A DNA stretch of 64,000 nt, taken from assembly GCA_937899785.1 (NCBI GenBank), contig CALCCG010000002.1, positions 1-64,000 on the forward strand, given 5' to 3'. The translations under genes and the position numbers were made by a program. Under the pieces are notes generated by a model. That model worked only from the letters and a program-made list of their open reading frames with translations, did no database searches and was not told the DNA's origin. Source of the DNA: an uncultured Erythrobacter sp. GTDB taxonomy: Bacteria > Pseudomonadota > Alphaproteobacteria > Sphingomonadales > Sphingomonadaceae. The first letter of the stretch is position 1; each line of letters opens with the position of its first letter. Positions 1-64,000 of the stretch are shown piece by piece.

Positions 1-374
1 ACGATCCGTCCCGCCAGCTTGGGCCCCACGCCGTTGGCGCGCGCCACGCTGGCCGCGTCTCCGGCGGCGCAGGCGTCGCGCAGTTCGCCGGTGGAGAGCG
101 CAGACAGGATCGCAAGGCCGACTTTGCTGCCCACGCCCTGAACCTGCGTCAGCAAGCGGAACCAGTCGCGCTCAGCGCTCATCGCGAAGCCCAGGAGGCG
201 CATATCGTTCTCGCTCACCTGCATATCGGTGTGGATGGTGCAGGCCTCGCCCACTTCGCCAAGCGCGCTCAGCGTGCGGGCCGAGCAATGCACCAGATAG
301 CCCACGCCCTGAACATCAACGATGGCCCAGTCCTCGCCGGTGGAATCCAGTCTGCCCGATAGCTTTGCGATCAT
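1..374 (-). CDS. ruvA: Holliday junction branch migration protein RuvA (partial)
   Basis: This is the N-terminal 124 residues of RuvA, the tetrameric protein that binds four-way DNA junctions and loads the RuvB motor during recombinational repair. The minus-strand reading starts [16 protein letters not shown] and shows the OB-fold followed by the helix-hairpin-helix region ([14 protein letters not shown], then a second hairpin near [12 protein letters not shown]). The gene runs off the left edge of the window, so domain III and the stop are not visible. It is absent from the ORF track because it is truncated. It diverges from aroC across about 295 bp. Identification is firm for the visible part. 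Confidence 0.93.
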
Positions 375-669
375 GCGATACGCTTGAACGATCCTTGGCC
401 CTCTTTCCAGTGCATGCGGTGAGCTTTTGCGCAAACACGGTCAGCGGAGGGTTTTCGCAATTTCCTACACGCGGGCGCTGACGTATGAAGGAGGGTATGA
501 AACCCGTATTCGCTCATCCGCCTGTTTCGCATAGGGAAAGCCGATCCAAAGACGCCTTTACAGCCGGACGGTTTTTACCCTCTGGACCGTGTAACAGGCG
601 GTCCATGTCTCTGGCCGAAAAGCCGAGGGGAGTGGACAAAGCGGGCGCGATTGACGAGGGGCTGATCGC

Positions 670-1752
670 ATGAGTTGGAACACGTTCGGGCGCGTCTTGC
701 GCTTCACGACCTGGGGGGAAAGCCACGGGCCTGGCTTGGGTGCGGTGCTTGACGGATGCCCGCCGGGGCTGACTTTGCGCGCGAAAGACATCCAGCCCTA
801 TCTGGACGCGCGCAAGCCCGGCCAGAGCAAGTACACAACGCAGCGCAAAGAGGCCGATGCGGTCCAGATCCTTTCGGGCGTGTTCAACGACACGACCACC
901 GGCACGCCGATCCACCTGATGATCGAGAACACCGATCAGCGCTCCAAGGACTATTCCGAGATCGCGCAGAGCTATCGTCCAGGCCATGCGGACTACGCCT
1001 ATGATGCCAAATACGGCATCCGCGATTACCGCGGCGGCGGGCGCTCTTCGGCACGCGAGACAGCGGCGCGGGTCGCGGCGGCCGCAGTCGCGCGGATGAT
1101 TATCCCCGAAGTCACCATCCACGCCTATGTTTGCGAATTGGGCGGCGACCGGATCGACCGTGAGGCGATCAATTACGACGAGATCGGCAAGAACCCCTTC
1201 TTCTGCCCCGACAGCTGGGCCGCGGTGCGCTGGGCCGAACGCGTGGAGAAGGCGCGCAAGGACGGGTCTTCGCTGGGCGCTGTGGTCGAATGCGTAGCCA
1301 CAGGGGTTCCGGCGGGCTGGGGCGCGCCGGTCTACGCCAAGCTCGACAGCGATCTGGCGAGCGCGATGATGAGCATCAACGCGGTCAAAGGCGTCGAGAT
1401 CGGCGACGGGTTCGAAGCGGCGCGGCTGACCGGTGAGCAAAACGCCGACGCGATGAGCCCAGGCAAAAAGGATGGCGACCCGCCGGTCTTTGCCAGCAAC
1501 CACGCGGGCGGCACGGCGGGCGGTATCTCTACCGGACAGCCCGTGGTGTGCCGCGTCGCGTTCAAGCCGACCAGCTCGATCCTGACACCGGTGCCTTCGA
1601 TCACGTCGGACGGCGATGCGACCGAAGTGCGCACAAAGGGCCGCCACGATCCCTGCGTGGGCCTTCGCGGGACCCCGGTGGTCGAAGCGATGATGGCGCT
1701 CGTGCTGGCCGATCACAAGCTGCTGCACAAAGCGCAAATACGAGACGCTTAG
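670..1752 (+). CDS. aroC: Chorismate synthase
   Basis: Chorismate synthase is the last enzyme of the shikimate pathway; it uses reduced FMN to convert 5-enolpyruvylshikimate-3-phosphate to chorismate in the cytoplasm. The 360-residue length is normal for the family. Signature segments are visible: GESHGP (residues 16-21), RPGHADY (103-109) and [20 protein letters not shown] (122-140). The ATG start overlaps the stop of a weak 62-codon upstream frame by ATGA. It is probably transcribed with the downstream CPBP protease and epimerase genes, which follow closely on the same strand. Confidence 0.97.
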
Positions 1753-1806
1753 CGCAACACCAGGACGCATCCGGAAGACATTATCGGGGCCTTGTCGAAG
1801 AAACTC

Positions 1807-2703
1807 ATGACGCAATCGATTCAACGCGTTCTGCTGCAATCCCCGCTGCTGCGCCTGCTCTGTTTTGCGTGCGCCCTTATCCTTTTGATCCTGCCGTTGC
1901 TGCCGCTTGCAAATCGCCTCGCCCAATTGGCTTTGGGCACGCTGATCTTCCTCGCGCTCGCTTGGATTTGGGAGAAGAGCTTTGAACCTCGCGGGGCGGG
2001 GACCTATGGGCTTACGCTCGACGTGCGATGGGGGATGCAATGGGTTTTGGGCCTCACGGCCGGTTTTGTCGCGGTTGGTGCCGTGTTCGCAACCGGTTTG
2101 CTTATGGGCGTGATCGTCGAGGCCCGGTGGGCCAACGATATCGACGCGCTCGCCCTGCTCACCCCCATGGCGACCGCGGTGTTGGTTGGGATTTGGGAAG
2201 AAGGCCTGTTTCGTGGTGTCGTTCTCCAAAACCTGTGGGAGAGCTTGAGCAAGACGCTTTCCCAAAGTCGTGCCTTGGGCCTGGCCATCGCCATTTCTTC
2301 GATCCTTTTCGCCGGCGCGCACAGCTTTACTGACAATGTCTCGCCCGCCGCTATCGCCTTCTTCGTCGGCAACGGAGCCGTTTGGTGCTTTGCCGCTGTC
2401 CGAACGGAGCGCGTGGCGCTGTGCGCTGGGATGCACAGCGCGTGGAACTTTGCGCAGCTCAACGTCTTCGGTTTCGCGATGAGCGGCAACGCCTCCACGT
2501 CATCGGCACTGGTTCCTGAAATTTCGGGTTCGGCTTGGCTAACCGGAGGAGAGTACGGACCAGAAGGCGGTGTTCTGGGGGGCGTCGGACTGCTCGTGAT
2601 GTTTGGCTTGATTGCCTTGTGCACCCGATCGGCAGGCCCGTCCGCAGGCCCATCGACAGGCTCATCCGCTAGCCCCGTCTTGAGCCAGGAGCAAGAGCGA
2701 TGA
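1807..2703 (+). CDS. CPBP family intramembrane metalloprotease
   Basis: This is a multi-spanning membrane protein of the CPBP (CAAX protease / bacteriocin-processing, Abi) family. The three family motifs are present: EEGLFRG (glutamates about 131-132), a histidine in FAGAHS (about 172) and a histidine/asparagine in HSAWN (about 210-214). These are expected to bind the catalytic metal within the membrane. The track begins at a TTG (1792); I prefer the ATG 15 bp later, although neither has a strong ribosome-binding site. The C-terminal tail is low-complexity Pro/Ser/Gly. Its stop overlaps the next gene by ATGA, so the two are probably co-translated. The substrate is unknown. Confidence 0.85.
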   Translation: MTQSIQRVLLQSPLLRLLCFACALILLILPLLPLANRLAQLALGTLIFLALAWIWEKSFEPRGAGTYGLTLDVRWGMQWVLGLTAGFVAVGAVFATGLLMGVIVEARWANDIDALALLTPMATAVLVGIWEEGLFRGVVLQNLWESLSKTLSQSRALGLAIAISSILFAGAHSFTDNVSPAAIAFFVGNGAVWCFAAVRTERVALCAGMHSAWNFAQLNVFGFAMSGNASTSSALVPEISGSAWLTGGEYGPEGGVLGGVGLLVMFGLIALCTRSAGPSAGPSTGSSASPVLSQEQER

Positions 2704-3590
2704 AAATACTCCTTACCGGCTCCTCGGGTCGAATTGGCCGCGCGATTTACGGTGCGCTGGCAGCCCAGCATGACGTGACCGGTCTGGATCGCCACCCCTT
2801 CGCTACCACCGATACGCTAGGGGATGTTGCGGATGAAGGAATCCTTCATCCGTTACTCTATGGGGTCGACGCGGTGATACACGCCGCCGGACCGCACGCG
2901 CCGCATGTTGATGTCGTCTCGGACGCCGAGTTCGAGCGGGTCAATATTGAAGCGACGCACGACTTGTATGAATGGGCCCGGGCGGCTGGGGTCACACGCT
3001 TTGTCTACACCAGCACGACCGCGCTCTACGGCGATGCGATTGTCCCAGGCGCCTGTGCATGGGTGGACGAGGAGACCCCACCGCAACCGCGCAGCGTCTA
3101 TCACCGCACCAAATACGCGGCCGAAGTGATGCTGGAAGAAATGGCTACGGACGCTTTGCCGGTTCAGGTGATGCGCGTGTCGCGGTGTTTCCCGGAAAGC
3201 GCCCAGAAGATGGCGGCCTATCGTCTGCATCGCGGCGTGGATGCGCGCGATGTGGGAACAGCGCACGCTCTGGCGCTCAAGCATCACGCCGCAGCGTTCG
3301 AACGCTTTATCCTCTCGGGCTCCACACCCTTTCACCCACAAGATTGCGAAACGCTGGCGCGCGATCCGCGCGCGGTGTTCGAGGCCCGTGCGCCCGATTT
3401 CCTTGCCGCGATGGACGCGCGCGGCTGGCCGCTCCCGAGGAGCGTCGACCGGGTCTATTCGAACGCCAAGGCTCACGAGCGGCTGGGATGGCGACCGCGT
3501 TGGGGATGGGAAGAGGTCATGGCTCAAGCAGACCGTGCAGACCTTGAAGTTCTTCCGGTTGGAGCTGGCGCAGCTGCGCGAACTGCGTGA
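2700..3590 (+). CDS. NAD-dependent epimerase/dehydratase family protein
   Basis: This is an extended short-chain dehydrogenase of the nucleotide-sugar epimerase type (296 residues). The N-terminal Rossmann motif GSSGRIG lies at residues 7-13, the catalytic YHRTK (Tyr134, Lys138) follows, and STT upstream of the tyrosine fits the catalytic serine/threonine position. Such enzymes act on NDP-sugars or other hydroxylated substrates in the cytosol, but nothing in the sequence or context identifies the substrate. It overlaps the upstream CPBP protease by 4 bp, indicating an operon. Confidence 0.85.
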   Translation: MKILLTGSSGRIGRAIYGALAAQHDVTGLDRHPFATTDTLGDVADEGILHPLLYGVDAVIHAAGPHAPHVDVVSDAEFERVNIEATHDLYEWARAAGVTRFVYTSTTALYGDAIVPGACAWVDEETPPQPRSVYHRTKYAAEVMLEEMATDALPVQVMRVSRCFPESAQKMAAYRLHRGVDARDVGTAHALALKHHAAAFERFILSGSTPFHPQDCETLARDPRAVFEARAPDFLAAMDARGWPLPRSVDRVYSNAKAHERLGWRPRWGWEEVMAQADRADLEVLPVGAGAAARTA

Positions 3591-3731
3591 TCATCCGGAG
3601 GGGCCCACCGGGAACTTCGCGTCTGGAACTTGGTTGATAAGCAGGGACCAGAGCAGGGTCAGGCGGGGGCACACTCGCGCAGCACGAAAGCACGAAATTC
3701 TTCACCGCCAGCCAAGGAGGGCGCTTCTCGC

Positions 3732-5153
3732 ATGAACTTTCAGTCCTCTTTGGATACAGCGGCCAGCGTGCCCAGCGATGTCGCAGGCGAAGCGCAGACT
3801 TGGCGCAGCGGCGTCGGGCGCAAGACGCAGATCGTGGTCGTGGGCGGCGGCGCGGGTGGGCTGGAGCTGGTGCGGCGGCTGGGCGCGAAGTTCGGGCGCA
3901 AGCATCACGATATCATCCTGGTCGATAAAAACCCCAGCCACATCTGGAAGCCGCTCTTGCACGAAGTGGCGGCCGGATCGCTCGATGCCAATCTCGATGA
4001 GGTCGGGTATCGCGGGCATTGCCACAAATGGGGCTATCGCTTTTTCCAGGGAACGCTTTCGGGCGTTGATCGCGAACGGCGCGCGGTGCGCCTTGCACCG
4101 GTTCTCGACGACGATGGCAGCGAGCTGATCTCCGAGCACACGATCCGCTACGATTACCTTGTCCTTGCGGTCGGTTCGGTCTCCAACGATTTCGGCGTGA
4201 GCGGGGTCAAAGATCACGCGATCTATCTCGACGCGCGCGATCAGGCGGACAAATTCCGCACCAAGCTGCTCAACCATTGCCTGCGCGTCAGCCGCACGAT
4301 GAGCGTCGATCCATCGGCTAACGCCAGGGTGCGCGTCGCAATTGTCGGCGGCGGCGCGACGGGAGTGGAACTGGCCGCGGAGCTTTACAACGCCGCCGGG
4401 GCGCTCAAGCATTACGGCCTCGAAGTGTTCGACGAAAGCCGCCTCAAAGTGACGCTGCTTGAAGCGGGGGAACGGATTTTGCCGGCGCTGCCCGAAGTCT
4501 TGAGCCAGGCCGCGCATTCAGAGCTTGAAAAACTGGGCGTCGAAGTGCGTGTCCAGACCCAAGTGATCAAAGCGCGCAAGGGCCTCTTCCTAACCCGCGA
4601 CGATGACGCGATCCGCGCCGATCTGATCGTTTGGGCGGCTGGTGTGAAGGGCGCAGAGTTCCTGACTACGCTTGGGCTCACGACCAATCGCAACAATCAG
4701 ATCATCGTGCGCGACACGATGCAGAGTGTGGATGACGATCGCATCTTCGCGCTTGGAGATTGCTGCTCTTACATCCCCGAAGGCGAACAACGCCCCATCC
4801 CGCCGCGCGCGCAGGCCGCGCACCAAATGGCTGACACGGTCTACGACAATATGAAGCGCGTGATGAACAACGCCAAGCGCGCGCAGGCGGGCCGATCGCA
4901 AATTGCGCTCAAACCGTTCGTCTATAAAGACAACGGATCGCTTGTGTCCTTGAGCCGCTTTTCAACCGTAGGCAGCTTGATGGGCAATCTGGTGGGCGGG
5001 CGGATGGCGGTCGAAGGGCGGCTGGCGCGACTGATCTACACCTCGCTTTATTCGATGCATTTGCTGGCGATCCACGGCTGGCTCAAAGGCCTTTCGCTGA
5101 TGGCGATCGGGCGGGTCAACCGGATCGTGCGGCCGCGGTTGAAGCTGCATTAG
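3732..5153 (+). CDS. ndh: Type II NADH dehydrogenase (NAD(P)/FAD-dependent oxidoreductase)
   Basis: This is a single-subunit, non-proton-pumping NADH:quinone oxidoreductase of the NDH-2 family, expected at the cytoplasmic face of the inner membrane. Two dinucleotide folds are visible: GGGAGG (residues 38-43) for FAD and GGGATG (206-211) for NADH. Also present are LVLAVGS and FALGDCCSY, the second-FAD segment. The C-terminus (IYTSLYSMHLLAIHG) looks like an amphipathic membrane anchor. The track frame opens at 3630, but ATG 3732 has an excellent AAGGAGG-type ribosome-binding site and gives a 473-residue protein close to the family norm. It converges on the next gene with 17 bp between stops. 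Confidence 0.92.
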   Translation: MNFQSSLDTAASVPSDVAGEAQTWRSGVGRKTQIVVVGGGAGGLELVRRLGAKFGRKHHDIILVDKNPSHIWKPLLHEVAAGSLDANLDEVGYRGHCHKWGYRFFQGTLSGVDRERRAVRLAPVLDDDGSELISEHTIRYDYLVLAVGSVSNDFGVSGVKDHAIYLDARDQADKFRTKLLNHCLRVSRTMSVDPSANARVRVAIVGGGATGVELAAELYNAAGALKHYGLEVFDESRLKVTLLEAGERILPALPEVLSQAAHSELEKLGVEVRVQTQVIKARKGLFLTRDDDAIRADLIVWAAGVKGAEFLTTLGLTTNRNNQIIVRDTMQSVDDDRIFALGDCCSYIPEGEQRPIPPRAQAAHQMADTVYDNMKRVMNNAKRAQAGRSQIALKPFVYKDNGSLVSLSRFSTVGSLMGNLVGGRMAVEGRLARLIYTSLYSMHLLAIHGWLKGLSLMAIGRVNRIVRPRLKLH

Positions 5154-5170
5154 ATCCAGCTCTTCCGAGA

Positions 5171-6469
5171 TCATCGCGCAACGCTTTTGCCATAGACATC
5201 GCGCAGGTCTCCCTTGGCCCAGTCGGCCATAAGATCGAAATAGCCTTCCGATATCCGTGTGTTGCGTCGCGAGCCATCGGGGCCTTGATCAAATTCCCAG
5301 ATTCCATGATCCGTCTTGGGGAACACGCGAATACGCAGGTCGCGCCCCTCAGACCGCACCGTTTCAAGCCGCGCCAATGTCGTTGCAATTGGCGCTTCAC
5401 GATCCGAACCAGCGAGGGCCCAAAGCTGCGGCGCCTTGACCTTGCGCATCACATCCATCGGCTTGAGTGACCAATCAATCCTCAAACGGTCGAACATCGG
5501 AATGCCGCTTTCCCGCAGTTCCTGTGTTTTCATGCCCAGAATGACACCGGAAAATCCGCCTCTGACTTTGGAGAGCCAAGGTTCAGATTTGTACGCCTCT
5601 CGCAAGCGATCAAGATCATCAAGGCCGTCCTGATAGTTTGATACGGCAAGCCTTGCCGTTACGTCGGTTAGGATTTTGGCCTTGGCAACGGCGTCATCTC
5701 CATAACCGGCTTCGCGCAATTCCAGCTCCACCTGAGCGGCGTCTTCTTCAAGAATGTCCGCGACCAGGCCATAGCCAATAAACAGAAAATCAGCGTCGGC
5801 CCGCTCAGCGGCCAAAGGGGCGATCCACCCACCCTGGCTAAGGCCGATCAAACCAAAACGACCAAACCGCCCGGCGGCCAATCGCTTGGCGATGCGCGAT
5901 GCCGCGACCAGATCGTCGGCAAGCTCAGGGAAGTTTTGAGAATACACACCACCAGAACGGCCCGTACCGCGCTTATCGTAGACAAACACCGACAGGCCAC
6001 GAGCCACCATCTGATAAGGGTCGCGCGCTCGCTCGATCCAGCCACTATCCTCTGAACCATGCGCAAACAGGACAAGTGGTGTTTCAGAGTTCGCGTTGAG
6101 CGGCTCCATCAATTGTCCAACCAGCGTCGCGTCCTTGCTCGCAAAACGTATTTCGGTAATTCGAATGGGGCGATGTGGGTAAAGCGTGCCATCCACCTCA
6201 AGCCCTTGAGGGCCAACGCAGCGGACAGATCGATCCTCGCGGATCGCGCCTTCGCGACCGTCATGAAAGACGTAGCGATAGCCAGCGCCCCCTTTCGTCA
6301 CGGCGATGAAGTCATCCGGTTGGCCATAAACGCCAACGCCGCAGTCTTCTCGTTCCGAGCGCGTCGAGCCGCCAGCCAGTTCAGGTGGCAGATCGGCGAT
6401 GGCCTGCTGCGCCTGCGCGCAAGCCGATATCGCTAGGCCGATAAGCGCGGTTGCAATCGCTGTTTTCAC
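5171..6469 (-). CDS. Alpha/beta hydrolase, secreted or lipoprotein-like
   Basis: This is a serine hydrolase of the alpha/beta fold (432 residues). The N-terminus is a hydrophobic signal ending LAISAC, compatible with a lipobox (Cys17), so the protein may be periplasmic and lipid-anchored. The core fold spans about residues 105-415: an HG oxyanion motif (AHGSE, 136-140), the nucleophile elbow GLSQGG (Ser211), a probable acid in AGSDREAP and the catalytic His in KTDHGIW. It resembles peptidase S9-like or esterase-like hydrolases of the COG1073 type. The real substrate is not evident. It is transcribed divergently from ahpC. Confidence 0.82.
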   Translation of the reverse strand: MKTAIATALIGLAISACAQAQQAIADLPPELAGGSTRSEREDCGVGVYGQPDDFIAVTKGGAGYRYVFHDGREGAIREDRSVRCVGPQGLEVDGTLYPHRPIRITEIRFASKDATLVGQLMEPLNANSETPLVLFAHGSEDSGWIERARDPYQMVARGLSVFVYDKRGTGRSGGVYSQNFPELADDLVAASRIAKRLAAGRFGRFGLIGLSQGGWIAPLAAERADADFLFIGYGLVADILEEDAAQVELELREAGYGDDAVAKAKILTDVTARLAVSNYQDGLDDLDRLREAYKSEPWLSKVRGGFSGVILGMKTQELRESGIPMFDRLRIDWSLKPMDVMRKVKAPQLWALAGSDREAPIATTLARLETVRSEGRDLRIRVFPKTDHGIWEFDQGPDGSRRNTRISEGYFDLMADWAKGDLRDVYGKSVAR

Positions 6470-6622
6470 ACTAATCCCTCAATTCTAGCCTGGCTGGGTT
6501 CCGATGATATGAGGTGTCGAAGTGGCTCTTAGCTGTCTTATCTATCAAAAGCGGCTTCAACCCGACAGATGGCTTCGACGGCTGCGGAACGAGCCGGATT
6601 GGTTCCCGTTTCGGCTATTGAA

Positions 6623-6647
6623 AAAAGCGATGAACTCAATCGCTTTT
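6623..6647. promoter_or_regulatory. Perfect 9-bp inverted repeat in the ahpC upstream region
   Basis: The arms AAAAGCGAT and ATCGCTTTT flank a 7-nt spacer, about 95 bp before the ahpC start. A T-run follows soon after on the plus strand and directly on the minus strand. It could be a terminator or attenuator, or a regulator-binding site. Function is inferred from structure only. Confidence 0.45.
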
Positions 6648-6677
6648 CTCCGCTTTTTTGCAACGCACAAATCTCTA

Positions 6678-6688
6678 TGTGCAGTGCA
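6678..6688. promoter_or_regulatory. Candidate peroxide-regulon operator motif upstream of ahpC
   Basis: The 11-mer TGTGCAGTGCA lies 55 bp upstream of the ahpC start. It differs at only the centre base from TGTGCACTGCA upstream of katG. A shared regulator site, possibly for an OxyR-like LysR protein, is inferred. No such regulator gene is in the window. Confidence 0.4.
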
Positions 6689-6742
6689 GCACGTTTCTAC
6701 TCTCTCCACACCAACCCAGACATAATAAGGGGCATACATCCT

Positions 6743-7309
6743 ATGGGCATTATCGGTTCGACCATCCAACCGTTCACCGCGACCGCGTTCAAGGCGGGCG
6801 AAGACTTCTACGACATCACCGACGCGGACATCGCCGGCAAATGGGCCGTGTTCTTTTTCTACCCGGCCGACTTCACCTTTGTATGCCCGACCGAATTGGA
6901 AGATCTGGGCGAAAAGTACGAAATGCTGCAGTCGATGGGCGTCGAAGTCTACGCCGTGTCGACCGACACGCATTTCAGCCACAAGGCCTGGCACGACACC
7001 TCGGACAAGATCGGCAAGCTGCAATACCCGTTCCTGGGTGATCAGAACCACGTTCTTGCCAACAATTTCGGCGTTCTGCGTGAAGGCGTGGGGCTCGCGG
7101 ACCGCGCAACCTTTGTGGTCGATCCCGATGGCGTGATCCAGATCATGGAAATCACCTGCGAAGGCGTTGGCCGCAACGCCAACGAACTGACCCGCAAGAT
7201 CAAGGCCGCGCAATATGTGCGCGCCAATCCCGGTCAGGTCTGCCCGGCGGCGTGGGAAGAAGGCGCAGAGACTCTGGCTCCTTCGCTCGACCTGGTCGGC
7301 AAGATCTAA
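6743..7309 (+). CDS. ahpC: Alkyl hydroperoxide reductase subunit C (2-Cys peroxiredoxin)
   Basis: This peroxiredoxin reduces hydrogen peroxide, organic peroxides and peroxynitrite, and is recycled by AhpF encoded next door. The peroxidatic cysteine is Cys48 in FTFVCPTEL and the resolving cysteine is Cys167 in GQVCPAAW, as in AhpC-type decameric enzymes. From ATG 6743 the protein is 188 residues, matching the 187-residue family norm; the track frame beginning at 6569 adds a non-homologous 58-residue extension that I reject. The upstream region carries an inverted repeat and a motif shared with katG, consistent with peroxide-inducible expression. Confidence 0.96.
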
Positions 7310-7525
7310 GTCTCGCCTCTTGTGGCGCGGGCGCTCCCCCCTTTGCGCTCGCGCCGCCCTTGCCCCGAAGCCCTCGCCTTGCGCGGTGTCTTTAGGGCCG
7401 AAAGCAGGGTCCGGACCGTCGCGACAAACCTGGCCACCCTCTCCCCTTTATGAGCCGGGGAGCGATGGCCGGACCCGCATTTTTCGTTCCAACCCTCTCA
7501 ACCGCTTCCGCCATGGGGACACACG

Positions 7526-9115
7526 ATGCTCGACGCCAACATGCAAGGTCAGTTGAAACAATATCTCGCCAATCTGCGCGAGCCGGTTGAGCTTGTGGCC
7601 AGCCTGGATGACTGCGAGAAGAGCGCGCAAACGCGCGAACTTCTAACGCAGATCGCTGGGCTGCACGAAAAGGTGAGCGCCTCGTTTGGGGGAAGCAACA
7701 CCCGCGTGCCCAGCTTCGACATCGTGCGCGCCAGCGACCCTTCACGCAGCGTGACCTTTGCCGGTCTGCCGATGGGCCACGAATTCACCAGCCTCGTCCT
7801 CGCGCTCCTATGGGCCGGGGGGCACCCACCCAAGGTGGACGCCGACCTCATCGAACAGGCGCGCGCGCTTGAGGGCGAATATGCGTTTGAGATGTTCTTC
7901 TCGCTCACGTGCCACAATTGCCCTGACGTGGTGCAGGCGCTCACGCTGTTTGCGCTCGAAAACCCCAACGTCTCTACGACGCTGATCGAAGGCGGCACCC
8001 ATAAGGATGAGGTTGAGCGCCGCGATATCATGGCTGTCCCTGCGACCTTCCTGAATGGCGAGACCTTCTACAACGGCAAGATCGAGCTTGCCGAAATCCT
8101 CGCGCGGCTCGACACCGGCGCTGAGGCCAAAGCCGCAGCCAAGATGAGCGCTAGGGAACCGTTCGAAGTGCTGATCATCGGTGGCGGTCCGGCGGGCGTT
8201 GCCAGCGGCATCTACACCGCGCGCAAAGGCTTTCACACCGGCATCGCGGCGGAGCGCTTTGGCGGGCAATTGCAAGACACGCTCGGCATCGAGAACCTGC
8301 CCGGCACCGCCTACACCGAAGGGCCCAAGCTTTCCGATGAACTAAAAAGGCAGGTCAACGAAAACACGATCGACATGATGGATCTGGCGCTCGCCAGCGA
8401 GCTCAAACCTGCAAGCGAAATAGGCGGGCTGCACGAGGTTCACTTCGAAAACGGCGCCGTGCTCAAGGCCCGCTCGCTTATTCTCTCCACCGGCGCGCGC
8501 TGGCGCTCGCTCGGCGTTCCGGGCGAAGAGGAATATCGCAATAAGGGCGTCGCCTATTGCCCCCATTGCGACGGACCGCTGTTCAAGGGCAAAAACATCG
8601 CGGTGATCGGTGGCGGCAATTCGGGCGTCGAGGCAGCGATTGATCTTGCCAAGATCGTCGGCCACGTCACCTTGATCGAGTTTGACACCACATTGCGCGC
8701 CGACGAAGTGCTCCAGCGCAAGCTGCGCTCGCTCTCCAATGTCGAGATCATCACCAATGGTCAAACCACGGAGATCACCGGCGCCGATGGCAAGGTCAAC
8801 GGCATCAACGTCAAGGACCGCGCCAGCGAAGCGCTGCGCACGATCGAGCTTGAAGGCGTGTTCGTGCAGATCGGCCTTGTGCCTAACACCGAGTGGCTTG
8901 CCATGTCGGGTCTGGAATTGTCCAAGTTTGGCGAGATTGTGATCGACGAAGAGGGCGCAACCAACCTGCCCGGCATCTTTGCCGCCGGCGATGCGACCAC
9001 CGTGCCGTACAAGCAGATCGTCGTGGCGATGGGCGAAGGGTCCAAAGCGGGTCTCTCCGCCTTCGACTACCTCATCCGCAACGAGCCTGTCGAAGAGATC
9101 GCGCAGGCGGCCTAG
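7526..9115 (+). CDS. ahpF: Alkyl hydroperoxide reductase subunit F
   Basis: AhpF is the flavoprotein that passes electrons from NADH to AhpC. The layout is standard over 529 residues: an N-terminal tandem thioredoxin-like domain with CHNC (Cys129/Cys132), an FAD-binding motif IIGGGPAGVASGIYTA (about 217-232), the thioredoxin-reductase-like disulfide CPHC (Cys345/Cys348) and an NADH-binding GGGNSGVEAA. It sits 216 bp after ahpC on the same strand. A strong intrinsic terminator follows, so ahpC-ahpF forms a unit separate from katG. Confidence 0.96.
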   Translation: MLDANMQGQLKQYLANLREPVELVASLDDCEKSAQTRELLTQIAGLHEKVSASFGGSNTRVPSFDIVRASDPSRSVTFAGLPMGHEFTSLVLALLWAGGHPPKVDADLIEQARALEGEYAFEMFFSLTCHNCPDVVQALTLFALENPNVSTTLIEGGTHKDEVERRDIMAVPATFLNGETFYNGKIELAEILARLDTGAEAKAAAKMSAREPFEVLIIGGGPAGVASGIYTARKGFHTGIAAERFGGQLQDTLGIENLPGTAYTEGPKLSDELKRQVNENTIDMMDLALASELKPASEIGGLHEVHFENGAVLKARSLILSTGARWRSLGVPGEEEYRNKGVAYCPHCDGPLFKGKNIAVIGGGNSGVEAAIDLAKIVGHVTLIEFDTTLRADEVLQRKLRSLSNVEIITNGQTTEITGADGKVNGINVKDRASEALRTIELEGVFVQIGLVPNTEWLAMSGLELSKFGEIVIDEEGATNLPGIFAAGDATTVPYKQIVVAMGEGSKAGLSAFDYLIRNEPVEEIAQAA

Positions 9116-9161
9116 GCGACAGGTGAGCTCCCGCCTTCGCGGAAGATCACACAAGAATTCC

Positions 9162-9194
9162 GGCGCGTTGCCATGGCGGCAGCGCGCCTTTTTT
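9162..9194 (+). terminator. Intrinsic terminator downstream of ahpF
   Basis: An 11-bp stem (GGCGCGTTGCC pairing GGCAGCGCGCC, with one G-T wobble) and a 5-nt loop are followed directly by six T. This is a textbook rho-independent terminator 47 bp after the ahpF stop. Confidence 0.85.
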
Positions 9195-9199
9195 CTCCT

Positions 9200-9221
9200 T
9201 TATTGTGCACTGCATCAATAA
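9200..9221. promoter_or_regulatory. Candidate operator upstream of katG
   Basis: The arms TTATTG and CAATAA enclose TGCACTGCAT, giving a near-symmetrical 22-bp element 145 bp before the katG start. Its core TGTGCACTGCA matches 10 of 11 bases upstream of ahpC. A common peroxide-responsive regulator is inferred. Confidence 0.45.
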
Positions 9222-9365
9222 GTCAGGGGTGTTTCAATCGGTTCATTCGATCAAACTGCGCATGTTAATCGCTTGGACGCAGCCTGACCTGTGCATCATT
9301 ATCCGCGCATCAACCCGACATATCCCGAGTCCCGGGATCGGTGATCGAAGTGAGGAGAGCAGACA

Positions 9366-11567
9366 ATGGACGTTAAAACAGGTGAAATGAGCGGCTGCCC
9401 GTTCCACGCCGATGGCGGAATGCGCAGCCTTCTGGGCCGACAGAACCGCGACTGGTGGCCTGAGGCCACCCAGCTCGATATCCTCACGCAGGAAGGCAAG
9501 AGCGCGCATCCCTATGGCGAAGACTTCGACTACGCCGAAGCGTTCAACACGATCGACTACGCCGCCCTCAAAGCCGATCTCACCGCTTTGATGACCGATA
9601 ACCAGCCCTGGTGGCCGGCTGATTATGGTCACTACGGCCCGTTCTTTATCCGCATGGCCTGGCACGCTGCGGGTACGTACCGCACTGGCGATGGCCGTGG
9701 CGGCGCGGGCTCTGGCCAACAGCGCTTCGCCCCGCTCAATTCCTGGCCCGATAACGGCAACCTCGACAAGGCGCGCCGCCTGCTTTGGCCGATCAAGCAG
9801 AAATACGGCAAGGCGATCAGCTGGGCCGACCTCTTCATCCTCGCCGGAAACGTCGCGATCGAAAGCATGGGCGGGCCGGTCTTTGGCTTTGGCGGCGGCC
9901 GCGCCGATGTCTACGAACCTGAGAGCGTCTATTGGGGCACGGAAGAGCAATGGGTGAACGAAGGCGTTGCCACCCGCATCCGTCCCGATGATGGCGCCGC
10001 GCTCGAAAATCCGCTCGCCGCGATCCAGATGGGCCTCATCTACGTCAATCCCGAAGGTCCGGGCGGAAATCCCGACCCGCTGCAATCCGCGCGCGACATG
10101 CGCGAAACCTTTGCTCGCATGGCGATGAACGATGAGGAAACCGTCGCGCTCACCGCTGGTGGCCACGCCTTTGGTAAAGCGCACGGCGCGCAGCCTGCCG
10201 ACACGTTCAGCGGCGCACCCGAAAGCGAAGACCTGCACCAGCAGGGCTTTGGCTGGCTCACCGACGAAGACGAGATCGAAAAGGGCCACATCACAACCTC
10301 GGGCATCGAAGGATCGTGGTCGAACAACCCGACGGCGTGGAGCCACGACTATTTCCGCATCCTGTTCAAGTACGATTTTGAACTGGTGCACAGCCCGGCC
10401 GGCGCGCAGCAATGGACGCCGATCAACCCGGACGAAGAGGACATGGCCCCCGACGCGCGCGATCCCTCGATCAAGGTCCCGACCATGATGACAACCGCCG
10501 ACATGGCGCTGAAGATGGACCCGGACTACGCCGCGATCTCCAAGCGTTTCCTCGAAAACCCGGAGCAATTGGACGACGCCTTTGCCCGCGCCTGGTTCAA
10601 GCTGTGCCACCGCGATATGGGACCCAAGGTCCGCTATATGGGCCCCGAAGTGCCCGACGAAACGCTGATCTGGATGGACCCGGTTCCCGCAGGCACCACA
10701 CCCTCGGACGCCGATATCGCCAGCTTCAAGGACGCAATCCTCGGCTCAGGCCTCACCGTCAGCGAGCTGGTGAAAGCGGCCTGGGCTTCGGCCTCGACCT
10801 ACCGCAATTCAGACCATCGCGGCGGCGCCAATGGCGCGCGTGTGCGGCTGGCTCCGCAAAGCGGCTGGGCAGCGAACGACCCCGACGAACTGGACCGCGT
10901 GCTGAGCGTGATCGACACCCATCGCGGCAGCCTATCGATGGCTGATGCGATTGTGCTGGCAGGCTCGGCTGCGGTCGAGAAAGCGGCCAAGGATGCTGGC
11001 CACGATGTCGCGGTGCCGTTCCTTGGCGGTCGCGGCGATGCGAGCGACGAGCAGACCGATGCGGCGAGCTTTGAACCGCTGGAGCCGTTCGCTGATGGCT
11101 TCCGCAACCACCTCAAGACCAAGGCCAATGTCCGCACTGAGGAAATGCTGATCGACAAGGCGCACCTGCTGGGCCTTTCGATCCCTGAGCTGACTGTGCT
11201 GGTCGGCGGGATGCGAGCTCTGGGCGCCAATGCGGGCAACACCGCGCACGGCGTCTTCACGAACCGCGTCGGCACGCTCACCCCGGACTTCTTCGTCAAC
11301 CTGCTCGACATGGACACCAAGTGGACTCCCGTCGAAGGCTCAGGCGATGAGGAATATGTCGGCACTGACCGTGCAAGCGGCGAAGAGAAGTACCGCGCCA
11401 CGCGCGCTGACCTCATCTTTGGCAGCAATTCGCAGCTGCGCGCTCAGGCTGAAGTCTATGCGGAAAGCGGCAATGAGGCGAAGTTTGTCACCGATTTCGT
11501 CGCCGCCTGGACAAAAGTGATGAACGCGGACCGGTTCGATGTAACCTTTGCCAAGCATCACGCGTAA
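9366..11567 (+). CDS. katG: Catalase-peroxidase
   Basis: KatG is a bifunctional haem catalase-peroxidase (733 residues, normal length) made of two duplicated peroxidase domains. The distal haem triad is visible in RMAWH (Arg96, Trp99, His100), the proximal histidine is His267 in [10 protein letters not shown], and the Trp99-Tyr226-Met252 residues that form the characteristic covalent adduct are all present ([17 protein letters not shown]). It follows ahpCF and together they form a peroxide-detoxification block. A palindromic site upstream resembles one before ahpC. A strong terminator closes the gene. Confidence 0.97.
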
Positions 11568-11584
11568 TACAAAGCGTGACCCCC

Positions 11585-11631
11585 GAGAGCCTTTGGGCTC
11601 TCACCCTGACTAATCCCCTTAAAGTCAGGGT
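11585..11631 (+). other. Two tandem stem-loops in the katG 3' region
   Basis: A 7-bp hairpin (GAGAGCC/GGCTCTC, 11585-11602) is followed by a 9-bp hairpin (ACCCTGACT/AGTCAGGGT, 11603-11631). Both lie between the katG stop and the terminator. They may stabilise or protect the 3' end of the transcript; this is inference. Confidence 0.45.
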
Positions 11632-11639
11632 CGCAATTG

Positions 11640-11676
11640 ACCCCCGGCGAGTGCCCCTCTCGCCGGGGGTCTTTTC
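11640..11676 (+). terminator. Intrinsic terminator downstream of katG
   Basis: A perfect 12-bp stem (ACCCCCGGCGAG / CTCGCCGGGGGT) with a 7-nt loop is followed by CTTTTCTTT. It ends the katG transcript just before the convergent LytTR gene. Confidence 0.85.
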
Positions 11677-11684
11677 TTTGCCGG

Positions 11685-12503
11685 CTAGATCCAGCCCGCT
11701 TCCTTCAGCTCGCTCACCTGCGCGCGGGCGATCGGCGCTTCGACGCCCCGCGCTAGAACGAGGCGGACATTGCGGCCCTCGCGCAGCACCTCTTCGACAG
11801 CGCCGCGCGCCACCCACCAGCTGCGATGGACCTGGCGGCCTTCGATCATGGCGACATGCGCGATCGCATCGCGCAGCCGCATCAGCACCAGTTCGCTGCC
11901 CAGCGCGGTGTGCACGCGGACGTAATGATCCTCCATCTCGAGCGCGATAATGTCACTGCCAAGAGCAGGTGGGAGCGCGTCAAGTAGAGGGTTGGGCACC
12001 GCTGGCGCAGGGCTGTCGGGTTGCGGTTGATCTGCGGGCGCTGGCTGGGGCGCGGCAGACTTGCGGGTCTCGAGCATGTAGAACAAAGCCGTCACCCCGC
12101 CGCCGATGACAAAGACATAGGGGTAGCGGGTGAAGAAGACCTCCAGACTTGGCCACGGCACGGGGCCCGGCAGATAGCCCATCGCGTAAACCGCCGCTGT
12201 CATCGGGAGCGAGGCCGCCGCCGCGGCCACCACCCAAAGCGGCGCAGTGGGAAGATCGAGCGCGCCCGCCACCCGGTCCACCAACGGCCCCATCGGCGAA
12301 TAGATGGCGTAGCCGATCCAGGAAAAGCCCACCCAACTCACCAGTCGATAGCCCAAAGGCTCCTCAAAGCTGCCAAACGGGCCGATAAAGGCGAGTATGA
12401 CGCCGATCGCGGTCATAATCGTCAAATCGATCACGATCTTGCGCGCCAGCGAGTGACGCGTGCGCAATGGCGGCTGCGGGGGCTGGGCCAACGACGTGGT
12501 CAT
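11685..12503 (-). CDS. LytTR DNA-binding domain protein with membrane-spanning N-terminus
   Basis: This 272-residue protein has about four hydrophobic segments in residues 25-150, a Pro/Ala-rich linker near 150-170, and a C-terminal LytTR DNA-binding domain (about 175-270). The LytTR signature is IIALEMEDHYVRVHTALGSELVLMRLRDAI with VHRSWWV. Membrane-bound LytTR regulators without a receiver domain are common in sphingomonads and are often encoded beside a partner membrane protein. Here the divergent DUF2306 membrane protein is the likely neighbour of interest. Target genes are unknown. Confidence 0.82.
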   Translation of the reverse strand: MTTSLAQPPQPPLRTRHSLARKIVIDLTIMTAIGVILAFIGPFGSFEEPLGYRLVSWVGFSWIGYAIYSPMGPLVDRVAGALDLPTAPLWVVAAAAASLPMTAAVYAMGYLPGPVPWPSLEVFFTRYPYVFVIGGGVTALFYMLETRKSAAPQPAPADQPQPDSPAPAVPNPLLDALPPALGSDIIALEMEDHYVRVHTALGSELVLMRLRDAIAHVAMIEGRQVHRSWWVARGAVEEVLREGRNVRLVLARGVEAPIARAQVSELKEAGWI

Positions 12504-12691
12504 AGGTGTGAAATTGGCTGCCTATTCGCGCTTCGTAAAGAGGCAAAGGGCGCAAATCCGCCGTCTGGCGTACGCGCGCAAGCCCGTTGGCGAAGGCAGC
12601 GGCCCATTGGCGCAAGACCGGTTGCTGGTGGATGGGCCCGCGCCATTCTCGCTCCAGCACACGCCTTCACGACCCTTACGGAGCCGAACCC

Positions 12692-13303
12692 ATGACCGCC
12701 ACAGCCAGCACCGATCCAGCCAGCACCGACGCAGTCCGCCTGATCGACCGCATCCGCAAACTGCCCATTCCGTTCATCCATAAAAAGCCCTCTGGCCCCT
12801 TTGACGCCAACAGCGGGTTTGACATCGCGCCGCGCGTGCGGATGGTGGTGTGGGCCTGCGCGGTGGGGCTGACCGCCGCGACTCTGATCGCTCTGGCGCG
12901 CGGGTTTACCGGTATGGCCCCCAGCCACGGCGCCACGCGACACATCGCGATCATCATCCATGTCGCAACGGTCCTTCCCGCGGTCCCGCTGGGCGCGTAT
13001 CTGCTGCTCACTCGCAAGGGCACCAAGCTGCACAAGCAATTGGGCAAGCTGTGGGTCGGATTGATGCTCGCCACCGCAACGTCAGCGATCTTCATCAAGT
13101 CCGGTGGAAGCTTCAGCTTCATCCATATCTTCGTCCCGATGACCTACATCGCCAGCTACAAGATCGTTGCGACCGCTCGCCGGGGCGACATGCAGGGCCA
13201 TCGCAGCGAGGTGCTTTCGCTCTATCTCGGCGCGCTCACGATCCCGGGTGTTGTGAGCATCGCGCTGCCGGGGCGGTTGCTCAATGTCTGGCTGTTCTGG
13301 TGA
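12692..13303 (+). CDS. DUF2306-like multipass membrane protein
   Basis: The 203-residue protein has about four predicted membrane helices (around residues 50-70, 85-108, 122-145 and 175-200) and a conserved histidine-containing loop with HKQLGK, which fits the DUF2306 family of predicted membrane proteins. No catalytic role can be assigned. The track frame starts at 12587, but ATG 12692 avoids an unlikely leader. It is divergent from the LytTR membrane regulator, so the two may be functionally paired; that is inference from position only. Confidence 0.65.
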   Translation: MTATASTDPASTDAVRLIDRIRKLPIPFIHKKPSGPFDANSGFDIAPRVRMVVWACAVGLTAATLIALARGFTGMAPSHGATRHIAIIIHVATVLPAVPLGAYLLLTRKGTKLHKQLGKLWVGLMLATATSAIFIKSGGSFSFIHIFVPMTYIASYKIVATARRGDMQGHRSEVLSLYLGALTIPGVVSIALPGRLLNVWLFW

Positions 13304-13328
13304 GGCGCGGTGGGTGATCGCTCTAAGA

Positions 13329-13913
13329 CTAACGCTGCCGTTTCAAGATTAGATACAACGCGCCCTCGCCGCCATGCGCGCGGTGGGCGCGACGGACAGC
13401 GGCGATGGAATCGGAGTGGGGGCCCGCCGCCAGCCAATCGAGCAGCTTGGCGCGTATGGCGCCTCGGCGGCTGGAGCGATCAGCCGGATCCACGGGGCGC
13501 TCGCGTCCCGCAATCACCAGCACCACACGCGCGCCCATGGCCCGCGCCTGATCACGCCCCGCAGTGATGCGGGCGTGCGCGCTGTCGAGCGTGTGGCCGT
13601 GCAGATCGAGTGTGAGATCCGGTTCAATTCGGCCCGATTTAAAGCGCCGTTCCCAATGCGAATCGAGACCTGTCTGTGACGGCGCGATCGGACGGGCATG
13701 TGCCGGTTTGGCCGTCGCTGATAAAGGGCGCTTGTTCGCGGCAAGCGAGGCCGGGTGTTTTGCGCCGACAGGTGCCGGCGTCTCTTCGGGCACGGGACTG
13801 GCGGACACCGGGCGCGCCCGACCGGCGAGCGGGGTCACGCTTTGAGCAAGGCGCTCCCAAGCCGCCTTTTCCTCGGCGCTCAATCCCCTTGGCGCAGCTC
13901 GCGGGGCGCTCAC
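13329..13913 (-). CDS. Smr domain protein
   Basis: The C-terminal half (about residues 95-194) is a Smr domain, the small MutS-related nuclease fold. It has the LDLHG motif and a downstream VVLVIAGRER strand in place of the common VITGKG. The N-terminal half is Pro/Ala-rich and probably disordered. Smr proteins nick or cleave DNA or RNA. The specific substrate here is unknown. The start overlaps the stop of mltA by 4 bp, so it is translationally coupled within a Tim44-mltA-smr operon running away from secB. Confidence 0.88.
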   Translation of the reverse strand: MSAPRAAPRGLSAEEKAAWERLAQSVTPLAGRARPVSASPVPEETPAPVGAKHPASLAANKRPLSATAKPAHARPIAPSQTGLDSHWERRFKSGRIEPDLTLDLHGHTLDSAHARITAGRDQARAMGARVVLVIAGRERPVDPADRSSRRGAIRAKLLDWLAAGPHSDSIAAVRRAHRAHGGEGALYLILKRQR

Positions 13914-15133
13914 GGCGTTGGCCCGTTAAGGCGCGCAACGGTTCCTTTGGGCAGCAACAGCCACGCGTCGCCCCGCCCTGACATGCCGCCTGCTATTGCG
14001 CGCGCCTCGGGCCCAGCCCCCCAAAACGTGTCAAAGCGGTTGGCACCCTTGATCGCGCCACCCGTGTCCTGGGCAATCCACAGGCCGTCGGCTTCATCAC
14101 GGTCGAGATCCAGCCACACTGGCGCGCCCAGCGGCACAAAGGCCGGGTCCGCTGCGATCGAAGCCTCCCGTCGCACCGGCACACCCAGAGCGCCAAGCGG
14201 CCCATCGCCGGTCAGTTCGCGAAAGAATATCCAGCTTTGATTAAGGCGCATAAGCGCGCGGCCCTCTTCAGGGTTTTCGCGGATGAAGGCCATGATGCCC
14301 TGCATCGATCCTGGATACTGGCCTGGACCATCGCCCAGCCGGTCGCGCTCGCGCAGGACGCGTCCGACGCTTGTGTAACCGCGCCCGTTCTGCCCGGCAT
14401 AGCCGATGCGGATCACCTCGCCCTCGGGCGAGCGCAAGCGGCCCGAACCCTGGATCTGCAAGAAGAAGAATTCGACCGGATCCTTGGCCCAGCCGATCAC
14501 CGGGACGCGCCCGGCAAGCGCCCCATCCTCAATCGCAGCGCGGTCAAAATAGGGCACGTGATTGCCATTGGCATCGTAACGGCCAAGCGGCGCGCGTCCG
14601 GTCCGCTCCGCGCTCGGCGTGCTCACCGGCCAGGCGCGCAGCAGATCATCGGGCAATACATAGACGGGGACGTCATAGCCCGGTCGCCTTGTGCGAACCC
14701 CTTCGATTTCGGGCTCGAAATAGCCTGTGGCAAAAGCGCGGCCATCGCTGATGCGCGCGGTTTCGAAGTAGCGTATAAAGAAGTCGCGCGCCGCGCCTGT
14801 GCTCCAAGCGCTCGCAGCGTCGCAGGCCGGCTGCCAATCGGCGCGTCGGCTCAGGCCGCTCACATCCTCTCGGATTAGCAACTTGGGGCACGATTCGATA
14901 AATCCCGTCAGAGCTGTGCCAGCGTCCCCTGCGCTGATCGTAAGCGCGTCGACGCTTGGCCCCCGCGTCACACCAGCCAAGGCGGCGCTGGAAGGGGCTG
15001 GAGCTGCCAGAGCCTCGGCGGCAGCGGGGATTAACGGGCTTTTCTTAGGCTCCGCCGCGCAGCCTGCCAGAACCGTCAACACCAAGCCGACGACAACCGG
15101 CAGCCGTATCAACGATGCCAGCGGCGCAGGCAT
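13910..15133 (-). CDS. mltA: Membrane-bound lytic murein transglycosylase A
   Basis: MltA cleaves peptidoglycan glycan strands to 1,6-anhydromuropeptides at the outer membrane. Starting at ATG 15133 gives a clean lipoprotein signal ending LTVLAGC (Cys25); the track frame adds 25 residues before it that I reject. The protein is 407 residues. The MltA barrel region includes FFLQIQGSGRL and GYAGQNGRGYTSVGR, and the C-terminal 3D domain carries QDTGGAIKGANRFDTFWG with the expected catalytic aspartate. It lies between the Tim44-like gene and smr in one operon. Confidence 0.92.
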   Translation of the reverse strand: MPAPLASLIRLPVVVGLVLTVLAGCAAEPKKSPLIPAAAEALAAPAPSSAALAGVTRGPSVDALTISAGDAGTALTGFIESCPKLLIREDVSGLSRRADWQPACDAASAWSTGAARDFFIRYFETARISDGRAFATGYFEPEIEGVRTRRPGYDVPVYVLPDDLLRAWPVSTPSAERTGRAPLGRYDANGNHVPYFDRAAIEDGALAGRVPVIGWAKDPVEFFFLQIQGSGRLRSPEGEVIRIGYAGQNGRGYTSVGRVLRERDRLGDGPGQYPGSMQGIMAFIRENPEEGRALMRLNQSWIFFRELTGDGPLGALGVPVRREASIAADPAFVPLGAPVWLDLDRDEADGLWIAQDTGGAIKGANRFDTFWGAGPEARAIAGGMSGRGDAWLLLPKGTVARLNGPTP

Positions 15134-15214
15134 TGTGTGAACGCTCCTGTTGAGATCGGTTCGGCCAACCCACTCCGCCAAAGGTTGCGGGTGGGCTGGA
15201 ACCGACAAACGGCC

Positions 15215-15877
15215 TTACCCTTCGTCGGTCTCGTCCAAAATCCAGTTCGGATCTTTCGAGCGCACGTCGCGGGTAAAGGTCCACACATCACGGCTTTCGA
15301 TGGCGTCGTCGAGAGACCCGGCCACGACATTGCCTTCGTGATCGCGGGTCACAGCGGCGATGTCCGCAACAAACAGCACGGCGATCCGAGCGATGCGCCC
15401 ATCGAGGGAAGCCGAATGAATACGTGTTTCCTCAACGCGGATAAGCGAGTTTTCGAGCGTTTCGCCCGCCGCTTCGCGCGCATCAATTGCCGCGCTAAAG
15501 CCATCGAAAACGTCATCGTCGCACAGTTCGCGCAGGGTTTCGCGGTCGCCTTCCCAAAACGCCTCAAGCACCATTTCATACGCGCCGCGCGCGCCTTCGA
15601 TAAAGCTGCCAAGTTCAAAGCGGCTGTCCGCCGAAGCAATTTCTCGGACACCACGCTCGACAGCGGGCATCACGCCTTCAAGCTGCGCGGGACGGGGCGC
15701 CGGAGCTGGCGCTGGGGGCTGCGTCTGACCTTGCGGTCCGCCTTGCTGATTCTCCGGTCCTTCAAAGCGGTTCGGCACCGATTCCTCTTCGTGCTCGGCG
15801 CGGCGACCAAGAACCGAATAGAGCCGAAGCCCCAAGAAAGCGGCAATCATGGCGAGAATGACTATTTCTGTGATCAC
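15215..15877 (-). CDS. Tim44-like domain protein (TimA-like)
   Basis: The protein has one N-terminal membrane helix (ITEIVILAMIAAFLGLRLYSVLG), a Pro/Gln-rich linker (about 35-65) and a C-terminal Tim44-like domain (about 75-218). This matches alphaproteobacterial TimA proteins, bacterial relatives of mitochondrial Tim44. Its role is uncertain; the family is linked to membrane protein transport or cytochrome metabolism. The start codon is GTG at 15877. Divergence from secB and linkage to mltA and smr supports an envelope or export role. Confidence 0.85.
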   Translation of the reverse strand: MITEIVILAMIAAFLGLRLYSVLGRRAEHEEESVPNRFEGPENQQGGPQGQTQPPAPAPAPRPAQLEGVMPAVERGVREIASADSRFELGSFIEGARGAYEMVLEAFWEGDRETLRELCDDDVFDGFSAAIDAREAAGETLENSLIRVEETRIHSASLDGRIARIAVLFVADIAAVTRDHEGNVVAGSLDDAIESRDVWTFTRDVRSKDPNWILDETDEG

Positions 15878-16256
15878 ATTTGTTATCCGGTTTGCCCAAA
15901 AGGATGACGACGCCTCTCCCTACGCCATCGCTGATGCTTTGATGCCTAACATAGGCTTCAAATCGAATTCGACAACAAGGGATCGGTCTCTTTCGGTAGT
16001 AAGAGCGAGCTTTGTGGTAACATATTTGCGCTGAACAGAAGCTTTCACGCCGCTGGGTTGCTCTGGGCTTGCGAATCTCGCTTGGTTGGATCGCGCATTC
16101 CCTGGGCACTTCCCGGTGTGGTGCGTGGTGTGGTGCGTGGTGTGTTGCCGGGCGGGATGACCCCTGCTAGGCGCGGCGGGCTTCGCAAAGGAGCGGATGC
16201 GTTTTGCGCTCCTATCAAGCCCGACATTTCTGGCTCAACCGAAAGAAACCATCACC
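15878..16256. other. Divergent intergenic region between the Tim44-like gene and secB
   Basis: These 379 bp hold no convincing gene. The part next to the Tim44-like gene is relatively AT-rich and probably holds the divergent promoters. The secB-proximal part contains a short 12-bp tandem repeat (separate entry). I cannot place promoters with confidence. Confidence 0.5.
16115..16150 (+). repeat. 12-bp tandem repeat upstream of secB
   Basis: The unit GGTGTGGTGCGT occurs twice in perfect tandem, followed by a degenerate third copy (GGTGTGTTGCCG). It ends about 107 bp before the secB start. No function is assigned; it may be a slippage-prone element. Confidence 0.7.
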
Positions 16257-16799
16257 ATGGCCGACGAAGGCGACGTTCTCACCAATCTCGACAATCCCGG
16301 TTCCGGCCCTGGCGCGGGCGCCAACGGGGCTGACAACCAGCCTGCCGCTGCAATCATCACGCAATATGTGAAGGACCTTTCGGTCGAGAACCCCAACGCC
16401 CCGGACGTCTTTCAATGGACCGACCAGCCCAAGATTGATGTGCAGTTCAACATCGCCGCGGAACCAAAGGGCGAAGAGGTCCATGAGGTCACGCTGAAGA
16501 TCAACATAGCGGCAACCGGCGACAAAGGCCCGTTCTACATGGTTGAGCTCGATTATTGCGGGCTTGTCGGCATTCGCAACGTGCCTGAAGACCAGGCGCA
16601 TGCGTTTCTTTACGCTGAGGCGCCGCGGATCGTCTTCCCCTTTGCCCGCCGGGTTATCGCAGATGCGGTGCGCGATGCGGGCTTTCCGCCGTTGCTCGTC
16701 GATCCGATCGACTTCAACCGCCTCTACGCGGAGCAACTCGCGCAGCGCCGAACGGAACAAGGTCTGGGCGAGGGTGAGATCCCGACCTCGCAGAATTGA
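16257..16799 (+). CDS. secB: Protein-export chaperone SecB
   Basis: SecB is a tetrameric cytosolic chaperone that keeps preproteins unfolded and delivers them to SecA. The 180-residue protein has a Gly/Ala-rich N-terminal extension (about 35 residues) before the conserved core IITQYVKDLSVENPNAP, and ends with GFPPLLVDPIDFNRLY, both hallmarks of SecB. ATG 16257 is chosen over the track start at 16197. It heads a secB-murJ-trpS run with 45- and 31-bp gaps. Confidence 0.95.
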   Translation: MADEGDVLTNLDNPGSGPGAGANGADNQPAAAIITQYVKDLSVENPNAPDVFQWTDQPKIDVQFNIAAEPKGEEVHEVTLKINIAATGDKGPFYMVELDYCGLVGIRNVPEDQAHAFLYAEAPRIVFPFARRVIADAVRDAGFPPLLVDPIDFNRLYAEQLAQRRTEQGLGEGEIPTSQN

Positions 16800-16844
16800 G
16801 CGGGGGCCCGAGCGCAAGGCTCTGGCGGGTGAGGCGGTGAACGC

Positions 16845-18416
16845 ATGAGCCTCCTCAAGAACGTCGGCACCATTGGCGGGCTGACCGCGGTGAGCCGCGT
16901 GTTTGGCTTTCTGCGCGACATCATGCTGGCCCGCGTTCTGGGCGCCGGCGGGGTTGCGGACGCCTGGCAGCTTGCATTCCAGTTCCCCAATCTGTTTCGC
17001 CGCCTGTTCGCCGAAGGCGCCTTTGCAAGCGCTTTCGTGCCGCTCTTCAATCGCCACATGACCGAAGGCGAGAGCGAGGCGAAGCGCTTTGCCAGCCAGG
17101 TGCTCGCGGTGTTGATGCCGATCCTTATCGTGTTCGGAGCGGTGATGATGCTGGCGATGCCCTGGGTGCTTTGGCCTTTTGCCAACGCCGATATGCGGGC
17201 GAGCGGGGAAACCTATGGCTTGGCGGTGACGATGGGCCGCATCGCCTTTCCGTATCTGATGTTCATGAGCCTTGCGACTTTGGTAGCGGCGATCCTCAAT
17301 TCGCTTTCGCGCTTTGCTGCGGCGGCCGCCGCACCGATCCTACTCAATATCTGCCTGCTCACCGCGCTTTTCTGGGGGGCTGCTCAAGGACAAAGCGAGG
17401 CCACCCGGCAAGCGGTCGGATTTTGGCTGTCGGTCGCCGTGTCGGCAAGCGGGCTGCTGCAGTTGCTCTGGCTTGCCTTCTTTATGCGGCGCGCCGGATT
17501 TGCGCTGTCGGTCAAGGCTCCGCGCATCACGGCGGACGTCAAAGAAATGGGAGCGTTGATTGTCCCTGCGATCTTTGGCGCGGGTGTCTATCAGATCAGC
17601 CGCTTTATCGATCTCGCGTTTTACGGGGTGCTGCCCGACGGATCGATCACCTATATGGCGATGGCCGACCGTTGGAACCAATTGCCGCTGGGGATCATCG
17701 GCATTGCCCTTGGCACGGCGATTCTTCCCGCGCTTTCGCGCCATATCAGCAAGGCACAGAACGACGAAGCGTCCCGATTGCAGTCTAACGCGATCGAGCT
17801 CGCCATGTTGCTCACCATCCCTAGCGCGGTAGCTTTGTTCTTTACCGGAACAGCGTTCGTGCAGGTCTTCATGCAAGGCCAGCAATTCACACCCGAAGAC
17901 GCTCGTATGACTGGTCTGGTGGTCAAAGCGCTGGTGATCGGGCTTCCTGCCTATGTTCTGATCAAGGTGCTCACGCCAAACTTCTTCGCGCGCAAAGACA
18001 CGCGCACACCGGTTTACACGGCTCTGGCAGCGCTGGCTGTGACGCTGGCGCTGAACTTCACTCTCATTTTCGGGATGGGATTTGGCGTTGCGGGCCTTGC
18101 GCTGGCCGGAGCAGTCGGGGCCTGGGTCAATGTTGCCCTCCTCACCAGCCTTCTGGCGCGGCGCGGCTTCTTCACTCTCCCCGTCCGCGTCATCGGCCGC
18201 CTGCTGCGCATCGCCATTGCTTCCGCGCTGATGGGGGTTGCGCTTCACCTGCTCATGGCGCGGATCGAGCCGTGGTTTACAAGCTCTCTGATCGAAAAAG
18301 CGTTCGGCATAGCTGCGATTCTTGCCACTGGCGCGGCCACCTATGGCACGGCTGGCGCGGCGCTTGGCGTACTCGACAAGGCCACTGCGCTGCGCCTAAT
18401 GCGTCGCCAAGGCTGA
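16845..18416 (+). CDS. murJ: Lipid II flippase MurJ
   Basis: MurJ (MviN) moves lipid-linked peptidoglycan precursor across the inner membrane. The 523-residue length, about 14 hydrophobic helices and the family N-terminus (NVGTIGGLTAVSRVFGFLRDIMLARVLGAG) are characteristic; the segment VAFQFPNLFRRLFAEGAF-like (AFQFPNLFRRLFAEGAFASA) is a diagnostic MviN stretch. It lies directly between secB and trpS on the same strand, and probably shares their transcript. Confidence 0.96.
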   Translation: MSLLKNVGTIGGLTAVSRVFGFLRDIMLARVLGAGGVADAWQLAFQFPNLFRRLFAEGAFASAFVPLFNRHMTEGESEAKRFASQVLAVLMPILIVFGAVMMLAMPWVLWPFANADMRASGETYGLAVTMGRIAFPYLMFMSLATLVAAILNSLSRFAAAAAAPILLNICLLTALFWGAAQGQSEATRQAVGFWLSVAVSASGLLQLLWLAFFMRRAGFALSVKAPRITADVKEMGALIVPAIFGAGVYQISRFIDLAFYGVLPDGSITYMAMADRWNQLPLGIIGIALGTAILPALSRHISKAQNDEASRLQSNAIELAMLLTIPSAVALFFTGTAFVQVFMQGQQFTPEDARMTGLVVKALVIGLPAYVLIKVLTPNFFARKDTRTPVYTALAALAVTLALNFTLIFGMGFGVAGLALAGAVGAWVNVALLTSLLARRGFFTLPVRVIGRLLRIAIASALMGVALHLLMARIEPWFTSSLIEKAFGIAAILATGAATYGTAGAALGVLDKATALRLMRRQG

Positions 18417-18447
18417 TCAGCCTCGGGATCAAACAGAAAGACAAAAC

Positions 18448-19467
18448 ATGCGTGTAGTCTCTGGCATTCAGCCTACGGGCAAGCCCCATCTGGGCAATTA
18501 TCTCGGCGCGATCCGCAATTATGTGAAGCTGCAAGACGACGCGCACACAGCGGGCGGTGAATGCCTGATCTTCATCGCTGACCTGCACGCTTTGTCCCTG
18601 CCGCACGACCCGGTCGATCTCCACGCTTCGACGCTGGAACTGGTCGCGACATTGGTCGCCTGCGGGCTCGATCCCGATAAAGCGATCCTATTCAACCAAG
18701 CGCAGGTTCCCGCGCACCCAGAAATGCAATGGTTGCTCAACGGCACCGCGCGCATGGGGTGGCTCAATCGGATGACGCAGTGGAAAGACAAAGCGGGCAA
18801 GAACCGTGAGGGCCAGTCGATCGCTCTCTTCACCTATCCGGTGCTGCACGCCGCCGATGTGCTACTCTATCAAGCAACGCATGAGCCGGTGGGCGAAGAC
18901 CAGAAGCAACACCTCGAACTAGCCCGCGACATCGCGCAAAAGTTCAACAACGACTTTTGTCCGGTTGACGCACCGCTGTTTACGCTGCCCGAACCGATCA
19001 TCCCACCCGAAGCGGCACGCATTATGAGCCTTCGTGACGGATCGGCCAAAATGAGCAAATCGGACCCCTCCGATATGAGCCGCATCAACCTTTCGGACGA
19101 TGCCGAGACGATCATGAAGAAGGTGAAGAAGGCCAAGACCGATCCTGAACCCCTGCCCAGCGAAGAAGCGGGTCTGGACGAGCGGCCCGAGGCGCTGAAC
19201 CTTGTCAGCATTTACGGCGCGCTCACCGGCCAAAGCGTGGGCTCGGTCCTGGCTGAGAACGGCGGGCAAGGCTTTGGCGCGTTCAAGCCCAAGCTGGGCG
19301 AAGTTCTGGTGGAAACGCTCTCGCCTATTTCGGAAAGGTTCCGCGCGCTCAAAGACGACCGCGAGGCGCTCGATGCGATCCTGGCGCGTGGAGCTGCCCA
19401 GGCGCGCGAGCGCGGCAGCCCGACCCTTGATGCGGCTTATAAAGCGCTCGGCTTGGTGCGCGGATAA
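18448..19467 (+). CDS. trpS: Tryptophan--tRNA ligase
   Basis: This class I aminoacyl-tRNA synthetase charges tRNA-Trp. The Rossmann-fold HIGH-type motif is PHLGN (residues 13-17) and the KMSKS loop is at residues 201-205. The length of 339 residues is standard for bacterial TrpRS, and DQKQHLELARD is the conserved tryptophan-site region. It closes the secB-murJ-trpS run. Confidence 0.97.
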   Translation: MRVVSGIQPTGKPHLGNYLGAIRNYVKLQDDAHTAGGECLIFIADLHALSLPHDPVDLHASTLELVATLVACGLDPDKAILFNQAQVPAHPEMQWLLNGTARMGWLNRMTQWKDKAGKNREGQSIALFTYPVLHAADVLLYQATHEPVGEDQKQHLELARDIAQKFNNDFCPVDAPLFTLPEPIIPPEAARIMSLRDGSAKMSKSDPSDMSRINLSDDAETIMKKVKKAKTDPEPLPSEEAGLDERPEALNLVSIYGALTGQSVGSVLAENGGQGFGAFKPKLGEVLVETLSPISERFRALKDDREALDAILARGAAQARERGSPTLDAAYKALGLVRG

Positions 19468-19710
19468 GCCGCCGATGGCTCACAAACGGCCTTTGCGCAG
19501 CCTCCATTCAAACCCTGTTCAGCCCATTCGCCTAAGGTCAATATAGCCAGAGTCGACTGTCCGACGCGGTGGGACTAAAACCCTCAGAACGCTTCACGAA
19601 GAGCAGATGAAGCCGAAAGAACCCAGCCCCATGCGCTCAGGAGGCGGTGCATTTGTCGCTGGACAGGCCCTGTTTGGGCCCACATGATGTATTCGCAAAG
19701 GAAATGCTCC

Positions 19711-20415
19711 ATGAACCGTCCTCAACTAACGACCTCCACTGCACCGAATCGCCGCTCTTCGGGCGCGCGCCGTGTCTCAAGCCTTCTGCTTGTCAGCGCC
19801 GCCGCGCTTGGCCTGGCCGCCTGCGCGACACCCTTCAAAGCGGATGTCTCGCGTTTCGCCGCTGAGCTGCCCGCGCCAAAAGGCCAGACCTTTGCCGTTG
19901 TGGCCGAAGATCCAAAGCTGGCGGGTGGTCTCGAATTCGGCCTTTACGCCAACAACGTGGCGAGCGAGCTGAGAGAGCTCGGCTATGTCCAGGCCGTCGG
20001 CCCGGAAGCGGCGGATCTTTTGGTAAGGTTCGACTATGGTGTCGATAACGGTCGCGAGCGCGTGCGGACCACAAACGCGGGATTCGGTGCCGCCGGGTTT
20101 GCGCCCTGGGGCGGATTTGGCGGATTCGGTTTTCGCCGCGCTTACGCTTTTGGCTTCTATGATCCGTGGCTCGCCGGACCCAATGTGCGCAGCTACACGG
20201 TTTACACGGGCGATGTGGAAGTGAAGATCGACAACGCCAAGACCGGCGATCGGCTGTTCGAGGGCCGCGCCGAAAGCGTCTCGCGTTCCAACCGTTTGCA
20301 GTCGATCGTGCCCAATCTTGTGGACGCGCTTTTTACAGATTTTCCCGGCAATTCGGGCGAAACCTTGCGCATCACCATCCGCGAAGATGAAAAGACCGTG
20401 CGCCGCGAGGATTAA
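19711..20415 (+). CDS. DUF4136 domain lipoprotein
   Basis: This is a predicted lipoprotein: a long basic n-region and hydrophobic segment end in a lipobox LGLAAC (Cys38). The mature part fits DUF4136, a family of bacterial lipoproteins of unknown function, with a Gly/Phe-rich central stretch (GGFGGFGFRRA) and the closing segment VDALFTDFPGNSGET. A second protein with the same ending is encoded at 52232. I choose ATG 19711, preceded by AAAGGAAA, over the upstream ATG 19684. A terminator follows the gene. Confidence 0.8.
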   Translation: MNRPQLTTSTAPNRRSSGARRVSSLLLVSAAALGLAACATPFKADVSRFAAELPAPKGQTFAVVAEDPKLAGGLEFGLYANNVASELRELGYVQAVGPEAADLLVRFDYGVDNGRERVRTTNAGFGAAGFAPWGGFGGFGFRRAYAFGFYDPWLAGPNVRSYTVYTGDVEVKIDNAKTGDRLFEGRAESVSRSNRLQSIVPNLVDALFTDFPGNSGETLRITIREDEKTVRRED

Positions 20416-20462
20416 TGGTGTAGCGTTATCCGCGTTAGACACACCCTTGGATGGGACGGAAG

Positions 20463-20496
20463 GGGCGACGCCAGGGGATCGGCGCCGCCCTTTTTG
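20463..20496 (+). terminator. Intrinsic terminator after the DUF4136 lipoprotein gene
   Basis: A 10-bp GC-rich stem (GGGCGACGCC / GGCGCCGCCC, one mismatch) with an 8-nt loop is followed by TTTTTGTTT. It lies between this gene and the convergent dut gene. Confidence 0.75.
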
Positions 20497-20538
20497 TTTG
20501 CCAGAGCCGTTTCCCTTCCAAGCCGCAGGCGCTTGCGA

Positions 20539-20997
20539 CTAGAGCTTGGCGTGCCCGCCAGTCGAACCAAACCCGCCCGCACCTCTTTCTGTCACGTCAA
20601 GCTCGGCCACCTCGCTCCACGCAGCCTGAACCACCGGAGCAAGCACCAGCTGCGCCACGCGGTCACCACGCTCAACGGTGAAGGGCTGCGCACCGTGATT
20701 GATCAAGAGCACTTTAAGTTCGCCGCGATAATCGCTGTCGATAGTGCCGGGCGTGTTGGGCACCGTGATACCGTGCTTGTAAGCGAGGCCCGAACGCGGA
20801 CGAACCTGTATCTCGTAACCGTACGGGATCGCCACGGCGAAACCGGTCGCCACCGCATGGCGAGCGCCGGGAGCAATGGTGATATCCTCCGCGCTCATCA
20901 CGTCCATACCCGCCGCCCCGGCGGTCGCGTAGGCCGGAAGCGGGAGGTCGGCGCCGTGTTCGAGGCGTTTCACCTCGACCGTTACTGAAGGGCTCAC
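20539..20997 (-). CDS. dut: dUTP diphosphatase
   Basis: Dut hydrolyses dUTP to dUMP, keeping uracil out of DNA and feeding thymidylate synthesis. The trimeric dUTPase motifs are visible: AGMDV (I), [12 protein letters not shown] (II), [13 protein letters not shown] (III), RVAQLVL (IV) and the C-terminal [10 protein letters not shown] (V). At 152 residues it is normal length. Its start overlaps the coaBC stop by 4 bp, part of the conserved alphaproteobacterial ubiB-coaBC-dut order near dnaA. Confidence 0.96.
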
Positions 20998-22835
20998 TCA
21001 GCGGCCTCCGCCGTCAATGTTTCGGCAATCCGCTCGGCCAAAGCCATCGCCACGTCTTGCTTGGCCATCTTGTCGAGGCTTTCGACGCCTTCGCCGCTGA
21101 TGATGTGGACCGCGTTTTCATCCCCTCCCATGACATCGCCAGAGACATCGTTGGCGATAATCCAGTCGGCTGCTTTGCGCTTGCGTTTCTTCTTGGCGTT
21201 GCCGATCACATCCTCGGTCTCTGCAGCAAAGCCAACCACCAGTTCCGGGCGCTTGTCGCTCCCGGCAAGATTGGTCAGAATATCAGGGTTTTCAGTCAGC
21301 ATCAGGGCCGGCGGAGCCGAACCGCGCTTCTTGATCTTCTCGCCGACATATTGGCGCGGGCGCCAGTCGGCGACGGCGGCAACCATGACCGCAGCGTCCG
21401 CCGGCAACGCCGCGCGCACCGCCTGGTTCATCTCCGCCGCGCTTTCGACATCGGTGCGGTCAACGCCATCGGGCGTGCGCAGCGCCACTGGCCCGGCGAT
21501 CAAAGAGACGCGCGCACCAAGAGCCGCCGCTGCCGCAGCGATGGCAAAGCCCTGCTTCCCGCTGGAGCGATTGGCAATGTAGCGCACCGGGTCGATCGCC
21601 TCCCAGGTTGGGCCAGCGGTGACAACGACATGCTTGCCGGCAAGCGGCTTGTAGTTGGCGTCAATGTCGAAACCATCGCCAGCCAGCGCGTCGCCGGCTT
21701 CAACCTGAATGGCCTCGGCCTCAACTTTCGGAGCCTTTGGCTTGGGAGCTTTGGCGGACGGCGGAGCCGCAGCAGCGGGCTCTTCGTCGGACTCTTCATT
21801 TGGCCCTTCAGACGGCTTGTCAGCCCCCCCCTGCTCCGATCCGTCCTCAGGCGCTGGGGCACACTCCGCTTCCGGCTCGACGCGTTCGAGATCGTCCTCG
21901 CTTTCGGGCGGGGTTTCCGGCGGCGACTGGCGTGCGTCGACTTCATGATTAATAGCGTCAGGGTCTATCGGCGGAGCGGCCGCAGCGCCGCCCTTCTTGG
22001 CCAGCAAAGGACCGGCGCCTTCGGGATCGAAGTCCGGAATCTCATCGCCGGGCAGTTCGGGCAAGGGCTCGTCGGGATCAAAGCCTTCGGGCAGTTCCAG
22101 ATCCTGATAATCCGCTTCAATATCGTCGTGGCTTCGTTTGGCGGTCGACCGCGGAATAATCTTAGAGAGCAGGCCGCCAAGACCCCCGCCAGCCGCCGCG
22201 CTTTCATCGTCGGGCTCAAGCGCCTCAATCGAATCGTTTGCAGCCATCGGAGCCGGCTTTGTCTCGGGCACGGGAATGTCAAAGTAGCTCGCTATCGCGC
22301 GCCAGATCGCATCTGGCTCAGGCAAGCGGCCATAGCCGAACTCGCCGCAGGCCATCGGGCCCTCATCGGGGTGAAGCACTTCCACTCCGGCAGCCTGTAA
22401 AGCCTCCACGTTGCGCTGGGTCGATTCGTGTTCCCACATGCGTACATTCATCGCCGGGATTGCCATCACCGGCTTGTCCGTCGCAAGGATCAGCGTGGTG
22501 GCGAGATCGTCGGCAATACCCGCCGCCATCTTGGCCATCAGATCCGCAGTGGCCGGGCACACAACGATCAGGTCCGCCTCACGGCTTAGCTGGATGTGAC
22601 CCATCTCAGCCTCGTTCTTGAGGTCCCAAAGCGTGGTGTAAACCTGATTTTCGCTGAGCGCGGCGAGCGACATGGGCGTAACAAATTGCTGGCCGCCTTT
22701 GGTTACCACGCAAGTGACATCGCCCCCACCCTTGCGGATCAGCCGCACAAGCTCGCAAGACTTGTACGCCGCAATGCCGCCGCCCACGACAAGCAGGATC
22801 CTCGGACCCACCACCTCAACCGGGGCGGTGCTCAC
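20994..22835 (-). CDS. coaBC: Bifunctional CoaBC with a long acidic interdomain linker
   Basis: CoaBC joins cysteine to 4'-phosphopantothenate and decarboxylates the product in coenzyme A synthesis. The N-terminal flavin-dependent CoaC domain (about residues 8-190) shows the active-site His80 ([12 protein letters not shown]), PAMN (Asn130) and MACG (Cys163). The C-terminal CoaB domain (about 398-613) shows [23 protein letters not shown] and GEKIKKRG. Typical CoaBC is about 400 residues, but this one is 613 because about 205 residues (191-397) rich in Glu, Asp, Pro and Ala separate the domains. Both catalytic halves look intact. It overlaps dut by 4 bp. Confidence 0.95.
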
Positions 22836-23152
22836 GAGATGGGGCCTTTAAGACGGCGCAACGGGCAAAGCGGGCTCGTCAATTCTATTCCTCGGTTCGT
22901 CCACCTTATGACGCCAGCGCTTCGCCAGCGATTGTCTCTCTTAGTCGTTTAGGGTCTAGCGATCCTGTGCCCTCCCGCCAACCGGTTTGCGAGGATCCTC
23001 GTAAGCTGGCCAAAGGCACGGAACTCTGTGGGGTAGGATGGTTAAATTTACGCTTATGCCCGTGCGAGGAAGCGATTGGGAGAGACGCTGTTCGGCCTTG
23101 CCATTGACTTGTAAGGCGATCAGGTTGTGAGCTTGCGCAGGAGGCCTCCAAG
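22836..23152. other. Divergent intergenic region upstream of coaBC
   Basis: These 317 bp separate the start of coaBC from the DUF4345-like gene. I see no credible gene; the weak frames here are shadows. Divergent promoters are expected, but I cannot locate them with confidence. A GCAGGAGG ribosome-binding site lies at the right edge. Confidence 0.5.
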
Positions 23153-23539
23153 ATGATCATCGGATTACGAATTGTTCTTGCCCTTCTAGGCGTGCTGTTT
23201 CTGTTTATCGGGGCGCAGTTCCTGATCGACCCTGTCACGATGGGCGGCAATTTCGGGCTGGAGGCTCAGAACAACGCGGGTCTGGCGAGCCTCCGGGGGG
23301 ACATGACCTCTTTCTTTTGGGTCTCGGGCGGGGCGATTTTGCTCGGCGTTTGGAAGAAGCGCGGGGAGCTCTTTTACATCACCGCTTCGCTCATGGCGAT
23401 CGTGTTCAGCGCGCGATGCCTTAGCCTCATCCTCGATGGGAGCTATGACGACTGGCTGCTGCCAATGGTGGTCGAAGCTGTGACGGTGGTCTTGTGTCTC
23501 CTCGGCGCACGAATGATGCGCGGCTTGGCGAGCGCCTAG
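23153..23539 (+). CDS. Small multipass membrane protein (DUF4345-like)
   Basis: The 128-residue protein has about four hydrophobic helices (residues 2-22, 50-68, 75-95 and 103-122). The arrangement LFLFIGAQFLIDPVTMGGNFGL followed by LRGDMTSFFWVSGG resembles DUF4345-type small membrane proteins of unknown function. A GCAGGAGG ribosome-binding site precedes the ATG. It converges on ubiB with an 11-bp gap. Confidence 0.65.
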   Translation: MIIGLRIVLALLGVLFLFIGAQFLIDPVTMGGNFGLEAQNNAGLASLRGDMTSFFWVSGGAILLGVWKKRGELFYITASLMAIVFSARCLSLILDGSYDDWLLPMVVEAVTVVLCLLGARMMRGLASA

Positions 23540-23550
23540 GCCAGCCTAGC

Positions 23551-25113
23551 CTAGCCCAACAAACCAAAGGCCGCCGCCGCCCAGGTCGCGCCTGCGCCGG
23601 CAAGCCCGGCCACAAAATAGCCGAGCCAACCGCCCCCAGAGTTTTCGCCCTTTTCCGTCATCAGTTTGATGTCGGGAAGAGGGGCCGGGTCAGGCGCACC
23701 GCCTTTGGGTGGAAACATCTCTTCGACGCGGCGGATCAGGCCGGGCAGACGGAACAGGGTCTCGGTATCTTCCTTGATCCGGTCAGCCACCGCTGCTTCA
23801 GGGCCAAGCTCGTCACGGATCCAGCTGCGAACATAGGGCGCGGCCGTGTCCCACATATTGATGTCTTCGTTGAGCTGGGTCGCGATCCCTTCAACCATCA
23901 CCATCGTCTTTTGCAGCAAAAGCAGGTGCGGCTGGGTTTGCATGTCGAAATCGCGAGTGATCGCGAAGAGCCCGTCCAGCATCTGACCGACGCTGAGCTC
24001 CTTCACCGGCTTGCCGCGCATCGGCTCACCCACGGCGCGCAAGGCCGTCGCGAATTCGCCGACCGAGTGATAGCTGGGTACGTATTGCGCCTCGAAATGG
24101 ATTTCAGCGACGCGTTTGTAATTCCCCGTGGTCAGACCATAGAGAATTTCAGCGAGCCATTGGCGCGCGCGCCGATCGATCCGGCCCATGATCCCAAAAT
24201 CGATTGCAACAATGGTCCCATCGTCTTCGACGAAAAGGTTTCCCTGATGCATGTCGGCGTGGAAGAATCCCGCGCTGATCGCCTGCGTCAGGAAGCTGAT
24301 AACAAGCTTGTCCGCCAGCCGACCAAGATCGTGCCCGCGCGCGACCAGCTCGTCCTTGCGGCTGATCTTGACGCCATCGATCCATTCAATGGTCATCACC
24401 CGGCCATTGGTGCGGTCCCAGTCGATCTCCGGGATGCGATAGCCGCCCACGCCTGACATCTCTTCGGCGAGTTCAGAGGCCGAGGCCGCCTCACGCCTGA
24501 GGTCGAGCTCAGAATTGGTCCAGCGCTTGAAGTTGGCGATAGTGAGCCGCGGGCGCAGGCGCGCAGCCTCTCCCCCCATCGCTTCGACATGCGCGGCGGC
24601 CCATTCATAGGTCTGGATATCGCGCGCAAACTTCTCACGAATGCCAGGGCGCAGCACTTTGATCGCAACGGTGCGCCCATCCGTGGTGATCCCCTTATGG
24701 ACCTGCGCGATGCTCGCCGCGCCCACGGGCTCGGGGTCGATCTCGGCAAACAGAGCCTCGATCGGCTGGTCAAAGCTTTGCTCGATCGAGGCCTTGATCT
24801 TGTCAAACGCCACCGGGGGGAGCGAATCCTGCAAGCTCAGCAGGTTTTGCGCAGCCTCATCGCCCACAAGGTCCGGCCTGGTGGCGAGCGACTGCCCCAG
24901 CTTGATCGCCGCCGGACCAATCGCGCTGAATGCGCCGGCGTAATCGGGCTCGCCCTTCTTGCTGGTGAAGGTCGCCAGTCGCGCCAGTTTCGCCAAGCGT
25001 CGCACCGGGGGCGGCGCGTTGACGTCATCCTCAATCCCGACGAGGGCGCGCCGCCGGGCTAGCGTGATGCCCCAGCGCGCAAGGCGGGTGAGATGGATAA
25101 CAGGAGAGGTCAT
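23551..25113 (-). CDS. ubiB: Ubiquinone biosynthesis protein kinase-like UbiB
   Basis: UbiB is an atypical protein-kinase-like ATPase required for ubiquinone synthesis, anchored in the inner membrane. The family-defining KxGQ motif is KLGQ (residues 71-74). The kinase core includes the VAIKVLRPG strand, the HADMHQGNLF catalytic loop and the AIDFG metal-binding motif. A C-terminal hydrophobic segment (WLGYFVAGLAGAGATWAAAAFGLL) fits the membrane anchor. The length of 520 residues is normal. It lies directly downstream of ubiE in the same direction. Confidence 0.95.
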   Translation of the reverse strand: MTSPVIHLTRLARWGITLARRRALVGIEDDVNAPPPVRRLAKLARLATFTSKKGEPDYAGAFSAIGPAAIKLGQSLATRPDLVGDEAAQNLLSLQDSLPPVAFDKIKASIEQSFDQPIEALFAEIDPEPVGAASIAQVHKGITTDGRTVAIKVLRPGIREKFARDIQTYEWAAAHVEAMGGEAARLRPRLTIANFKRWTNSELDLRREAASASELAEEMSGVGGYRIPEIDWDRTNGRVMTIEWIDGVKISRKDELVARGHDLGRLADKLVISFLTQAISAGFFHADMHQGNLFVEDDGTIVAIDFGIMGRIDRRARQWLAEILYGLTTGNYKRVAEIHFEAQYVPSYHSVGEFATALRAVGEPMRGKPVKELSVGQMLDGLFAITRDFDMQTQPHLLLLQKTMVMVEGIATQLNEDINMWDTAAPYVRSWIRDELGPEAAVADRIKEDTETLFRLPGLIRRVEEMFPPKGGAPDPAPLPDIKLMTEKGENSGGGWLGYFVAGLAGAGATWAAAAFGLLG

Positions 25114-25150
25114 AGCGTTCTATGCGTGTGAGAGGTTCGCTGCGCGCGCC

Positions 25151-25909
25151 TTAGATCTTCCAGCCCGAATGGATCGCAACCGCTCCGCCGAGGATGATTT
25201 CAGCCTTGGTGTTCACAAAACCGGCGTCTGCGATCATGCGTTGGAACTCGGGCGGGCGAGGGAATTTGCGAATGGATTCGACGAGGTACTGATAGCTCTC
25301 TTTGTCGCCTGCGATGACCTGCCCCATGCGCGGCATGACCTGGGTCGAATAGAGATCGTAGATTTCCTGAAAACCCGCCCATTCGCTGGTCGAAAATTCC
25401 ATGCAGTAGAAGCGTCCGCCTGGCCGCAGCACGCGGTAGGCTTCGGCCAGCGCCTTGTCCTTGAAGGTCACATTGCGGATACCAAAGACGATTGTGTAAG
25501 CGTCGAACGAATTGGACGCAAAGTCGACCTCTTCCGCGTTTTGATGAGTGAAGACAAGACTGCCCGCCCCTTCGCTCTCACGCCGCTCCATCGCGCGCTC
25601 AGCTCCGACATCGAGCATATCCTGATTGATATCGGCCACCGTCACATCCGCGCCGCGATCGGCCATGCGAAACGCGATATCCCCGGTGCCCCCCGCCATA
25701 TCGAGGATTTTTTCACCGGGCTGCGGTTTTACCCGTTTGACGAAGCGGTCTTTCCACCCCCGATGCATCCCCAGCGACATCGCGTCGTTCATGATGTCGT
25801 ATTTCTTCGCGACGCTGGTGAAGACCTCGCCCACGCGGCGGGTCTTTTCGTCCGGCGCGACCTGTTCGTAGCCGAAGGAGACGGTGTCGTCGGTGCTGGT
25901 TTCGCTCAT
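25151..25909 (-). CDS. ubiE: Ubiquinone/menaquinone C-methyltransferase UbiE
   Basis: UbiE is a SAM-dependent C-methyltransferase of the ubiquinone (and, where present, menaquinone) pathway. The SAM motif is LDMAGGTGDIAFR, and UbiE signatures YDIMNDAMSLGMHRGWKD and PGGRFYCMEFS follow. From ATG 25909 the protein is 252 residues, as expected. The track joins this to a 300-residue upstream extension (to 26812) lying antisense to mutM, which is a shadow. ubiE and ubiB form an operon, with mutM divergent. Confidence 0.96.
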   Translation of the reverse strand: MSETSTDDTVSFGYEQVAPDEKTRRVGEVFTSVAKKYDIMNDAMSLGMHRGWKDRFVKRVKPQPGEKILDMAGGTGDIAFRMADRGADVTVADINQDMLDVGAERAMERRESEGAGSLVFTHQNAEEVDFASNSFDAYTIVFGIRNVTFKDKALAEAYRVLRPGGRFYCMEFSTSEWAGFQEIYDLYSTQVMPRMGQVIAGDKESYQYLVESIRKFPRPPEFQRMIADAGFVNTKAEIILGGAVAIHSGWKI

Positions 25910-25966
25910 GATTTGTCCCCTAGATGGAATTGAGCCACGCGCAAAGGGTGTTAGAGCGCAGAGGCA

Positions 25967-26782
25967 ATGCCAGAGCTTCCCGAAGTCGAAACCACCGTGC
26001 GCGGATTGGCGCGCTATCTGGATGGCGCGCGGATTGAACGCGTGGTGCTCAACCGCCCCGACCTGCGCCGCCCCTTCCCCCAGGACCTGGTGCAGGTGAT
26101 GACGGGCGCGCGCGTCACGGGCCTTACACGCCGGGCCAAGTATGGCCTGATCCATCTTGACCGGGCCCAGTCCGTGATCTTCCATCTCGGCATGAGCGGG
26201 CGCTGGCGGATCGATCCTGAAAAGCAGGACACCCACGATCATCTGGTGATGGAAACAGCGAACAACCGTTTTGCCTTGTGCGACCCGCGCCGTTTTGGCT
26301 CGGTCGATATGGTCGCGACCGAGGCGCTGGAACAATGGCCGCCATTCGCCAGCATGGGCCCCGAGCCCTTGGGACCGGACCTGACAGCCGAGCACCTCAA
26401 AGCGTCGCTCAAGGGCAAGACGCAGGCAATCAAGCTGTGCCTGCTCGATCAGCGCATCGTGGCGGGGCTTGGCAACATCTATGTGTGCGAGGCTTTGTGG
26501 CGCGCGGGGATCCACCCGATGAAAAGGGGCGGCAAAGTAACCAAGCCACAGCTCGCGCGGCTCGTTCCGGCTGTTCGCGACGTGCTGGAAGCATCCATTC
26601 GCGACGGCGGCTCCTCGCTGCGCGACTACGCGCAACCCGACGGCGAGCTTGGATATTTCGCGACGCGCTTCGACGTCTACGGACGCACCGCCGAGCCTTG
26701 CCATCGCGGCGACGGCGGAATCATCCGCCGCATCTCGCAAGGCGGGCGCAGCACATGGTACTGCCCGGTGTGCCAGAAGTAA
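25967..26782 (+). CDS. mutM: Formamidopyrimidine-DNA glycosylase (zinc finger lacks one cysteine)
   Basis: MutM/Fpg excises oxidised purines such as 8-oxoguanine and nicks the abasic site. The catalytic N-terminus PELPEVET (Pro1 after Met removal, Glu2) is intact, as are the helix-two-turn-helix segment (IVAGLGNIYVCEALW) and GRSTWYCPVCQK. At the C-terminal zinc finger, the expected C-x2-C (or C-x4-C) first pair reads PCHRGDGGIIRR, with only one cysteine; the second pair CPVC is intact. The adjacent His might substitute, or zinc binding may be weakened. Otherwise it is a standard 271-residue enzyme. Confidence 0.95.
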   Translation: MPELPEVETTVRGLARYLDGARIERVVLNRPDLRRPFPQDLVQVMTGARVTGLTRRAKYGLIHLDRAQSVIFHLGMSGRWRIDPEKQDTHDHLVMETANNRFALCDPRRFGSVDMVATEALEQWPPFASMGPEPLGPDLTAEHLKASLKGKTQAIKLCLLDQRIVAGLGNIYVCEALWRAGIHPMKRGGKVTKPQLARLVPAVRDVLEASIRDGGSSLRDYAQPDGELGYFATRFDVYGRTAEPCHRGDGGIIRRISQGGRSTWYCPVCQK

Positions 26783-26828
26783 GGTTGCCGGGCCGCCCCG
26801 CGTGGCCGACACCTAACCCACACTTTTG

Positions 26829-26857
26829 TTGACCTTTCGGGGACTGCGGACTATGTG
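26829..26857 (+). promoter_or_regulatory. Possible promoter upstream of rpsT
   Basis: TTGACC and TATGTG are spaced by 17 bp, about 110 bp before the rpsT start. The -35-like hexamer is good, the -10-like one weak. This is a tentative assignment. Confidence 0.25.
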
Positions 26858-26967
26858 GCGCGCTTTCCGACGCGTGGGGCAGGACTCCGCGCGTCGCTTT
26901 TCGACACACCCGAGACATGCCGGTCGCTCCGCTGCGGCCCCAAAGAAAACGCGAGACACGACACATT

Positions 26968-27228
26968 ATGGCCAACACGCCGCAAGCCCGTAAGCGCATC
27001 CGTCGCAACAATCGCCGCGCCGAAATCAACGGCGCGCGCGTCAGCCGCATTCGCGGTTTCATCAAGAAGGTCGAAACCGCTTGCGAGGCGGGCGACAAAG
27101 AAGCGGCCTCGACCGCTCTCAAGGCCGCGCAGCCGGAAATGGCCCGGGGCGTCGCACGCGGCGTGCTGCATAAGAACACAGTGGCCCGTAAACTGTCGCG
27201 CCTAACGAAGCGAGTCGCCGCTCTGTAA
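26968..27228 (+). CDS. rpsT: 30S ribosomal protein S20
   Basis: S20 is a small, highly basic three-helix protein that binds 16S rRNA early in 30S assembly. From ATG 26968 it is 86 residues starting [19 protein letters not shown], matching the S20 family; the track start at 26917 adds a spurious 17-residue leader. A strong terminator lies 71 bp after its stop, ahead of the dnaA upstream region. The rpsT-dnaA neighbourhood is typical of alphaproteobacteria. Confidence 0.97.
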
Positions 27229-27298
27229 CACGCAAAACAGTCCCCGCCCTGACGCGATTCGGCGCCAGCGGCTGGGAAGTTTCCCCTAGGTTGAAATC

Positions 27299-27335
27299 AA
27301 AGGGTCGCGCTGAATGGCTGCGACCCTTTTGTTTT
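27299..27335 (+). terminator. Intrinsic terminator downstream of rpsT
   Basis: A perfect 10-bp stem (AAAGGGTCGC / GCGACCCTTT) with an 11-nt loop is followed by TGTTTT. It ends the rpsT transcript. Confidence 0.85.
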
Positions 27336-27665
27336 GCGACCGATATGACCTTTGTGACAGCTCCTAACGCTAGGATTTCTCGCGATTCGCAGGCTTTAAA
27401 TTGGCGAAATCCAAGAAAATTAGGCACTTGAACGGGTTTGTGCGGTGTTCAGCAGGTCAAGCAATATATTTCAAAAAAATGAAAATTTTGCCGTTGCTTC
27501 ATGACGCGATCAGGCGTCTATTGAGACCTCACCCGGAGCGGGACAGTCCGGGTTCACATATCTAGGCCGATAGGGTCCTTCCGAAATCTAGCTTTTCGGG
27601 AGCGGGGGACATTTGCCTGTCGCAGTGTTGGTAATCCGTTTCGGAGGGCGATTCCGGGAGCGGCG
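27336..27665 (+). promoter_or_regulatory. AT-rich upstream region of dnaA
   Basis: This 330-bp stretch before dnaA contains an AT-rich patch around 27395-27495 (for example AATATATTTCAAAAAAATG) unlike the surrounding GC-rich coding DNA. It has two GATTC sites (27384 and 27650), a form of the GANTC sequence methylated by CcrM in many alphaproteobacteria; a third lies just upstream at 27256. It probably carries the dnaA promoter. I do not see a clear array of DnaA boxes here. Confidence 0.5.
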
Positions 27666-29141
27666 ATGTATGGGGAAGACAAGGTGCAAAAAATGGATAA
27701 GGCGCGGACTACGCGTCGCAACGCTGATGAAGATTTGATGGAAGACGCCGAAGCCGTGAACCTTGCCGCTGATTGGTCAGACATCAGCACAGGCCTGCGC
27801 AAGGATCTTGGACACCAGCTCCACAGCCAGTGGATCAAACCGATTCAGGTGGGTGACCTCGACCGGGAGACCGGCACCCTCAATTTGTTTTTGCCGACCG
27901 AGTTTTCGGCGAATTGGGTCAAGGACCGATTCGAGGATCGGCTCCAACTCGCTTGGACGATTGCCCGGCCCGAAGTTCGCCAGATTGCGATACAGGTGCA
28001 CCCAGGCCGGCGGCAGTTGCCCGAATTGCGGATCGACGATGGCCGTCGCCCAGCCAATGACGGCGCCAGTGCGATTGCTGTTGCCGCCGGGACGATCGGC
28101 GATGCGGGCTTCACGTCAAGCGTGGGCCTTGATCCATCGCTGACCTTTGCGGCCTTCGTCACGGGCGAGGCCAACGTGCTTGCTTGCAACGCCGCGCAGC
28201 GCATGGCCGCGACCGAACAACCGCAGTTCTCGCCTCTTTATCTCAAGGCCGCGACCGGTCAGGGCAAAACGCATCTTCTGCACGCAATCGGCCACGGCTT
28301 TCTTCAGGCGCACCCGCGTGCGCGGATCTTCTACTGCAGCGCCGAGCGCTTCATGGTGGAGTTTGTCCAGGCGCTTAAGGCGAACCAGATGATCGAGTTC
28401 AAGGCGCGTCTGCGCAGCTTCGATCTGCTGCTGGTGGACGATATTCAATTCATTATCGGCAAAGCGTCGGCGCAAGAAGAACTGCTTTACACGATCGACG
28501 CGCTGCTGGCTGAGGGCAAGCGTCTGGTCTTTGCCGCCGATCGGGCGCCGCAAGCGCTGGATGGGGTTGAACCGCGCCTGCTCTCGCGTCTGTCGATGGG
28601 TCTGGTTGCCGACATTCAGGCCGCCGATATCGAGCTGCGCAAGTCCATCCTTGAGAGCAAGCTCTCGCGCTTTGCTCCGCTCAGCGTACCAGAGGATGTG
28701 ATCGACTTCCTCGCGCGGACCATCACCCGCAATGTGCGCGAGTTGGTGGGCGGGCTTAACAAGCTGATCGCTTACGCACAGCTCACCGGACAGGAAGTCT
28801 CGCTGCAACTCGCCGAAGAGCAGCTTACCGACATCCTTAGCGCCAATCGCCGTCGGATCACGATCGATGAGATCCAGCGCACGGTCTGCCAATTCTACCG
28901 GATCGACCGCTCGGAAATGTCATCCAAACGTCGCGCCCGCGCAGTGGTGCGTCCGCGTCAGGTGGCGATGTATTTGTCCAAGGTGCTCACCCCGCGATCC
29001 TATCCTGAGATCGGTCGCAAATTTGGTGGGCGCGACCATTCGACCGTGATCCACGCGGTGCGTCTGATCGAAGACCTGCGTGAGCGAGACGCTGATATGG
29101 ACGGCGATGTGCGCAGCCTGCTGCGTCAACTTGAGAGCTGA
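27666..29141 (+). CDS. dnaA: Chromosomal replication initiator protein DnaA
   Basis: DnaA binds DnaA boxes and melts oriC to start chromosome replication. The 491-residue protein has an N-terminal oligomerisation domain, an acidic/variable linker, an AAA+ core with Walker A AATGQGKT (an Ala-Ala variant of the usual Gly-Gly start that still fits the P-loop pattern) and Walker B LLLVDDIQF, and the C-terminal DNA-binding domain with GRDHSTVIHAV. ATG 27666 has GGGAG upstream; an internal ATG at 27693 is possible. It sits in the conserved rpsT-dnaA context. Confidence 0.96.
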   Translation: MYGEDKVQKMDKARTTRRNADEDLMEDAEAVNLAADWSDISTGLRKDLGHQLHSQWIKPIQVGDLDRETGTLNLFLPTEFSANWVKDRFEDRLQLAWTIARPEVRQIAIQVHPGRRQLPELRIDDGRRPANDGASAIAVAAGTIGDAGFTSSVGLDPSLTFAAFVTGEANVLACNAAQRMAATEQPQFSPLYLKAATGQGKTHLLHAIGHGFLQAHPRARIFYCSAERFMVEFVQALKANQMIEFKARLRSFDLLLVDDIQFIIGKASAQEELLYTIDALLAEGKRLVFAADRAPQALDGVEPRLLSRLSMGLVADIQAADIELRKSILESKLSRFAPLSVPEDVIDFLARTITRNVRELVGGLNKLIAYAQLTGQEVSLQLAEEQLTDILSANRRRITIDEIQRTVCQFYRIDRSEMSSKRRARAVVRPRQVAMYLSKVLTPRSYPEIGRKFGGRDHSTVIHAVRLIEDLRERDADMDGDVRSLLRQLES

Positions 29142-29152
29142 CTTTCTGTTCG

Positions 29153-29198
29153 TGTGGGTCCCCCCTCTGGAACAGGGGAAGTGAGCAGGGGACCCACA
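29153..29198 (+). other. Long stem-loop just after dnaA
   Basis: An 11-bp perfect stem (TGTGGGTCCCC / GGGGACCCACA) encloses about 24 nt that can fold a small nested hairpin. It lies 11 bp after the dnaA stop and has no T-run, so it is not a standard intrinsic terminator. It might be a transcript 3' structure or a DNA element. Confidence 0.5.
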
Positions 29199-29260
29199 TG
29201 AAACCCAAGGGCTCTGCTGGGCTCTGAGTAAGGTCAACTGGCGGGGTCTTCCCTTGCGGC

Positions 29261-29378
29261 CTCCACAGACTTGCGCACGCAAGACCCACAGGCTGTTCAC
29301 AAGTGGCTCACAGCCTGCCAACACGGTGTTCATGGTCGACAGGCTTTTCACAGAGTCATCCCCAGAGCCTTCCACAGG
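29261..29378. promoter_or_regulatory. Cluster of DnaA-box-like sequences downstream of dnaA
   Basis: Six copies of a CACA-ending 9-mer lie in about 115 bp. Against the E. coli-type consensus TTWTNCACA, CTTTTCACA (29344) matches 8 of 9; CTGTTCACA (29293) and CCTTCCACA (29368) match 7 of 9; the rest are weaker. The cluster spans the intergenic region and the start of the next gene. DnaA binding is inferred, not shown. Confidence 0.35.
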
Positions 29379-30150
29379 GGCACCCGCGCTAAGCCCTGCC
29401 CGGCTTGAGCGTTTTGCTCGTCATATCGTCATTCCGGAGATTGGCGGCGCGGGACAGGTGGCGCTCGCGTCCAAACATATTGCGGTGATTGGCCTTGGCG
29501 GCATTGGCTCTCCGGCGCTGCAATATCTGGCTGCGAGCGGCGTGGGACGGTTTACGCTGGTGGACGATGATGCGGTGGATGTCTCAAACCTCCAACGCCA
29601 GACCATCTTCACCCACCGCGATGTCGGGCATGGAAAGGCCACAAGCGCGCGCCGTTGGCTGGCTAATTTCGACGACAAACTTGACGTGGACATCTCCGAT
29701 GCGCGCATCACAGCTGCAAACGCAGGAGATCTGATCGCGGGCGCCGACTTGGTGTTTGACGGGACCGACAATTTCGCGACACGGCTTGCCGTTTCGGACG
29801 CGTGTGTCGCCGAACGCGTACCGCTGCTCTCCGCCGCTGTTGGCCGGTTTCAGGGACAGGTCGGCGCCTTTGCCGGACATTTGGCAGGACAGCCGTGCTA
29901 CCGTTGCTTTGTCGGCGACGCCTTCGACGCCGAGGATTGCGACACCTGCGCCGAGGATGGAATGCTTGGCGCGATGGCCGGCTGGGTCGGGAGCTTCGCC
30001 GCCATGCAAGCGCTGCGCGCCTTGCTCAGCGGGACGAGCGCCTTCGGAGATAACCCGCTTTGGGGCCGACTGTTTGTGCTGGACGGGCTTGAACCTGGCA
30101 TGCGCGCACTAAAAATTGCCAAAGACCCGGCCTGCAAGGGATGTCGGTAA
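29332..30150 (+). CDS. HesA/MoeB/ThiF family adenylyltransferase (E1-like)
   Basis: This E1-like enzyme adenylates the C-terminal glycine of a ubiquitin-fold sulfur carrier (MoaD or ThiS type) for molybdopterin or thiamine synthesis. It shows the family start RFARHIVIPEIGGAGQ, the ATP site VIGLGGIGSPALQYL, the DGTDNFATR segment and the zinc-binding pairs CYRC and CKGC. There is no C-terminal rhodanese domain. ATG 29332 is preferred over the track start at 29254; its first 20 residues are unusual and coincide with DnaA-box-like DNA. No carrier-protein gene is adjacent, so moeB and thiF cannot be separated. Confidence 0.88.
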   Translation: MVDRLFTESSPEPSTGAPALSPARLERFARHIVIPEIGGAGQVALASKHIAVIGLGGIGSPALQYLAASGVGRFTLVDDDAVDVSNLQRQTIFTHRDVGHGKATSARRWLANFDDKLDVDISDARITAANAGDLIAGADLVFDGTDNFATRLAVSDACVAERVPLLSAAVGRFQGQVGAFAGHLAGQPCYRCFVGDAFDAEDCDTCAEDGMLGAMAGWVGSFAAMQALRALLSGTSAFGDNPLWGRLFVLDGLEPGMRALKIAKDPACKGCR

Positions 30151-30320
30151 CGCCTCCGAGACCGCGCTTGCTTACCGTTTTGCCGCTTGACCCTGAAGTG
30201 TCTGAACGTCTCTAAGACCACCGGTTCAGTCTCGATACAGCGGCCAAACTCTACGCCCTTGTTTCGACCCTGCTTTTGGCGGTTGCCCGCTTTTATCTTC
30301 GACAAAGAACCGGAGTTGTT

Positions 30321-30620
30321 ATGACCAAACTCACCGTACTTCCCGCGCTAGCCTTCGCCCTGATCGCAACGGGCGCCAGCGCGCAAGGACCGGATAAGGA
30401 AGCCGCGGCCAAGAATTTTAAGGCGGCCGATGCCAACGAGGATCGAAAGCTCGACAAGGCCGAGTTCCGCAAGTTCATCGATCTGAACGCTGACGACGAG
30501 CTTGGCCGGGCCCCCATGGTCAAACGCTTCAACATGTATGACACAGCCTTCGGACGGCTGGATACCGACAAAAGCGGGTATGTAACCGCCGACGAAGTGA
30601 GAGCGGTTTCTCAGCAGTGA
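30321..30620 (+). CDS. Small secreted EF-hand protein
   Basis: The 99-residue protein has a signal peptide (about residues 1-22, ending GASAQ) and two EF-hand calcium-binding loops: DANEDRKLDKAE and DTDKSGYVTADE, each with acidic residues at the ligand positions. It is expected to be periplasmic and to bind Ca2+, as buffer or sensor; no partner is apparent. ATG 30321 is used because the track extension back to 30276 precedes the signal peptide. Confidence 0.82.
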   Translation: MTKLTVLPALAFALIATGASAQGPDKEAAAKNFKAADANEDRKLDKAEFRKFIDLNADDELGRAPMVKRFNMYDTAFGRLDTDKSGYVTADEVRAVSQQ

Positions 30621-30715
30621 GCCCAGCCCAAGCCCGTAAGGGCTGACATGCCGGACGCGATTGCCAACGGGGTGAAACGCTTAGCTGCGGTGCCCAAGAC
30701 ACGCGGGCTTGGAAG

Positions 30716-31177
30716 TCAGTCCTCGTTCTTCACGATATCGGGCGCGTTGAGCGGCTCCTGAGCGCCGCTCGGCGGCTCGCTCCAGTTCGCGTTGTGAACG
30801 GAGATCGGTTGTTCGATCGCCTCCACAATCTCCTGCGCGCAAGACGGCACGCGCTGCAGTCCGCAAACTCCAACAAAGGACGTCACGAAAAAGTCGAAGA
30901 TCTGATCGGGGGCCTTCTTGACAAGGCTGACCGAAAAGGTGGTCGATCCATCGCTCTCCACGGTTAGAAGAACGACCTTCCATCCGCTGTCAATCTCTCC
31001 GACCGCTGAAAGATCGGGGTGCCGGATGACTTCCTGAATAAGCTCAAGGGCAAGCTTCGTACCGACCGGGTCGCCGCCCGAATGGGTGATCGAAACGGGC
31101 TCGGCCCAAACGCCGCCGGGAAGCGCCATCGCGATGAAGCACAACGTTAGCTTCGTTATTTTTGTACGAAAGCCCAT
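30716..31177 (-). CDS. Hypothetical secreted protein
   Basis: I do not recognise this 153-residue protein. It has a likely signal peptide (to about residue 25, GGVWAEP) and a mature part with two cysteines (in VGVCGLQRVPSCAQ) that could form a disulfide, followed by a Pro/Asn-rich tail. The track start at 31180 is a TTG; the ATG is the next codon. It lies between the EF-hand gene and the PilZ gene, transcribed against both. Function is unknown. Confidence 0.6.
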   Translation of the reverse strand: MGFRTKITKLTLCFIAMALPGGVWAEPVSITHSGGDPVGTKLALELIQEVIRHPDLSAVGEIDSGWKVVLLTVESDGSTTFSVSLVKKAPDQIFDFFVTSFVGVCGLQRVPSCAQEIVEAIEQPISVHNANWSEPPSGAQEPLNAPDIVKNED

Positions 31178-31370
31178 CAAATCACCCGCTTGGCGGGTTA
31201 CAATGAGGAATTCGCAAAACTCAAGCGGGTATTGCTGGCTATCCCCGCCTTCATCACACCAAAAGCCAAGTTATCATGGCCACGCCAATGGGTCACTTCA
31301 AGGCCATGTGTAAGTCATCGTTAATCTGTTGGCGGCATCGTGTGGTGGATGAAAGGTATGGGGACCCTTT

Positions 31371-31763
31371 ATGCTGGTCACAATCCCGAAGCGGCAATCC
31401 AAACGAGTCCGCGTCTTGCTGGACGCTCTCCTTGTGTCATCTGTCGGCGAGGTCGAGGTCCGGGTGCGCGATGTCTCGCAGGAAGGGGCCTTGCTCGAAG
31501 TTGGCGACAACGCTCCGCATCAGGGTGAGATCACCCTCTTCTTTCTCGATCACTCTCAGCAAGGGTCAATCGCCTGGCGAGAAGGATCGTGGCTGGGTGT
31601 CCATTTCGATCAAGCCTTGCCAAAGAGTGTTTGGAAGGCGCTTTCGACAAAGCGACTTCGAGTCGGCGCGCCGCGCACTTATCGGCATGATGAGATTGAG
31701 GAAGACCCCGAACGTATCGCGGTTATCCCGCGCCGCATTGAGCTGCGACTAGGGTCCAAGTAG
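31371..31763 (+). CDS. PilZ domain protein
   Basis: PilZ domains bind cyclic di-GMP and couple it to motility, adhesion or polysaccharide output. The two c-di-GMP motifs are visible: RQSKR (RxxxR, residues 8-12) and DVSQEG (a D/NxSxxG match, about 34-39). The domain fills most of the 130-residue protein, with a short basic/acidic C-terminal tail. It appears monocistronic. The output pathway is unknown. Confidence 0.82.
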   Translation: MLVTIPKRQSKRVRVLLDALLVSSVGEVEVRVRDVSQEGALLEVGDNAPHQGEITLFFLDHSQQGSIAWREGSWLGVHFDQALPKSVWKALSTKRLRVGAPRTYRHDEIEEDPERIAVIPRRIELRLGSK

Positions 31764-31792
31764 CACGCCGCTTAGGCAACGCGCCCTCCCTT

Positions 31793-32497
31793 TCAGCCCT
31801 TCAGAACTTCTTCCACCCATTCCGGCACCAACCGGCTTGCTGCGCCGTGCCGAGCTTGGTGGAAAATCGCAGTGCCTTCGCTTGGCTCGAGATTCAGCTC
31901 AAGCGTGCGCGTTCCCATCGCTCTGGCTTGTGAGACGAAGCCCGCTGCCGGGTAAACGGCACCGCTTGTCCCGATGCTGACAAAAAGATCGCACGCCGCC
32001 AAGGCGTCTTCGATCCGGTCCATATGGTAAGGCATCTCACCAAACCACACGACATCAGGCCGCAAGGTCGGCGCCTTGCAAACCGGGCAAGGAGGCCGGT
32101 CGCGCATCGGGCCTTCCCATGGTGAGCGCGTGCCGCAAGACGTGCACAGCGCGCTCCTGAGTTCGCCATGCATATGACAGACGTCGACGAACCCTCCCCG
32201 CTCATGCAGGTCGTCAACATTCTGCGTGACAAGCAACAGATCGCCTGCGAACTCGGCTTCCAACCGGCCCAAGGCCAGATGCGCTGCGTTTGGCTCGACT
32301 TTGGCAAGGCCCGCGCGTCGTTCATCGTAAAAACGCAACACCAAATCGGGATCGCGCGCAAAACCTTCAGGCGTTGCGATGTCATAGACGCTGTGTCTCT
32401 CCCATAGACCACCGGCGTCACGAAATGTGTCGATCCCGCTTTCAGCGCTGATGCCCGCACCGGTAAGGATGACAATGCTCTTGGGTCTTGCGCTCAA
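31793..32497 (-). CDS. cobB: NAD-dependent protein deacylase (sirtuin)
   Basis: This is a class III-type sirtuin that removes acyl groups from lysine using NAD+. It has the NAD motif GAGISAESGIDTFRD, the catalytic HMHGE, and a zinc ribbon CTSC...CPVC. FYDERR provides the Tyr-x-x-Arg pair that binds negatively charged acyl groups, suggesting desuccinylase/demalonylase activity as in CobB and SIRT5. The track starts at GTG 32527; TTG 32497 has a GGGAG ribosome-binding site and gives the usual short N-terminus, so I prefer it, though this is uncertain. Confidence 0.93.
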   Translation of the reverse strand: MSARPKSIVILTGAGISAESGIDTFRDAGGLWERHSVYDIATPEGFARDPDLVLRFYDERRAGLAKVEPNAAHLALGRLEAEFAGDLLLVTQNVDDLHERGGFVDVCHMHGELRSALCTSCGTRSPWEGPMRDRPPCPVCKAPTLRPDVVWFGEMPYHMDRIEDALAACDLFVSIGTSGAVYPAAGFVSQARAMGTRTLELNLEPSEGTAIFHQARHGAASRLVPEWVEEVLKG

Positions 32498-32570
32498 ACT
32501 CGTCTCCCGCTTGTCGTAAGGTACCACTTACTTTTAGAGGCTGTGGAGCATCAAGCCGGAGATACGTGCC

Positions 32571-33299
32571 ATGATCAAATTCGCTGTGCTCGGCCATAAG
32601 GGTCGGATGGGGCAGGCTCTCGCAAGAGCCATCGAAGAGGCCGGGCAGGAATTCTGCGTCGGAGTGGACCAGGGTGGGGATCCCGCTCCCGTTATCGGCC
32701 AATGCGATGTCGCGGTCGATTTTTCCGCCCCAGCTGCCCTGGTGGACAATCTCAAGGCGGTGACATCAGCGGGCGTTCCGATCCTGATTGGCACAACAGG
32801 GCTTGAGGCGGAGCATTTCGATGCAATCGAACGCGCGGCTGAGGCGGTTCCCGTCCTGCAGACCGGCAACACATCCTTGGGAGTAACGCTGCTGTCCGCG
32901 CTGGTCCAAGAGGCCGCGGCGAAGCTTGGACCGGACTGGGATATCGAGATCGTTGAGATGCATCACCGCGGTAAAGTCGACGCGCCCTCCGGCACAGCCA
33001 AACTTCTGGGCGAGGCGGCGGCGGCCGGGCGAGGTGTCGATCTGGCCAGCCACCGCGAAGGCGGGCGCGATGGAAACTCCGGCGCACGGTCGGAAGGCGC
33101 GATCGGTTTTGCCTCCTTGCGCGGTGGGACCGTGGCCGGCGATCACAGCGTGATCCTGGCCGGGCCAGAAGAGCGCCTGACGCTTTCACACTCGGCGGAA
33201 AACCGGATGATCTTCGCGCGCGGGGCGGTCAAAGGCGCGGCGTGGTTGGTCGGGAAAGATCCCGGACGCTACACGATGAGCGATGTGCTCGGCTTGTGA
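32571..33299 (+). CDS. dapB: 4-hydroxy-tetrahydrodipicolinate reductase
   Basis: DapB makes tetrahydrodipicolinate in the diaminopimelate/lysine pathway, needed for both lysine and peptidoglycan. The 242-residue protein shows the Rossmann motif GHKGRMGQAL (about 7-16), the catalytic signature EMHHRGKVDAPSGTAKLLGE and the closing GAVKGAAWLVGKDPGRYTMSDVLGL. Its stop overlaps the GTG start of the next gene by 4 bp. Confidence 0.96.
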   Translation: MIKFAVLGHKGRMGQALARAIEEAGQEFCVGVDQGGDPAPVIGQCDVAVDFSAPAALVDNLKAVTSAGVPILIGTTGLEAEHFDAIERAAEAVPVLQTGNTSLGVTLLSALVQEAAAKLGPDWDIEIVEMHHRGKVDAPSGTAKLLGEAAAAGRGVDLASHREGGRDGNSGARSEGAIGFASLRGGTVAGDHSVILAGPEERLTLSHSAENRMIFARGAVKGAAWLVGKDPGRYTMSDVLGL

Positions 33300-34099
33300 C
33301 CACCAAGGCAACCTTGCGCCGCCGCGTCTATCTGGAGCTGTTTGCCTCAGCGCGCTCGGACGGCAAGCTAACGCGTACGAACCGGATGATCGTCGTCTTC
33401 ATCTTGATGTCGGTTGCTCTCGCTATCGTTGGGACCGAGCGGCAGGTCACGGTCGACAACCGGACCGTTCTGCGTTGGGCCGAATTCGGCTTTGGGGTGA
33501 TCTTCCTGGTCGAATATGTGGCGCGTTTCTGGGCGGCGGCGGAACGCCCTGGAGGGGGGGCCGCCATGCGCAAAAGGGTGGACTGGGCGCTTACCTTCTT
33601 TGCGCTGGTTGATCTTGCCGTCGTGATCGCTTCGCTGGTGCCGTTCCTGGTGACCGGCGCGCCAATCTTTCGTTTGGTGCGGCTTTTCCGGCTCGCCTCG
33701 CTCCTGCGCTTTGGCGAGTTCAGCAACGCGTTGCGCGCGCTGAGCGCGGCGATTGTCGAGCGACGCTATGACCTTGCGGTAACAGGCGCCTTGGCGGGAC
33801 TGTTGGTCCTGGTGGGCGCGACCGCGCTTTATTGGGCCGAAGGCTCAGAGCAACCCGAGGCCTTTGGATCGATCCCGCGCGCGATGTGGTGGTCTATCAT
33901 CACTTTGACGACGGTGGGCTATGGCGATGTGTCCCCGGTGACCACGATCGGCAAAGTCCTCGCCGCGATTGTGGCGCTGGGCGGAATCGGGCTGGTGGCC
34001 ATGCCAACCGGGATTATCGCCGCGGCCTTTTCCGACGCAATGCAGCGCCACCGCGAAGCCCGCGTCGTTCCCAGCAGTGCGGCCCCTGAAAAACTATGA
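33296..34099 (+). CDS. Voltage-sensor type potassium channel protein
   Basis: This 267-residue membrane protein has about six hydrophobic segments, an arginine-rich S4-like segment (FRLVRLFRLASLLRF) and the K+ selectivity filter TTVGYGD, followed by an S6-like helix. It therefore resembles a bacterial Kv-type channel (Ion_trans family). The GTG start overlaps the dapB stop by 4 bp, which fixes the start; the track frame began earlier at 33242. It also overlaps nth by 4 bp, so dapB, the channel and nth are translationally coupled. Confidence 0.85.
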   Translation: MTTKATLRRRVYLELFASARSDGKLTRTNRMIVVFILMSVALAIVGTERQVTVDNRTVLRWAEFGFGVIFLVEYVARFWAAAERPGGGAAMRKRVDWALTFFALVDLAVVIASLVPFLVTGAPIFRLVRLFRLASLLRFGEFSNALRALSAAIVERRYDLAVTGALAGLLVLVGATALYWAEGSEQPEAFGSIPRAMWWSIITLTTVGYGDVSPVTTIGKVLAAIVALGGIGLVAMPTGIIAAAFSDAMQRHREARVVPSSAAPEKL

Positions 34100-34788
34100 C
34101 CAAAGAGCAGATCTTCGAGTTCTTTCGGCGCCTCGCCGAAGACAACCCCGAACCCGAAACCGAGCTGGAGTACGGCAATGTCTACCAGCTTGTCGTCGCG
34201 GTGGCGCTCTCCGCGCAAGCCACCGATGTTGGCGTAAACAAGGCGACCCGCGCGCTCTTCGCCAAGGTGGAGACGCCGCAGCAAATGCTTGACCTCGGGT
34301 TGGAGGGCTTGATCAAGCACATCAAGACAATCGGTCTTTTCAACTCCAAGGCGAAGAATGTTATCGCGCTCTCGCAGCTTCTGATTGATGACTATGGCGG
34401 CGAGGTGCCCGACACGCGTGAGGATCTTGTGCGGCTCCCCGGAGTGGGACGCAAGACGGCGAATGTTGTGCTCAATTGCTGGTTCAAACAGGAAACCTTT
34501 GCGGTGGACACCCACATCCTGCGCGTCGGCAATCGCACAGGGCTGGCGAAAGGCAAGACGCCGGAAAAGGTCGAAGAAAAGCTCGAGAAGCGCGTGCCCC
34601 AGCCCTTCCGTCTGCACGCGCATCACTGGCTGATCCTGCACGGGCGCTATGTGTGCAAAGCGCGCACGCCGGAATGCTGGCGGTGCCAGGTGGTGGACCT
34701 GTGCAGCTATCGGCAAAAGGTGATGGACCCAAAGGCTTCGCGCAAAGCGCCTGTGACGAATGCGGCCAAGGCGTCGCCCAAGACGTAG
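34096..34788 (+). CDS. nth: Endonuclease III
   Basis: Nth is a DNA glycosylase/AP lyase that removes oxidised pyrimidines. It has the helix-hairpin-helix LVRLPGVGRKTANVV with the catalytic lysine, the catalytic aspartate in FAVDTHILRV, and a [4Fe-4S] cluster motif C-x6-C-x2-C-x5-C (CKARTPECWRCQVVDLC). At 230 residues it is normal, with a short basic tail. It overlaps the K+ channel gene by 4 bp. Confidence 0.96.
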   Translation: MTKEQIFEFFRRLAEDNPEPETELEYGNVYQLVVAVALSAQATDVGVNKATRALFAKVETPQQMLDLGLEGLIKHIKTIGLFNSKAKNVIALSQLLIDDYGGEVPDTREDLVRLPGVGRKTANVVLNCWFKQETFAVDTHILRVGNRTGLAKGKTPEKVEEKLEKRVPQPFRLHAHHWLILHGRYVCKARTPECWRCQVVDLCSYRQKVMDPKASRKAPVTNAAKASPKT

Positions 34789-34905
34789 TCGCGCTCGGCA
34801 CCCTGGACAGCTTAGGCCGCGTTCGACAGCCGGGCCTGAGTAAGAGGCGCGTCCCCTTGGAACGAGGTACGACAAACTCCCATGGATCCATGGCGGGTCA
34901 GACCA

Positions 34906-34945
34906 ACCGATTTCGGTCTCTTTCGAAAACTGAATTCGGTTGCAA
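34906..34945. promoter_or_regulatory. Candidate regulator sites upstream of the vWA gene
   Basis: Two near-palindromes, ACCGATTTCGGT (34906) and ACTGAATTCGGT (34929), lie 23 bp apart. The 11-mer TTCGGTTGCAA (34935) also occurs in the hxlR intergenic operator at 49614. Shared control by the HxlR protein is possible; this is inference. Confidence 0.35.
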
Positions 34946-35014
34946 AAACATACTATTAGGTGAATTTGACGTTTCGACGTACTCTTGCGTGCGCGGCATA
35001 GGAGGAGAGACGAA

Positions 35015-36778
35015 ATGCGGTTTTCCAAGTCCATCCAGCGCGCGCTGACGCTCAGCACGGGCCTTGCCCTCACAACCAGCCTTTTGGCCACCCAGGCTCT
35101 CGCACAGGACGTCTCGCCCGAAGACGAAGAGGAGTCATACGAAGCCATCGTCGTCACCGGGACAAGAGTGACGCAGGGCGGGGCGCAGGACGTCAAGCAT
35201 TTCCGCTCGATCGCGCTCGACGAACTCGACGCGGGCGGGCTGCCCAGCCCGGCCAGCTTCACCGTCGAAGGCCTGCTCAGCGAGCACGACCTGACGCTGC
35301 CGTCCAAAGGCAAATGCGAGCAATTGTTCTGTGTCTCAAGCCACGCCATGGCTTCCACCGCTCGAGCCACCGAACACTTCGTCGGCATCGGTTTTGAAAG
35401 CGGCGTCGACGCGGAAGCCTATCAGGCCGAGCCGCTCAGCCTGATCGCGGTGGTTGACCGCTCCGGCTCGATGAGCGGCCACCCGATCGCCAAGGTCAAG
35501 GAATCGCTCCACGCCATTGTCGATCAACTGCGCGAAAGCGACCGGCTCGGGATCGTGATCTACGGCACGACTTCGCTGGTCCATCAAGAGGTGATTGATG
35601 TCGCCGGCAACGAGGCGGAGCTTCGCCGCGCTATCGATAGCATCGGGATCGATGGCTCCACTTCGATGGAAGCGGGCATGAAGCTCGGCTTTAAAACCGC
35701 CTTCGCCGAACTGGACAAAGCGCGCGGCAAGACCCGTATGATGCTGTTCACTGACGAAAACCCGAACACCGGCAACACCAGTCCGGAAGGCTTTATGGCG
35801 CAGGCTATCGATGGATCGCGCAAGGGTGTCGGGCTCACCACGATTGGCGTGGCCGGGCATTTTGACGGCGCGTTGGCGACCAAAGTCTCCAGCGTTCGCG
35901 GAGGCAATCTGTTCTTCGTGCCCTATGGGGAATCCGCCAAGGACCTGTTCGCCAAGGAATTCGCCAACATGGTCGGCGAGGTCGCGCATGACCTCGTGAT
36001 CTCGATCGACCCCGCCAACGGCGTAAAGGTGGGCGCGATCTACGGCGTGCCCAACACGCTGATTAAAGACGCGGGCACTGGCACGGTCACGATCACCATT
36101 GGCAGCGCGTTCCTCTCGAGCAAGGGAGGCGGCATCTTCGCGACGCTTGAAGGCGAAGCGGAGACCGCTGGCCTGGCGGATATAACCGTCGCGTACACCG
36201 ACGCCGTGTCGCAGAAGCGGGAGAGCGACACCGACTATGTGATCGCCTCACGCAGCCCCCCACCAGACGGGTTGGTGAAGGCGGAGCTGCTGGTCGATCA
36301 ATATGTGACCACAAGCGAAGCGCTCGCGCTATGGCACGAGAAGCGCGACGCCAAGGGCGCGGCCAAGGCGCTCGATGACCTCTCCACGCGGATTGCCGCC
36401 GCCGAACTCGATGGGATGGGCGAGGAGATCACGCTCGTCGACGGGCTCAGACAAAAGGCCAACCGGCTCGCCGGGCTTTCGGGCAAGCGCACGCTCCCGT
36501 CAGACCTTTTCGGCGAATGGCGGGTCTTGCGCCACAAGGGCGTGAGCGATCTTTCGCGTGGCGACTATATCGAGATCACCGATGACGGTGAGTTCATCAC
36601 CGAGCGCACGCGGGGCCGCGACAAGGGCGACACCATCTATCAGGACTTCGCGCTTAACGAACGTCAGATGCACATCGAAGGCTCAGGCCTTGTGTTCAAC
36701 TACCGGGTGCGGGGCGACAAGCTCCGGCTGACCAACCGGTTCGAGGGCACCGAAATCGTTATGCTGCGGGAAGACTAA
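35015..36778 (+). CDS. Secreted von Willebrand factor A domain protein with TonB-box-like N-terminus
   Basis: The 587-residue protein has a signal peptide (about 1-31, LATQALAQ), then EAIVVTGTRV (43-52), a segment typical of the TonB box and plug start of TonB-dependent receptors. A vWA domain covers about 141-330, with the metal (MIDAS) motif DRSGS (148-152) and downstream GSTSM. A cysteine pair (Cys101/Cys106) precedes it. The C-terminal about 85 residues (FGEWRVLRHKGV to the end) look like a small lipocalin-like beta barrel. It is likely periplasmic or surface-exposed. ATG 35015 has a GGAGGAG ribosome-binding site. Function is unknown. Confidence 0.8.
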   Translation: MRFSKSIQRALTLSTGLALTTSLLATQALAQDVSPEDEEESYEAIVVTGTRVTQGGAQDVKHFRSIALDELDAGGLPSPASFTVEGLLSEHDLTLPSKGKCEQLFCVSSHAMASTARATEHFVGIGFESGVDAEAYQAEPLSLIAVVDRSGSMSGHPIAKVKESLHAIVDQLRESDRLGIVIYGTTSLVHQEVIDVAGNEAELRRAIDSIGIDGSTSMEAGMKLGFKTAFAELDKARGKTRMMLFTDENPNTGNTSPEGFMAQAIDGSRKGVGLTTIGVAGHFDGALATKVSSVRGGNLFFVPYGESAKDLFAKEFANMVGEVAHDLVISIDPANGVKVGAIYGVPNTLIKDAGTGTVTITIGSAFLSSKGGGIFATLEGEAETAGLADITVAYTDAVSQKRESDTDYVIASRSPPPDGLVKAELLVDQYVTTSEALALWHEKRDAKGAAKALDDLSTRIAAAELDGMGEEITLVDGLRQKANRLAGLSGKRTLPSDLFGEWRVLRHKGVSDLSRGDYIEITDDGEFITERTRGRDKGDTIYQDFALNERQMHIEGSGLVFNYRVRGDKLRLTNRFEGTEIVMLRED

Positions 36779-36798
36779 CCGGTTTGAGCATCGGCGCT

Positions 36799-38055
36799 TT
36801 AGATGTCGTCGGCGCTTACCAACTCCGCCGTGTCGATCTCGCCCGTCATCGCCGCCACAGTGGTCGCCACGGCCGCGTCGCCGCTGACATTGGTGGTGGT
36901 GCGCATCATATCCATGATCCGGTCTACGCCCGCCACAAAGGCGATCGTTTCCAGCGGAACGCCGACCGCGCTAAAGACCAGCGTCATCATGATCAGGCCT
37001 GCACCGGGGATGCCCGCTGCGCCAATCGCGCCCAGCGTGCCGAGGACGGAAATCACGAAGTAGTCGCCCCACGTGAGGTCAACGCCGAAGATCTGCGCGC
37101 CAAACAACGTGGCGAGGCCCAGATACATTGCGGTGCCGTTCATGTTGATCGTCGCACCCAGGCTGATGACAAAGCTCGCGACCGAGTTCGACACGCCCAG
37201 ATTGCGGCGCGCGCAGCGCAAGGTCACCGGCAGCGTCGCGTTGGAACTTGCGGTTGAGTAGCTTACCGCGATCGCGTCGATAATGCCGCGGAAGAAATCG
37301 ACCACGGGCAGCTTCGCCAGAAACTTTATCATCCCGCCATAGAATAGCGCTATAATCAGCAGACAGCCCAGATAGTTGAGGAACACCAGCACGCCCAGCG
37401 CCTGCAGCGCCTCGATCCCCAAGGTCCCGGCCACCCACGCCATCAGCGCAAACACGCCAAACGGGGTCAGCTCCATCACGATCATGGTGACCTTTTGCAT
37501 CACCACGCTACCGCTTTCGAAGATCTTCAGAACCGGCGCGCCCTCTTCCTTGGCCATCAAGATGCCAATCCCGATCAGCAGCGAAAAGACGATCAGGGGC
37601 AAGACAGTGACATCGGCCATGACCTGCACGGGGCGCGACGGAACAATCTCGAGGAGCATTTCGGTGGCCGTCTTCGCGGTCTCTTTAGCGGCTTCGGCCT
37701 TTTCGAGCCGTGAGGAATCCATCTCGATAGCGCTTGTATCGACGCCCGCACCCGGTTGCACAAAGGTACCCAGGCCCAGGCCCAGCCACACCGCCATCTG
37801 CCCAGTGACGACAAACAAGAGCATCGCGCGCGAACCCACCGCGCCCAGCTTGCGCAGATCGCCAATGCTGGCGACGCCCGCCACCAGGCTGAAAAAGATC
37901 AGCGGCACGACCAACATTTTGATGAAGGCAATGAAGATGTCGCCGACGATCTTGATGCTCGCCGCAGCCTCGCCAAAATACAGCCCGGTCGCAATACCTA
38001 GGATGAGCGCGCCAATAACCCGCTGCCAGAGCGGAATTGCAAACCAGGCCTTCAT
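36799..38055 (-). CDS. Dicarboxylate/amino acid:cation symporter (DAACS family)
   Basis: This sodium- or proton-coupled carrier takes up C4-dicarboxylates or acidic amino acids (DctA/GltP family). It shows the serine-rich reentrant loop STASSNATLPVTL, the NMNGT motif and GIPGAGLIMMTLV, with about eight membrane helices. Starting at ATG 38055 gives 418 residues and removes a 19-residue track extension with no support. It converges on the vWA gene. The exact substrate cannot be read from sequence. Confidence 0.9.
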   Translation of the reverse strand: MKAWFAIPLWQRVIGALILGIATGLYFGEAAASIKIVGDIFIAFIKMLVVPLIFFSLVAGVASIGDLRKLGAVGSRAMLLFVVTGQMAVWLGLGLGTFVQPGAGVDTSAIEMDSSRLEKAEAAKETAKTATEMLLEIVPSRPVQVMADVTVLPLIVFSLLIGIGILMAKEEGAPVLKIFESGSVVMQKVTMIVMELTPFGVFALMAWVAGTLGIEALQALGVLVFLNYLGCLLIIALFYGGMIKFLAKLPVVDFFRGIIDAIAVSYSTASSNATLPVTLRCARRNLGVSNSVASFVISLGATINMNGTAMYLGLATLFGAQIFGVDLTWGDYFVISVLGTLGAIGAAGIPGAGLIMMTLVFSAVGVPLETIAFVAGVDRIMDMMRTTTNVSGDAAVATTVAAMTGEIDTAELVSADDI

Positions 38056-38179
38056 GGTGGTGGGAACCCTTTGATCTTCTGATGCTGCGCCAGCGATGCC
38101 AGCGCCGAACATAAAGCGAAACGATGTGCAATGCCTAGCAGACCTGCGCGCCAGAGCAATCGCCGGGCCGTGCGCGCGC

Positions 38180-38842
38180 TCAGACGACCTCTTCGTACTG
38201 TTCGATCACCCACTCCTCGGCTTCCGAGGCGCCGATCCATTCGCGCATCCAGTCATGCTCCCAGATCGCCTGCATATAGCTTTGCGCAAAACCCGGAACG
38301 CCGACCCCGTACGTGATAAAGCGCGACACGACCGGGGCGTAGAAAATGTCAGCCGCGCCAAACGTGCCAAACAGGAACGGACCCGCCGATCCGTAGCGCG
38401 CGCGCGCTTCCGCCCAGAGTTGGAGAGTGCGGACGATGTCTTCTCGCGTCGTGTCAGACACCCTTTGCAGCGGGGTCTGGCGCCGGACATTCATAGGCAT
38501 TTCGCTGCGCAAGCTCATAAAGGACGAATGCATTTCCGCCACCATGGCGCGAGCCATACCACGCGCGGCCTCATCTTTGGGCCAAAACCGATCCCGGCCG
38601 ACCTTGTCCGCCAGGTATTCCAGTATCGCCAGACTGTCCCAAATCACCGCCTCTCCATCCCACAAGATGGGCACTTTCCCGCTGGAGGGTTGGACTTCGC
38701 CCATCTCGCGTTTTGCCTGGTCCCAATCACTGCCAAGCAACGGCACGGTCAATTCCTCGAAGGCAAGCCCCGATTGCTTCGCGGCCAGCCAACCGCGCAA
38801 GGACCAGCTTGAGTAATTCTTGTTGCCAAGGATCATTTTCAT
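38180..38842 (-). CDS. Glutathione S-transferase family protein
   Basis: The 220-residue protein has an N-terminal thioredoxin-like domain (MILGNKNYSSWSLRGWLAA, about 3-80) with a serine-rich catalytic loop and a PILWDGEAVIWDSLAILEYLA glutathione-binding segment, then an all-helical C-terminal domain. It belongs to the cytosolic GST superfamily. It may conjugate glutathione to electrophiles or reduce peroxides. The substrate is unknown. Confidence 0.88.
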   Translation of the reverse strand: MKMILGNKNYSSWSLRGWLAAKQSGLAFEELTVPLLGSDWDQAKREMGEVQPSSGKVPILWDGEAVIWDSLAILEYLADKVGRDRFWPKDEAARGMARAMVAEMHSSFMSLRSEMPMNVRRQTPLQRVSDTTREDIVRTLQLWAEARARYGSAGPFLFGTFGAADIFYAPVVSRFITYGVGVPGFAQSYMQAIWEHDWMREWIGASEAEEWVIEQYEEVV

Positions 38843-38959
38843 GAGGGCGCGTCTCCACCGTTGCGCTGCGCGGAACCCCTGCCTAGATTTTCAGCGTTTC
38901 GCTGTCGAGCGTGAACAGCTACCCAAGGCGTCCTAAGTTGTATCACGCGAGATCGTTCG

Positions 38960-39376
38960 ATGAATCGTCCCCCGTTCCACCTGGCTTTTCCGGTTGATGA
39001 TTTGGCCGCCGCGCGGCGCTTTTACGGCGATGCGCTTGGTTGTGCGGAGGGCCGTTCGTCGCAGGAGTGGATCGATTTCGACTTTCACGGACATCAGATA
39101 GTCGCCCACCTTTCGCCCGACGCTGGCGATCGCAGCAGCAACGCGGTTGACGGCCACAATGTGCCGGTCCCGCATTTTGGCCTTGTGCTTGACATGGAGG
39201 CGTGGCGGGCCCTCGCCGAGCGCCTTCGGGAGGTCGGGACGAAGTTCGTGATCGAACCAACCGTTCGCTTCAAGGGAGAGCCCGGCGAACAGGCAACCAT
39301 GTTCCTGCGCGATCCAGCGGGCAACGCGCTTGAATTCAAGGCCTTTGCGGATCCGGCAAGGCTGTTCGCAAAGTAG
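38960..39376 (+). CDS. VOC family protein (glyoxalase/bleomycin resistance fold)
   Basis: A compact 138-residue VOC-fold protein with the family start [23 protein letters not shown] and end [15 protein letters not shown]. The first-half histidine (FHLAF) and C-terminal glutamate (LEFK) are in metal-ligand positions. These proteins include lyases, dioxygenases and drug-binding proteins. No specific role can be assigned here. Confidence 0.85.
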
Positions 39377-39459
39377 AGTTCGTCCGTCGGGCGGGTTTAC
39401 GCCGTCTATCCCCGGCGATACCCTTGTCTTTGTCGCCCAACACCACGAGGAAGCACCCG

Positions 39460-39903
39460 ATGAAGGTTCTCAAGTCCGTTTTTTTCGTCATTCTCTTTCT
39501 CGGCGTGCTCGGCTTTGGGGGCTTTATCTATCTCGGCCAGTAGTCGAAAAATGGCCAAGCGCCCGGCCTTAGCCAAGGGCAATTGGCGCCGTGCCCGTCC
39601 TCGCCAAACTGCGTGTCGAGCGAAGCCGGAACCGAGCCTGAGAAACGCGTGGAACCCTTACCGCCCGGGGTTTGGGACAAGATCAGCGCCACCATCAACG
39701 ACATGGGCGGAACACTCACGGTAACCGGCGATGACTACATCGCAGCCGAGTTCACTTCGGCGACGTTCGGCTTCGTCGATGACATCGAGTTTCGGCGAGC
39801 CGAAGACGCGGTGCATGTGCGTTCGGGTTCTCGCGTTGGATATTCTGATGCGGGGGTCAACGCCGCCAGGGTCGACGAGTTGAGAGCAAAGTTGGCGAAT
39901 TGA
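39460..39903 (+). pseudogene. DUF1499 family protein gene interrupted by an in-frame amber codon
   Basis: A single frame from ATG 39460 encodes a membrane helix (KSVFFVILFLGVLGFGGFIYL), then TAG at 39541-39543, then continues without a shift as SKNGQAPGLSQGQLAPCPSSPNCVSSE to 39903. DUF1499 proteins normally have an N-terminal helix joined directly to a CPSSPNCVSS domain, so the two parts look like one gene split by a stop codon. The upstream 27-codon part has a GAGGAA ribosome-binding site. The track shows only the downstream part from a TTG at 39583. It may be a recent mutation, a sequencing error, read-through, or two separately translated pieces. Confidence 0.75.
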
Positions 39904-39924
39904 CCGGGCGATCAGGCGTCCGCG

Positions 39925-40602
39925 TCAACCCCAATCATCGCCCAAGGCGTCGGCCACGACAGCGGCTCTGAGCGCGGCGATCCCCATCCCTTTCTCGCTG
40001 CTGGTGAGGTGCAGTTCGGGAAAGGCGGCGGGGTGCTTGCGCGCCTCATCGGCGACCGAGTTGGCGACGCGGTCAAGGTCGCTCGCCTTGATCTTGTCCG
40101 TCTTGGTCAGGACAATGCGATAGCCCACCGCAGCCTCGTCGAGCATTTTCATCATTTCGCGGTCGACATCCTTCAGGCCATGGCGGCTGTCGATCAGCAC
40201 CAGATTGCGCGCCAGAACTTGGCGGCCGCGCAAATAGCTCTTCACAAGATTTTTCCAGCGCTCAACGACCTTCACCGGAGCCTTGGCAAACCCGTAGCCG
40301 GGCATATCGACCAGCCGGAAGCTGGTCGGATCACCAACTTCAAAAAAGTTCAGCTCCTGCGTGCGGCCCGGCGTGACCGACGCGCGCGCAATAGACTTGC
40401 GCCCGGTGAGCGCGTTCAGAAGGCTCGACTTGCCGACGTTTGAGCGCCCAGCAAAGGCGATCTCGGGAACGGTCGGCTCAGGCAAAAACTTGAGCTGCGG
40501 CGCGGATAGCAGGAAATCGACCCGGCCTGACAACAGGCGCGCGGCGGCCGTCTCGCGGAGCTCTTGCGCGCGCTCTTCTTCCGGGGAGACGCTGAGGGTC
40601 AA
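39925..40602 (-). CDS. engB: Ribosome biogenesis GTP-binding protein YihA/YsxC (EngB)
   Basis: EngB is an essential small GTPase for 50S subunit assembly. Motifs are G1 GRSNVGKS, G3 DMPGYGFA and G4 TKTDKI, with PGRTQELNFF as the switch region. The length of 225 residues is normal. Its start overlaps the yidC stop by 4 bp, and it lies at the end of the conserved rpmH-rnpA-yidD-yidC-engB cluster on the minus strand. Confidence 0.95.
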   Translation of the reverse strand: MTLSVSPEEERAQELRETAAARLLSGRVDFLLSAPQLKFLPEPTVPEIAFAGRSNVGKSSLLNALTGRKSIARASVTPGRTQELNFFEVGDPTSFRLVDMPGYGFAKAPVKVVERWKNLVKSYLRGRQVLARNLVLIDSRHGLKDVDREMMKMLDEAAVGYRIVLTKTDKIKASDLDRVANSVADEARKHPAAFPELHLTSSEKGMGIAALRAAVVADALGDDWG

Positions 40603-42398
40603 GCTTTGCTCTTCTCGGCCTTTTCGCGCTCGGCCTTCTGAGCCATTTCAGCCTTGTCCTTTTCCGCTTGAGCGCGAAGCTGCGGGTGCTTGGAATAGAG
40701 GTACTTTTGCTGGGCGAGTGTGAGGACATTCGAAGTCACCCAGTAGAGCAGCAGCCCGGCCGCGAAAGGGGCCATCACGAACATCAAGAACCACGGCATC
40801 AGGTTGAAGATCTGCTGCTGCATCGGATCCATTGCGCTGGGGTTCAGCTTGAAGGTCAGCCACATCGTGATGCCCAACAGGATCGCCAGCACGCCAATGC
40901 CGAGGAAGCCGGACACTTCGAACGGCAAGAGGCCGAAGAGGTTCAGGATTGTCGCCGGATCAGGTGCGGTGAGGTCAGAAATGTACACAAACGGCTCGTG
41001 CCGCATCTCGATCGCGAGGATCAAAACCTTATAAAGCGCGAAGAAAATTGGAATTTGGATAAGCAGCGGCAGACAGCCGGCCAGCGGGTTGACCTTCTCT
41101 TCCTTGTACAACTGCATAATCTTTTGTTGCTGGGTTTGCTTGTCGTCCTTGTAGCGCTCTTGGATCGCCTTCATCTTGGGCTGGACCGCCTTCATCTGCG
41201 CCATCGAAGCAAATTGCTTCTGCGCGATCGGGAACAGCAGCCCACGAATGACCAGAGTCATGCCAATGATCGCCACGCCAAAATTGCCGATCGCCCTGTC
41301 GAGCGTGCGCAACAGCCATAAGAGCGGCATTTCGATGATTTTGAACCAGCCCCACGAAATCGCGTTGCCGAACTGCGCGATACCCGCCTCTTCATACGTG
41401 TCGAGAACGACGCTTTCCTTCGCGCCTGCATAAAGCTGTGTGGACTGGGTGAGCGTGTCCCCCGCCGCTAGCGTTTGCGCAGGGTAGAGCACATCGGCGC
41501 GGAAGAGATCGAAGCCAAGCGATCGGAAACTCGCCGATTCAGCGCCGTCTGAAGGAACAAGGGCGCCGAGCCAATACCGCTCCGAAAAGCCTAGCCAATC
41601 GGGCGAACCGCTTGGCGACCACGTCCCCAGTTCGGCAAGTTCGTGGTAAGCGTGGGGATCGTTCAGCACTTCATCGAACACACCCACCGGCCCGGCATGG
41701 CTGAGAAACTCATCGGGTGTCGCGTTCGTCGAAGTGCGCTTGATCAACACAAAAGGCTCGATCACGGCGGCGGCCTCTTCCGCTGCGTTGGTGACGCTTT
41801 GCTCCGCAGCGATCATATAATTGTCGTCGACGCGAAACGTGATCGCGTAGGTGAGATCGCCTTCTGAACGGGTCAGCGTGACGGGCGTTGCGGGGGTCAG
41901 TGTCTCGCCATCGGCCTGCCAAACCGCGCTGGACGAGCTGCGCTTGGCGTTGGTGCGGAAGCCGAATTCGGCAAAGTATTGTCCGGGTGTGCCTTCAGGA
42001 GCAAACAGACGGACAGGCCCAGAATTCTTGTCGACCGTTTCCTTGTGGTTCTTAAGAACGATATCATCAATCCGCGCGCCAATCAGGTTGATCGAACCGG
42101 CCAGGCGCGGCGCATCGATCACCACGCGCTCAGGCGCCGCAAGCGCGGCTTTCAGGTCGGGACGAGCGGAAGTCGCCGGGCTTTCGGCCAGATCCTGCGA
42201 GGCCGAGCTTGCATCCGGCGTCGGCCCCGCCGTGCTGGCGCTTTCGCTCGCCGGCGTTGTCTCGCCGCCAGGGGGAGTGGTGGTGGCTTCAACCGGCGTG
42301 TCGGGCTGCGGGTAAAGGTAACCGATGCCAACATCCCAACCAAGGATCAGCAGCCCCGACAGCACGAAGGCCAGCAACAAGTTGCGCGAATTGTCCAA
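40599..42398 (-). CDS. yidC: Membrane protein insertase YidC
   Basis: YidC inserts and folds inner-membrane proteins, alone or with SecYEG. The 599-residue form has an N-terminal helix (NLLLAFVLSGLLILGWDVGI), a Pro/Thr/Ser-rich linker, a large periplasmic beta-domain and the conserved C-terminal five-helix core beginning NFGVAIIGMTLVIRGLLFPI. It ends in a charged Lys/Glu-rich tail. It overlaps engB by 4 bp and follows yidD. Confidence 0.96.
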   Translation of the reverse strand: MDNSRNLLLAFVLSGLLILGWDVGIGYLYPQPDTPVEATTTPPGGETTPASESASTAGPTPDASSASQDLAESPATSARPDLKAALAAPERVVIDAPRLAGSINLIGARIDDIVLKNHKETVDKNSGPVRLFAPEGTPGQYFAEFGFRTNAKRSSSSAVWQADGETLTPATPVTLTRSEGDLTYAITFRVDDNYMIAAEQSVTNAAEEAAAVIEPFVLIKRTSTNATPDEFLSHAGPVGVFDEVLNDPHAYHELAELGTWSPSGSPDWLGFSERYWLGALVPSDGAESASFRSLGFDLFRADVLYPAQTLAAGDTLTQSTQLYAGAKESVVLDTYEEAGIAQFGNAISWGWFKIIEMPLLWLLRTLDRAIGNFGVAIIGMTLVIRGLLFPIAQKQFASMAQMKAVQPKMKAIQERYKDDKQTQQQKIMQLYKEEKVNPLAGCLPLLIQIPIFFALYKVLILAIEMRHEPFVYISDLTAPDPATILNLFGLLPFEVSGFLGIGVLAILLGITMWLTFKLNPSAMDPMQQQIFNLMPWFLMFVMAPFAAGLLLYWVTSNVLTLAQQKYLYSKHPQLRAQAEKDKAEMAQKAEREKAEKSKA

Positions 42399-42473
42399 GT
42401 CCTGAAGATCCCTGACGTGATTGGTGTTTTGGCCTCGAGGCTAGGTAGGCATTGAGGCAACGATTTCCCAGCC

Positions 42474-42683
42474 TCAAGGCACTGGATCGTGCCCATGCCC
42501 TCCCCAAGGATGACAGCGCCCTAGCCGCTTTATGGTAAGCCATCCACCCTTGAGCGCGCCATACTTCTGAAGCGCTTCGATCGAATATTCGCTGCAAGAT
42601 GGCGAATACCGGCAGGTCGGCGGCAAAAGCAGCGAAGGGCCCAACTGCCAGCCCCGAACCAAAACTATGAGAATGTACTTCAC
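42474..42683 (-). CDS. yidD: Membrane protein insertion efficiency factor YidD
   Basis: YidD is a small, amphipathic membrane-associated protein that aids YidC-dependent insertion. The 69-residue protein has the family signature [43 protein letters not shown], with its conserved cysteines. It overlaps rnpA by 4 bp and precedes yidC. Confidence 0.95.
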
Positions 42684-43084
42684 TGGCTTTGCTTTCCTGC
42701 TTCGTGTTTGCCCGAAGGGTCGCGTCGCCTTGGTCGGCGACCGCGAGCCGCATCGCCCTTGCCATCCTGCGCGCGCGCCAGAGCCATGTCCAGCTCCTGC
42801 GCCATAACATCAAAAGCACGCTCAAGCCCACCCGTGCGCCCGATCAGAACATGGTCGTGATCGGCAAGGCCTCGCTCAGGCAGCGCGGCGCGCAGCAATT
42901 CGCGAAAGCGCCGCTTCATTCGGTTGCGCACCACGGCGTTCCCGATCTTCTTTGTGACCGTTACTCCAAACCGGGTCCCAAGCCCTCCATTGGGCCGCGT
43001 AAGCAGCACAAAGCCCGGCTTCGCGTTGCGCAGGCCTTTGTTGGCCGCAACGAATTCGGAACGCTTGGTAAGCACATGGATCAT
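42680..43084 (-). CDS. rnpA: Ribonuclease P protein component
   Basis: RnpA is the basic protein subunit of RNase P, which matures the 5' end of tRNAs. The RNR motif is present ([15 protein letters not shown]), along with [16 protein letters not shown] 43084 gives 134 residues; the track start at 43114 adds ten residues without support. A basic C-terminal tail extends beyond the core. It overlaps yidD by 4 bp and follows rpmH. Confidence 0.94.
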
Positions 43085-43208
43085 AGTGATGCCCGAACGC
43101 AAACGGACCCCCAATGGGAGCCCGCAAGCCCGACAGGCCGCCCGCAGCGTTGCGATCGGGAATCGCAGCTTGGGAGAATGTGGCAGCCTATGGCGGCTGC
43201 CGAGCGCA

Positions 43209-43343
43209 TTAGGCGGTCAGCTTCTTGCGACCGCGACGACGACGCGCGCGAAGGAGCTTGCGACCGCCGACGGTCGCCTTGCGCGCAAAAAAGCCGTGGC
43301 GACGCTTGCGCACGAGATTGCTGGGCTGGAAAGTCCGCTTCAT
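43209..43343 (-). CDS. rpmH: 50S ribosomal protein L34
   Basis: L34 is a tiny, very basic protein of the large subunit. The minus-strand reading gives 44 residues starting [18 protein letters not shown] and ending RGRKKLTA, an exact family pattern. It is too short for the ORF track. It leads the rpmH-rnpA-yidD-yidC-engB operon, with rnpA starting 124 bp downstream. Confidence 0.97.
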
Positions 43344-43465
43344 TGTATCCTCAAATAGTCTGGTTCGGTTCAGCAGCTGCGCCGCAGCGCGGCTGGGCTG
43401 TTGCGCCCGACAGGTCGAACTCAGCCGCAGGCTTGCGCAACTTCGTTCACATCAGGCGCGCGCAA

Positions 43466-44413
43466 TTATGGGAAAGCGCGCTGCGAGTCAAGACAAGCGT
43501 AGCTGGCGGCGGGCACGCTCATGGCGAGCGTCATCGCACCAATATCGCCATACGCCAGACTGGGCCTTGCGCCGGAAATCGGGAGGGCAAGTAGCGCCAC
43601 TTTGGACCCCGCCGGGTCAACTGCGAACGTCTTGGGCGCAATTGACCGTGCGCGGGCCGTGTGCGGGGCGATCCATTCGCGCATCTCATCGGCGCGCAGC
43701 CATTTGGCGCTTGCGTGCGGAACCGAATTGGTCATCGCGTAGAACGCCTTGGCCCGCGCTTCGCTCATGCCCATCTCGACATAGTAATCGATGTAGATCC
43801 GGTTGGCGTAATCGTCTGGCGCAAAATCCCCGGGCTCGCGTCCATAATTGTCAAGCCATGCGTGCACCGCAAAGTGAGCGCCAGGGGCGATACTGCGCGA
43901 TGACCCAGCCAGAAATATCTCGACCGCCCCCGAACGCACCGACCCTCCTTGCGGGACATGGGTGGCAAGCCCTGCGGCGCGAATGCGGCGGCCCAATGCG
44001 AGATTGGCTATGTCGTTGGTGGTGCCAGGCGCTTCGACCATCTCAAGTATGCGAAGATTGGGGAAATCGCGCATCATGACATCGAAGTGCTGCGGGCTGG
44101 CGGTGTTGGTGGACCCGATCATGACGACGCGGGTCGCATCCACGACCAAAAACGGCCCATATTGGGCGATCGCCTCAGCCAGAACGGGCTCTTGGAAGGG
44201 AAGAGCATAGCGGGCTGTCGAGCTCTTTCGCGCAAGGGTTGTTGGGGGTTTGTAATCCTCATCCACCCGCACCCAACGCTGCGAGACCGGGTCCCATTCC
44301 TCGATCCAGCTTGTGGTGGCGACCGTGCGATGGGCGCTCGACGATTGCGCCTCGGCCGGCGCAGAAAACGCCAAGAGCGGCAAGACAAGAGCAAGAGCGG
44401 CAATCCATTGCAT
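43466..44413 (-). CDS. Secreted ClpP/crotonase-fold-like protein (COG3904-like)
   Basis: The 315-residue protein has a signal peptide (about 1-23, FSAPAEAQ). The middle part, VRSGAVEIFLAGSSRSIAPGAHFAVHAW (160-186), resembles the catalytic region of periplasmic ClpP/crotonase-superfamily proteins of the COG3904 type, with Ser161 and His184 as candidate active-site residues. The preceding region (GSTNTASPQHFDVMMRDFPNLRILEMVEAPGTTNDI) fits the first strands of that fold. It is likely a periplasmic hydrolase or inactive relative. The assignment is by motif only and the substrate is unknown. Confidence 0.6.
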   Translation of the reverse strand: MQWIAALALVLPLLAFSAPAEAQSSSAHRTVATTSWIEEWDPVSQRWVRVDEDYKPPTTLARKSSTARYALPFQEPVLAEAIAQYGPFLVVDATRVVMIGSTNTASPQHFDVMMRDFPNLRILEMVEAPGTTNDIANLALGRRIRAAGLATHVPQGGSVRSGAVEIFLAGSSRSIAPGAHFAVHAWLDNYGREPGDFAPDDYANRIYIDYYVEMGMSEARAKAFYAMTNSVPHASAKWLRADEMREWIAPHTARARSIAPKTFAVDPAGSKVALLALPISGARPSLAYGDIGAMTLAMSVPAASYACLDSQRAFP

Positions 44414-44579
44414 GCGGCAATATTTCGCAGCTGTCGCTAAGGATTTTACGAAGGTTTATACTTGCGAAAGGCTTGCGTAACCGCGCCTAAAGGCTCGACA
44501 AGCTTCTCTTAACTCTGCACAAACACTCGCAATACAGGGGTTTCTGGAGCCGATGCTCTGGCGGAGGGGTTGACGGGTC

Positions 44580-46076
44580 ATGGTCGCGCTGGTGAAGACG
44601 GTCGCCTATCTTGGACTCGAGGCCAAACCAGTCGAGGTTCAATGCCAGGTTGCCAGCGGTCTGCCCCGTTTCTCAATTGTGGGCCTGCCCGACAAATCGG
44701 TTAGCGAAAGCCGCGAGCGCGTCCAGGCCGCGCTTGCCGCGATGGGCCTCGCTCTGCCGCCCAAACGGATCACCATCAACCTGTCCCCGGCCGATCTTCC
44801 CAAAGACGGGTCGCATTACGACCTGCCGATCGCCCTTGCGCTGCTTGCGGCTATGGGCGTCACCGATGCGGAACAATTGGGTGACTGGCTCGCCGTGGGT
44901 GAGTTGTCGCTCGATGGACGGGTGGTGGCATCGCCGGGCGTCTTGATCGCTGCTCTTCACGCAAGTGAGGCGGAATGCGGCCTGATATGCCCCGCGGATC
45001 AGGGGTCGGAAGCCAAGTGGGCAAGCGGGGTCCCGGTCCTCGCTCCGCGCGAGCTGGGTAGCCTTTTGTCGCACCTGAAAGGCACACATGTCCTTGATGA
45101 CCCGGTTCGTGGAAGCGTTGCCGAGGCACCGCCTTCCAACGACCTCAAGCAAGTCAAGGGGCAAGAGAGCGCCAAACGGGCTTTAGAGATTGCGGCGGCT
45201 GGCGGGCACAACCTGCTCATGGTGGGTCCACCAGGATCGGGTAAGAGCCTGCTCGCCTCCTGCCTTCCCGGAATTCTGCCCGAACTTACACCGTCTGAAG
45301 CGCTTGAAGTCTCGATGGTGCAGTCGGTCGCGGGGACCTTGGAGGCCGGTCGTATCAGCCGCGCACGGCCGTTCCGCGCTCCGCATCATTCAGCCAGTAT
45401 GGCGGCGCTAACCGGTGGCGGGCTCAAAGTGCGTCCAGGTGAGGTGAGCCTCGCGCACTTGGGGGTGTTGTTCCTTGACGAGCTGCCGGAGTTCCAACGC
45501 CAGGTTCTTGATTCGCTTCGTCAACCGCTTGAGACTGGGAACGTGGACGTCGCCCGCGCCAACGCGCATGTGTCGTTTCCCGCGCAAGTGCAGCTCATCG
45601 CCGCGATGAATCCTTGCCGTTGCGGCCATGCGGGCGAAGCGGAACGCATCTGTTCGCGCCATCCGCGTTGTGTGGGCGAGTATCAAGGACGGCTCTCCGG
45701 ACCGCTCCTGGATCGGATTGATTTGCATGTCGATGTCGCGGCGGTAAGCGCCATGGACTTGGCTTTGCCACCCCCCACAGAGGACAGCGCGGCCGTCGCT
45801 TCGCGCGTAAAGAGCGCACGCGCCTTGTGCGAGGAGCGGGGACTGCGCTGCAACGCTCTTTTGCAAGGCGACCCTCTGGAACTGCATGCGGCGCCTGATG
45901 ACGAAGGCCGCGCTCTTCTTATGCAAGCCGCAGAGAAGCTGCGGCTATCCGCACGCAGCTACACCCGGATGCTAAGGGTGGCCCGCACAATTGCCGACCT
46001 TGCCGGCGCTGAACGGGTGGGCCGCGCTCACATCGGAGAGGCGCTTAGCTACCGACCGCTTGTCGGAGCGCGATAG
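44580..46076 (+). CDS. comM: YifB family Mg chelatase-like AAA ATPase (ComM)
   Basis: ComM-type hexameric helicases promote branch migration during natural transformation. The 498-residue protein has an N-terminal Lon-substrate-like domain (GLEAKPVEVQCQVASGLPRFSIVGLPDKSVSESRERV), a Walker A motif GPPGSGKS, Walker B LFLDELPEF, a Cys-rich insertion (NPCRCGHAGEAERICSRHPRC) and a C-terminal Mg-chelatase domain (SARSYTRMLRVARTIADL). Length is normal. Presence of the gene alone does not show that the organism is competent. Confidence 0.94.
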   Translation: MVALVKTVAYLGLEAKPVEVQCQVASGLPRFSIVGLPDKSVSESRERVQAALAAMGLALPPKRITINLSPADLPKDGSHYDLPIALALLAAMGVTDAEQLGDWLAVGELSLDGRVVASPGVLIAALHASEAECGLICPADQGSEAKWASGVPVLAPRELGSLLSHLKGTHVLDDPVRGSVAEAPPSNDLKQVKGQESAKRALEIAAAGGHNLLMVGPPGSGKSLLASCLPGILPELTPSEALEVSMVQSVAGTLEAGRISRARPFRAPHHSASMAALTGGGLKVRPGEVSLAHLGVLFLDELPEFQRQVLDSLRQPLETGNVDVARANAHVSFPAQVQLIAAMNPCRCGHAGEAERICSRHPRCVGEYQGRLSGPLLDRIDLHVDVAAVSAMDLALPPPTEDSAAVASRVKSARALCEERGLRCNALLQGDPLELHAAPDDEGRALLMQAAEKLRLSARSYTRMLRVARTIADLAGAERVGRAHIGEALSYRPLVGAR

Positions 46077-46233
46077 CCAGCCTGAAAAGTATCGCGGATT
46101 GTAACAAATGGCTTGCTGCGAAGCTGGTTCATCGCAAGGCAAGGATATCTGCTGTCATCCACTCAATGCCATCCAGACCAGACGAGTCGCTCCCGCATTG
46201 TCGCACACGCCTGCCCTTTCTACCGAAGAAACG

Positions 46234-47046
46234 GTGTCAGCCTATGAAGACGCATACGCCGCAGGGTATGCCGAGGGCTACGCTGAAGGATACGCTCACC
46301 ACAGCGAAAGATGGCAGGTTTTCAAACGGCGATTTGCTGGGATAGGCTTAACCGTCTTAGCCGAATTGCTTGTCATCGCTTTGCTGCTGACGCTGGGCTG
46401 GAACATCACTCAAAGCGAACCGGAGCTTCCGGTTATAACAACACTCGAAGCGCGCAACGCCTCTTCACCAGAGCCCCAAGCGCCCGAGGACAACACGCCA
46501 GACGAAGACCAGCGACAGGCCGAACCCGTCACCCAGCCGCCGGACCCACAGCCCATCGAAACGCGGGATTCCCCGCTGCAGCCGCCGCCACGGGTGCTGC
46601 CAACGCCGTTACCCGCACCGCCGCCACCTGTGCCCAGGCCGGAGCCCGCTCCACAAACGTCATCGAAACCGCCACAGGTTTACGGGCCGCCGGATACAGG
46701 GCCTTCGTCCTATTCCAACGACAGCCAACGCGTCGGGACCGCTCCCAATGGCGAACCCATGTACGCTGCGCGCTGGTATCGCGAGCCCACGCGGCAGGAA
46801 CTGGCGGGCTATCTCTCAACCGCAACCGGGCCAGGGAGCGCGCTGATCGTGTGCAAAACAGTGCCCGGCTTTTATGTCGAAGATTGCCAATTGCTGGGCG
46901 AGAGCCCGCAGGGGTCGCAAATGGGGCGCGCCGTCTTGGCCGCGGCCTGGCAGTTCCGCGTGCGCCCGGCCATCGTAGGCGGTCAATCGCAGTTTGGATC
47001 CTGGGTGCGTATACGAATCGATTACACCCGCACTGGTGGGCGTTGA
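46234..47046 (+). CDS. TonB-like proline-rich inner-membrane protein
   Basis: From GTG 46234 this protein has an N-terminal cytoplasmic segment with GYAEG repeats, one membrane helix (IGLTVLAELLVIALLLTLGW), a long Pro-rich periplasmic region (PPPVPRPEPAP) and a C-terminal domain of about 90 residues (MGRAVLAAAWQFRVRPA...WVRIRIDY) resembling the TonB C-terminal domain. It is plausibly an energy-transducing TonB paralog, but no ExbB/ExbD genes are adjacent. The track start at 46108 adds 42 codons with much lower GC at third positions, so I reject it. Confidence 0.6.
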   Translation: MSAYEDAYAAGYAEGYAEGYAHHSERWQVFKRRFAGIGLTVLAELLVIALLLTLGWNITQSEPELPVITTLEARNASSPEPQAPEDNTPDEDQRQAEPVTQPPDPQPIETRDSPLQPPPRVLPTPLPAPPPPVPRPEPAPQTSSKPPQVYGPPDTGPSSYSNDSQRVGTAPNGEPMYAARWYREPTRQELAGYLSTATGPGSALIVCKTVPGFYVEDCQLLGESPQGSQMGRAVLAAAWQFRVRPAIVGGQSQFGSWVRIRIDYTRTGGR

Positions 47047-47050
47047 CTCG

Positions 47051-48877
47051 TCAGCTATGGCCTCTGACGACCGCGACGAAGTCGTCGCCATAGGTCTCGA
47101 GCTTTTTGACGCCGATGCCCGGCACGTGCGCCAGATCCTCGCGACTGGCGGGGCGCGCGGACGCAATCTCGCGCAGAACGCTGTCGTGGAATATGATGTA
47201 AGCTGGGATCCCTTGTGTGCGGGCGAGCTCGGTGCGTTTGGCGCGCAAGGCTTCGAACAGCGGATCACCAACGGGGTTGCTCATCGCTCTGTTGCGTTGG
47301 CGGCCTTTCTTCGTCTTTGGACGCTCAGCGATCGTCACAGTTCGCTCACCTTTGAGAACGGGCCGCGCTTCCGGCCCGAGAGCCAGGCCGCCATGCTCGT
47401 TGGTCACCAGCATGTCCTGCGCCATCGCCGCGCGCATGACCGATCGCAACAGCGGCGCTTCGTCGCTCGTCAAGATACCAAACACGCTCAGCGCGTTGTG
47501 TCCGCGCTGACGCACCCGGTCATCCTCTTGGCCCAGCAGGACCTTTTCGATATGGCCGATGCCAAAGCTTTGCCCGGTGCGATACACAGCGGAGAGCAGC
47601 TTTTGCGCGATCTGCGTTGCCTCAAAGAGCTTGGGCGGATCCAGACAGATGTCGCAATTGCCGCAAGCCTTGGGTGGGTCTTCGCCGAAATGCCGCAACA
47701 AGATGGCCCGGCGGCAGGTTGACGCCTCGACCAACCCGGCCAGCGCGTTGAGCCGCGCGCGTTCGCTGACAAGGCGCGCGTCCTCGACCTGGCCTAACCA
47801 CTGCCGCGCTTTGGCAAAGTCGGTCGCGCTCCAAAACAGCCGCGCTTCCGCCGGGTCTCCGTCACGGCCGGCGCGGCCCGTTTCCTGGTAGTAGGCTTCG
47901 ATCGATTTGGGCAAAACGGCGTGAACCACAAACCGCACGTCGGGCTTATCGATGCCCATGCCGAAAGCGATGGTTGCGACCATCACCATGTCTTCAGACG
48001 CTACGAATTGTGACTGCACTGCGGCGCGCTGCTCGGGAAGAAGGCCCGCGTGATACACTCCAACCGTGCGCCCGGTTGCACCGAGCTTTTCAGCCAGTTG
48101 CTCGCACCCTTTGCGGCTGCCAGCGTAAACGATCCCCGCGCCAGGGGTGCGGCTTACGAAGTCAGCGAGCTGGCGCGCGCCGCCTTCGCGCGGAGCGATG
48201 GTGTAGCGAATGTTGGGTCGGTCAAACCCGGCAACGACCAACCCTTCGTCGGGAAGGCCAAGCTGGCGCAAGATGTCGACGCGCGTCGATTTGTCAGCGG
48301 TCGCGGTGAGCGCAAGGCGCGGCACAGCGGGAAACTCATCCAGAAGCGCGCGAAGCTTGCGATAGTCCGGGCGAAAATCATGCCCCCATTCCGACACGCA
48401 ATGCGCCTCATCAATCGCGAATAGGGAAATGTCCGCTTGCCCCAGCAAAGCCCGAAATGCGGTGGTTGTCGCTCTCTCAGGCGCAACATACAAAAGGTCC
48501 AGCTCGCCATCGCGAAAGGCCTGAGCCGTCTCTGTGTTGTGTGCGTCAGCGCTCGTCATGGAGGCCGCCCGAATTCCGACCGCGCGCGCAGAGCGGATCT
48601 GGTCGTGCATCAGCGCGATCAGCGGCGAGACGACAATGGCGGTGCCCGGTCGGAGGAGCGCGGGCAGTTGATAGCACAGCGATTTGCCCGCCCCTGTTGG
48701 CATCAGCGCCAATGTGTGCTCGCCGCTCAGGACCCGCGCGATCACCGCCTCCTGAGAGCCTCTAAAACCGGGAAACCCAAAGGTTGCGCGCAAGATCTCG
48801 CGCGCGTCGTCAAGCAACGGCGCAGAGTTGGCGCTTGCAGAGGCTTGGGATGAAAGGGGCCGGGCTGAAAACCGCAT
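47051..48877 (-). CDS. recQ: ATP-dependent DNA helicase RecQ
   Basis: RecQ is a 3'-5' helicase for recombination and replication-fork repair. Helicase motifs include Walker A MPTGAGKS, DEAH in FAIDEAHCVSEWGHDFRPDY, and the motif VI arginines QETGRAGRDG. The zinc-binding C-x-cluster (TCRRAILLRHFGEDPPKACGNCDIC), winged-helix domain and C-terminal HRDC domain (DPLFEALRAKRTELAR) are all present. ATG 48877 gives 608 residues; the track start is a TTG further upstream. Confidence 0.95.
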   Translation of the reverse strand: MRFSARPLSSQASASANSAPLLDDAREILRATFGFPGFRGSQEAVIARVLSGEHTLALMPTGAGKSLCYQLPALLRPGTAIVVSPLIALMHDQIRSARAVGIRAASMTSADAHNTETAQAFRDGELDLLYVAPERATTTAFRALLGQADISLFAIDEAHCVSEWGHDFRPDYRKLRALLDEFPAVPRLALTATADKSTRVDILRQLGLPDEGLVVAGFDRPNIRYTIAPREGGARQLADFVSRTPGAGIVYAGSRKGCEQLAEKLGATGRTVGVYHAGLLPEQRAAVQSQFVASEDMVMVATIAFGMGIDKPDVRFVVHAVLPKSIEAYYQETGRAGRDGDPAEARLFWSATDFAKARQWLGQVEDARLVSERARLNALAGLVEASTCRRAILLRHFGEDPPKACGNCDICLDPPKLFEATQIAQKLLSAVYRTGQSFGIGHIEKVLLGQEDDRVRQRGHNALSVFGILTSDEAPLLRSVMRAAMAQDMLVTNEHGGLALGPEARPVLKGERTVTIAERPKTKKGRQRNRAMSNPVGDPLFEALRAKRTELARTQGIPAYIIFHDSVLREIASARPASREDLAHVPGIGVKKLETYGDDFVAVVRGHS

Positions 48878-48983
48878 CACCCCGAACAGGCCAGCCAAGG
48901 CGGCAGAGGTCAAGGGCGGTGCGCGTCAAGTCCCAAGTTTTGCGCCGCAGCGTCGCCCGGTGCGCTCAGTGACACCGAAAGGA

Positions 48984-49538
48984 TCAGCGAGAGGCGGCTT
49001 TCTTGATCTCGGCAAGGTCGATCAAATCGCCGGTTGAAAGAGTGCCCGAAGATTGAGCAATCGTGCCGTCCACGCGTTTCCCGACATCGGCGCGCTTAAC
49101 CAGGTTAAGGTCCATGTGATCAAGAATGCGGCCATCGTGCGAGAGCATGGAAACCGGGGCAATCGGCAGGCGATCGAGTTCGTCGACCAGAACCGGGTCT
49201 TCGGCGACAAACTCGCTCCCGTACTTCTGGCCCCATTGACGCAACGCGATCATGGCGGGCAACAAATCGAAGCCTTTTTCCGTCAAACGGTACTCAATTT
49301 TGCGCCGATCGTCTTCGCAAGGCTCGCGTTTGAGAATGCCGTGATCGACCAATTTGGCCAGACGGTTGGACAAAATGTTGCGGGCGATGCCGAGCTCGCT
49401 GAGAAATTCCTCAAAGTGCTTAAGGCCATTAAAGCTGGCACGCAGGATCATGAACGACCAGCGTTCACCCATAACTTCAAGAGCTTGCGGCAATCCGCAA
49501 TCAATAAGTTCACGCAGCGACTCTCTAACTTCACCCAT
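48984..49538 (-). CDS. HxlR family transcriptional regulator
   Basis: This winged-helix regulator (184 residues from ATG 49538, which has GAGGA upstream) has the HxlR domain at about residues 12-105 (ALEVMGERWSFMILRASFNGLKHFEEFLSELGIARNILSNRLAKLVDHGIL). A C-terminal extension of about 75 residues is longer than in minimal HxlR proteins and may sense a ligand. HxlR proteins often respond to reactive electrophiles or quinones. It diverges from a small secreted protein across an intergenic region with a strong interleaved inverted repeat, its likely operator. Confidence 0.88.
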   Translation of the reverse strand: MGEVRESLRELIDCGLPQALEVMGERWSFMILRASFNGLKHFEEFLSELGIARNILSNRLAKLVDHGILKREPCEDDRRKIEYRLTEKGFDLLPAMIALRQWGQKYGSEFVAEDPVLVDELDRLPIAPVSMLSHDGRILDHMDLNLVKRADVGKRVDGTIAQSSGTLSTGDLIDLAEIKKAASR

Positions 49539-49604
49539 AAATCGGTCCTCTTCGTGCAACCTTGTTAGCGCGAATGTGCGCGGCAGCACAATCCGATAAA
49601 AAAA

Positions 49605-49636
49605 TTTTCAGTTTTCGGTTGCAACTGAAAACCGAA
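49605..49636. promoter_or_regulatory. Interleaved inverted repeats between hxlR and the CC_3452-like gene
   Basis: Two inverted repeats interleave with a 7-bp offset: TTTTCAGTT/AACTGAAAA (49605-49631, 9-bp spacer) and TTCGGTT/AACCGAA (49614-49636, 9-bp spacer). The position in a divergent promoter region beside an HxlR gene suggests its operator. Confidence 0.6.
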
Positions 49637-49723
49637 TCATTTAGGTAGCAATCAGCAACCGGTTTTAAATTGAAACGCTGCGTTGCACAAACAGGAAAAC
49701 CTCGACCGAAAAGGATGAAAGCG

Positions 49724-50050
49724 ATGACCCTCTCCCTCACCGCTGCAAGCCGCCTCTCCCTCGTTGCCACCGCCGCTCTCGCGCTTGGTACGACCGTTGC
49801 TCCGATAGCGAGCCAGGCCGCCGCCCCCTATTACACCGCCAAGCTGGCCGCGCCGGCCGATGATAACCGCGCTGTTGCTGGCGGCGTCGCTTGGGCTTGC
49901 AAGGACAACACCTGCGTCGCTGCCAAAGGCACCAGCCGCCCCCTCCGCATTTGTCGTGGTCTCGCGCGTGAGTTCGGCGAAATCACCAGCTTCATGACCG
50001 AAGGCGAAGCGCTGGACGAGAAGAACCTGGCTAAGTGCAACGGCAAGTAA
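49724..50050 (+). CDS. Small secreted CC_3452-like family protein
   Basis: The 108-residue protein has a signal peptide (about 1-31, ending ASQAAAP) and a mature part with three cysteines (ACKDNTC, RICRGL) and the segment GGVAWACKDNTCVAAKGTSRPLRICRGLAR, which I recognise as the CC_3452-type family of small alphaproteobacterial secreted proteins of unknown function. AAGGA lies 8 bp before ATG 49724; ATG 49715 is an alternative. It is divergent from the HxlR gene and likely under its control. A strong terminator follows. Confidence 0.75.
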   Translation: MTLSLTAASRLSLVATAALALGTTVAPIASQAAAPYYTAKLAAPADDNRAVAGGVAWACKDNTCVAAKGTSRPLRICRGLAREFGEITSFMTEGEALDEKNLAKCNGK

Positions 50051-50118
50051 GCTGACACTCTAAGGAATGTGAATTCCCGGTCGGTCCGCCGCTCTCCAGG
50101 CAGACCGCCACTCAAAAT

Positions 50119-50164
50119 CCCCGGCGCAGCTCTTCCCCAATCCAGCTGCTGCCGGGGTTTTTTT
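50119..50164 (+). terminator. Intrinsic terminator after the CC_3452-like gene
   Basis: A long stem (CCCCGGC + GCAGCT pairing AGCTGC + GCCGGGG, with one bulge) is followed by seven T. It also separates this gene from the convergent HAD hydrolase. Confidence 0.85.
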
Positions 50165-50167
50165 GTT

Positions 50168-50785
50168 CTAGAGAAGTCCAGCTTTCGCGAGCTGCGCCTC
50201 TAGAGCAAACGCATCGGTAAACAGATGCGCGTCCCAACCGCGTTCGCGAGCGGCCGCTATGTTGGCCGGATTGTCGTCGGTAAAGAAGAGCAAATTGCCC
50301 TGACGGCCAGCGCGCTCTTCGACAATCTCGTAGATTCGTCCGCTGGGTTTGGCCACTTTCTCAACGCCAGAGACAACAATGTCTTCGAACACGTCAAAGA
50401 TCGGCTCGGTCGGTCGAAACCCTTGCCAGAACTCATCGCCAAAATTCGTCAGGCAATAGAGCGGCACACCCCTCTCCCGCAGCCGCCGAACCAGTTCGTG
50501 TGTGCCATCCACGGGTCCGGGTACGGTTTCGTTGAAGCGGGCGGTGTAAGCGCGAATATGCTCTTCGTAATCCGGGAAAAGCGCAACGCGTTCTGGCACC
50601 ATCTGAGCTAGGGGTGTCCCGCGATCGTGCTGGAAGTGCCATTCCTCGGTGACGACGTTGGCGAGAAACCAGTCCAATTCGTCGGCGTCATCAATCAACT
50701 TTTCGAACAGCGCACGCAGCTGCCAGTGGAACAGCACGCGGCCCACATCGAACACAGCGGCTTTGGCCGGCTCAATCATGTTCAC
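50168..50785 (-). CDS. HAD family hydrolase
   Basis: A 205-residue haloacid dehalogenase-superfamily hydrolase. Motif I is FDVGRVLF (the YihX-like DxG form, nucleophile Asp13), motif II is YCLTNF, motif III includes the lysine in KPSG, and motif IV is FFTDDNPAN. The cap region is helical (C1 type). The family includes sugar- and nucleotide-phosphatases; the substrate is not clear. It lies upstream-facing toward the rpmJ terminator. Confidence 0.85.
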   Translation of the reverse strand: MNMIEPAKAAVFDVGRVLFHWQLRALFEKLIDDADELDWFLANVVTEEWHFQHDRGTPLAQMVPERVALFPDYEEHIRAYTARFNETVPGPVDGTHELVRRLRERGVPLYCLTNFGDEFWQGFRPTEPIFDVFEDIVVSGVEKVAKPSGRIYEIVEERAGRQGNLLFFTDDNPANIAAARERGWDAHLFTDAFALEAQLAKAGLL

Positions 50786-50802
50786 AGGTCCTCAAACAGC
50801 GA

Positions 50803-50831
50803 CGGCCCGCGCTCCTATCGGAGGCGGGCCG
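50803..50831 (-). terminator. Probable terminator downstream of rpmJ
   Basis: An 8-bp stem (CGGCCCGC/GCGGGCCG) extended by CTCC/GGAG follows rpmJ on the minus strand. The T-run after it is weak, so the call is moderate. Confidence 0.45.
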
Positions 50832-50873
50832 CTGCAAAACCATCCGACCGCCCAAAAGCAGCCAGCGCGTCAA

Positions 50874-50999
50874 TTAGCCCTGGCGAGCCTTGAAGCGACG
50901 ATTGGTCTTGTTGATGACATAGGTGCGTCCGCGACGGCGGATGACGCGGCAATCGCGATGGCGGTTCTTCAGCGACTTAAGGCTGTTGCGGATTTTCAT
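50874..50999 (-). CDS. rpmJ: 50S ribosomal protein L36 (zinc-free type)
   Basis: The minus-strand reading gives 41 residues, [22 protein letters not shown] to FKARQG, an L36 protein. It is the longer form lacking the zinc-binding C-x2-C...C-x4-H ligands, with a single cysteine. It is too short for the ORF track. L36 stabilises 23S rRNA near the peptidyl-transferase centre. Confidence 0.96.
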
Positions 51000-51094
51000 C
51001 GTGTGTCTCTCAAAAAAGCAAAGCGCGCCGGAACGATCCGACGCGCGGGATTTCTGGCGCTGCCGTTAGCCCGCAAGGTCGGTTTCGTCAATCC

Positions 51095-52117
51095 TCAACC
51101 GCGCAAGTCCGAGAGCTTGCGTTCCCAGGCCAGCGCATGGGCAATGATCGTGTCGAGGTCAGCGTGCTGCGGCGCCCACTGGAGTGTTTCGCGAATACGC
51201 GCAGGGTCGGAGATAAGCTGATCCGGATCGCCGGCACGCCGCCCTTCGATCCGACGGTCAATCGTCAGATTGGTCACGCGATCGACGGCATCAAGCACTT
51301 CCAGCACCGAGAATCCTCGCCCATAACCGCAGTTCATCGCAAGCGAACATTCCGGCTGAGCGATCAAGGCTTTGAGCGCCAGAACATGCGCCGCCGCCAA
51401 GTCACTGACATGGATGTAGTCGCGCACGCCGGTGCCGTCCGGTGTTTCGTAATCGGTGCCGAAAACGCTCACATGGCTGCGCTTGCCAAGCGCCGCTTCG
51501 ACCGCAACTTTGATAAGATGCGTCGCGCCCGCGGTGGATTGACCCGAGCGCGCTTCAGGGTCGGCGCCCGCGACGTTGAAATAGCGCAAGGCGCAGTGGT
51601 TCATCGGGTGCGCCGCCGCCGTGTCGGCCAGCATCCGCTCCGTCATCAGCTTGGACCAGCCATAGGGGTTGATAGGCCGTTGGGGAGTGTCCTCGCGCAC
51701 GGGTGAGAACTCAGGAAGACCATACGTCGCAGCAGTGCTGGAGAAAATGAAATGGGCCACGCCAGCTTTCACCGCGACCTCGATCAGAGCGCGGCTTTTG
51801 GCGGTGTTGTTGTGATAATATTTGAGCGGGTTCTCGACGCTTTCGGGTACCACAATGGATCCGGCAAAATGCATGATCGCGCCCGTTCCTTGTTCGGCAA
51901 AAATGCGGGTCAGCAAGTCGCCATCTTCAATATCGCCTTCGTAAAGCGCGACTCCATCGGGCACAGCGAAGCGAAAGCCTGTGGTCAGGTTGTCGATGAC
52001 CGCGACATCCCAGCCTTCATCTTGGAGAGCGAGCACGGCGTGGCTTCCGATATAGCCGGCGCCGCCCGTGACAAGAACGCTGGGCTTGGCGGGTTTGGAC
52101 TCGCTTTCGTTCATCAT
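51095..52117 (-). CDS. galE: UDP-glucose 4-epimerase
   Basis: GalE interconverts UDP-glucose and UDP-galactose for polysaccharide and LPS synthesis. It is an extended SDR with TGGAGYIGSHAVLAL (NAD site), the catalytic SST and YGWSK (Tyr-x-x-x-Lys), NPYGWSKLMTE and the GRRAGDPDQLISD substrate segment. The length of 340 residues is normal. An ATG two codons upstream is equally possible. Confidence 0.94.
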   Translation of the reverse strand: MMNESESKPAKPSVLVTGGAGYIGSHAVLALQDEGWDVAVIDNLTTGFRFAVPDGVALYEGDIEDGDLLTRIFAEQGTGAIMHFAGSIVVPESVENPLKYYHNNTAKSRALIEVAVKAGVAHFIFSSTAATYGLPEFSPVREDTPQRPINPYGWSKLMTERMLADTAAAHPMNHCALRYFNVAGADPEARSGQSTAGATHLIKVAVEAALGKRSHVSVFGTDYETPDGTGVRDYIHVSDLAAAHVLALKALIAQPECSLAMNCGYGRGFSVLEVLDAVDRVTNLTIDRRIEGRRAGDPDQLISDPARIRETLQWAPQHADLDTIIAHALAWERKLSDLRG

Positions 52118-52231
52118 GGCCGCGCGTTAGCAAACTTCTGCTGTAAAAGCGTGAAGCTCTGCATTCGCGGATTGGGGTCTTGCACAAGCGCCAATTGGCC
52201 CTATGCCTACAAGCCTGAGAGGAGCCCCCAA

Positions 52232-52876
52232 ATGCTGCACTTCAATCCCCGTCGCCTGGCGTTCTGCGTGCTTTTTCTGACGAGCCTCGCCGCTTGTGCC
52301 GGCGGCGCCTACACTGGTCCTGTTGAGGTTACTCGGTTTGTGGCGGACAAGCCCATGGGCCTGGGTGAAGGGACGATCGTCCTACGCTTTTCGGACGACT
52401 TGAAGAATCAATCGGCGCGCGACGCGTTCCGTTCAGCGGTGGGCAACGAGCTTGGCCGGCTTGGCTATACCATCATCTCAAACGAAGACATTGCCGGGCA
52501 AATCGCGACGATAAGCACCAGCCGAAGCTCACCAGGCCAAACCGACCCGCAAAACCCGGTGAGCGTCGGGGTCGGCGGATCGACGGGTAGCTTTGGTTCG
52601 GGACTTGGCGTGGGTGTCGGCATCATTCTGGGTGGAAGCGGGAACCAGAGCCCGCGTGTCGTGTCGGAATTGAGCGTTGCAATTGCGGCCAACAGCCAAG
52701 ACCCCAACCGGCTAAACCTGTGGGAGGCGCGGGCCCAATTCCCGACCAGCGTCGATTCTCCCTATGCGCCGGTTGACGTCAACGCGCGCACGTTGGCAGC
52801 GGCGGTCTTCCAGGATTTTCCCGGCGGCAACGGTGAGACGGTCAGCCTGAAAGCTGGCGAATTGGTGGAGCCCTGA
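52232..52876 (+). CDS. DUF4136-like lipoprotein
   Basis: This 214-residue lipoprotein has a lipobox LTSLAAC (Cys22), a mature domain with a Gly/Ser-rich middle ([24 protein letters not shown]) and the end [18 protein letters not shown]. The end matches the DUF4136 lipoprotein at 19711 (LFTDFPGNSGETLRI), so the two are distant paralogs. ATG 52232 has a GAGAGGAG ribosome-binding site; the track start at 51752 is far too long. Its stop overlaps the carboxypeptidase start by one base. Confidence 0.75.
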
Positions 52877-54012
52877 TGGACATTCGTATCGACGCCGCCT
52901 TCGATAGCGGCAATATTGAGGTGCTTAGCGTTGCGGGCCAGAGCGCGCGTCTCTCTATTCCAAAGGACAACAATTCTGAGTTCGCGCAGTGGTTTCATTT
53001 TCGCGTGTCGGGAGCAGCGGGCGAAGATCTCGAGCTCAAAATCACCGGGCTGAACGAAAGCGCGTATCCCGGTGGCTGGCCCCATTACGACGCGTGCGTC
53101 TCGGAAGACCGCGAGTATTGGGGCCGCGCGCCTAGCCAGTTCGACAAGGACGCAGACAACGGCACGCTGACGATCCGCTACACGCCCGCAAGCGACATAT
53201 GCTACTTTGCCTATTTCGCGCCCTATTCGATGGAGCGGCATCACGACCTTGTGGCCGAAGCCGCCGCAAGCGAGGGTGTGGACCTTGTCCCCCTTGGTCG
53301 CACCTTGGATGGCCGCCCGCTTGACGTGCTCGAAATGGGCGAAGGCGCGCTCATGGTCTGGCTTTATGGACGCCAGCACCCTGGTGAGACGCAGGCCGAA
53401 TGGTGGATGGAGGGCGCGCTTGAATGCCTGACCGACCCCACCGACCCCGTGGCGCGCGGTCTTCGCAGGCAGTCTCGCCTCTTTGTGGTGCCCAATTGCA
53501 ACCCCGATGGTTCGGCCCGCGGGCACTTGCGCACCAACGCGGTCGGCACCAACCTCAACCGCGAATGGGCCGACCCCTCGCCCGAAAAGTCGCCCGAAGT
53601 GCTCGCGATCCGGAGACGCATGGATCAAACAGGGGTCGATTTCGCCATCGATGTGCACGGCGACGAAGCCATCCCGGCTAACTTCCTGGCCGGTTTTGAA
53701 GGCATACCCAGCTGGACCGATGCGCTGGGCGATCAGTTTTACCGTTACCAGCGTATCCTCGACCGCCGCACGCCCGATTTCCAAACCGAACTCGGCTACC
53801 CCAAGACACCTGCAGGTCGCGCCAATCTAAGCATCAGCACCAACCAGGTTGCCGAACGCTATGGCGCCTGCGCCATGACGCTGGAAATGCCGTTCAAGGA
53901 CCTGGCGGCCTTCCCCGAACCCGAGCAGGGCTGGTCGCCCGAGCGCTGCAAACTGTTAGCGCGCGACTGCCTTGCCGCGCTGCTTGAGTGGATTGAGACG
54001 AGCGAGGGCTAA
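52876..54012 (+). CDS. M14 family zinc carboxypeptidase (cytosolic carboxypeptidase-like)
   Basis: This 378-residue enzyme has an N-terminal beta-sandwich domain (about 1-110) and an M14 carboxypeptidase domain (about 115-375). Zinc ligands are His168 and Glu171 (RQHPGETQ) and His261 (IDVHGDE); NLNREW holds the substrate Asn/Arg pair; Glu337 (MTLEMPF) is the catalytic base. This layout matches bacterial relatives of eukaryotic cytosolic carboxypeptidases. It has no signal peptide. It overlaps the lipoprotein gene by one base and the next ORF. The substrate is unknown; trimming of acidic C-terminal residues is known in eukaryotic homologs. Confidence 0.88.
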
Positions 54013-54286
54013 GCGCCGCGATGAGCCGGACCGTTTTGCTGCCGACGCGGCTCTGGCCCAATTTGGTGCGCGTCATGCCGCCGAATGTCAGGAAAGCTGG
54101 TATGACGCACTCTTCCGCACCCATCCAGACGATCTCAGCCGTATCCGCCGCGCCTTGGAGTGGAAGGCGGCGAACACGCCCGATGCATGGAGCGCCTCCG
54201 GACTGGCCGGCGAAGTGCGCCAGCGCTCAGGCGACTGGCTTGACCCAATCACCGACTGGCCCGAATCTTCTGAAACGGAACAGTAG
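53972..54286 (+). CDS. Small uncharacterised protein overlapping the M14 gene
   Basis: I do not recognise this family. The frame after the M14 stop has strong coding bias (high third-position GC) and reads [21 protein letters not shown] to the end, so it looks real. The start is uncertain: no ATG is in frame, and candidate TTG codons at 53972, 53984 and 53993 all lie inside the M14 gene. It is acidic, soluble and Trp-rich. It is probably translated by coupling to the M14 gene. Confidence 0.55.
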
Positions 54287-54352
54287 GAAGCGGATTTTTC
54301 CGGTCACACCGGGCGAGATTGTGCTACACCTAAGCCTCACGGGAGAGACATC

Positions 54353-55045
54353 ATGACCATCATCAATCGTCGCAAAGTGATCGCCGGTGTCGTGTTTGGG
54401 TCAAGCCTGATTGCGCTGCCGAGTGTCGCGCGCGCTCAGTTTGGATCGGGCGGTATCAACTTATCCTCCATCCTTGGAAAGGCCACTGACAGCGCGCTTG
54501 ATAAACTGGCCGAGCCGGGCGCCTACTACGATGACGAAGACATTCGCATTGGCCTTCCCATTGTTGGCGGCGGTTCGGGCGGATTGCTGGGCTCGATCAT
54601 GAGCGGGGCCAGTAAGCTTGGTGTGCTCGATGACGTGCCTCGCCAGATCAACGACGCCGCTGGTATCGCCGCAGGCGAGGCCAAACCAATCTTTCGCGAC
54701 GCCATCGACGGCCTTTCGTTCAGCGACGCTCCGGGCATCATCAACGAAAGCGACGGCGGCACGCAGTATCTTCGCAGCTCGTCGAACGACGCGCTGCACG
54801 CCAAGCTCAGCCCGTTGGTCGACGGCGCGCTTGAGGGTCTTGGAGTTTACAAGACCTTTGATGGGTTGGCCGAGCAGCACAGCTTCATTAGCCAAGCCGG
54901 CCTCAATCGGGAGAGCATCAACAAATCGGTCACCGACCAGGGGTTGGACGGCATATTCAACTACGTCGGAAAAGAAGAGGCCGAATTCCGTAAAGATCCT
55001 GTCGGCAACGTAACGAAATCGCTCGGAGACCTGTTCGGCAGCTAA
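54353..55045 (+). CDS. DUF4197 domain protein
   Basis: The 230-residue protein starts with a twin-arginine-like signal (INRRKVIAGVVFGSSLIALPSVARAQ, about 1-28), suggesting export. The mature part fits DUF4197, a bacterial family of unknown function (GLFRDAIDGLSFSDAPGII-type, NDALHAKLSPLVDGALEGLGVYKTFDGL). Its TAA stop overlaps the TAG of the convergent cdd gene. It follows the M14 gene and small ORF on the same strand. Confidence 0.82.
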   Translation: MTIINRRKVIAGVVFGSSLIALPSVARAQFGSGGINLSSILGKATDSALDKLAEPGAYYDDEDIRIGLPIVGGGSGGLLGSIMSGASKLGVLDDVPRQINDAAGIAAGEAKPIFRDAIDGLSFSDAPGIINESDGGTQYLRSSSNDALHAKLSPLVDGALEGLGVYKTFDGLAEQHSFISQAGLNRESINKSVTDQGLDGIFNYVGKEEAEFRKDPVGNVTKSLGDLFGS

Positions 55046-55473
55046 ACCAGATGCGACGGGCCAAAGGCGTGCGGCAAGAGTTCTGACAAGGTCACCCGGC
55101 GCACCTCATCCTTGCCAACACAAAGAACGAGCGGGTCTGTGCCACCAAGTTGAGCGATTTCGTTGAGGACCTGCCGACAGCGCCCACAGGGTGTAATCGG
55201 TGCACCATCGCCTTTGTCGAGTGGCCCCGTCACGGCTACAGCCACGAGCCCACCGCGTCTTCCCTCCCCAAACGCGCGGGAGACCGCCACCGTTTCGGCG
55301 CATAGGGCAAGGCCGTAGCTCGCATTTTCAACATTGCTTCCGGTGATCACCGCGCCATCGTCAAACAACAAAGCGGAGCCAACCTGGTAATCGGAATAGG
55401 GTGCATAGGCGTTTTCTCCCGCCGCTCTTGCCGCGGCAATAAGCGCCGCTTCCTGCTCGCTTGATAGAATCAT
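55042..55473 (-). CDS. cdd: Cytidine deaminase
   Basis: Cdd converts cytidine to uridine in pyrimidine salvage. The zinc/active-site motifs are CAETVAV (Cys and catalytic Glu) and PCGRCRQVLNE. ATG 55473 overlaps the stop of the GH25-like gene by ATGA and gives 143 residues, so I prefer it to the track start at 55491. It overlaps DUF4197 at convergent stops. Confidence 0.93.
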   Translation of the reverse strand: MILSSEQEAALIAAARAAGENAYAPYSDYQVGSALLFDDGAVITGSNVENASYGLALCAETVAVSRAFGEGRRGGLVAVAVTGPLDKGDGAPITPCGRCRQVLNEIAQLGGTDPLVLCVGKDEVRRVTLSELLPHAFGPSHLV

Positions 55474-56201
55474 TTTTGCACCACCACCCATTCGACTGGC
55501 TCGTTCGCCGCCTCACTCACCAATTGGCCGTTCGCACTCCATAGCAGCCATGGACGCTGCGCATAGCCGGGTCGAAAGCGATCGCGAACCAACCACAAAT
55601 CGCGATCCAACGCGTCGGCGAGACGAAAGCGTGTCTCAAACGCCTGCCCAAGCTTTAAGATCACGGGCCGACCGGAATGCGTCTCCATCTGGTTGACAAG
55701 TGTCAGCACTTCGCTGGTCACCGCCGCGCCGCTCACGCTTGGCTCGCAGCGATCGGGCAGCTGGGTCAGCGCAAGGCCCGCCGGCAAGAGCTCCGGGTCG
55801 CGTGCCACAATCCTGGTGAACCGGGCCGATTGGGGGTCGGCGCGAAGACACGGATTGAACGGTTGCAGAACGCCAACTTTGAGACCGGAGGCCCTGGCCG
55901 CTTTGAGGCGCTCGCGAAAACCGGGATCGGGGGGAAAGCCAGCCGGCGCAAGCTCAAGGTAGACAAACGAGGCGCCCGTTGCCTTGAGTGTCTCAAAACG
56001 GACCCCGGGCGTGCCCGTGGCAATGACCGCGCCCTGTTCCGGATAAAGGGTCTCTTCGGGGCGCCAGGTGCGCATCTCAAACCAAAACCACGCCGCGTAG
56101 ACCAAGGCGATCAAAGCCAGCAACGCCAGCAATTGAAGGAGGCGCCGCCCCAGTCCCCCGCGTCGCTTTGTTCGTGTTGTTTTGCCGATTGTCCTGGCCA
56201 T
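55470..56201 (-). CDS. GH25 lysozyme-like protein with N-terminal membrane anchor
   Basis: The 243-residue protein has a basic N-terminus, one membrane helix (LLQLLALLALIALVYAAWFWF) and a domain resembling glycoside hydrolase family 25 muramidases: FVYLELAPAGFPPDPGFRERLKAARASGLKVGVLQPF and PVILKLGQAFETRFR. GH25 catalytic residues are hard to place with confidence, so activity is uncertain. It is coupled by ATGA to cdd, and follows UPF0262 on the same strand. Confidence 0.7.
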   Translation of the reverse strand: MARTIGKTTRTKRRGGLGRRLLQLLALLALIALVYAAWFWFEMRTWRPEETLYPEQGAVIATGTPGVRFETLKATGASFVYLELAPAGFPPDPGFRERLKAARASGLKVGVLQPFNPCLRADPQSARFTRIVARDPELLPAGLALTQLPDRCEPSVSGAAVTSEVLTLVNQMETHSGRPVILKLGQAFETRFRLADALDRDLWLVRDRFRPGYAQRPWLLWSANGQLVSEAANEPVEWVVVQK

Positions 56202-56222
56202 GGCTTGCGAGAGGTCTCCGCT

Positions 56223-56732
56223 TCAGCCTTTGATGTGCAGGACGCAGATAAGGGTGAACAAGCGCCGCGCGGTGGCAAAGTCGGTTTCGACCTTTCCTTC
56301 CAAACGCTCAAGCAACAGTTCCGCTGCGTTGTTGTGAATGCCGCGCCGGGCCATGTCGATCGTCTCAATCTCCGCCGGTGTCGCTTTGCGAATCGCCTGA
56401 TAATAGCTGTCGCAAATGGCAAAGTATTCTCGGATGGGTCGGCGGAAACGCGCGAGTCCGATAAGTAAGGTCTCAAGCAATTGCTCGCCTTCGTCGCTCA
56501 CATCCATCGCCAAGCGACCGTCTCGAACCCCGAGAAAGAGTCGATACGGACCCTTTGCGCCTTTGTCGGCGCTCTTGACCGGCCTGAACGAGTTCTCTTC
56601 GATCAAGTCGTAGATCGCAACCCGCCGTTCCTGCTCAACATCCGCGTTGCGCCAAAGGATCGTCGCTTCATCAAGCGCGATGTGAGCGATCCTCTGATTG
56701 GTCGCGGGTGAATCGGGCGAGTGGCCATCCAT
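56223..56732 (-). CDS. UPF0262 family protein
   Basis: From ATG 56732 the protein is 169 residues and matches UPF0262, a small alphaproteobacterial family of unknown function (RIAHIALDEATILWRNADVEQERRVAIYDLIEENSF). The track start at 56972 adds an 80-residue shadow extension. It lies upstream of the GH25-like gene and cdd on the same strand, and is divergent from dnaB. Confidence 0.88.
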   Translation of the reverse strand: MDGHSPDSPATNQRIAHIALDEATILWRNADVEQERRVAIYDLIEENSFRPVKSADKGAKGPYRLFLGVRDGRLAMDVSDEGEQLLETLLIGLARFRRPIREYFAICDSYYQAIRKATPAEIETIDMARRGIHNNAAELLLERLEGKVETDFATARRLFTLICVLHIKG

Positions 56733-56893
56733 GAAATGCCGCCTTCGCAGATCGGAGGGGGCCACTTCAAGCGTTTCAGTTGAAGGGGGGCAAGGCGCCT
56801 TCCCCGCTATCCACAGCGCAAGGTCTGTTGCGTTAAATTTATTCCTGCATTTCGCCCTTGCGAAGCCGTGCCTCCTCGGCGCATCAGGGCCCG

Positions 56894-58414
56894 ATGGATG
56901 ACACCGAAACTCTGCTCTTTCCCAGCGATGACACTCAAGACGCCGACGGCGCTGGCCGCAAGCTGCCTTCAAACCTGGAGGCCGAGGCCGCCTTTCTGGG
57001 CGCGGTCCTGATTGACAACCGCGTGATTGAGGAACTGCGCACTCCGATCCGCCCGCACCATTTTTTTGAGCCGTTGCATGAACGGATCTACGAGAAGATC
57101 CTCAAGACCGTTGATCTCAACCGCACCGCATCGCCGGTAACGTTGCGCCCGCAATTTGAGGGCGACCCGGCGCTCGCGGAGCTGGGCGGGCCAAGCTATC
57201 TGGCCAAGCTCACCGCGAACGGCGCGGGGTTGCTTGCCCCATACGAGCTTGCCCAGCAGATCTACGATCTCGCTTTGCTGCGCGAGCTGGTGAGTGTCGG
57301 GCGTGGTCTGGTTGAAGGGGCGCTCGATACCTCGGACGATGTCCAGCCCATGGATCGCATCGCTGAGGCCGAGGCGGACCTTTTCAAGGTCGCCGAGGGC
57401 GCAGAAACGGGCAACGAAGCCGCCAGCTTCCGCGACGCCGCGCTGACGGCGATCAAGCTGGCCGAAGCGGCGATGAATTCGGGCGGCGGCCTATCTGGCA
57501 AGACGACCGGCCTTGAATCGCTCAATCGGAAAGTCTCTGGTCTCCATGATTCAGACCTTATCATCCTCGCCGGGCGCCCAGGTATGGGAAAGACAGCGCT
57601 TGCCACCAACATCGCGTTCAACTGCGCCGAAGCCCACCTTAATTGGCAGCAAGATGGCGGCGAGATTAACTCCGGTGCCCCGGCGGCTTTCTTCAGCCTT
57701 GAAATGAGCGCGGACCAGCTGGCTACGCGCATTCTGGCTGAGCAGGCCGAGATCAGCTCGGAGGCCTTGCGTAGCGGTAAGATGACCCGGGGCGACTTTC
57801 AAAAGCTCTCTTTCGCAAGCCAGCGTCTTGCCGAACTTCCGCTTTTTATTGACGATACGCCCGCTCTGACGATTGCCGCCTTACGCAACCGCGCGCGCCG
57901 TTTGAAGCGGCGACACGATATCGGGCTTATTGTGGTCGACTATCTGCAACTCCTCCAGGGATCGGGCCGCGCCAACGACAACCGCGTCAACGAAATCTCA
58001 GAGATCAGCCGCGGTCTCAAGACGCTCGCAAAGGAGCTGGGCGTGCCCGTTCTCGCCCTCTCGCAGTTGAGCCGCGCGGTCGAACAGCGCGAAGACAAAC
58101 GCCCGATGCTTTCGGACCTGCGCGAATCCGGCTCGATCGAACAGGACGCGGACATGGTCTGGTTTGTTTATCGCGATGACTATTATCTTGAAGCCACCCG
58201 TCCCGACTTCCCGACCGAGACCAGCAGCCCCGAGGCGGTCGAAAAGTACCGCGCCTGGGAGGAAAAATACGAGGAGCTTAAGAACAAAGCTTCGGTCAAC
58301 GTCGCCAAGCAGCGGCATGGATCAACCGGAAACGTGCCGCTGCTGTTCCAAAGCGAATACACCAAGTTCACCTCTCCCAACCTTAAGGATTATTCCGACT
58401 GGGGCTTTGATTGA
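56894..58414 (+). CDS. dnaB: Replicative DNA helicase DnaB
   Basis: DnaB is the hexameric helicase that unwinds DNA at the replication fork. It has the N-terminal DnaB domain (NLEAEAAFLGAVLIDNRVI, LHERIYEKIL) and a RecA-like core with Walker A AGRPGMGKTALA and LIVVDYLQLL as Walker B. From ATG 56894 it is 506 residues with no intein. The track start at 56858 adds 12 residues. Confidence 0.96.
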   Translation: MDDTETLLFPSDDTQDADGAGRKLPSNLEAEAAFLGAVLIDNRVIEELRTPIRPHHFFEPLHERIYEKILKTVDLNRTASPVTLRPQFEGDPALAELGGPSYLAKLTANGAGLLAPYELAQQIYDLALLRELVSVGRGLVEGALDTSDDVQPMDRIAEAEADLFKVAEGAETGNEAASFRDAALTAIKLAEAAMNSGGGLSGKTTGLESLNRKVSGLHDSDLIILAGRPGMGKTALATNIAFNCAEAHLNWQQDGGEINSGAPAAFFSLEMSADQLATRILAEQAEISSEALRSGKMTRGDFQKLSFASQRLAELPLFIDDTPALTIAALRNRARRLKRRHDIGLIVVDYLQLLQGSGRANDNRVNEISEISRGLKTLAKELGVPVLALSQLSRAVEQREDKRPMLSDLRESGSIEQDADMVWFVYRDDYYLEATRPDFPTETSSPEAVEKYRAWEEKYEELKNKASVNVAKQRHGSTGNVPLLFQSEYTKFTSPNLKDYSDWGFD

Positions 58415-58510
58415 TCACGGTTCGTCGCGGCGAAATCCTTGACTCTCCAAAGCAGCGTCCTTAGGTGCTGCGCTCTTTCCGACAACCGACTTTTCAAAAG
58501 GGCTAGCCAC

Positions 58511-58855
58511 ATGGCACGCGTCACCGTTGAAGATTGCGTCGACAAGGTTTCCAACCGTTTCGACCTCGTCCTGCTCGCCGCTCAGCGCGCGCGTGAGATT
58601 TCGGGCGGGAGCGAGCTTACCATTGACCGCGACCGCGACAAGAACCCTGTGGTTGCGCTTCGCGAAATCGCTGAGCAAACGGTCAAGCCGCGTGATCTCA
58701 ACGAAGCGCTGGTGACCGGCCTTCAGAAAATCCTGCCGGACGACGAAGACGACGCCGATGAAATCGGTTCGTTGAGCCAATCGGCCGAGGCGCTGCGCAT
58801 CACGGCCTCCGCGCCGACGCGTTCGACCTCGATTGGAGCCGACTACGAAGGCTGA
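58511..58855 (+). CDS. rpoZ: DNA-directed RNA polymerase subunit omega
   Basis: Omega helps assemble RNA polymerase by folding the beta' subunit and forms part of the ppGpp site. The 114-residue protein starts [33 protein letters not shown], a family hallmark. ATG 58511 is chosen over the track start at 58439. A terminator follows. An acidic C-terminal tail is longer than in E. coli. Confidence 0.95.
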
Positions 58856-58906
58856 ACATTCGGTAGAACATGACGGGACGCCTTTGCGTAGACCTGTCCC
58901 GAATTG

Positions 58907-58936
58907 AAAAGGCTGCCAATTTGGCGGCCTTTTTTG
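58907..58936 (+). terminator. Intrinsic terminator downstream of rpoZ
   Basis: An 11-bp stem (AAAAGGCTGCC / GGCGGCCTTTT, with one G-T wobble) with loop AATTT ends in a T-run. It lies 51 bp after the rpoZ stop. Confidence 0.85.
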
Positions 58937-59094
58937 TACCCGCTGCGCTATCTGAGAGAGCCAAGCGAGCGATCGTTAAGCCCTGTGAGGCCCTTGCCTT
59001 CTCCAAACGCGCGTGCGAGGGGATCGCTGTAATGAAAACGTAACATTAGCTGCAGCGGGGGCAGGCAGCTCACACATTTGGGACAGTGCACACA

Positions 59095-59826
59095 ATGGCA
59101 TCGATTGCAGTCTACAGCGTCAAAGGAGGAGTTGGAAAGACGACTTTCTCTGTGAATCTGGCGTGGTGCGCTGCAAATATCTCGCGCCGCAAAACGCTGC
59201 TTTGGGACCTCGACCCATCCAACGGGTCGGGCTTTCTCCTGGGCGTTGACCCCAAGAAAAAACGCAGCGCACAAAGCGTTTTTTCCGCCGCGCGCGACCC
59301 GTCTAAACTGATCCAAAAGACCAGCTATGATAATCTCAACGTCCTGCCGGCGGATGAGAGTATACGCACACTGGACCGACAGTTTGAAGGGCTGGGCAAG
59401 AAGAAGCGGCTTGCAAAACTCGTTGAGGCGTTGAGCAAGGATTATGATCGGATCATATTCGATTGTCCGCCGGTTCTTAATGAAGTCAGCGCGCAGGTTA
59501 TGCGCGCCGCTGATCTGGTAATCGTGCCGCTCCCCCCTTCCCCGCTCTCGGCACGCGCGTTTGAGCTGGTGGTCAACGAAGTACGCGGTAGCGGGAAGGG
59601 TCACCCACCCATCTTGCCGGTTCTCTCGATGATCGACATGCGGCGGTCGCTCCACCGGGAGGCGCGCGAAACCAATCCGAAGTGGCCGATCGTGCCTTTG
59701 GCCAGCGCGATTGAGCAATGCGCGGTTGAACGAAAGCCCGTCGGTGCCTTTGCTCCGCGCGCGCCCTCCGCGCGCGCCTTTGCCCAGTTATGGACCGCGA
59801 TCGAGCGTAAGCTCGCGCAAGGCTAG
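59095..59826 (+). CDS. ParA family ATPase (orphan)
   Basis: This deviant Walker A ATPase (243 residues) has KGGVGKTT (residues 10-17), WDLDPS and DCPP motifs of the ParA/MinD family. Such proteins position DNA or other cargo. No parB gene is adjacent, so it is probably not the chromosomal segregation ParA; an orphan role is inferred. ATG 59095 is three codons after the GTG track start. Confidence 0.85.
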   Translation: MASIAVYSVKGGVGKTTFSVNLAWCAANISRRKTLLWDLDPSNGSGFLLGVDPKKKRSAQSVFSAARDPSKLIQKTSYDNLNVLPADESIRTLDRQFEGLGKKKRLAKLVEALSKDYDRIIFDCPPVLNEVSAQVMRAADLVIVPLPPSPLSARAFELVVNEVRGSGKGHPPILPVLSMIDMRRSLHREARETNPKWPIVPLASAIEQCAVERKPVGAFAPRAPSARAFAQLWTAIERKLAQG

Positions 59827-59904
59827 GCTCGTTCACAGCCCCGCATTGGCAAGCGCACCAGCTTGCCCCATAGTGCACCGCACCATTCCCAAGGGGCAGA
59901 TCGA

Positions 59905-60990
59905 ATGAGTGAATTGGCCGAAGGGCTCGGCGCTGCGATCGAAGGATCGCTGGTCGCCAAGGCGGTGGAACCCGATAAGGGGGACACGTCGGACAAACCG
60001 CTCTCAAAGATTGAATGCGCCAATTGCGGCGTAACCTTTTCGGGCAATTATTGCCCGAATTGCGGGCAGAAAGCGCGCCCCCATCGCACGCTCACCGCCA
60101 TTGGGCATGATCTGATCCATGGCGTGCTGCATCTTGACGGCAAACTGTCGCACACGCTTCCCTTGCTGGCCTTCAAACCCGGCCGTCTCACGCGTCGCTA
60201 TATCGATGGCGAGCGCGCCAAGTTCGTCAGCCCGATGTCGATGTTCTTGTTTGGCGTCTTTGCCATGTTCGCGGTGTTTCAAATGATCGGGCTGACCGCT
60301 CCGACCAATCTGGATCTCGGCACCTCGACGGAAGCCTTCCGCGCGCAGGGCGCCTCCGAAGTTGCGCGTCTCAAACAGCAGATTGCCACTATGGACCCGA
60401 ACGACCCGGAACGCGCATCTCGTGAGCAGCAATTGAAGGTGCTCGAAGGTTTCGTGGGAAGCGCGCAGGATGCCGGCGCGACGAACACGGGCGAAGACGA
60501 GAACACGGTGCTTTTCGGCGAGGAAGGAGGAAGGCTCACAATGTCGCCAACCGGGATCGACTGGATTGACCAAGGCATCGTCAAAAAGTGGCGCGAAAAC
60601 CCTGGCCTCATGCTCTACAAGATGCAGGCGAACGGCTACAAATTCAGCTGGCTACTCATACCGATATCCATCCCGTTTGTGTGGGCGATGTTCTTATGGC
60701 GACGCAAGTTCAAAGCCTATGACCACGCGATCTTCATAACGTACTCGCTCAGCTTTATGTCGCTGCTGTTTATCACGGTCTCGCTGCTGGCCACGAGCCC
60801 GATTGGCGCGGGCGGTTGGGCGTTTGCCCTGCTTGTTTTTGGCGCCCCGCTGCATCTCTATAAGCATCTCAAATACACTTACGGGCTATCGCGATTCTCC
60901 ACGATCTGGCGGTTTTTCTTCCTTATGTTCAGCATGCTCTTCATTCTGCTGATGTTCGGAAACACATTGTTGGTGTTGGGCGGTTTCTAG
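59905..60990 (+). CDS. DUF3667 domain membrane protein
   Basis: The 361-residue protein starts with a cytosolic zinc-ribbon-like C-x2-C...C-x2-C (CANCGVTFSGNYCPNCGQ), then a DUF3667 region and about five membrane helices, one near residues 110-130 and the rest in the C-terminal half. A long acidic/Gln-rich loop separates them. Function is unknown. ATG 59905 follows AAGGGG. It is downstream of the ParA gene by 78 bp, and converges on ftsH. Confidence 0.78.
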   Translation: MSELAEGLGAAIEGSLVAKAVEPDKGDTSDKPLSKIECANCGVTFSGNYCPNCGQKARPHRTLTAIGHDLIHGVLHLDGKLSHTLPLLAFKPGRLTRRYIDGERAKFVSPMSMFLFGVFAMFAVFQMIGLTAPTNLDLGTSTEAFRAQGASEVARLKQQIATMDPNDPERASREQQLKVLEGFVGSAQDAGATNTGEDENTVLFGEEGGRLTMSPTGIDWIDQGIVKKWRENPGLMLYKMQANGYKFSWLLIPISIPFVWAMFLWRRKFKAYDHAIFITYSLSFMSLLFITVSLLATSPIGAGGWAFALLVFGAPLHLYKHLKYTYGLSRFSTIWRFFFLMFSMLFILLMFGNTLLVLGGF

Positions 60991-60999
60991 GCCGCCAAC

Positions 61000-61028
61000 G
61001 AAAAAGGCGCCGGATTTCTCCAGCGCCT
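61000..61028 (-). terminator. Intrinsic terminator downstream of ftsH
   Basis: Read on the minus strand: a 10-bp stem (AGGCGCTGGA / TCCGGCGCCT, with one wobble) closed by a GAAA tetraloop and followed by TTTTT. It ends the ftsH transcript and faces the end of the DUF3667 gene. Confidence 0.85.
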
Positions 61029-61052
61029 CTTCCAAAATTGACATTCGAAAGG

Positions 61053-63014
61053 TCAGGCTCCTTGCGGCGCCTCGCCCCCCTTGGGTCCAAAGCGCTTGCC
61101 CGCCTTAGGGATCGCCGAGCCATGCTGCGGGCGAACCGCCGCAGGCCCGCTGGGCGCGTCGGGGCGGTCGATCTCTCCGCCATCCATCAGCGTGTTGATT
61201 TCATCGCCCGACAAGGTTTCATATTCGAGCAGCGCCTGCGCCAGGGTGTGGAGCTTGTCCTCTTGGCTGGTCAGGATGTCGGTCGCCCGTTTGAGACCTT
61301 CCTCAACAAGTCGCTTGATCTCAGCGTCGATCAGCTTGTTGGTCTCTTCGCCCGCCATGGTGCGCGCGGTCTGCCCCATGCCCAGATAGCCTTCCTGGCT
61401 CTGTTCATATTGCAGCGGGCCGAGCTTTTCGCTCATGCCCCACTTGGTGACCATGTTGCGAGCCAGGTCGGTCGCGTATTGGATATCGCCCGACGCGCCG
61501 CTGGAAACCTTGTCGTGGCCAAAGATGATATCTTCAGCAACGCGCCCGCCCATGGCGACCGCCAGGTTCGCGTGCATCTTGTCACGGTGGTAGGAATAGC
61601 TGTCGCGCTCCGGCAAACGCATCACCATACCCAGCGCGCGGCCGCGCGGAATGATGGTGGCCTTGTGAATGGGATCGGATGCCGGCTCGTTGATGCTGAC
61701 CAAGGCGTGACCCGCCTCGTGATAGGCGGTCATCTTCTTTTCGTCTTCGGTCATAACCATTGAGCGGCGCTCCGCCCCCATCATGACCTTGTCCTTGGCG
61801 TCTTCAAACTCCTGCATGGCAACAAGGCGCTTGTTGCGGCGCGCGGCCAGCAACGCGGCTTCGTTGACCAGGTTTGCAAGATCCGCGCCCGAGAAACCCG
61901 GAGTACCGCGCGCAATTGTTCTTGGGTTCACATCGGGCGCCAGCGGCACCTTCTTCATGTGAACGCCGAGGATCTTCTCGCGACCCTCGATGTCAGGGAT
62001 TGGCACCACGACCTGACGGTCAAACCGGCCGGGACGCAGGAGCGCAGGATCAAGCACATCGGGGCGGTTGGTCGCAGCGATGATGATAATGCCTTCGTTG
62101 GCTTCAAAACCATCCATCTCAACCAGCAGCTGGTTGAGCGTCTGCTCACGCTCATCATTGGAATTGCCAAGGCCGTGCCCGCGCGAACGGCCCACCGCAT
62201 CAATTTCGTCGATAAAGACTATGCATGGAGCGTTCTTCTTGGCTTGTTCGAACATGTCGCGCACGCGGCTGGCGCCGACACCGACAAACATTTCGACAAA
62301 GTCAGAACCGGAAATGGTGAAGAAGGGAACGCCGGCTTCGCCCGCAATTGCGCGCGCCAGCAAGGTCTTGCCCGTACCCGGCGAGCCGACCAGCAGCGCG
62401 CCTTTGGGAATCTGGCCACCCAGTTTTGAAAAGCGCTGCGGGTCTTTGAGGAACTCGACAATTTCCTGCAGCTCTTCGCGCGCTTCGTCGATGCCGGCGA
62501 CATCTTCAAATGTGACGCGGCCCTGGCGCTCCGTAAGCATCTTCGCCTTGGACTTGCCAAAGCCCATAGCGCCGCCGCCGCCGCCCTTTTGAACTTGGCG
62601 CAGAGCAAAGAAAGCAATGCCCAGGATCAACAAGAAGGGAAGCGAATTGAGCAGAATATAGAGCAACATATTGGGCTGTTCGCGCGGCTTGCCCGTGAAC
62701 TGAACACCGTTATCTTCAAGCAGGCCAGTGATTTCAATGTCAGAGCCCACCGGGATCGCGGTGAAAGCGTTTCCGTTTTTGAACGTGCCCGTGATCAGGT
62801 CATCGCCCAGCTGGACCGACTCAATCTTGCCTTCTTGAACTTGCTCGCGGATCTCGGAGTTTTGTATCTCAGTGCCTTGCGTCTGTCCGGATTTTCTAAA
62901 CAGCGAGACCACCAGCAGAAGCGCAAGAAAAATTCCGCCCCAGATCATCAATTGCTTCACCCAAGGGTTTTGCCCTTCAGGCGGCGGCTGGTTGGGATCG
63001 TTCTGCTCGCTCAT
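61053..63014 (-). CDS. ftsH: ATP-dependent zinc metalloprotease FtsH
   Basis: FtsH is the membrane-anchored AAA+ protease that degrades unassembled membrane proteins and regulators. It has two N-terminal membrane helices (about 22-39 and 116-138), an AAA+ core with Walker A GSPGTGKT (210-217; Ser replaces the usual second-position Pro), the second region of homology, and the zinc protease motif HEAGH. The length of 653 residues is normal. A terminator follows. Confidence 0.97.
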
Positions 63015-63115
63015 CTCTCGGTGATTCCTTTTCTCAGACCTCGCAATGTAGGTAGGCCCTCATGAATGGCAAGCTAATGCGCAGCCCGGGGCGCGACGCG
63101 TAATTTCGAACACGG

Positions 63116-63775
63116 TCACCCGAAATTTCGATCATTGGCGGCGGAAGACCCCGTTGAATAGGCCGCGAGAAACACATCGACGGCCCCCGATATTCGCCGC
63201 GCGCGATCCGCGGAGGTGACCTGACGGCCAAATCGCTGGTCAAGATCGCCCATTCCCTTGCACAAAGCGGCAAACTGTTCAGCGCCAAGGATCGGGTCGG
63301 GCACGCTGAGCTCACCAACCTCGTTCGCGTAGGCCAGGAAGTCGGCAAAGGCCTCCTTCATGCGCCAAGGACCAGCCTTCAAGAAAGCGTGCCCTATCGC
63401 GGGCTCAACTTCGGTTTCCGCTGCGATTCGGCGTTCGAACTGGATCATCTCTGGCCGGGAGAGAAACGCAATCATGCCTTCGCCGATGGCTTCCAAGCGC
63501 TCTCTGATTGTCCCTTCGAGCGTGTCTTCAAGGGTGAAGTAGCCGCGCATTTTCTCACATTCGAGCTCCACCGCTGCCGTGAACAACCCCCTTTTGTCGC
63601 CGAAATGGTTGTACACCGTCACCTTCGAGACGCCCGCATCCGCAGCAACCTGCTCAATCGATGTGGCAGCGAAGCCATGCTCGAAGAACCGCAGCGATGC
63701 GGCTTCGATAATGGCTAGGCGTTTGGCCTGATCAAAGGGGCGTCCCGGCTTTTTTTTCAAAGAAATGGAACCCAA
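63116..63775 (-). CDS. TetR family transcriptional regulator
   Basis: The N-terminal helix-turn-helix is clear (IIEAASLRFFEHGFAATSIEQVAADAGVSKVTVYNHFGDKRGLF, about 22-66), and the rest is the helical ligand-binding domain. The length of 219 residues is normal. It diverges from an ABC transporter permease gene, and a near-perfect palindrome lies in the shared promoter region, so it probably represses that efflux-type transporter and itself. Confidence 0.9.
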   Translation of the reverse strand: MGSISLKKKPGRPFDQAKRLAIIEAASLRFFEHGFAATSIEQVAADAGVSKVTVYNHFGDKRGLFTAAVELECEKMRGYFTLEDTLEGTIRERLEAIGEGMIAFLSRPEMIQFERRIAAETEVEPAIGHAFLKAGPWRMKEAFADFLAYANEVGELSVPDPILGAEQFAALCKGMGDLDQRFGRQVTSADRARRISGAVDVFLAAYSTGSSAANDRNFG

Positions 63776-63795
63776 ACGAAAAACAAGGATTGACT

Positions 63796-63817
63796 AACTG
63801 AACGTCAGCGTTCAGTT
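63796..63817. promoter_or_regulatory. Candidate TetR operator in the divergent promoter region
   Basis: Perfect 9-bp arms AACTGAACG and CGTTCAGTT flank a 4-bp spacer, 21 bp upstream of the TetR gene start. A TTGACT -35-like box abuts it on the plus strand. This is typical of TetR autoregulation sites. Confidence 0.65.
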
Positions 63818-63889
63818 AAACGGCATCGTACAGTAATGTGCTGCGCCCCTCGTAAATGCAACCCCTGCCCGATCTAAAGGTTCCGCCCC

Positions 63890-64000
63890 ATGCTCTGGAT
63901 CGCCATTCGAATGCTCACCGGCGACAAGCAGAAATTCTATGGCCTGCTCTTTGGCATTGCCTTCTCCACTTTGCTCATCACGCAGCAGCTTACCATTTTT
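63890..64000 (+). CDS. ABC transporter permease, FtsX/DevC-like (partial)
   Basis: Only the first 37 codons are inside the window: MLWIAIRMLTGDKQKFYGLL... followed by a hydrophobic helix (FGIAFSTLLITQQLTIF). This start resembles FtsX-like permeases of the DevC or MacB type, which usually lie beside a periplasmic adaptor and ATPase gene. The divergent TetR regulator fits an efflux or export system. The rest of the gene lies beyond the window. Confidence 0.7.
   Translation, partial: MLWIAIRMLTGDKQKFYGLLFGIAFSTLLITQQLTIF

Follow-up and report, generated by a model that had tools for sequence, protein, structure and literature searches.

The vWA gene and its product

The window, by which we mean the whole 64,000-nucleotide stretch of DNA from an uncultured Erythrobacter that was analysed, carries a gene for a secreted protein with a von Willebrand factor A (vWA) domain, whose features are collected in Table 1. 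We place the start of the protein at the ATG at 35015 because an AGGAGG element lies upstream of it and because close orthologs begin at the same ATG. The strong signal peptide claimed in the original prediction is evident from the sequence, where a hydrophobic core is followed by a cleavage site between ALA and QD.

Table 1. Features of the vWA gene and its product, with positions in the window
Feature	Residues	Position	Strand	Description
vWA protein P0001, secreted		35015..36778	+	ORF; 587 aa plus stop
Shine-Dalgarno-like AGGAGG		35000..35005	+	read from sequence
Signal peptide	1-30	35015..35104	+	type I, no lipobox; position-matched in orthologs, otherwise variable
Acidic linker QDVSPEDEEESYE	31-43	35105..35143	+	length variable among orthologs
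TonB-box-like EAIVVTGTRV	43-52	35141..35170	+	V47 and T48 invariant
QGGAQDVKHFR	54-64	35174..35206	+	conserved block, family-specific, not receptor-like
LPSPASFTVEGLLSEHDLTLP	76-96	35240..35302	+	corresponds to second half of YfbK N-terminal domain (PF12450) by profile-profile alignment
vWA domain	143-313	35441..35953	+	PF00092, 2.2e-16; intact MIDAS
Beta-rich C-terminal tail	497-587	36503..36775	+	strands in model; possibly a small calycin-like barrel

The presence of the vWA domain is certain. Its MIDAS, which had been called intact, is complete (D148-x-S150-x-S152, T216 and D247) and is invariant in the 16 aligned orthologs. The protein was also said to have no barrel, and this agrees with our domain searches: Pfam returns neither the plug domain of TonB-dependent receptors (TBDRs; Plug, PF07715) nor any barrel family, and the roughly 270 residues beyond the vWA domain show no receptor match. 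A lipocalin-like tail, proposed at the same time, fared less well. The tail has no Pfam match, and its strands resemble potempin E, a small beta-barrel, in a Foldseek comparison (TM 0.65 by target length, E 1.5e-3) made with a poor model whose pLDDT is mostly 37-79 per block, so that a lipocalin- or calycin-like fold is weakly supported by the model. AlphaFold2 runs on the full protein and on residues 32-340, with three sequences as input, gave mean pLDDT values of 39.5 and 35.4, which are too low for the N-terminus to be read.

A full-length ortholog occurs in 15 of the 301 genomes of the host's taxonomic family, its own genome counted (about 5%). The addition of Erythrobacter colymbi and E. 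donghaensis gave a set of 17 orthologs, with identities down to 41%. In part of this family the gene is syntenic, its neighbours including genes that look by eye like leuA and recJ. Around the ortholog loci we found neither a Ton gene nor any other partner that recurs as a neighbour, and an operon partner for the gene was rejected for want of a conserved functional neighbour.

The N-terminal box and receptor boxes

The segment EAIVVTGTRV, singled out in the original prediction as resembling a TonB box, is encoded exactly where it was placed, codon for codon. To describe the resemblance we used an 11-residue matrix. Of the 27 ORFs with a Plug domain in the host genome, 23 supplied the TonB boxes from which it was derived, and those boxes had themselves been chosen by regular expression. 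On this matrix the window box reaches 15.0, slightly under the 16 to 31 spanned by the receptors themselves; the best score elsewhere within the protein is -0.4, and when the N-terminal region was shuffled 2000 times no shuffle attained the score of the box. Among 217 ORFs from 16 neighbourhoods, 15 score at least 10, of which 12 are orthologs, two are TBDRs and one is something else. The shuffles and the scan lead us to reject a chance match.

Conservation of the box is equally clear. Every one of the 17 full-length orthologs has the pattern [IV][IV]VT[AGS] directly past its signal peptide and linker; V47 and T48 never vary, the two positions before them hold isoleucine or valine, and alanine, glycine or serine comes after. 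In the ortholog alignment the mean column entropy of the box is 0.97 bits, compared with about 2.1 in the signal peptide and linker, and the degeneracy that the box does show is the same as that of the 23 TBDR boxes of its own genome. In the Sphingobium SYK-6 receptor DdvT the TonB box is IIVT at residues 40-43, where V42A and T43A each lower uptake and their combination lowers it as far as a deletion does (PMC6874591). V47 and T48 of the window family occupy the same positions as V42 and T43 of DdvT. The acidic linker ahead of the box has the layout found in TBDRs of the same genome, for example AQDIESGEAEEEDNAIVVTGTRL. Beyond the box the likeness ends. A profile of receptor N-termini matches the window protein at residues 44-53 only and finds nothing of the plug, and QGGAQDV, which by eye recalls an LQDVP-like plug start, was rejected as such because the profile match ends at residue 53.

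Two orthologs, L008 and L017, have deletions of one and two residues immediately past the box, which fit a flexible junction. A distant homolog from the host genus (L190, G816 C3:477350-478936) retains the body of the protein and lacks both the box and the QGGAQD block, its match to the window-family profile beginning at profile position 57. The box is therefore not required for the fold. The original prediction had named homologs with a variable or absent segment as evidence against it; the segment is absent from this distant homolog and kept throughout the full-length orthologs.

The same motif in YfbK proteins and other secreted proteins

Profile-profile alignment of residues 68-331 of the window family with YfbK proteins (probability 99.8%, E 7e-28) identifies the window protein as a divergent YfbK relative. 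The aligned segments include LP...VEGLL of the window family, set against LPP.DAVR.EEMINYF of YfbK. Pfam finds no PF12450 match in the window protein, and the first half of that domain is not alignable. Assignment to the marine sortase-target proteins (TIGR03788) was rejected, as the score of 35.1 bits against a cut-off of 551.65 comes from the vWA region only. The window protein thus shares with the YfbK family a homologous vWA region and the N-terminal box tag that many alphaproteobacterial members carry, but differs in lacking the PF12450 match and the lipobox (many YfbK-type vWA proteins are lipoproteins) and in its other beta-rich C-terminal tail.

A search for the same N-terminal box in other vWA proteins, suggested with the original prediction, recovered it in 25 of 48 alphaproteobacterial YfbK-type (PF12450) linkers (host family, 19 of 31; rest of the class, 6 of 17) and in none of 22 YfbK proteins from other proteobacteria. 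The position of the tag varies within a proline-rich linker, and three proteins (L047, L052 and L056) carry two copies. The YfbK copy of the host genome itself (C153) contains only a poor match, SARIAVTPVQ. YfbK proteins of Bacteroidota probably carry a carboxypeptidase-like domain together with a VVVGYG box.

Some of these linkers hold more than a box. Receptor-like plug beginnings, such as EAIVVTGTRLPQRNVETATPIAVVQSEEFKLSGTVNVSNVVNNLPQVV, lie between linker and body in the YfbK proteins L057 (identical with L028), L036, L060, L085 and L035; the plug start follows a box in L036 and L057, and L035 has a plug without a box. These arrangements suggest repeated capture of receptor N-termini.

Within the host genome, the pattern [IV][IV]VT[AG]x[RK] occurs at 22 sites, compared with 5 for a reversed control. 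Receptors account for 17, namely 16 with a Plug domain and L152, whose carboxypeptidase-like N-terminus was judged by eye. The five remaining sites fall in the window protein, in a secreted protein of 542 residues, in a TraB/GumN-family protein that is represented twice, and in a 71-aa ORF where the box is probably due to chance. The 542-residue protein (L133:565-2190; G000 C39:22836-24461) belongs to no named family, and its identification as a DUF4139/MuiA protein is unsupported by Pfam and NCBIfam. Its box and a plug start lie inside a proline-rich loop in the middle of the protein. Across its homologs this loop is hypervariable in length and sequence, and the box is present by pattern in 30 of 30 members (its own copy and 29 homologs of 42-65% identity), with 25 of the 30 at a shuffle p of at most 0.01. 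Among TonB-box linear motifs outside the receptors, this family may offer the clearest example.

In the TraB/GumN-family secreted protein the motif IIVTAQR stands immediately past the signal peptide. It is kept in six of six relatives, all of them close. The two copies (L148, G000 C184:100353, and L145, C137:2) come from contig ends that overlap with slight differences, a matter of assembly.

The distribution described above bears on what the box of the window protein might be. It could be a structural element, either a beta-strand of the body or a brace at its N-terminus, whose resemblance to a TonB box arose by convergence. Since the strongly conserved block Q54-R64 adjoins the box directly, the box may belong to the fold and not be freely exposed. 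Moreover, IVVTGT could stand in for VSTFSVDVDT, a beta-strand-like stretch that YfbK has at a roughly equivalent place ahead of the shared LP...EE/EG helix. This reading has to contend with the receptor-type degeneracy of the box, whose 11-mers mostly score in or near the receptors' range, with the short deletions right past it, with the body that persists without it in L190, with the same motif in proline-rich linkers and loops of other families, and with a local profile alignment to YfbK that starts at residue 68. We consider a structural origin unlikely, while granting it some weight.

The original prediction offered a second possibility, a domain acquired from a receptor. This finds no support in the window protein itself, where the profile of receptor N-termini matches only the box; among YfbK and L133-family proteins, the plug remnants that some members have past their box suggest such events elsewhere. 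A stronger form would make the N-terminus a copy of a receptor gene that has survived its fusion to the vWA body with no box function left. The signal peptide, acidic stretch and box do reproduce the receptor layout, and residues 11-73 of the window protein can be aligned to a receptor with 38% identity (E 0.003). A relic would be expected to decay, yet orthologs as distant as 41% identity retain the box behind a variable upstream flank, as do all 30 L133-family members compared. We regard a functionless relic as very unlikely.

Possible engagement with TonB

We lean, with somewhat more than even confidence, toward the view that the window protein is a YfbK-related vWA protein, soluble in the periplasm (or exported further), with a genuine TonB-docking linear motif. 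The earlier suggestion that the segment engages TonB is supported, as far as sequence comparison reaches, by the presence of the box in every one of the 17 orthologs, its receptor-like degeneracy, and its recurrence in unrelated secreted proteins, and from these we infer that the box may bind TonB. Lying between the signal peptide and the folded body, it would be recognised by the C-terminal domain of TonB, as the boxes of receptors and colicins are, and the candidate readers would be the approximately ten proteins of the host genome that have a TonB_C domain. It is tempting to speculate that the vWA domain holds a second envelope partner through its intact MIDAS; the window protein would then be a TonB-coupled adaptor, or a competitor that limits the TonB available to receptors. 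The box is real and conserved, and the mechanism is plausible. Counted against it are the presence of the gene in only about one in twenty host-family genomes, with no conserved partner nearby, and the distribution of the box in YfbK proteins, which does not follow receptor number in alphaproteobacteria (p = 0.5); taken over all, the relation (p = 0.03) is confounded by ancestry.

TonB is generally seen as serving outer-membrane transporters, and imported toxins are its well-known soluble box carriers. The C-terminal domain of TonB recognises the boxes of both receptors and group B colicins (PMC11658791). With TBDRs such as DdvT the window protein has in common the motif, its place past a signal peptide and acidic stretch, and its degeneracy; TBDRs have in addition a plug and a 22-stranded outer-membrane barrel, both missing here, so that the box alone is common. 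Group B colicins, pyocins and klebicins are closer in being soluble, non-barrel proteins with a TonB box near the N-terminus (PMC11658791, PMC7593965), but these bacteriocins are imported toxins that act on other cells, whereas the window protein is endogenous, carries a signal peptide of its own and contains nothing recognisable as a toxin module. VreA (PA0674) of the PUMA3 system in Pseudomonas aeruginosa is likewise mostly soluble, with a receptor-like N-terminus and no barrel; unlike the window protein, it has an STN signalling domain, a TonB/TolA-like C-terminus and a proposed box located in a helix (PMC2729926). In the vWA force transducers that work on TolQ/ExbB-like motors, vWA folds are tied to trans-envelope motors, as is proposed here, but by a transmembrane helix, in place of which the window protein would use a TonB box (PMC12204202). 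The same paper refers to YfbK of E. coli as a protein free in the periplasm and makes no mention of TonB boxes (PMC12204202). Our literature search, which covered mainly openly accessible papers, found nothing joining 'TonB box' with 'vWA' or 'von Willebrand factor'.

These precedents also allow the box to move the window protein itself across the outer membrane by engaging TonB, in the manner of colicin entry or PopC export. Colicins and pyocins are soluble proteins that bear TonB boxes (PMC11658791), and secretion of the protease PopC is reported to require the TonB-dependent transporter Oar (PMC6434023). The window protein, though, comes with a signal peptide of its own and has no domain like those of bacteriocins; nor does any conserved dedicated receptor or partner adjoin its gene, and we hold its self-transport to be the least probable of the readings considered. 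Alternatively, the box may be a functional linear motif whose reader is something other than the TonB of the receptor system, such as another TonB_C protein, a sorting factor or a protease. The number of TonB_C-domain proteins in the genome, among them the small L198, leaves room for such a reader, and the tagged soluble proteins occupy the right compartment. Nevertheless, the motif is the box of the genome's own receptors, of the type needed for TonB-dependent uptake in a sphingomonad (PMC6874591), and a separate reader seems to us improbable, if well short of far-fetched.

If TonB docking is indeed what the box provides, its recurrence in non-transporter families suggests, from the sequences at hand, an overlooked set of TonB partners. 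The proposed clients are the window vWA family, the YfbK lipoproteins, the L133 family and the TraB/GumN protein, each docking by a portable box. It is possible, although we would stop a little short of calling it probable, that sphingomonads and other alphaproteobacteria harbour a hidden set of endogenous non-barrel TonB clients, and that TonB acts there as a general envelope scaffold or source of force in addition to energising receptors. An endogenous non-receptor class of TonB-box proteins would be new, bacteriocins and VreA being already known. If boxes on endogenous periplasmic proteins are functional, TonB in receptor-rich bacteria has further customers, and two point mutations make it possible to test what the widespread YfbK-type vWA proteins do.

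One of the TonB_C-domain proteins of the host genome deserves separate mention. L198 (G000 C182:20024-20254) is an open frame of 182 residues that combines a TonB_C domain with a signal-peptide-like start and has no visible transmembrane anchor; it is a possible soluble reader of TonB boxes.
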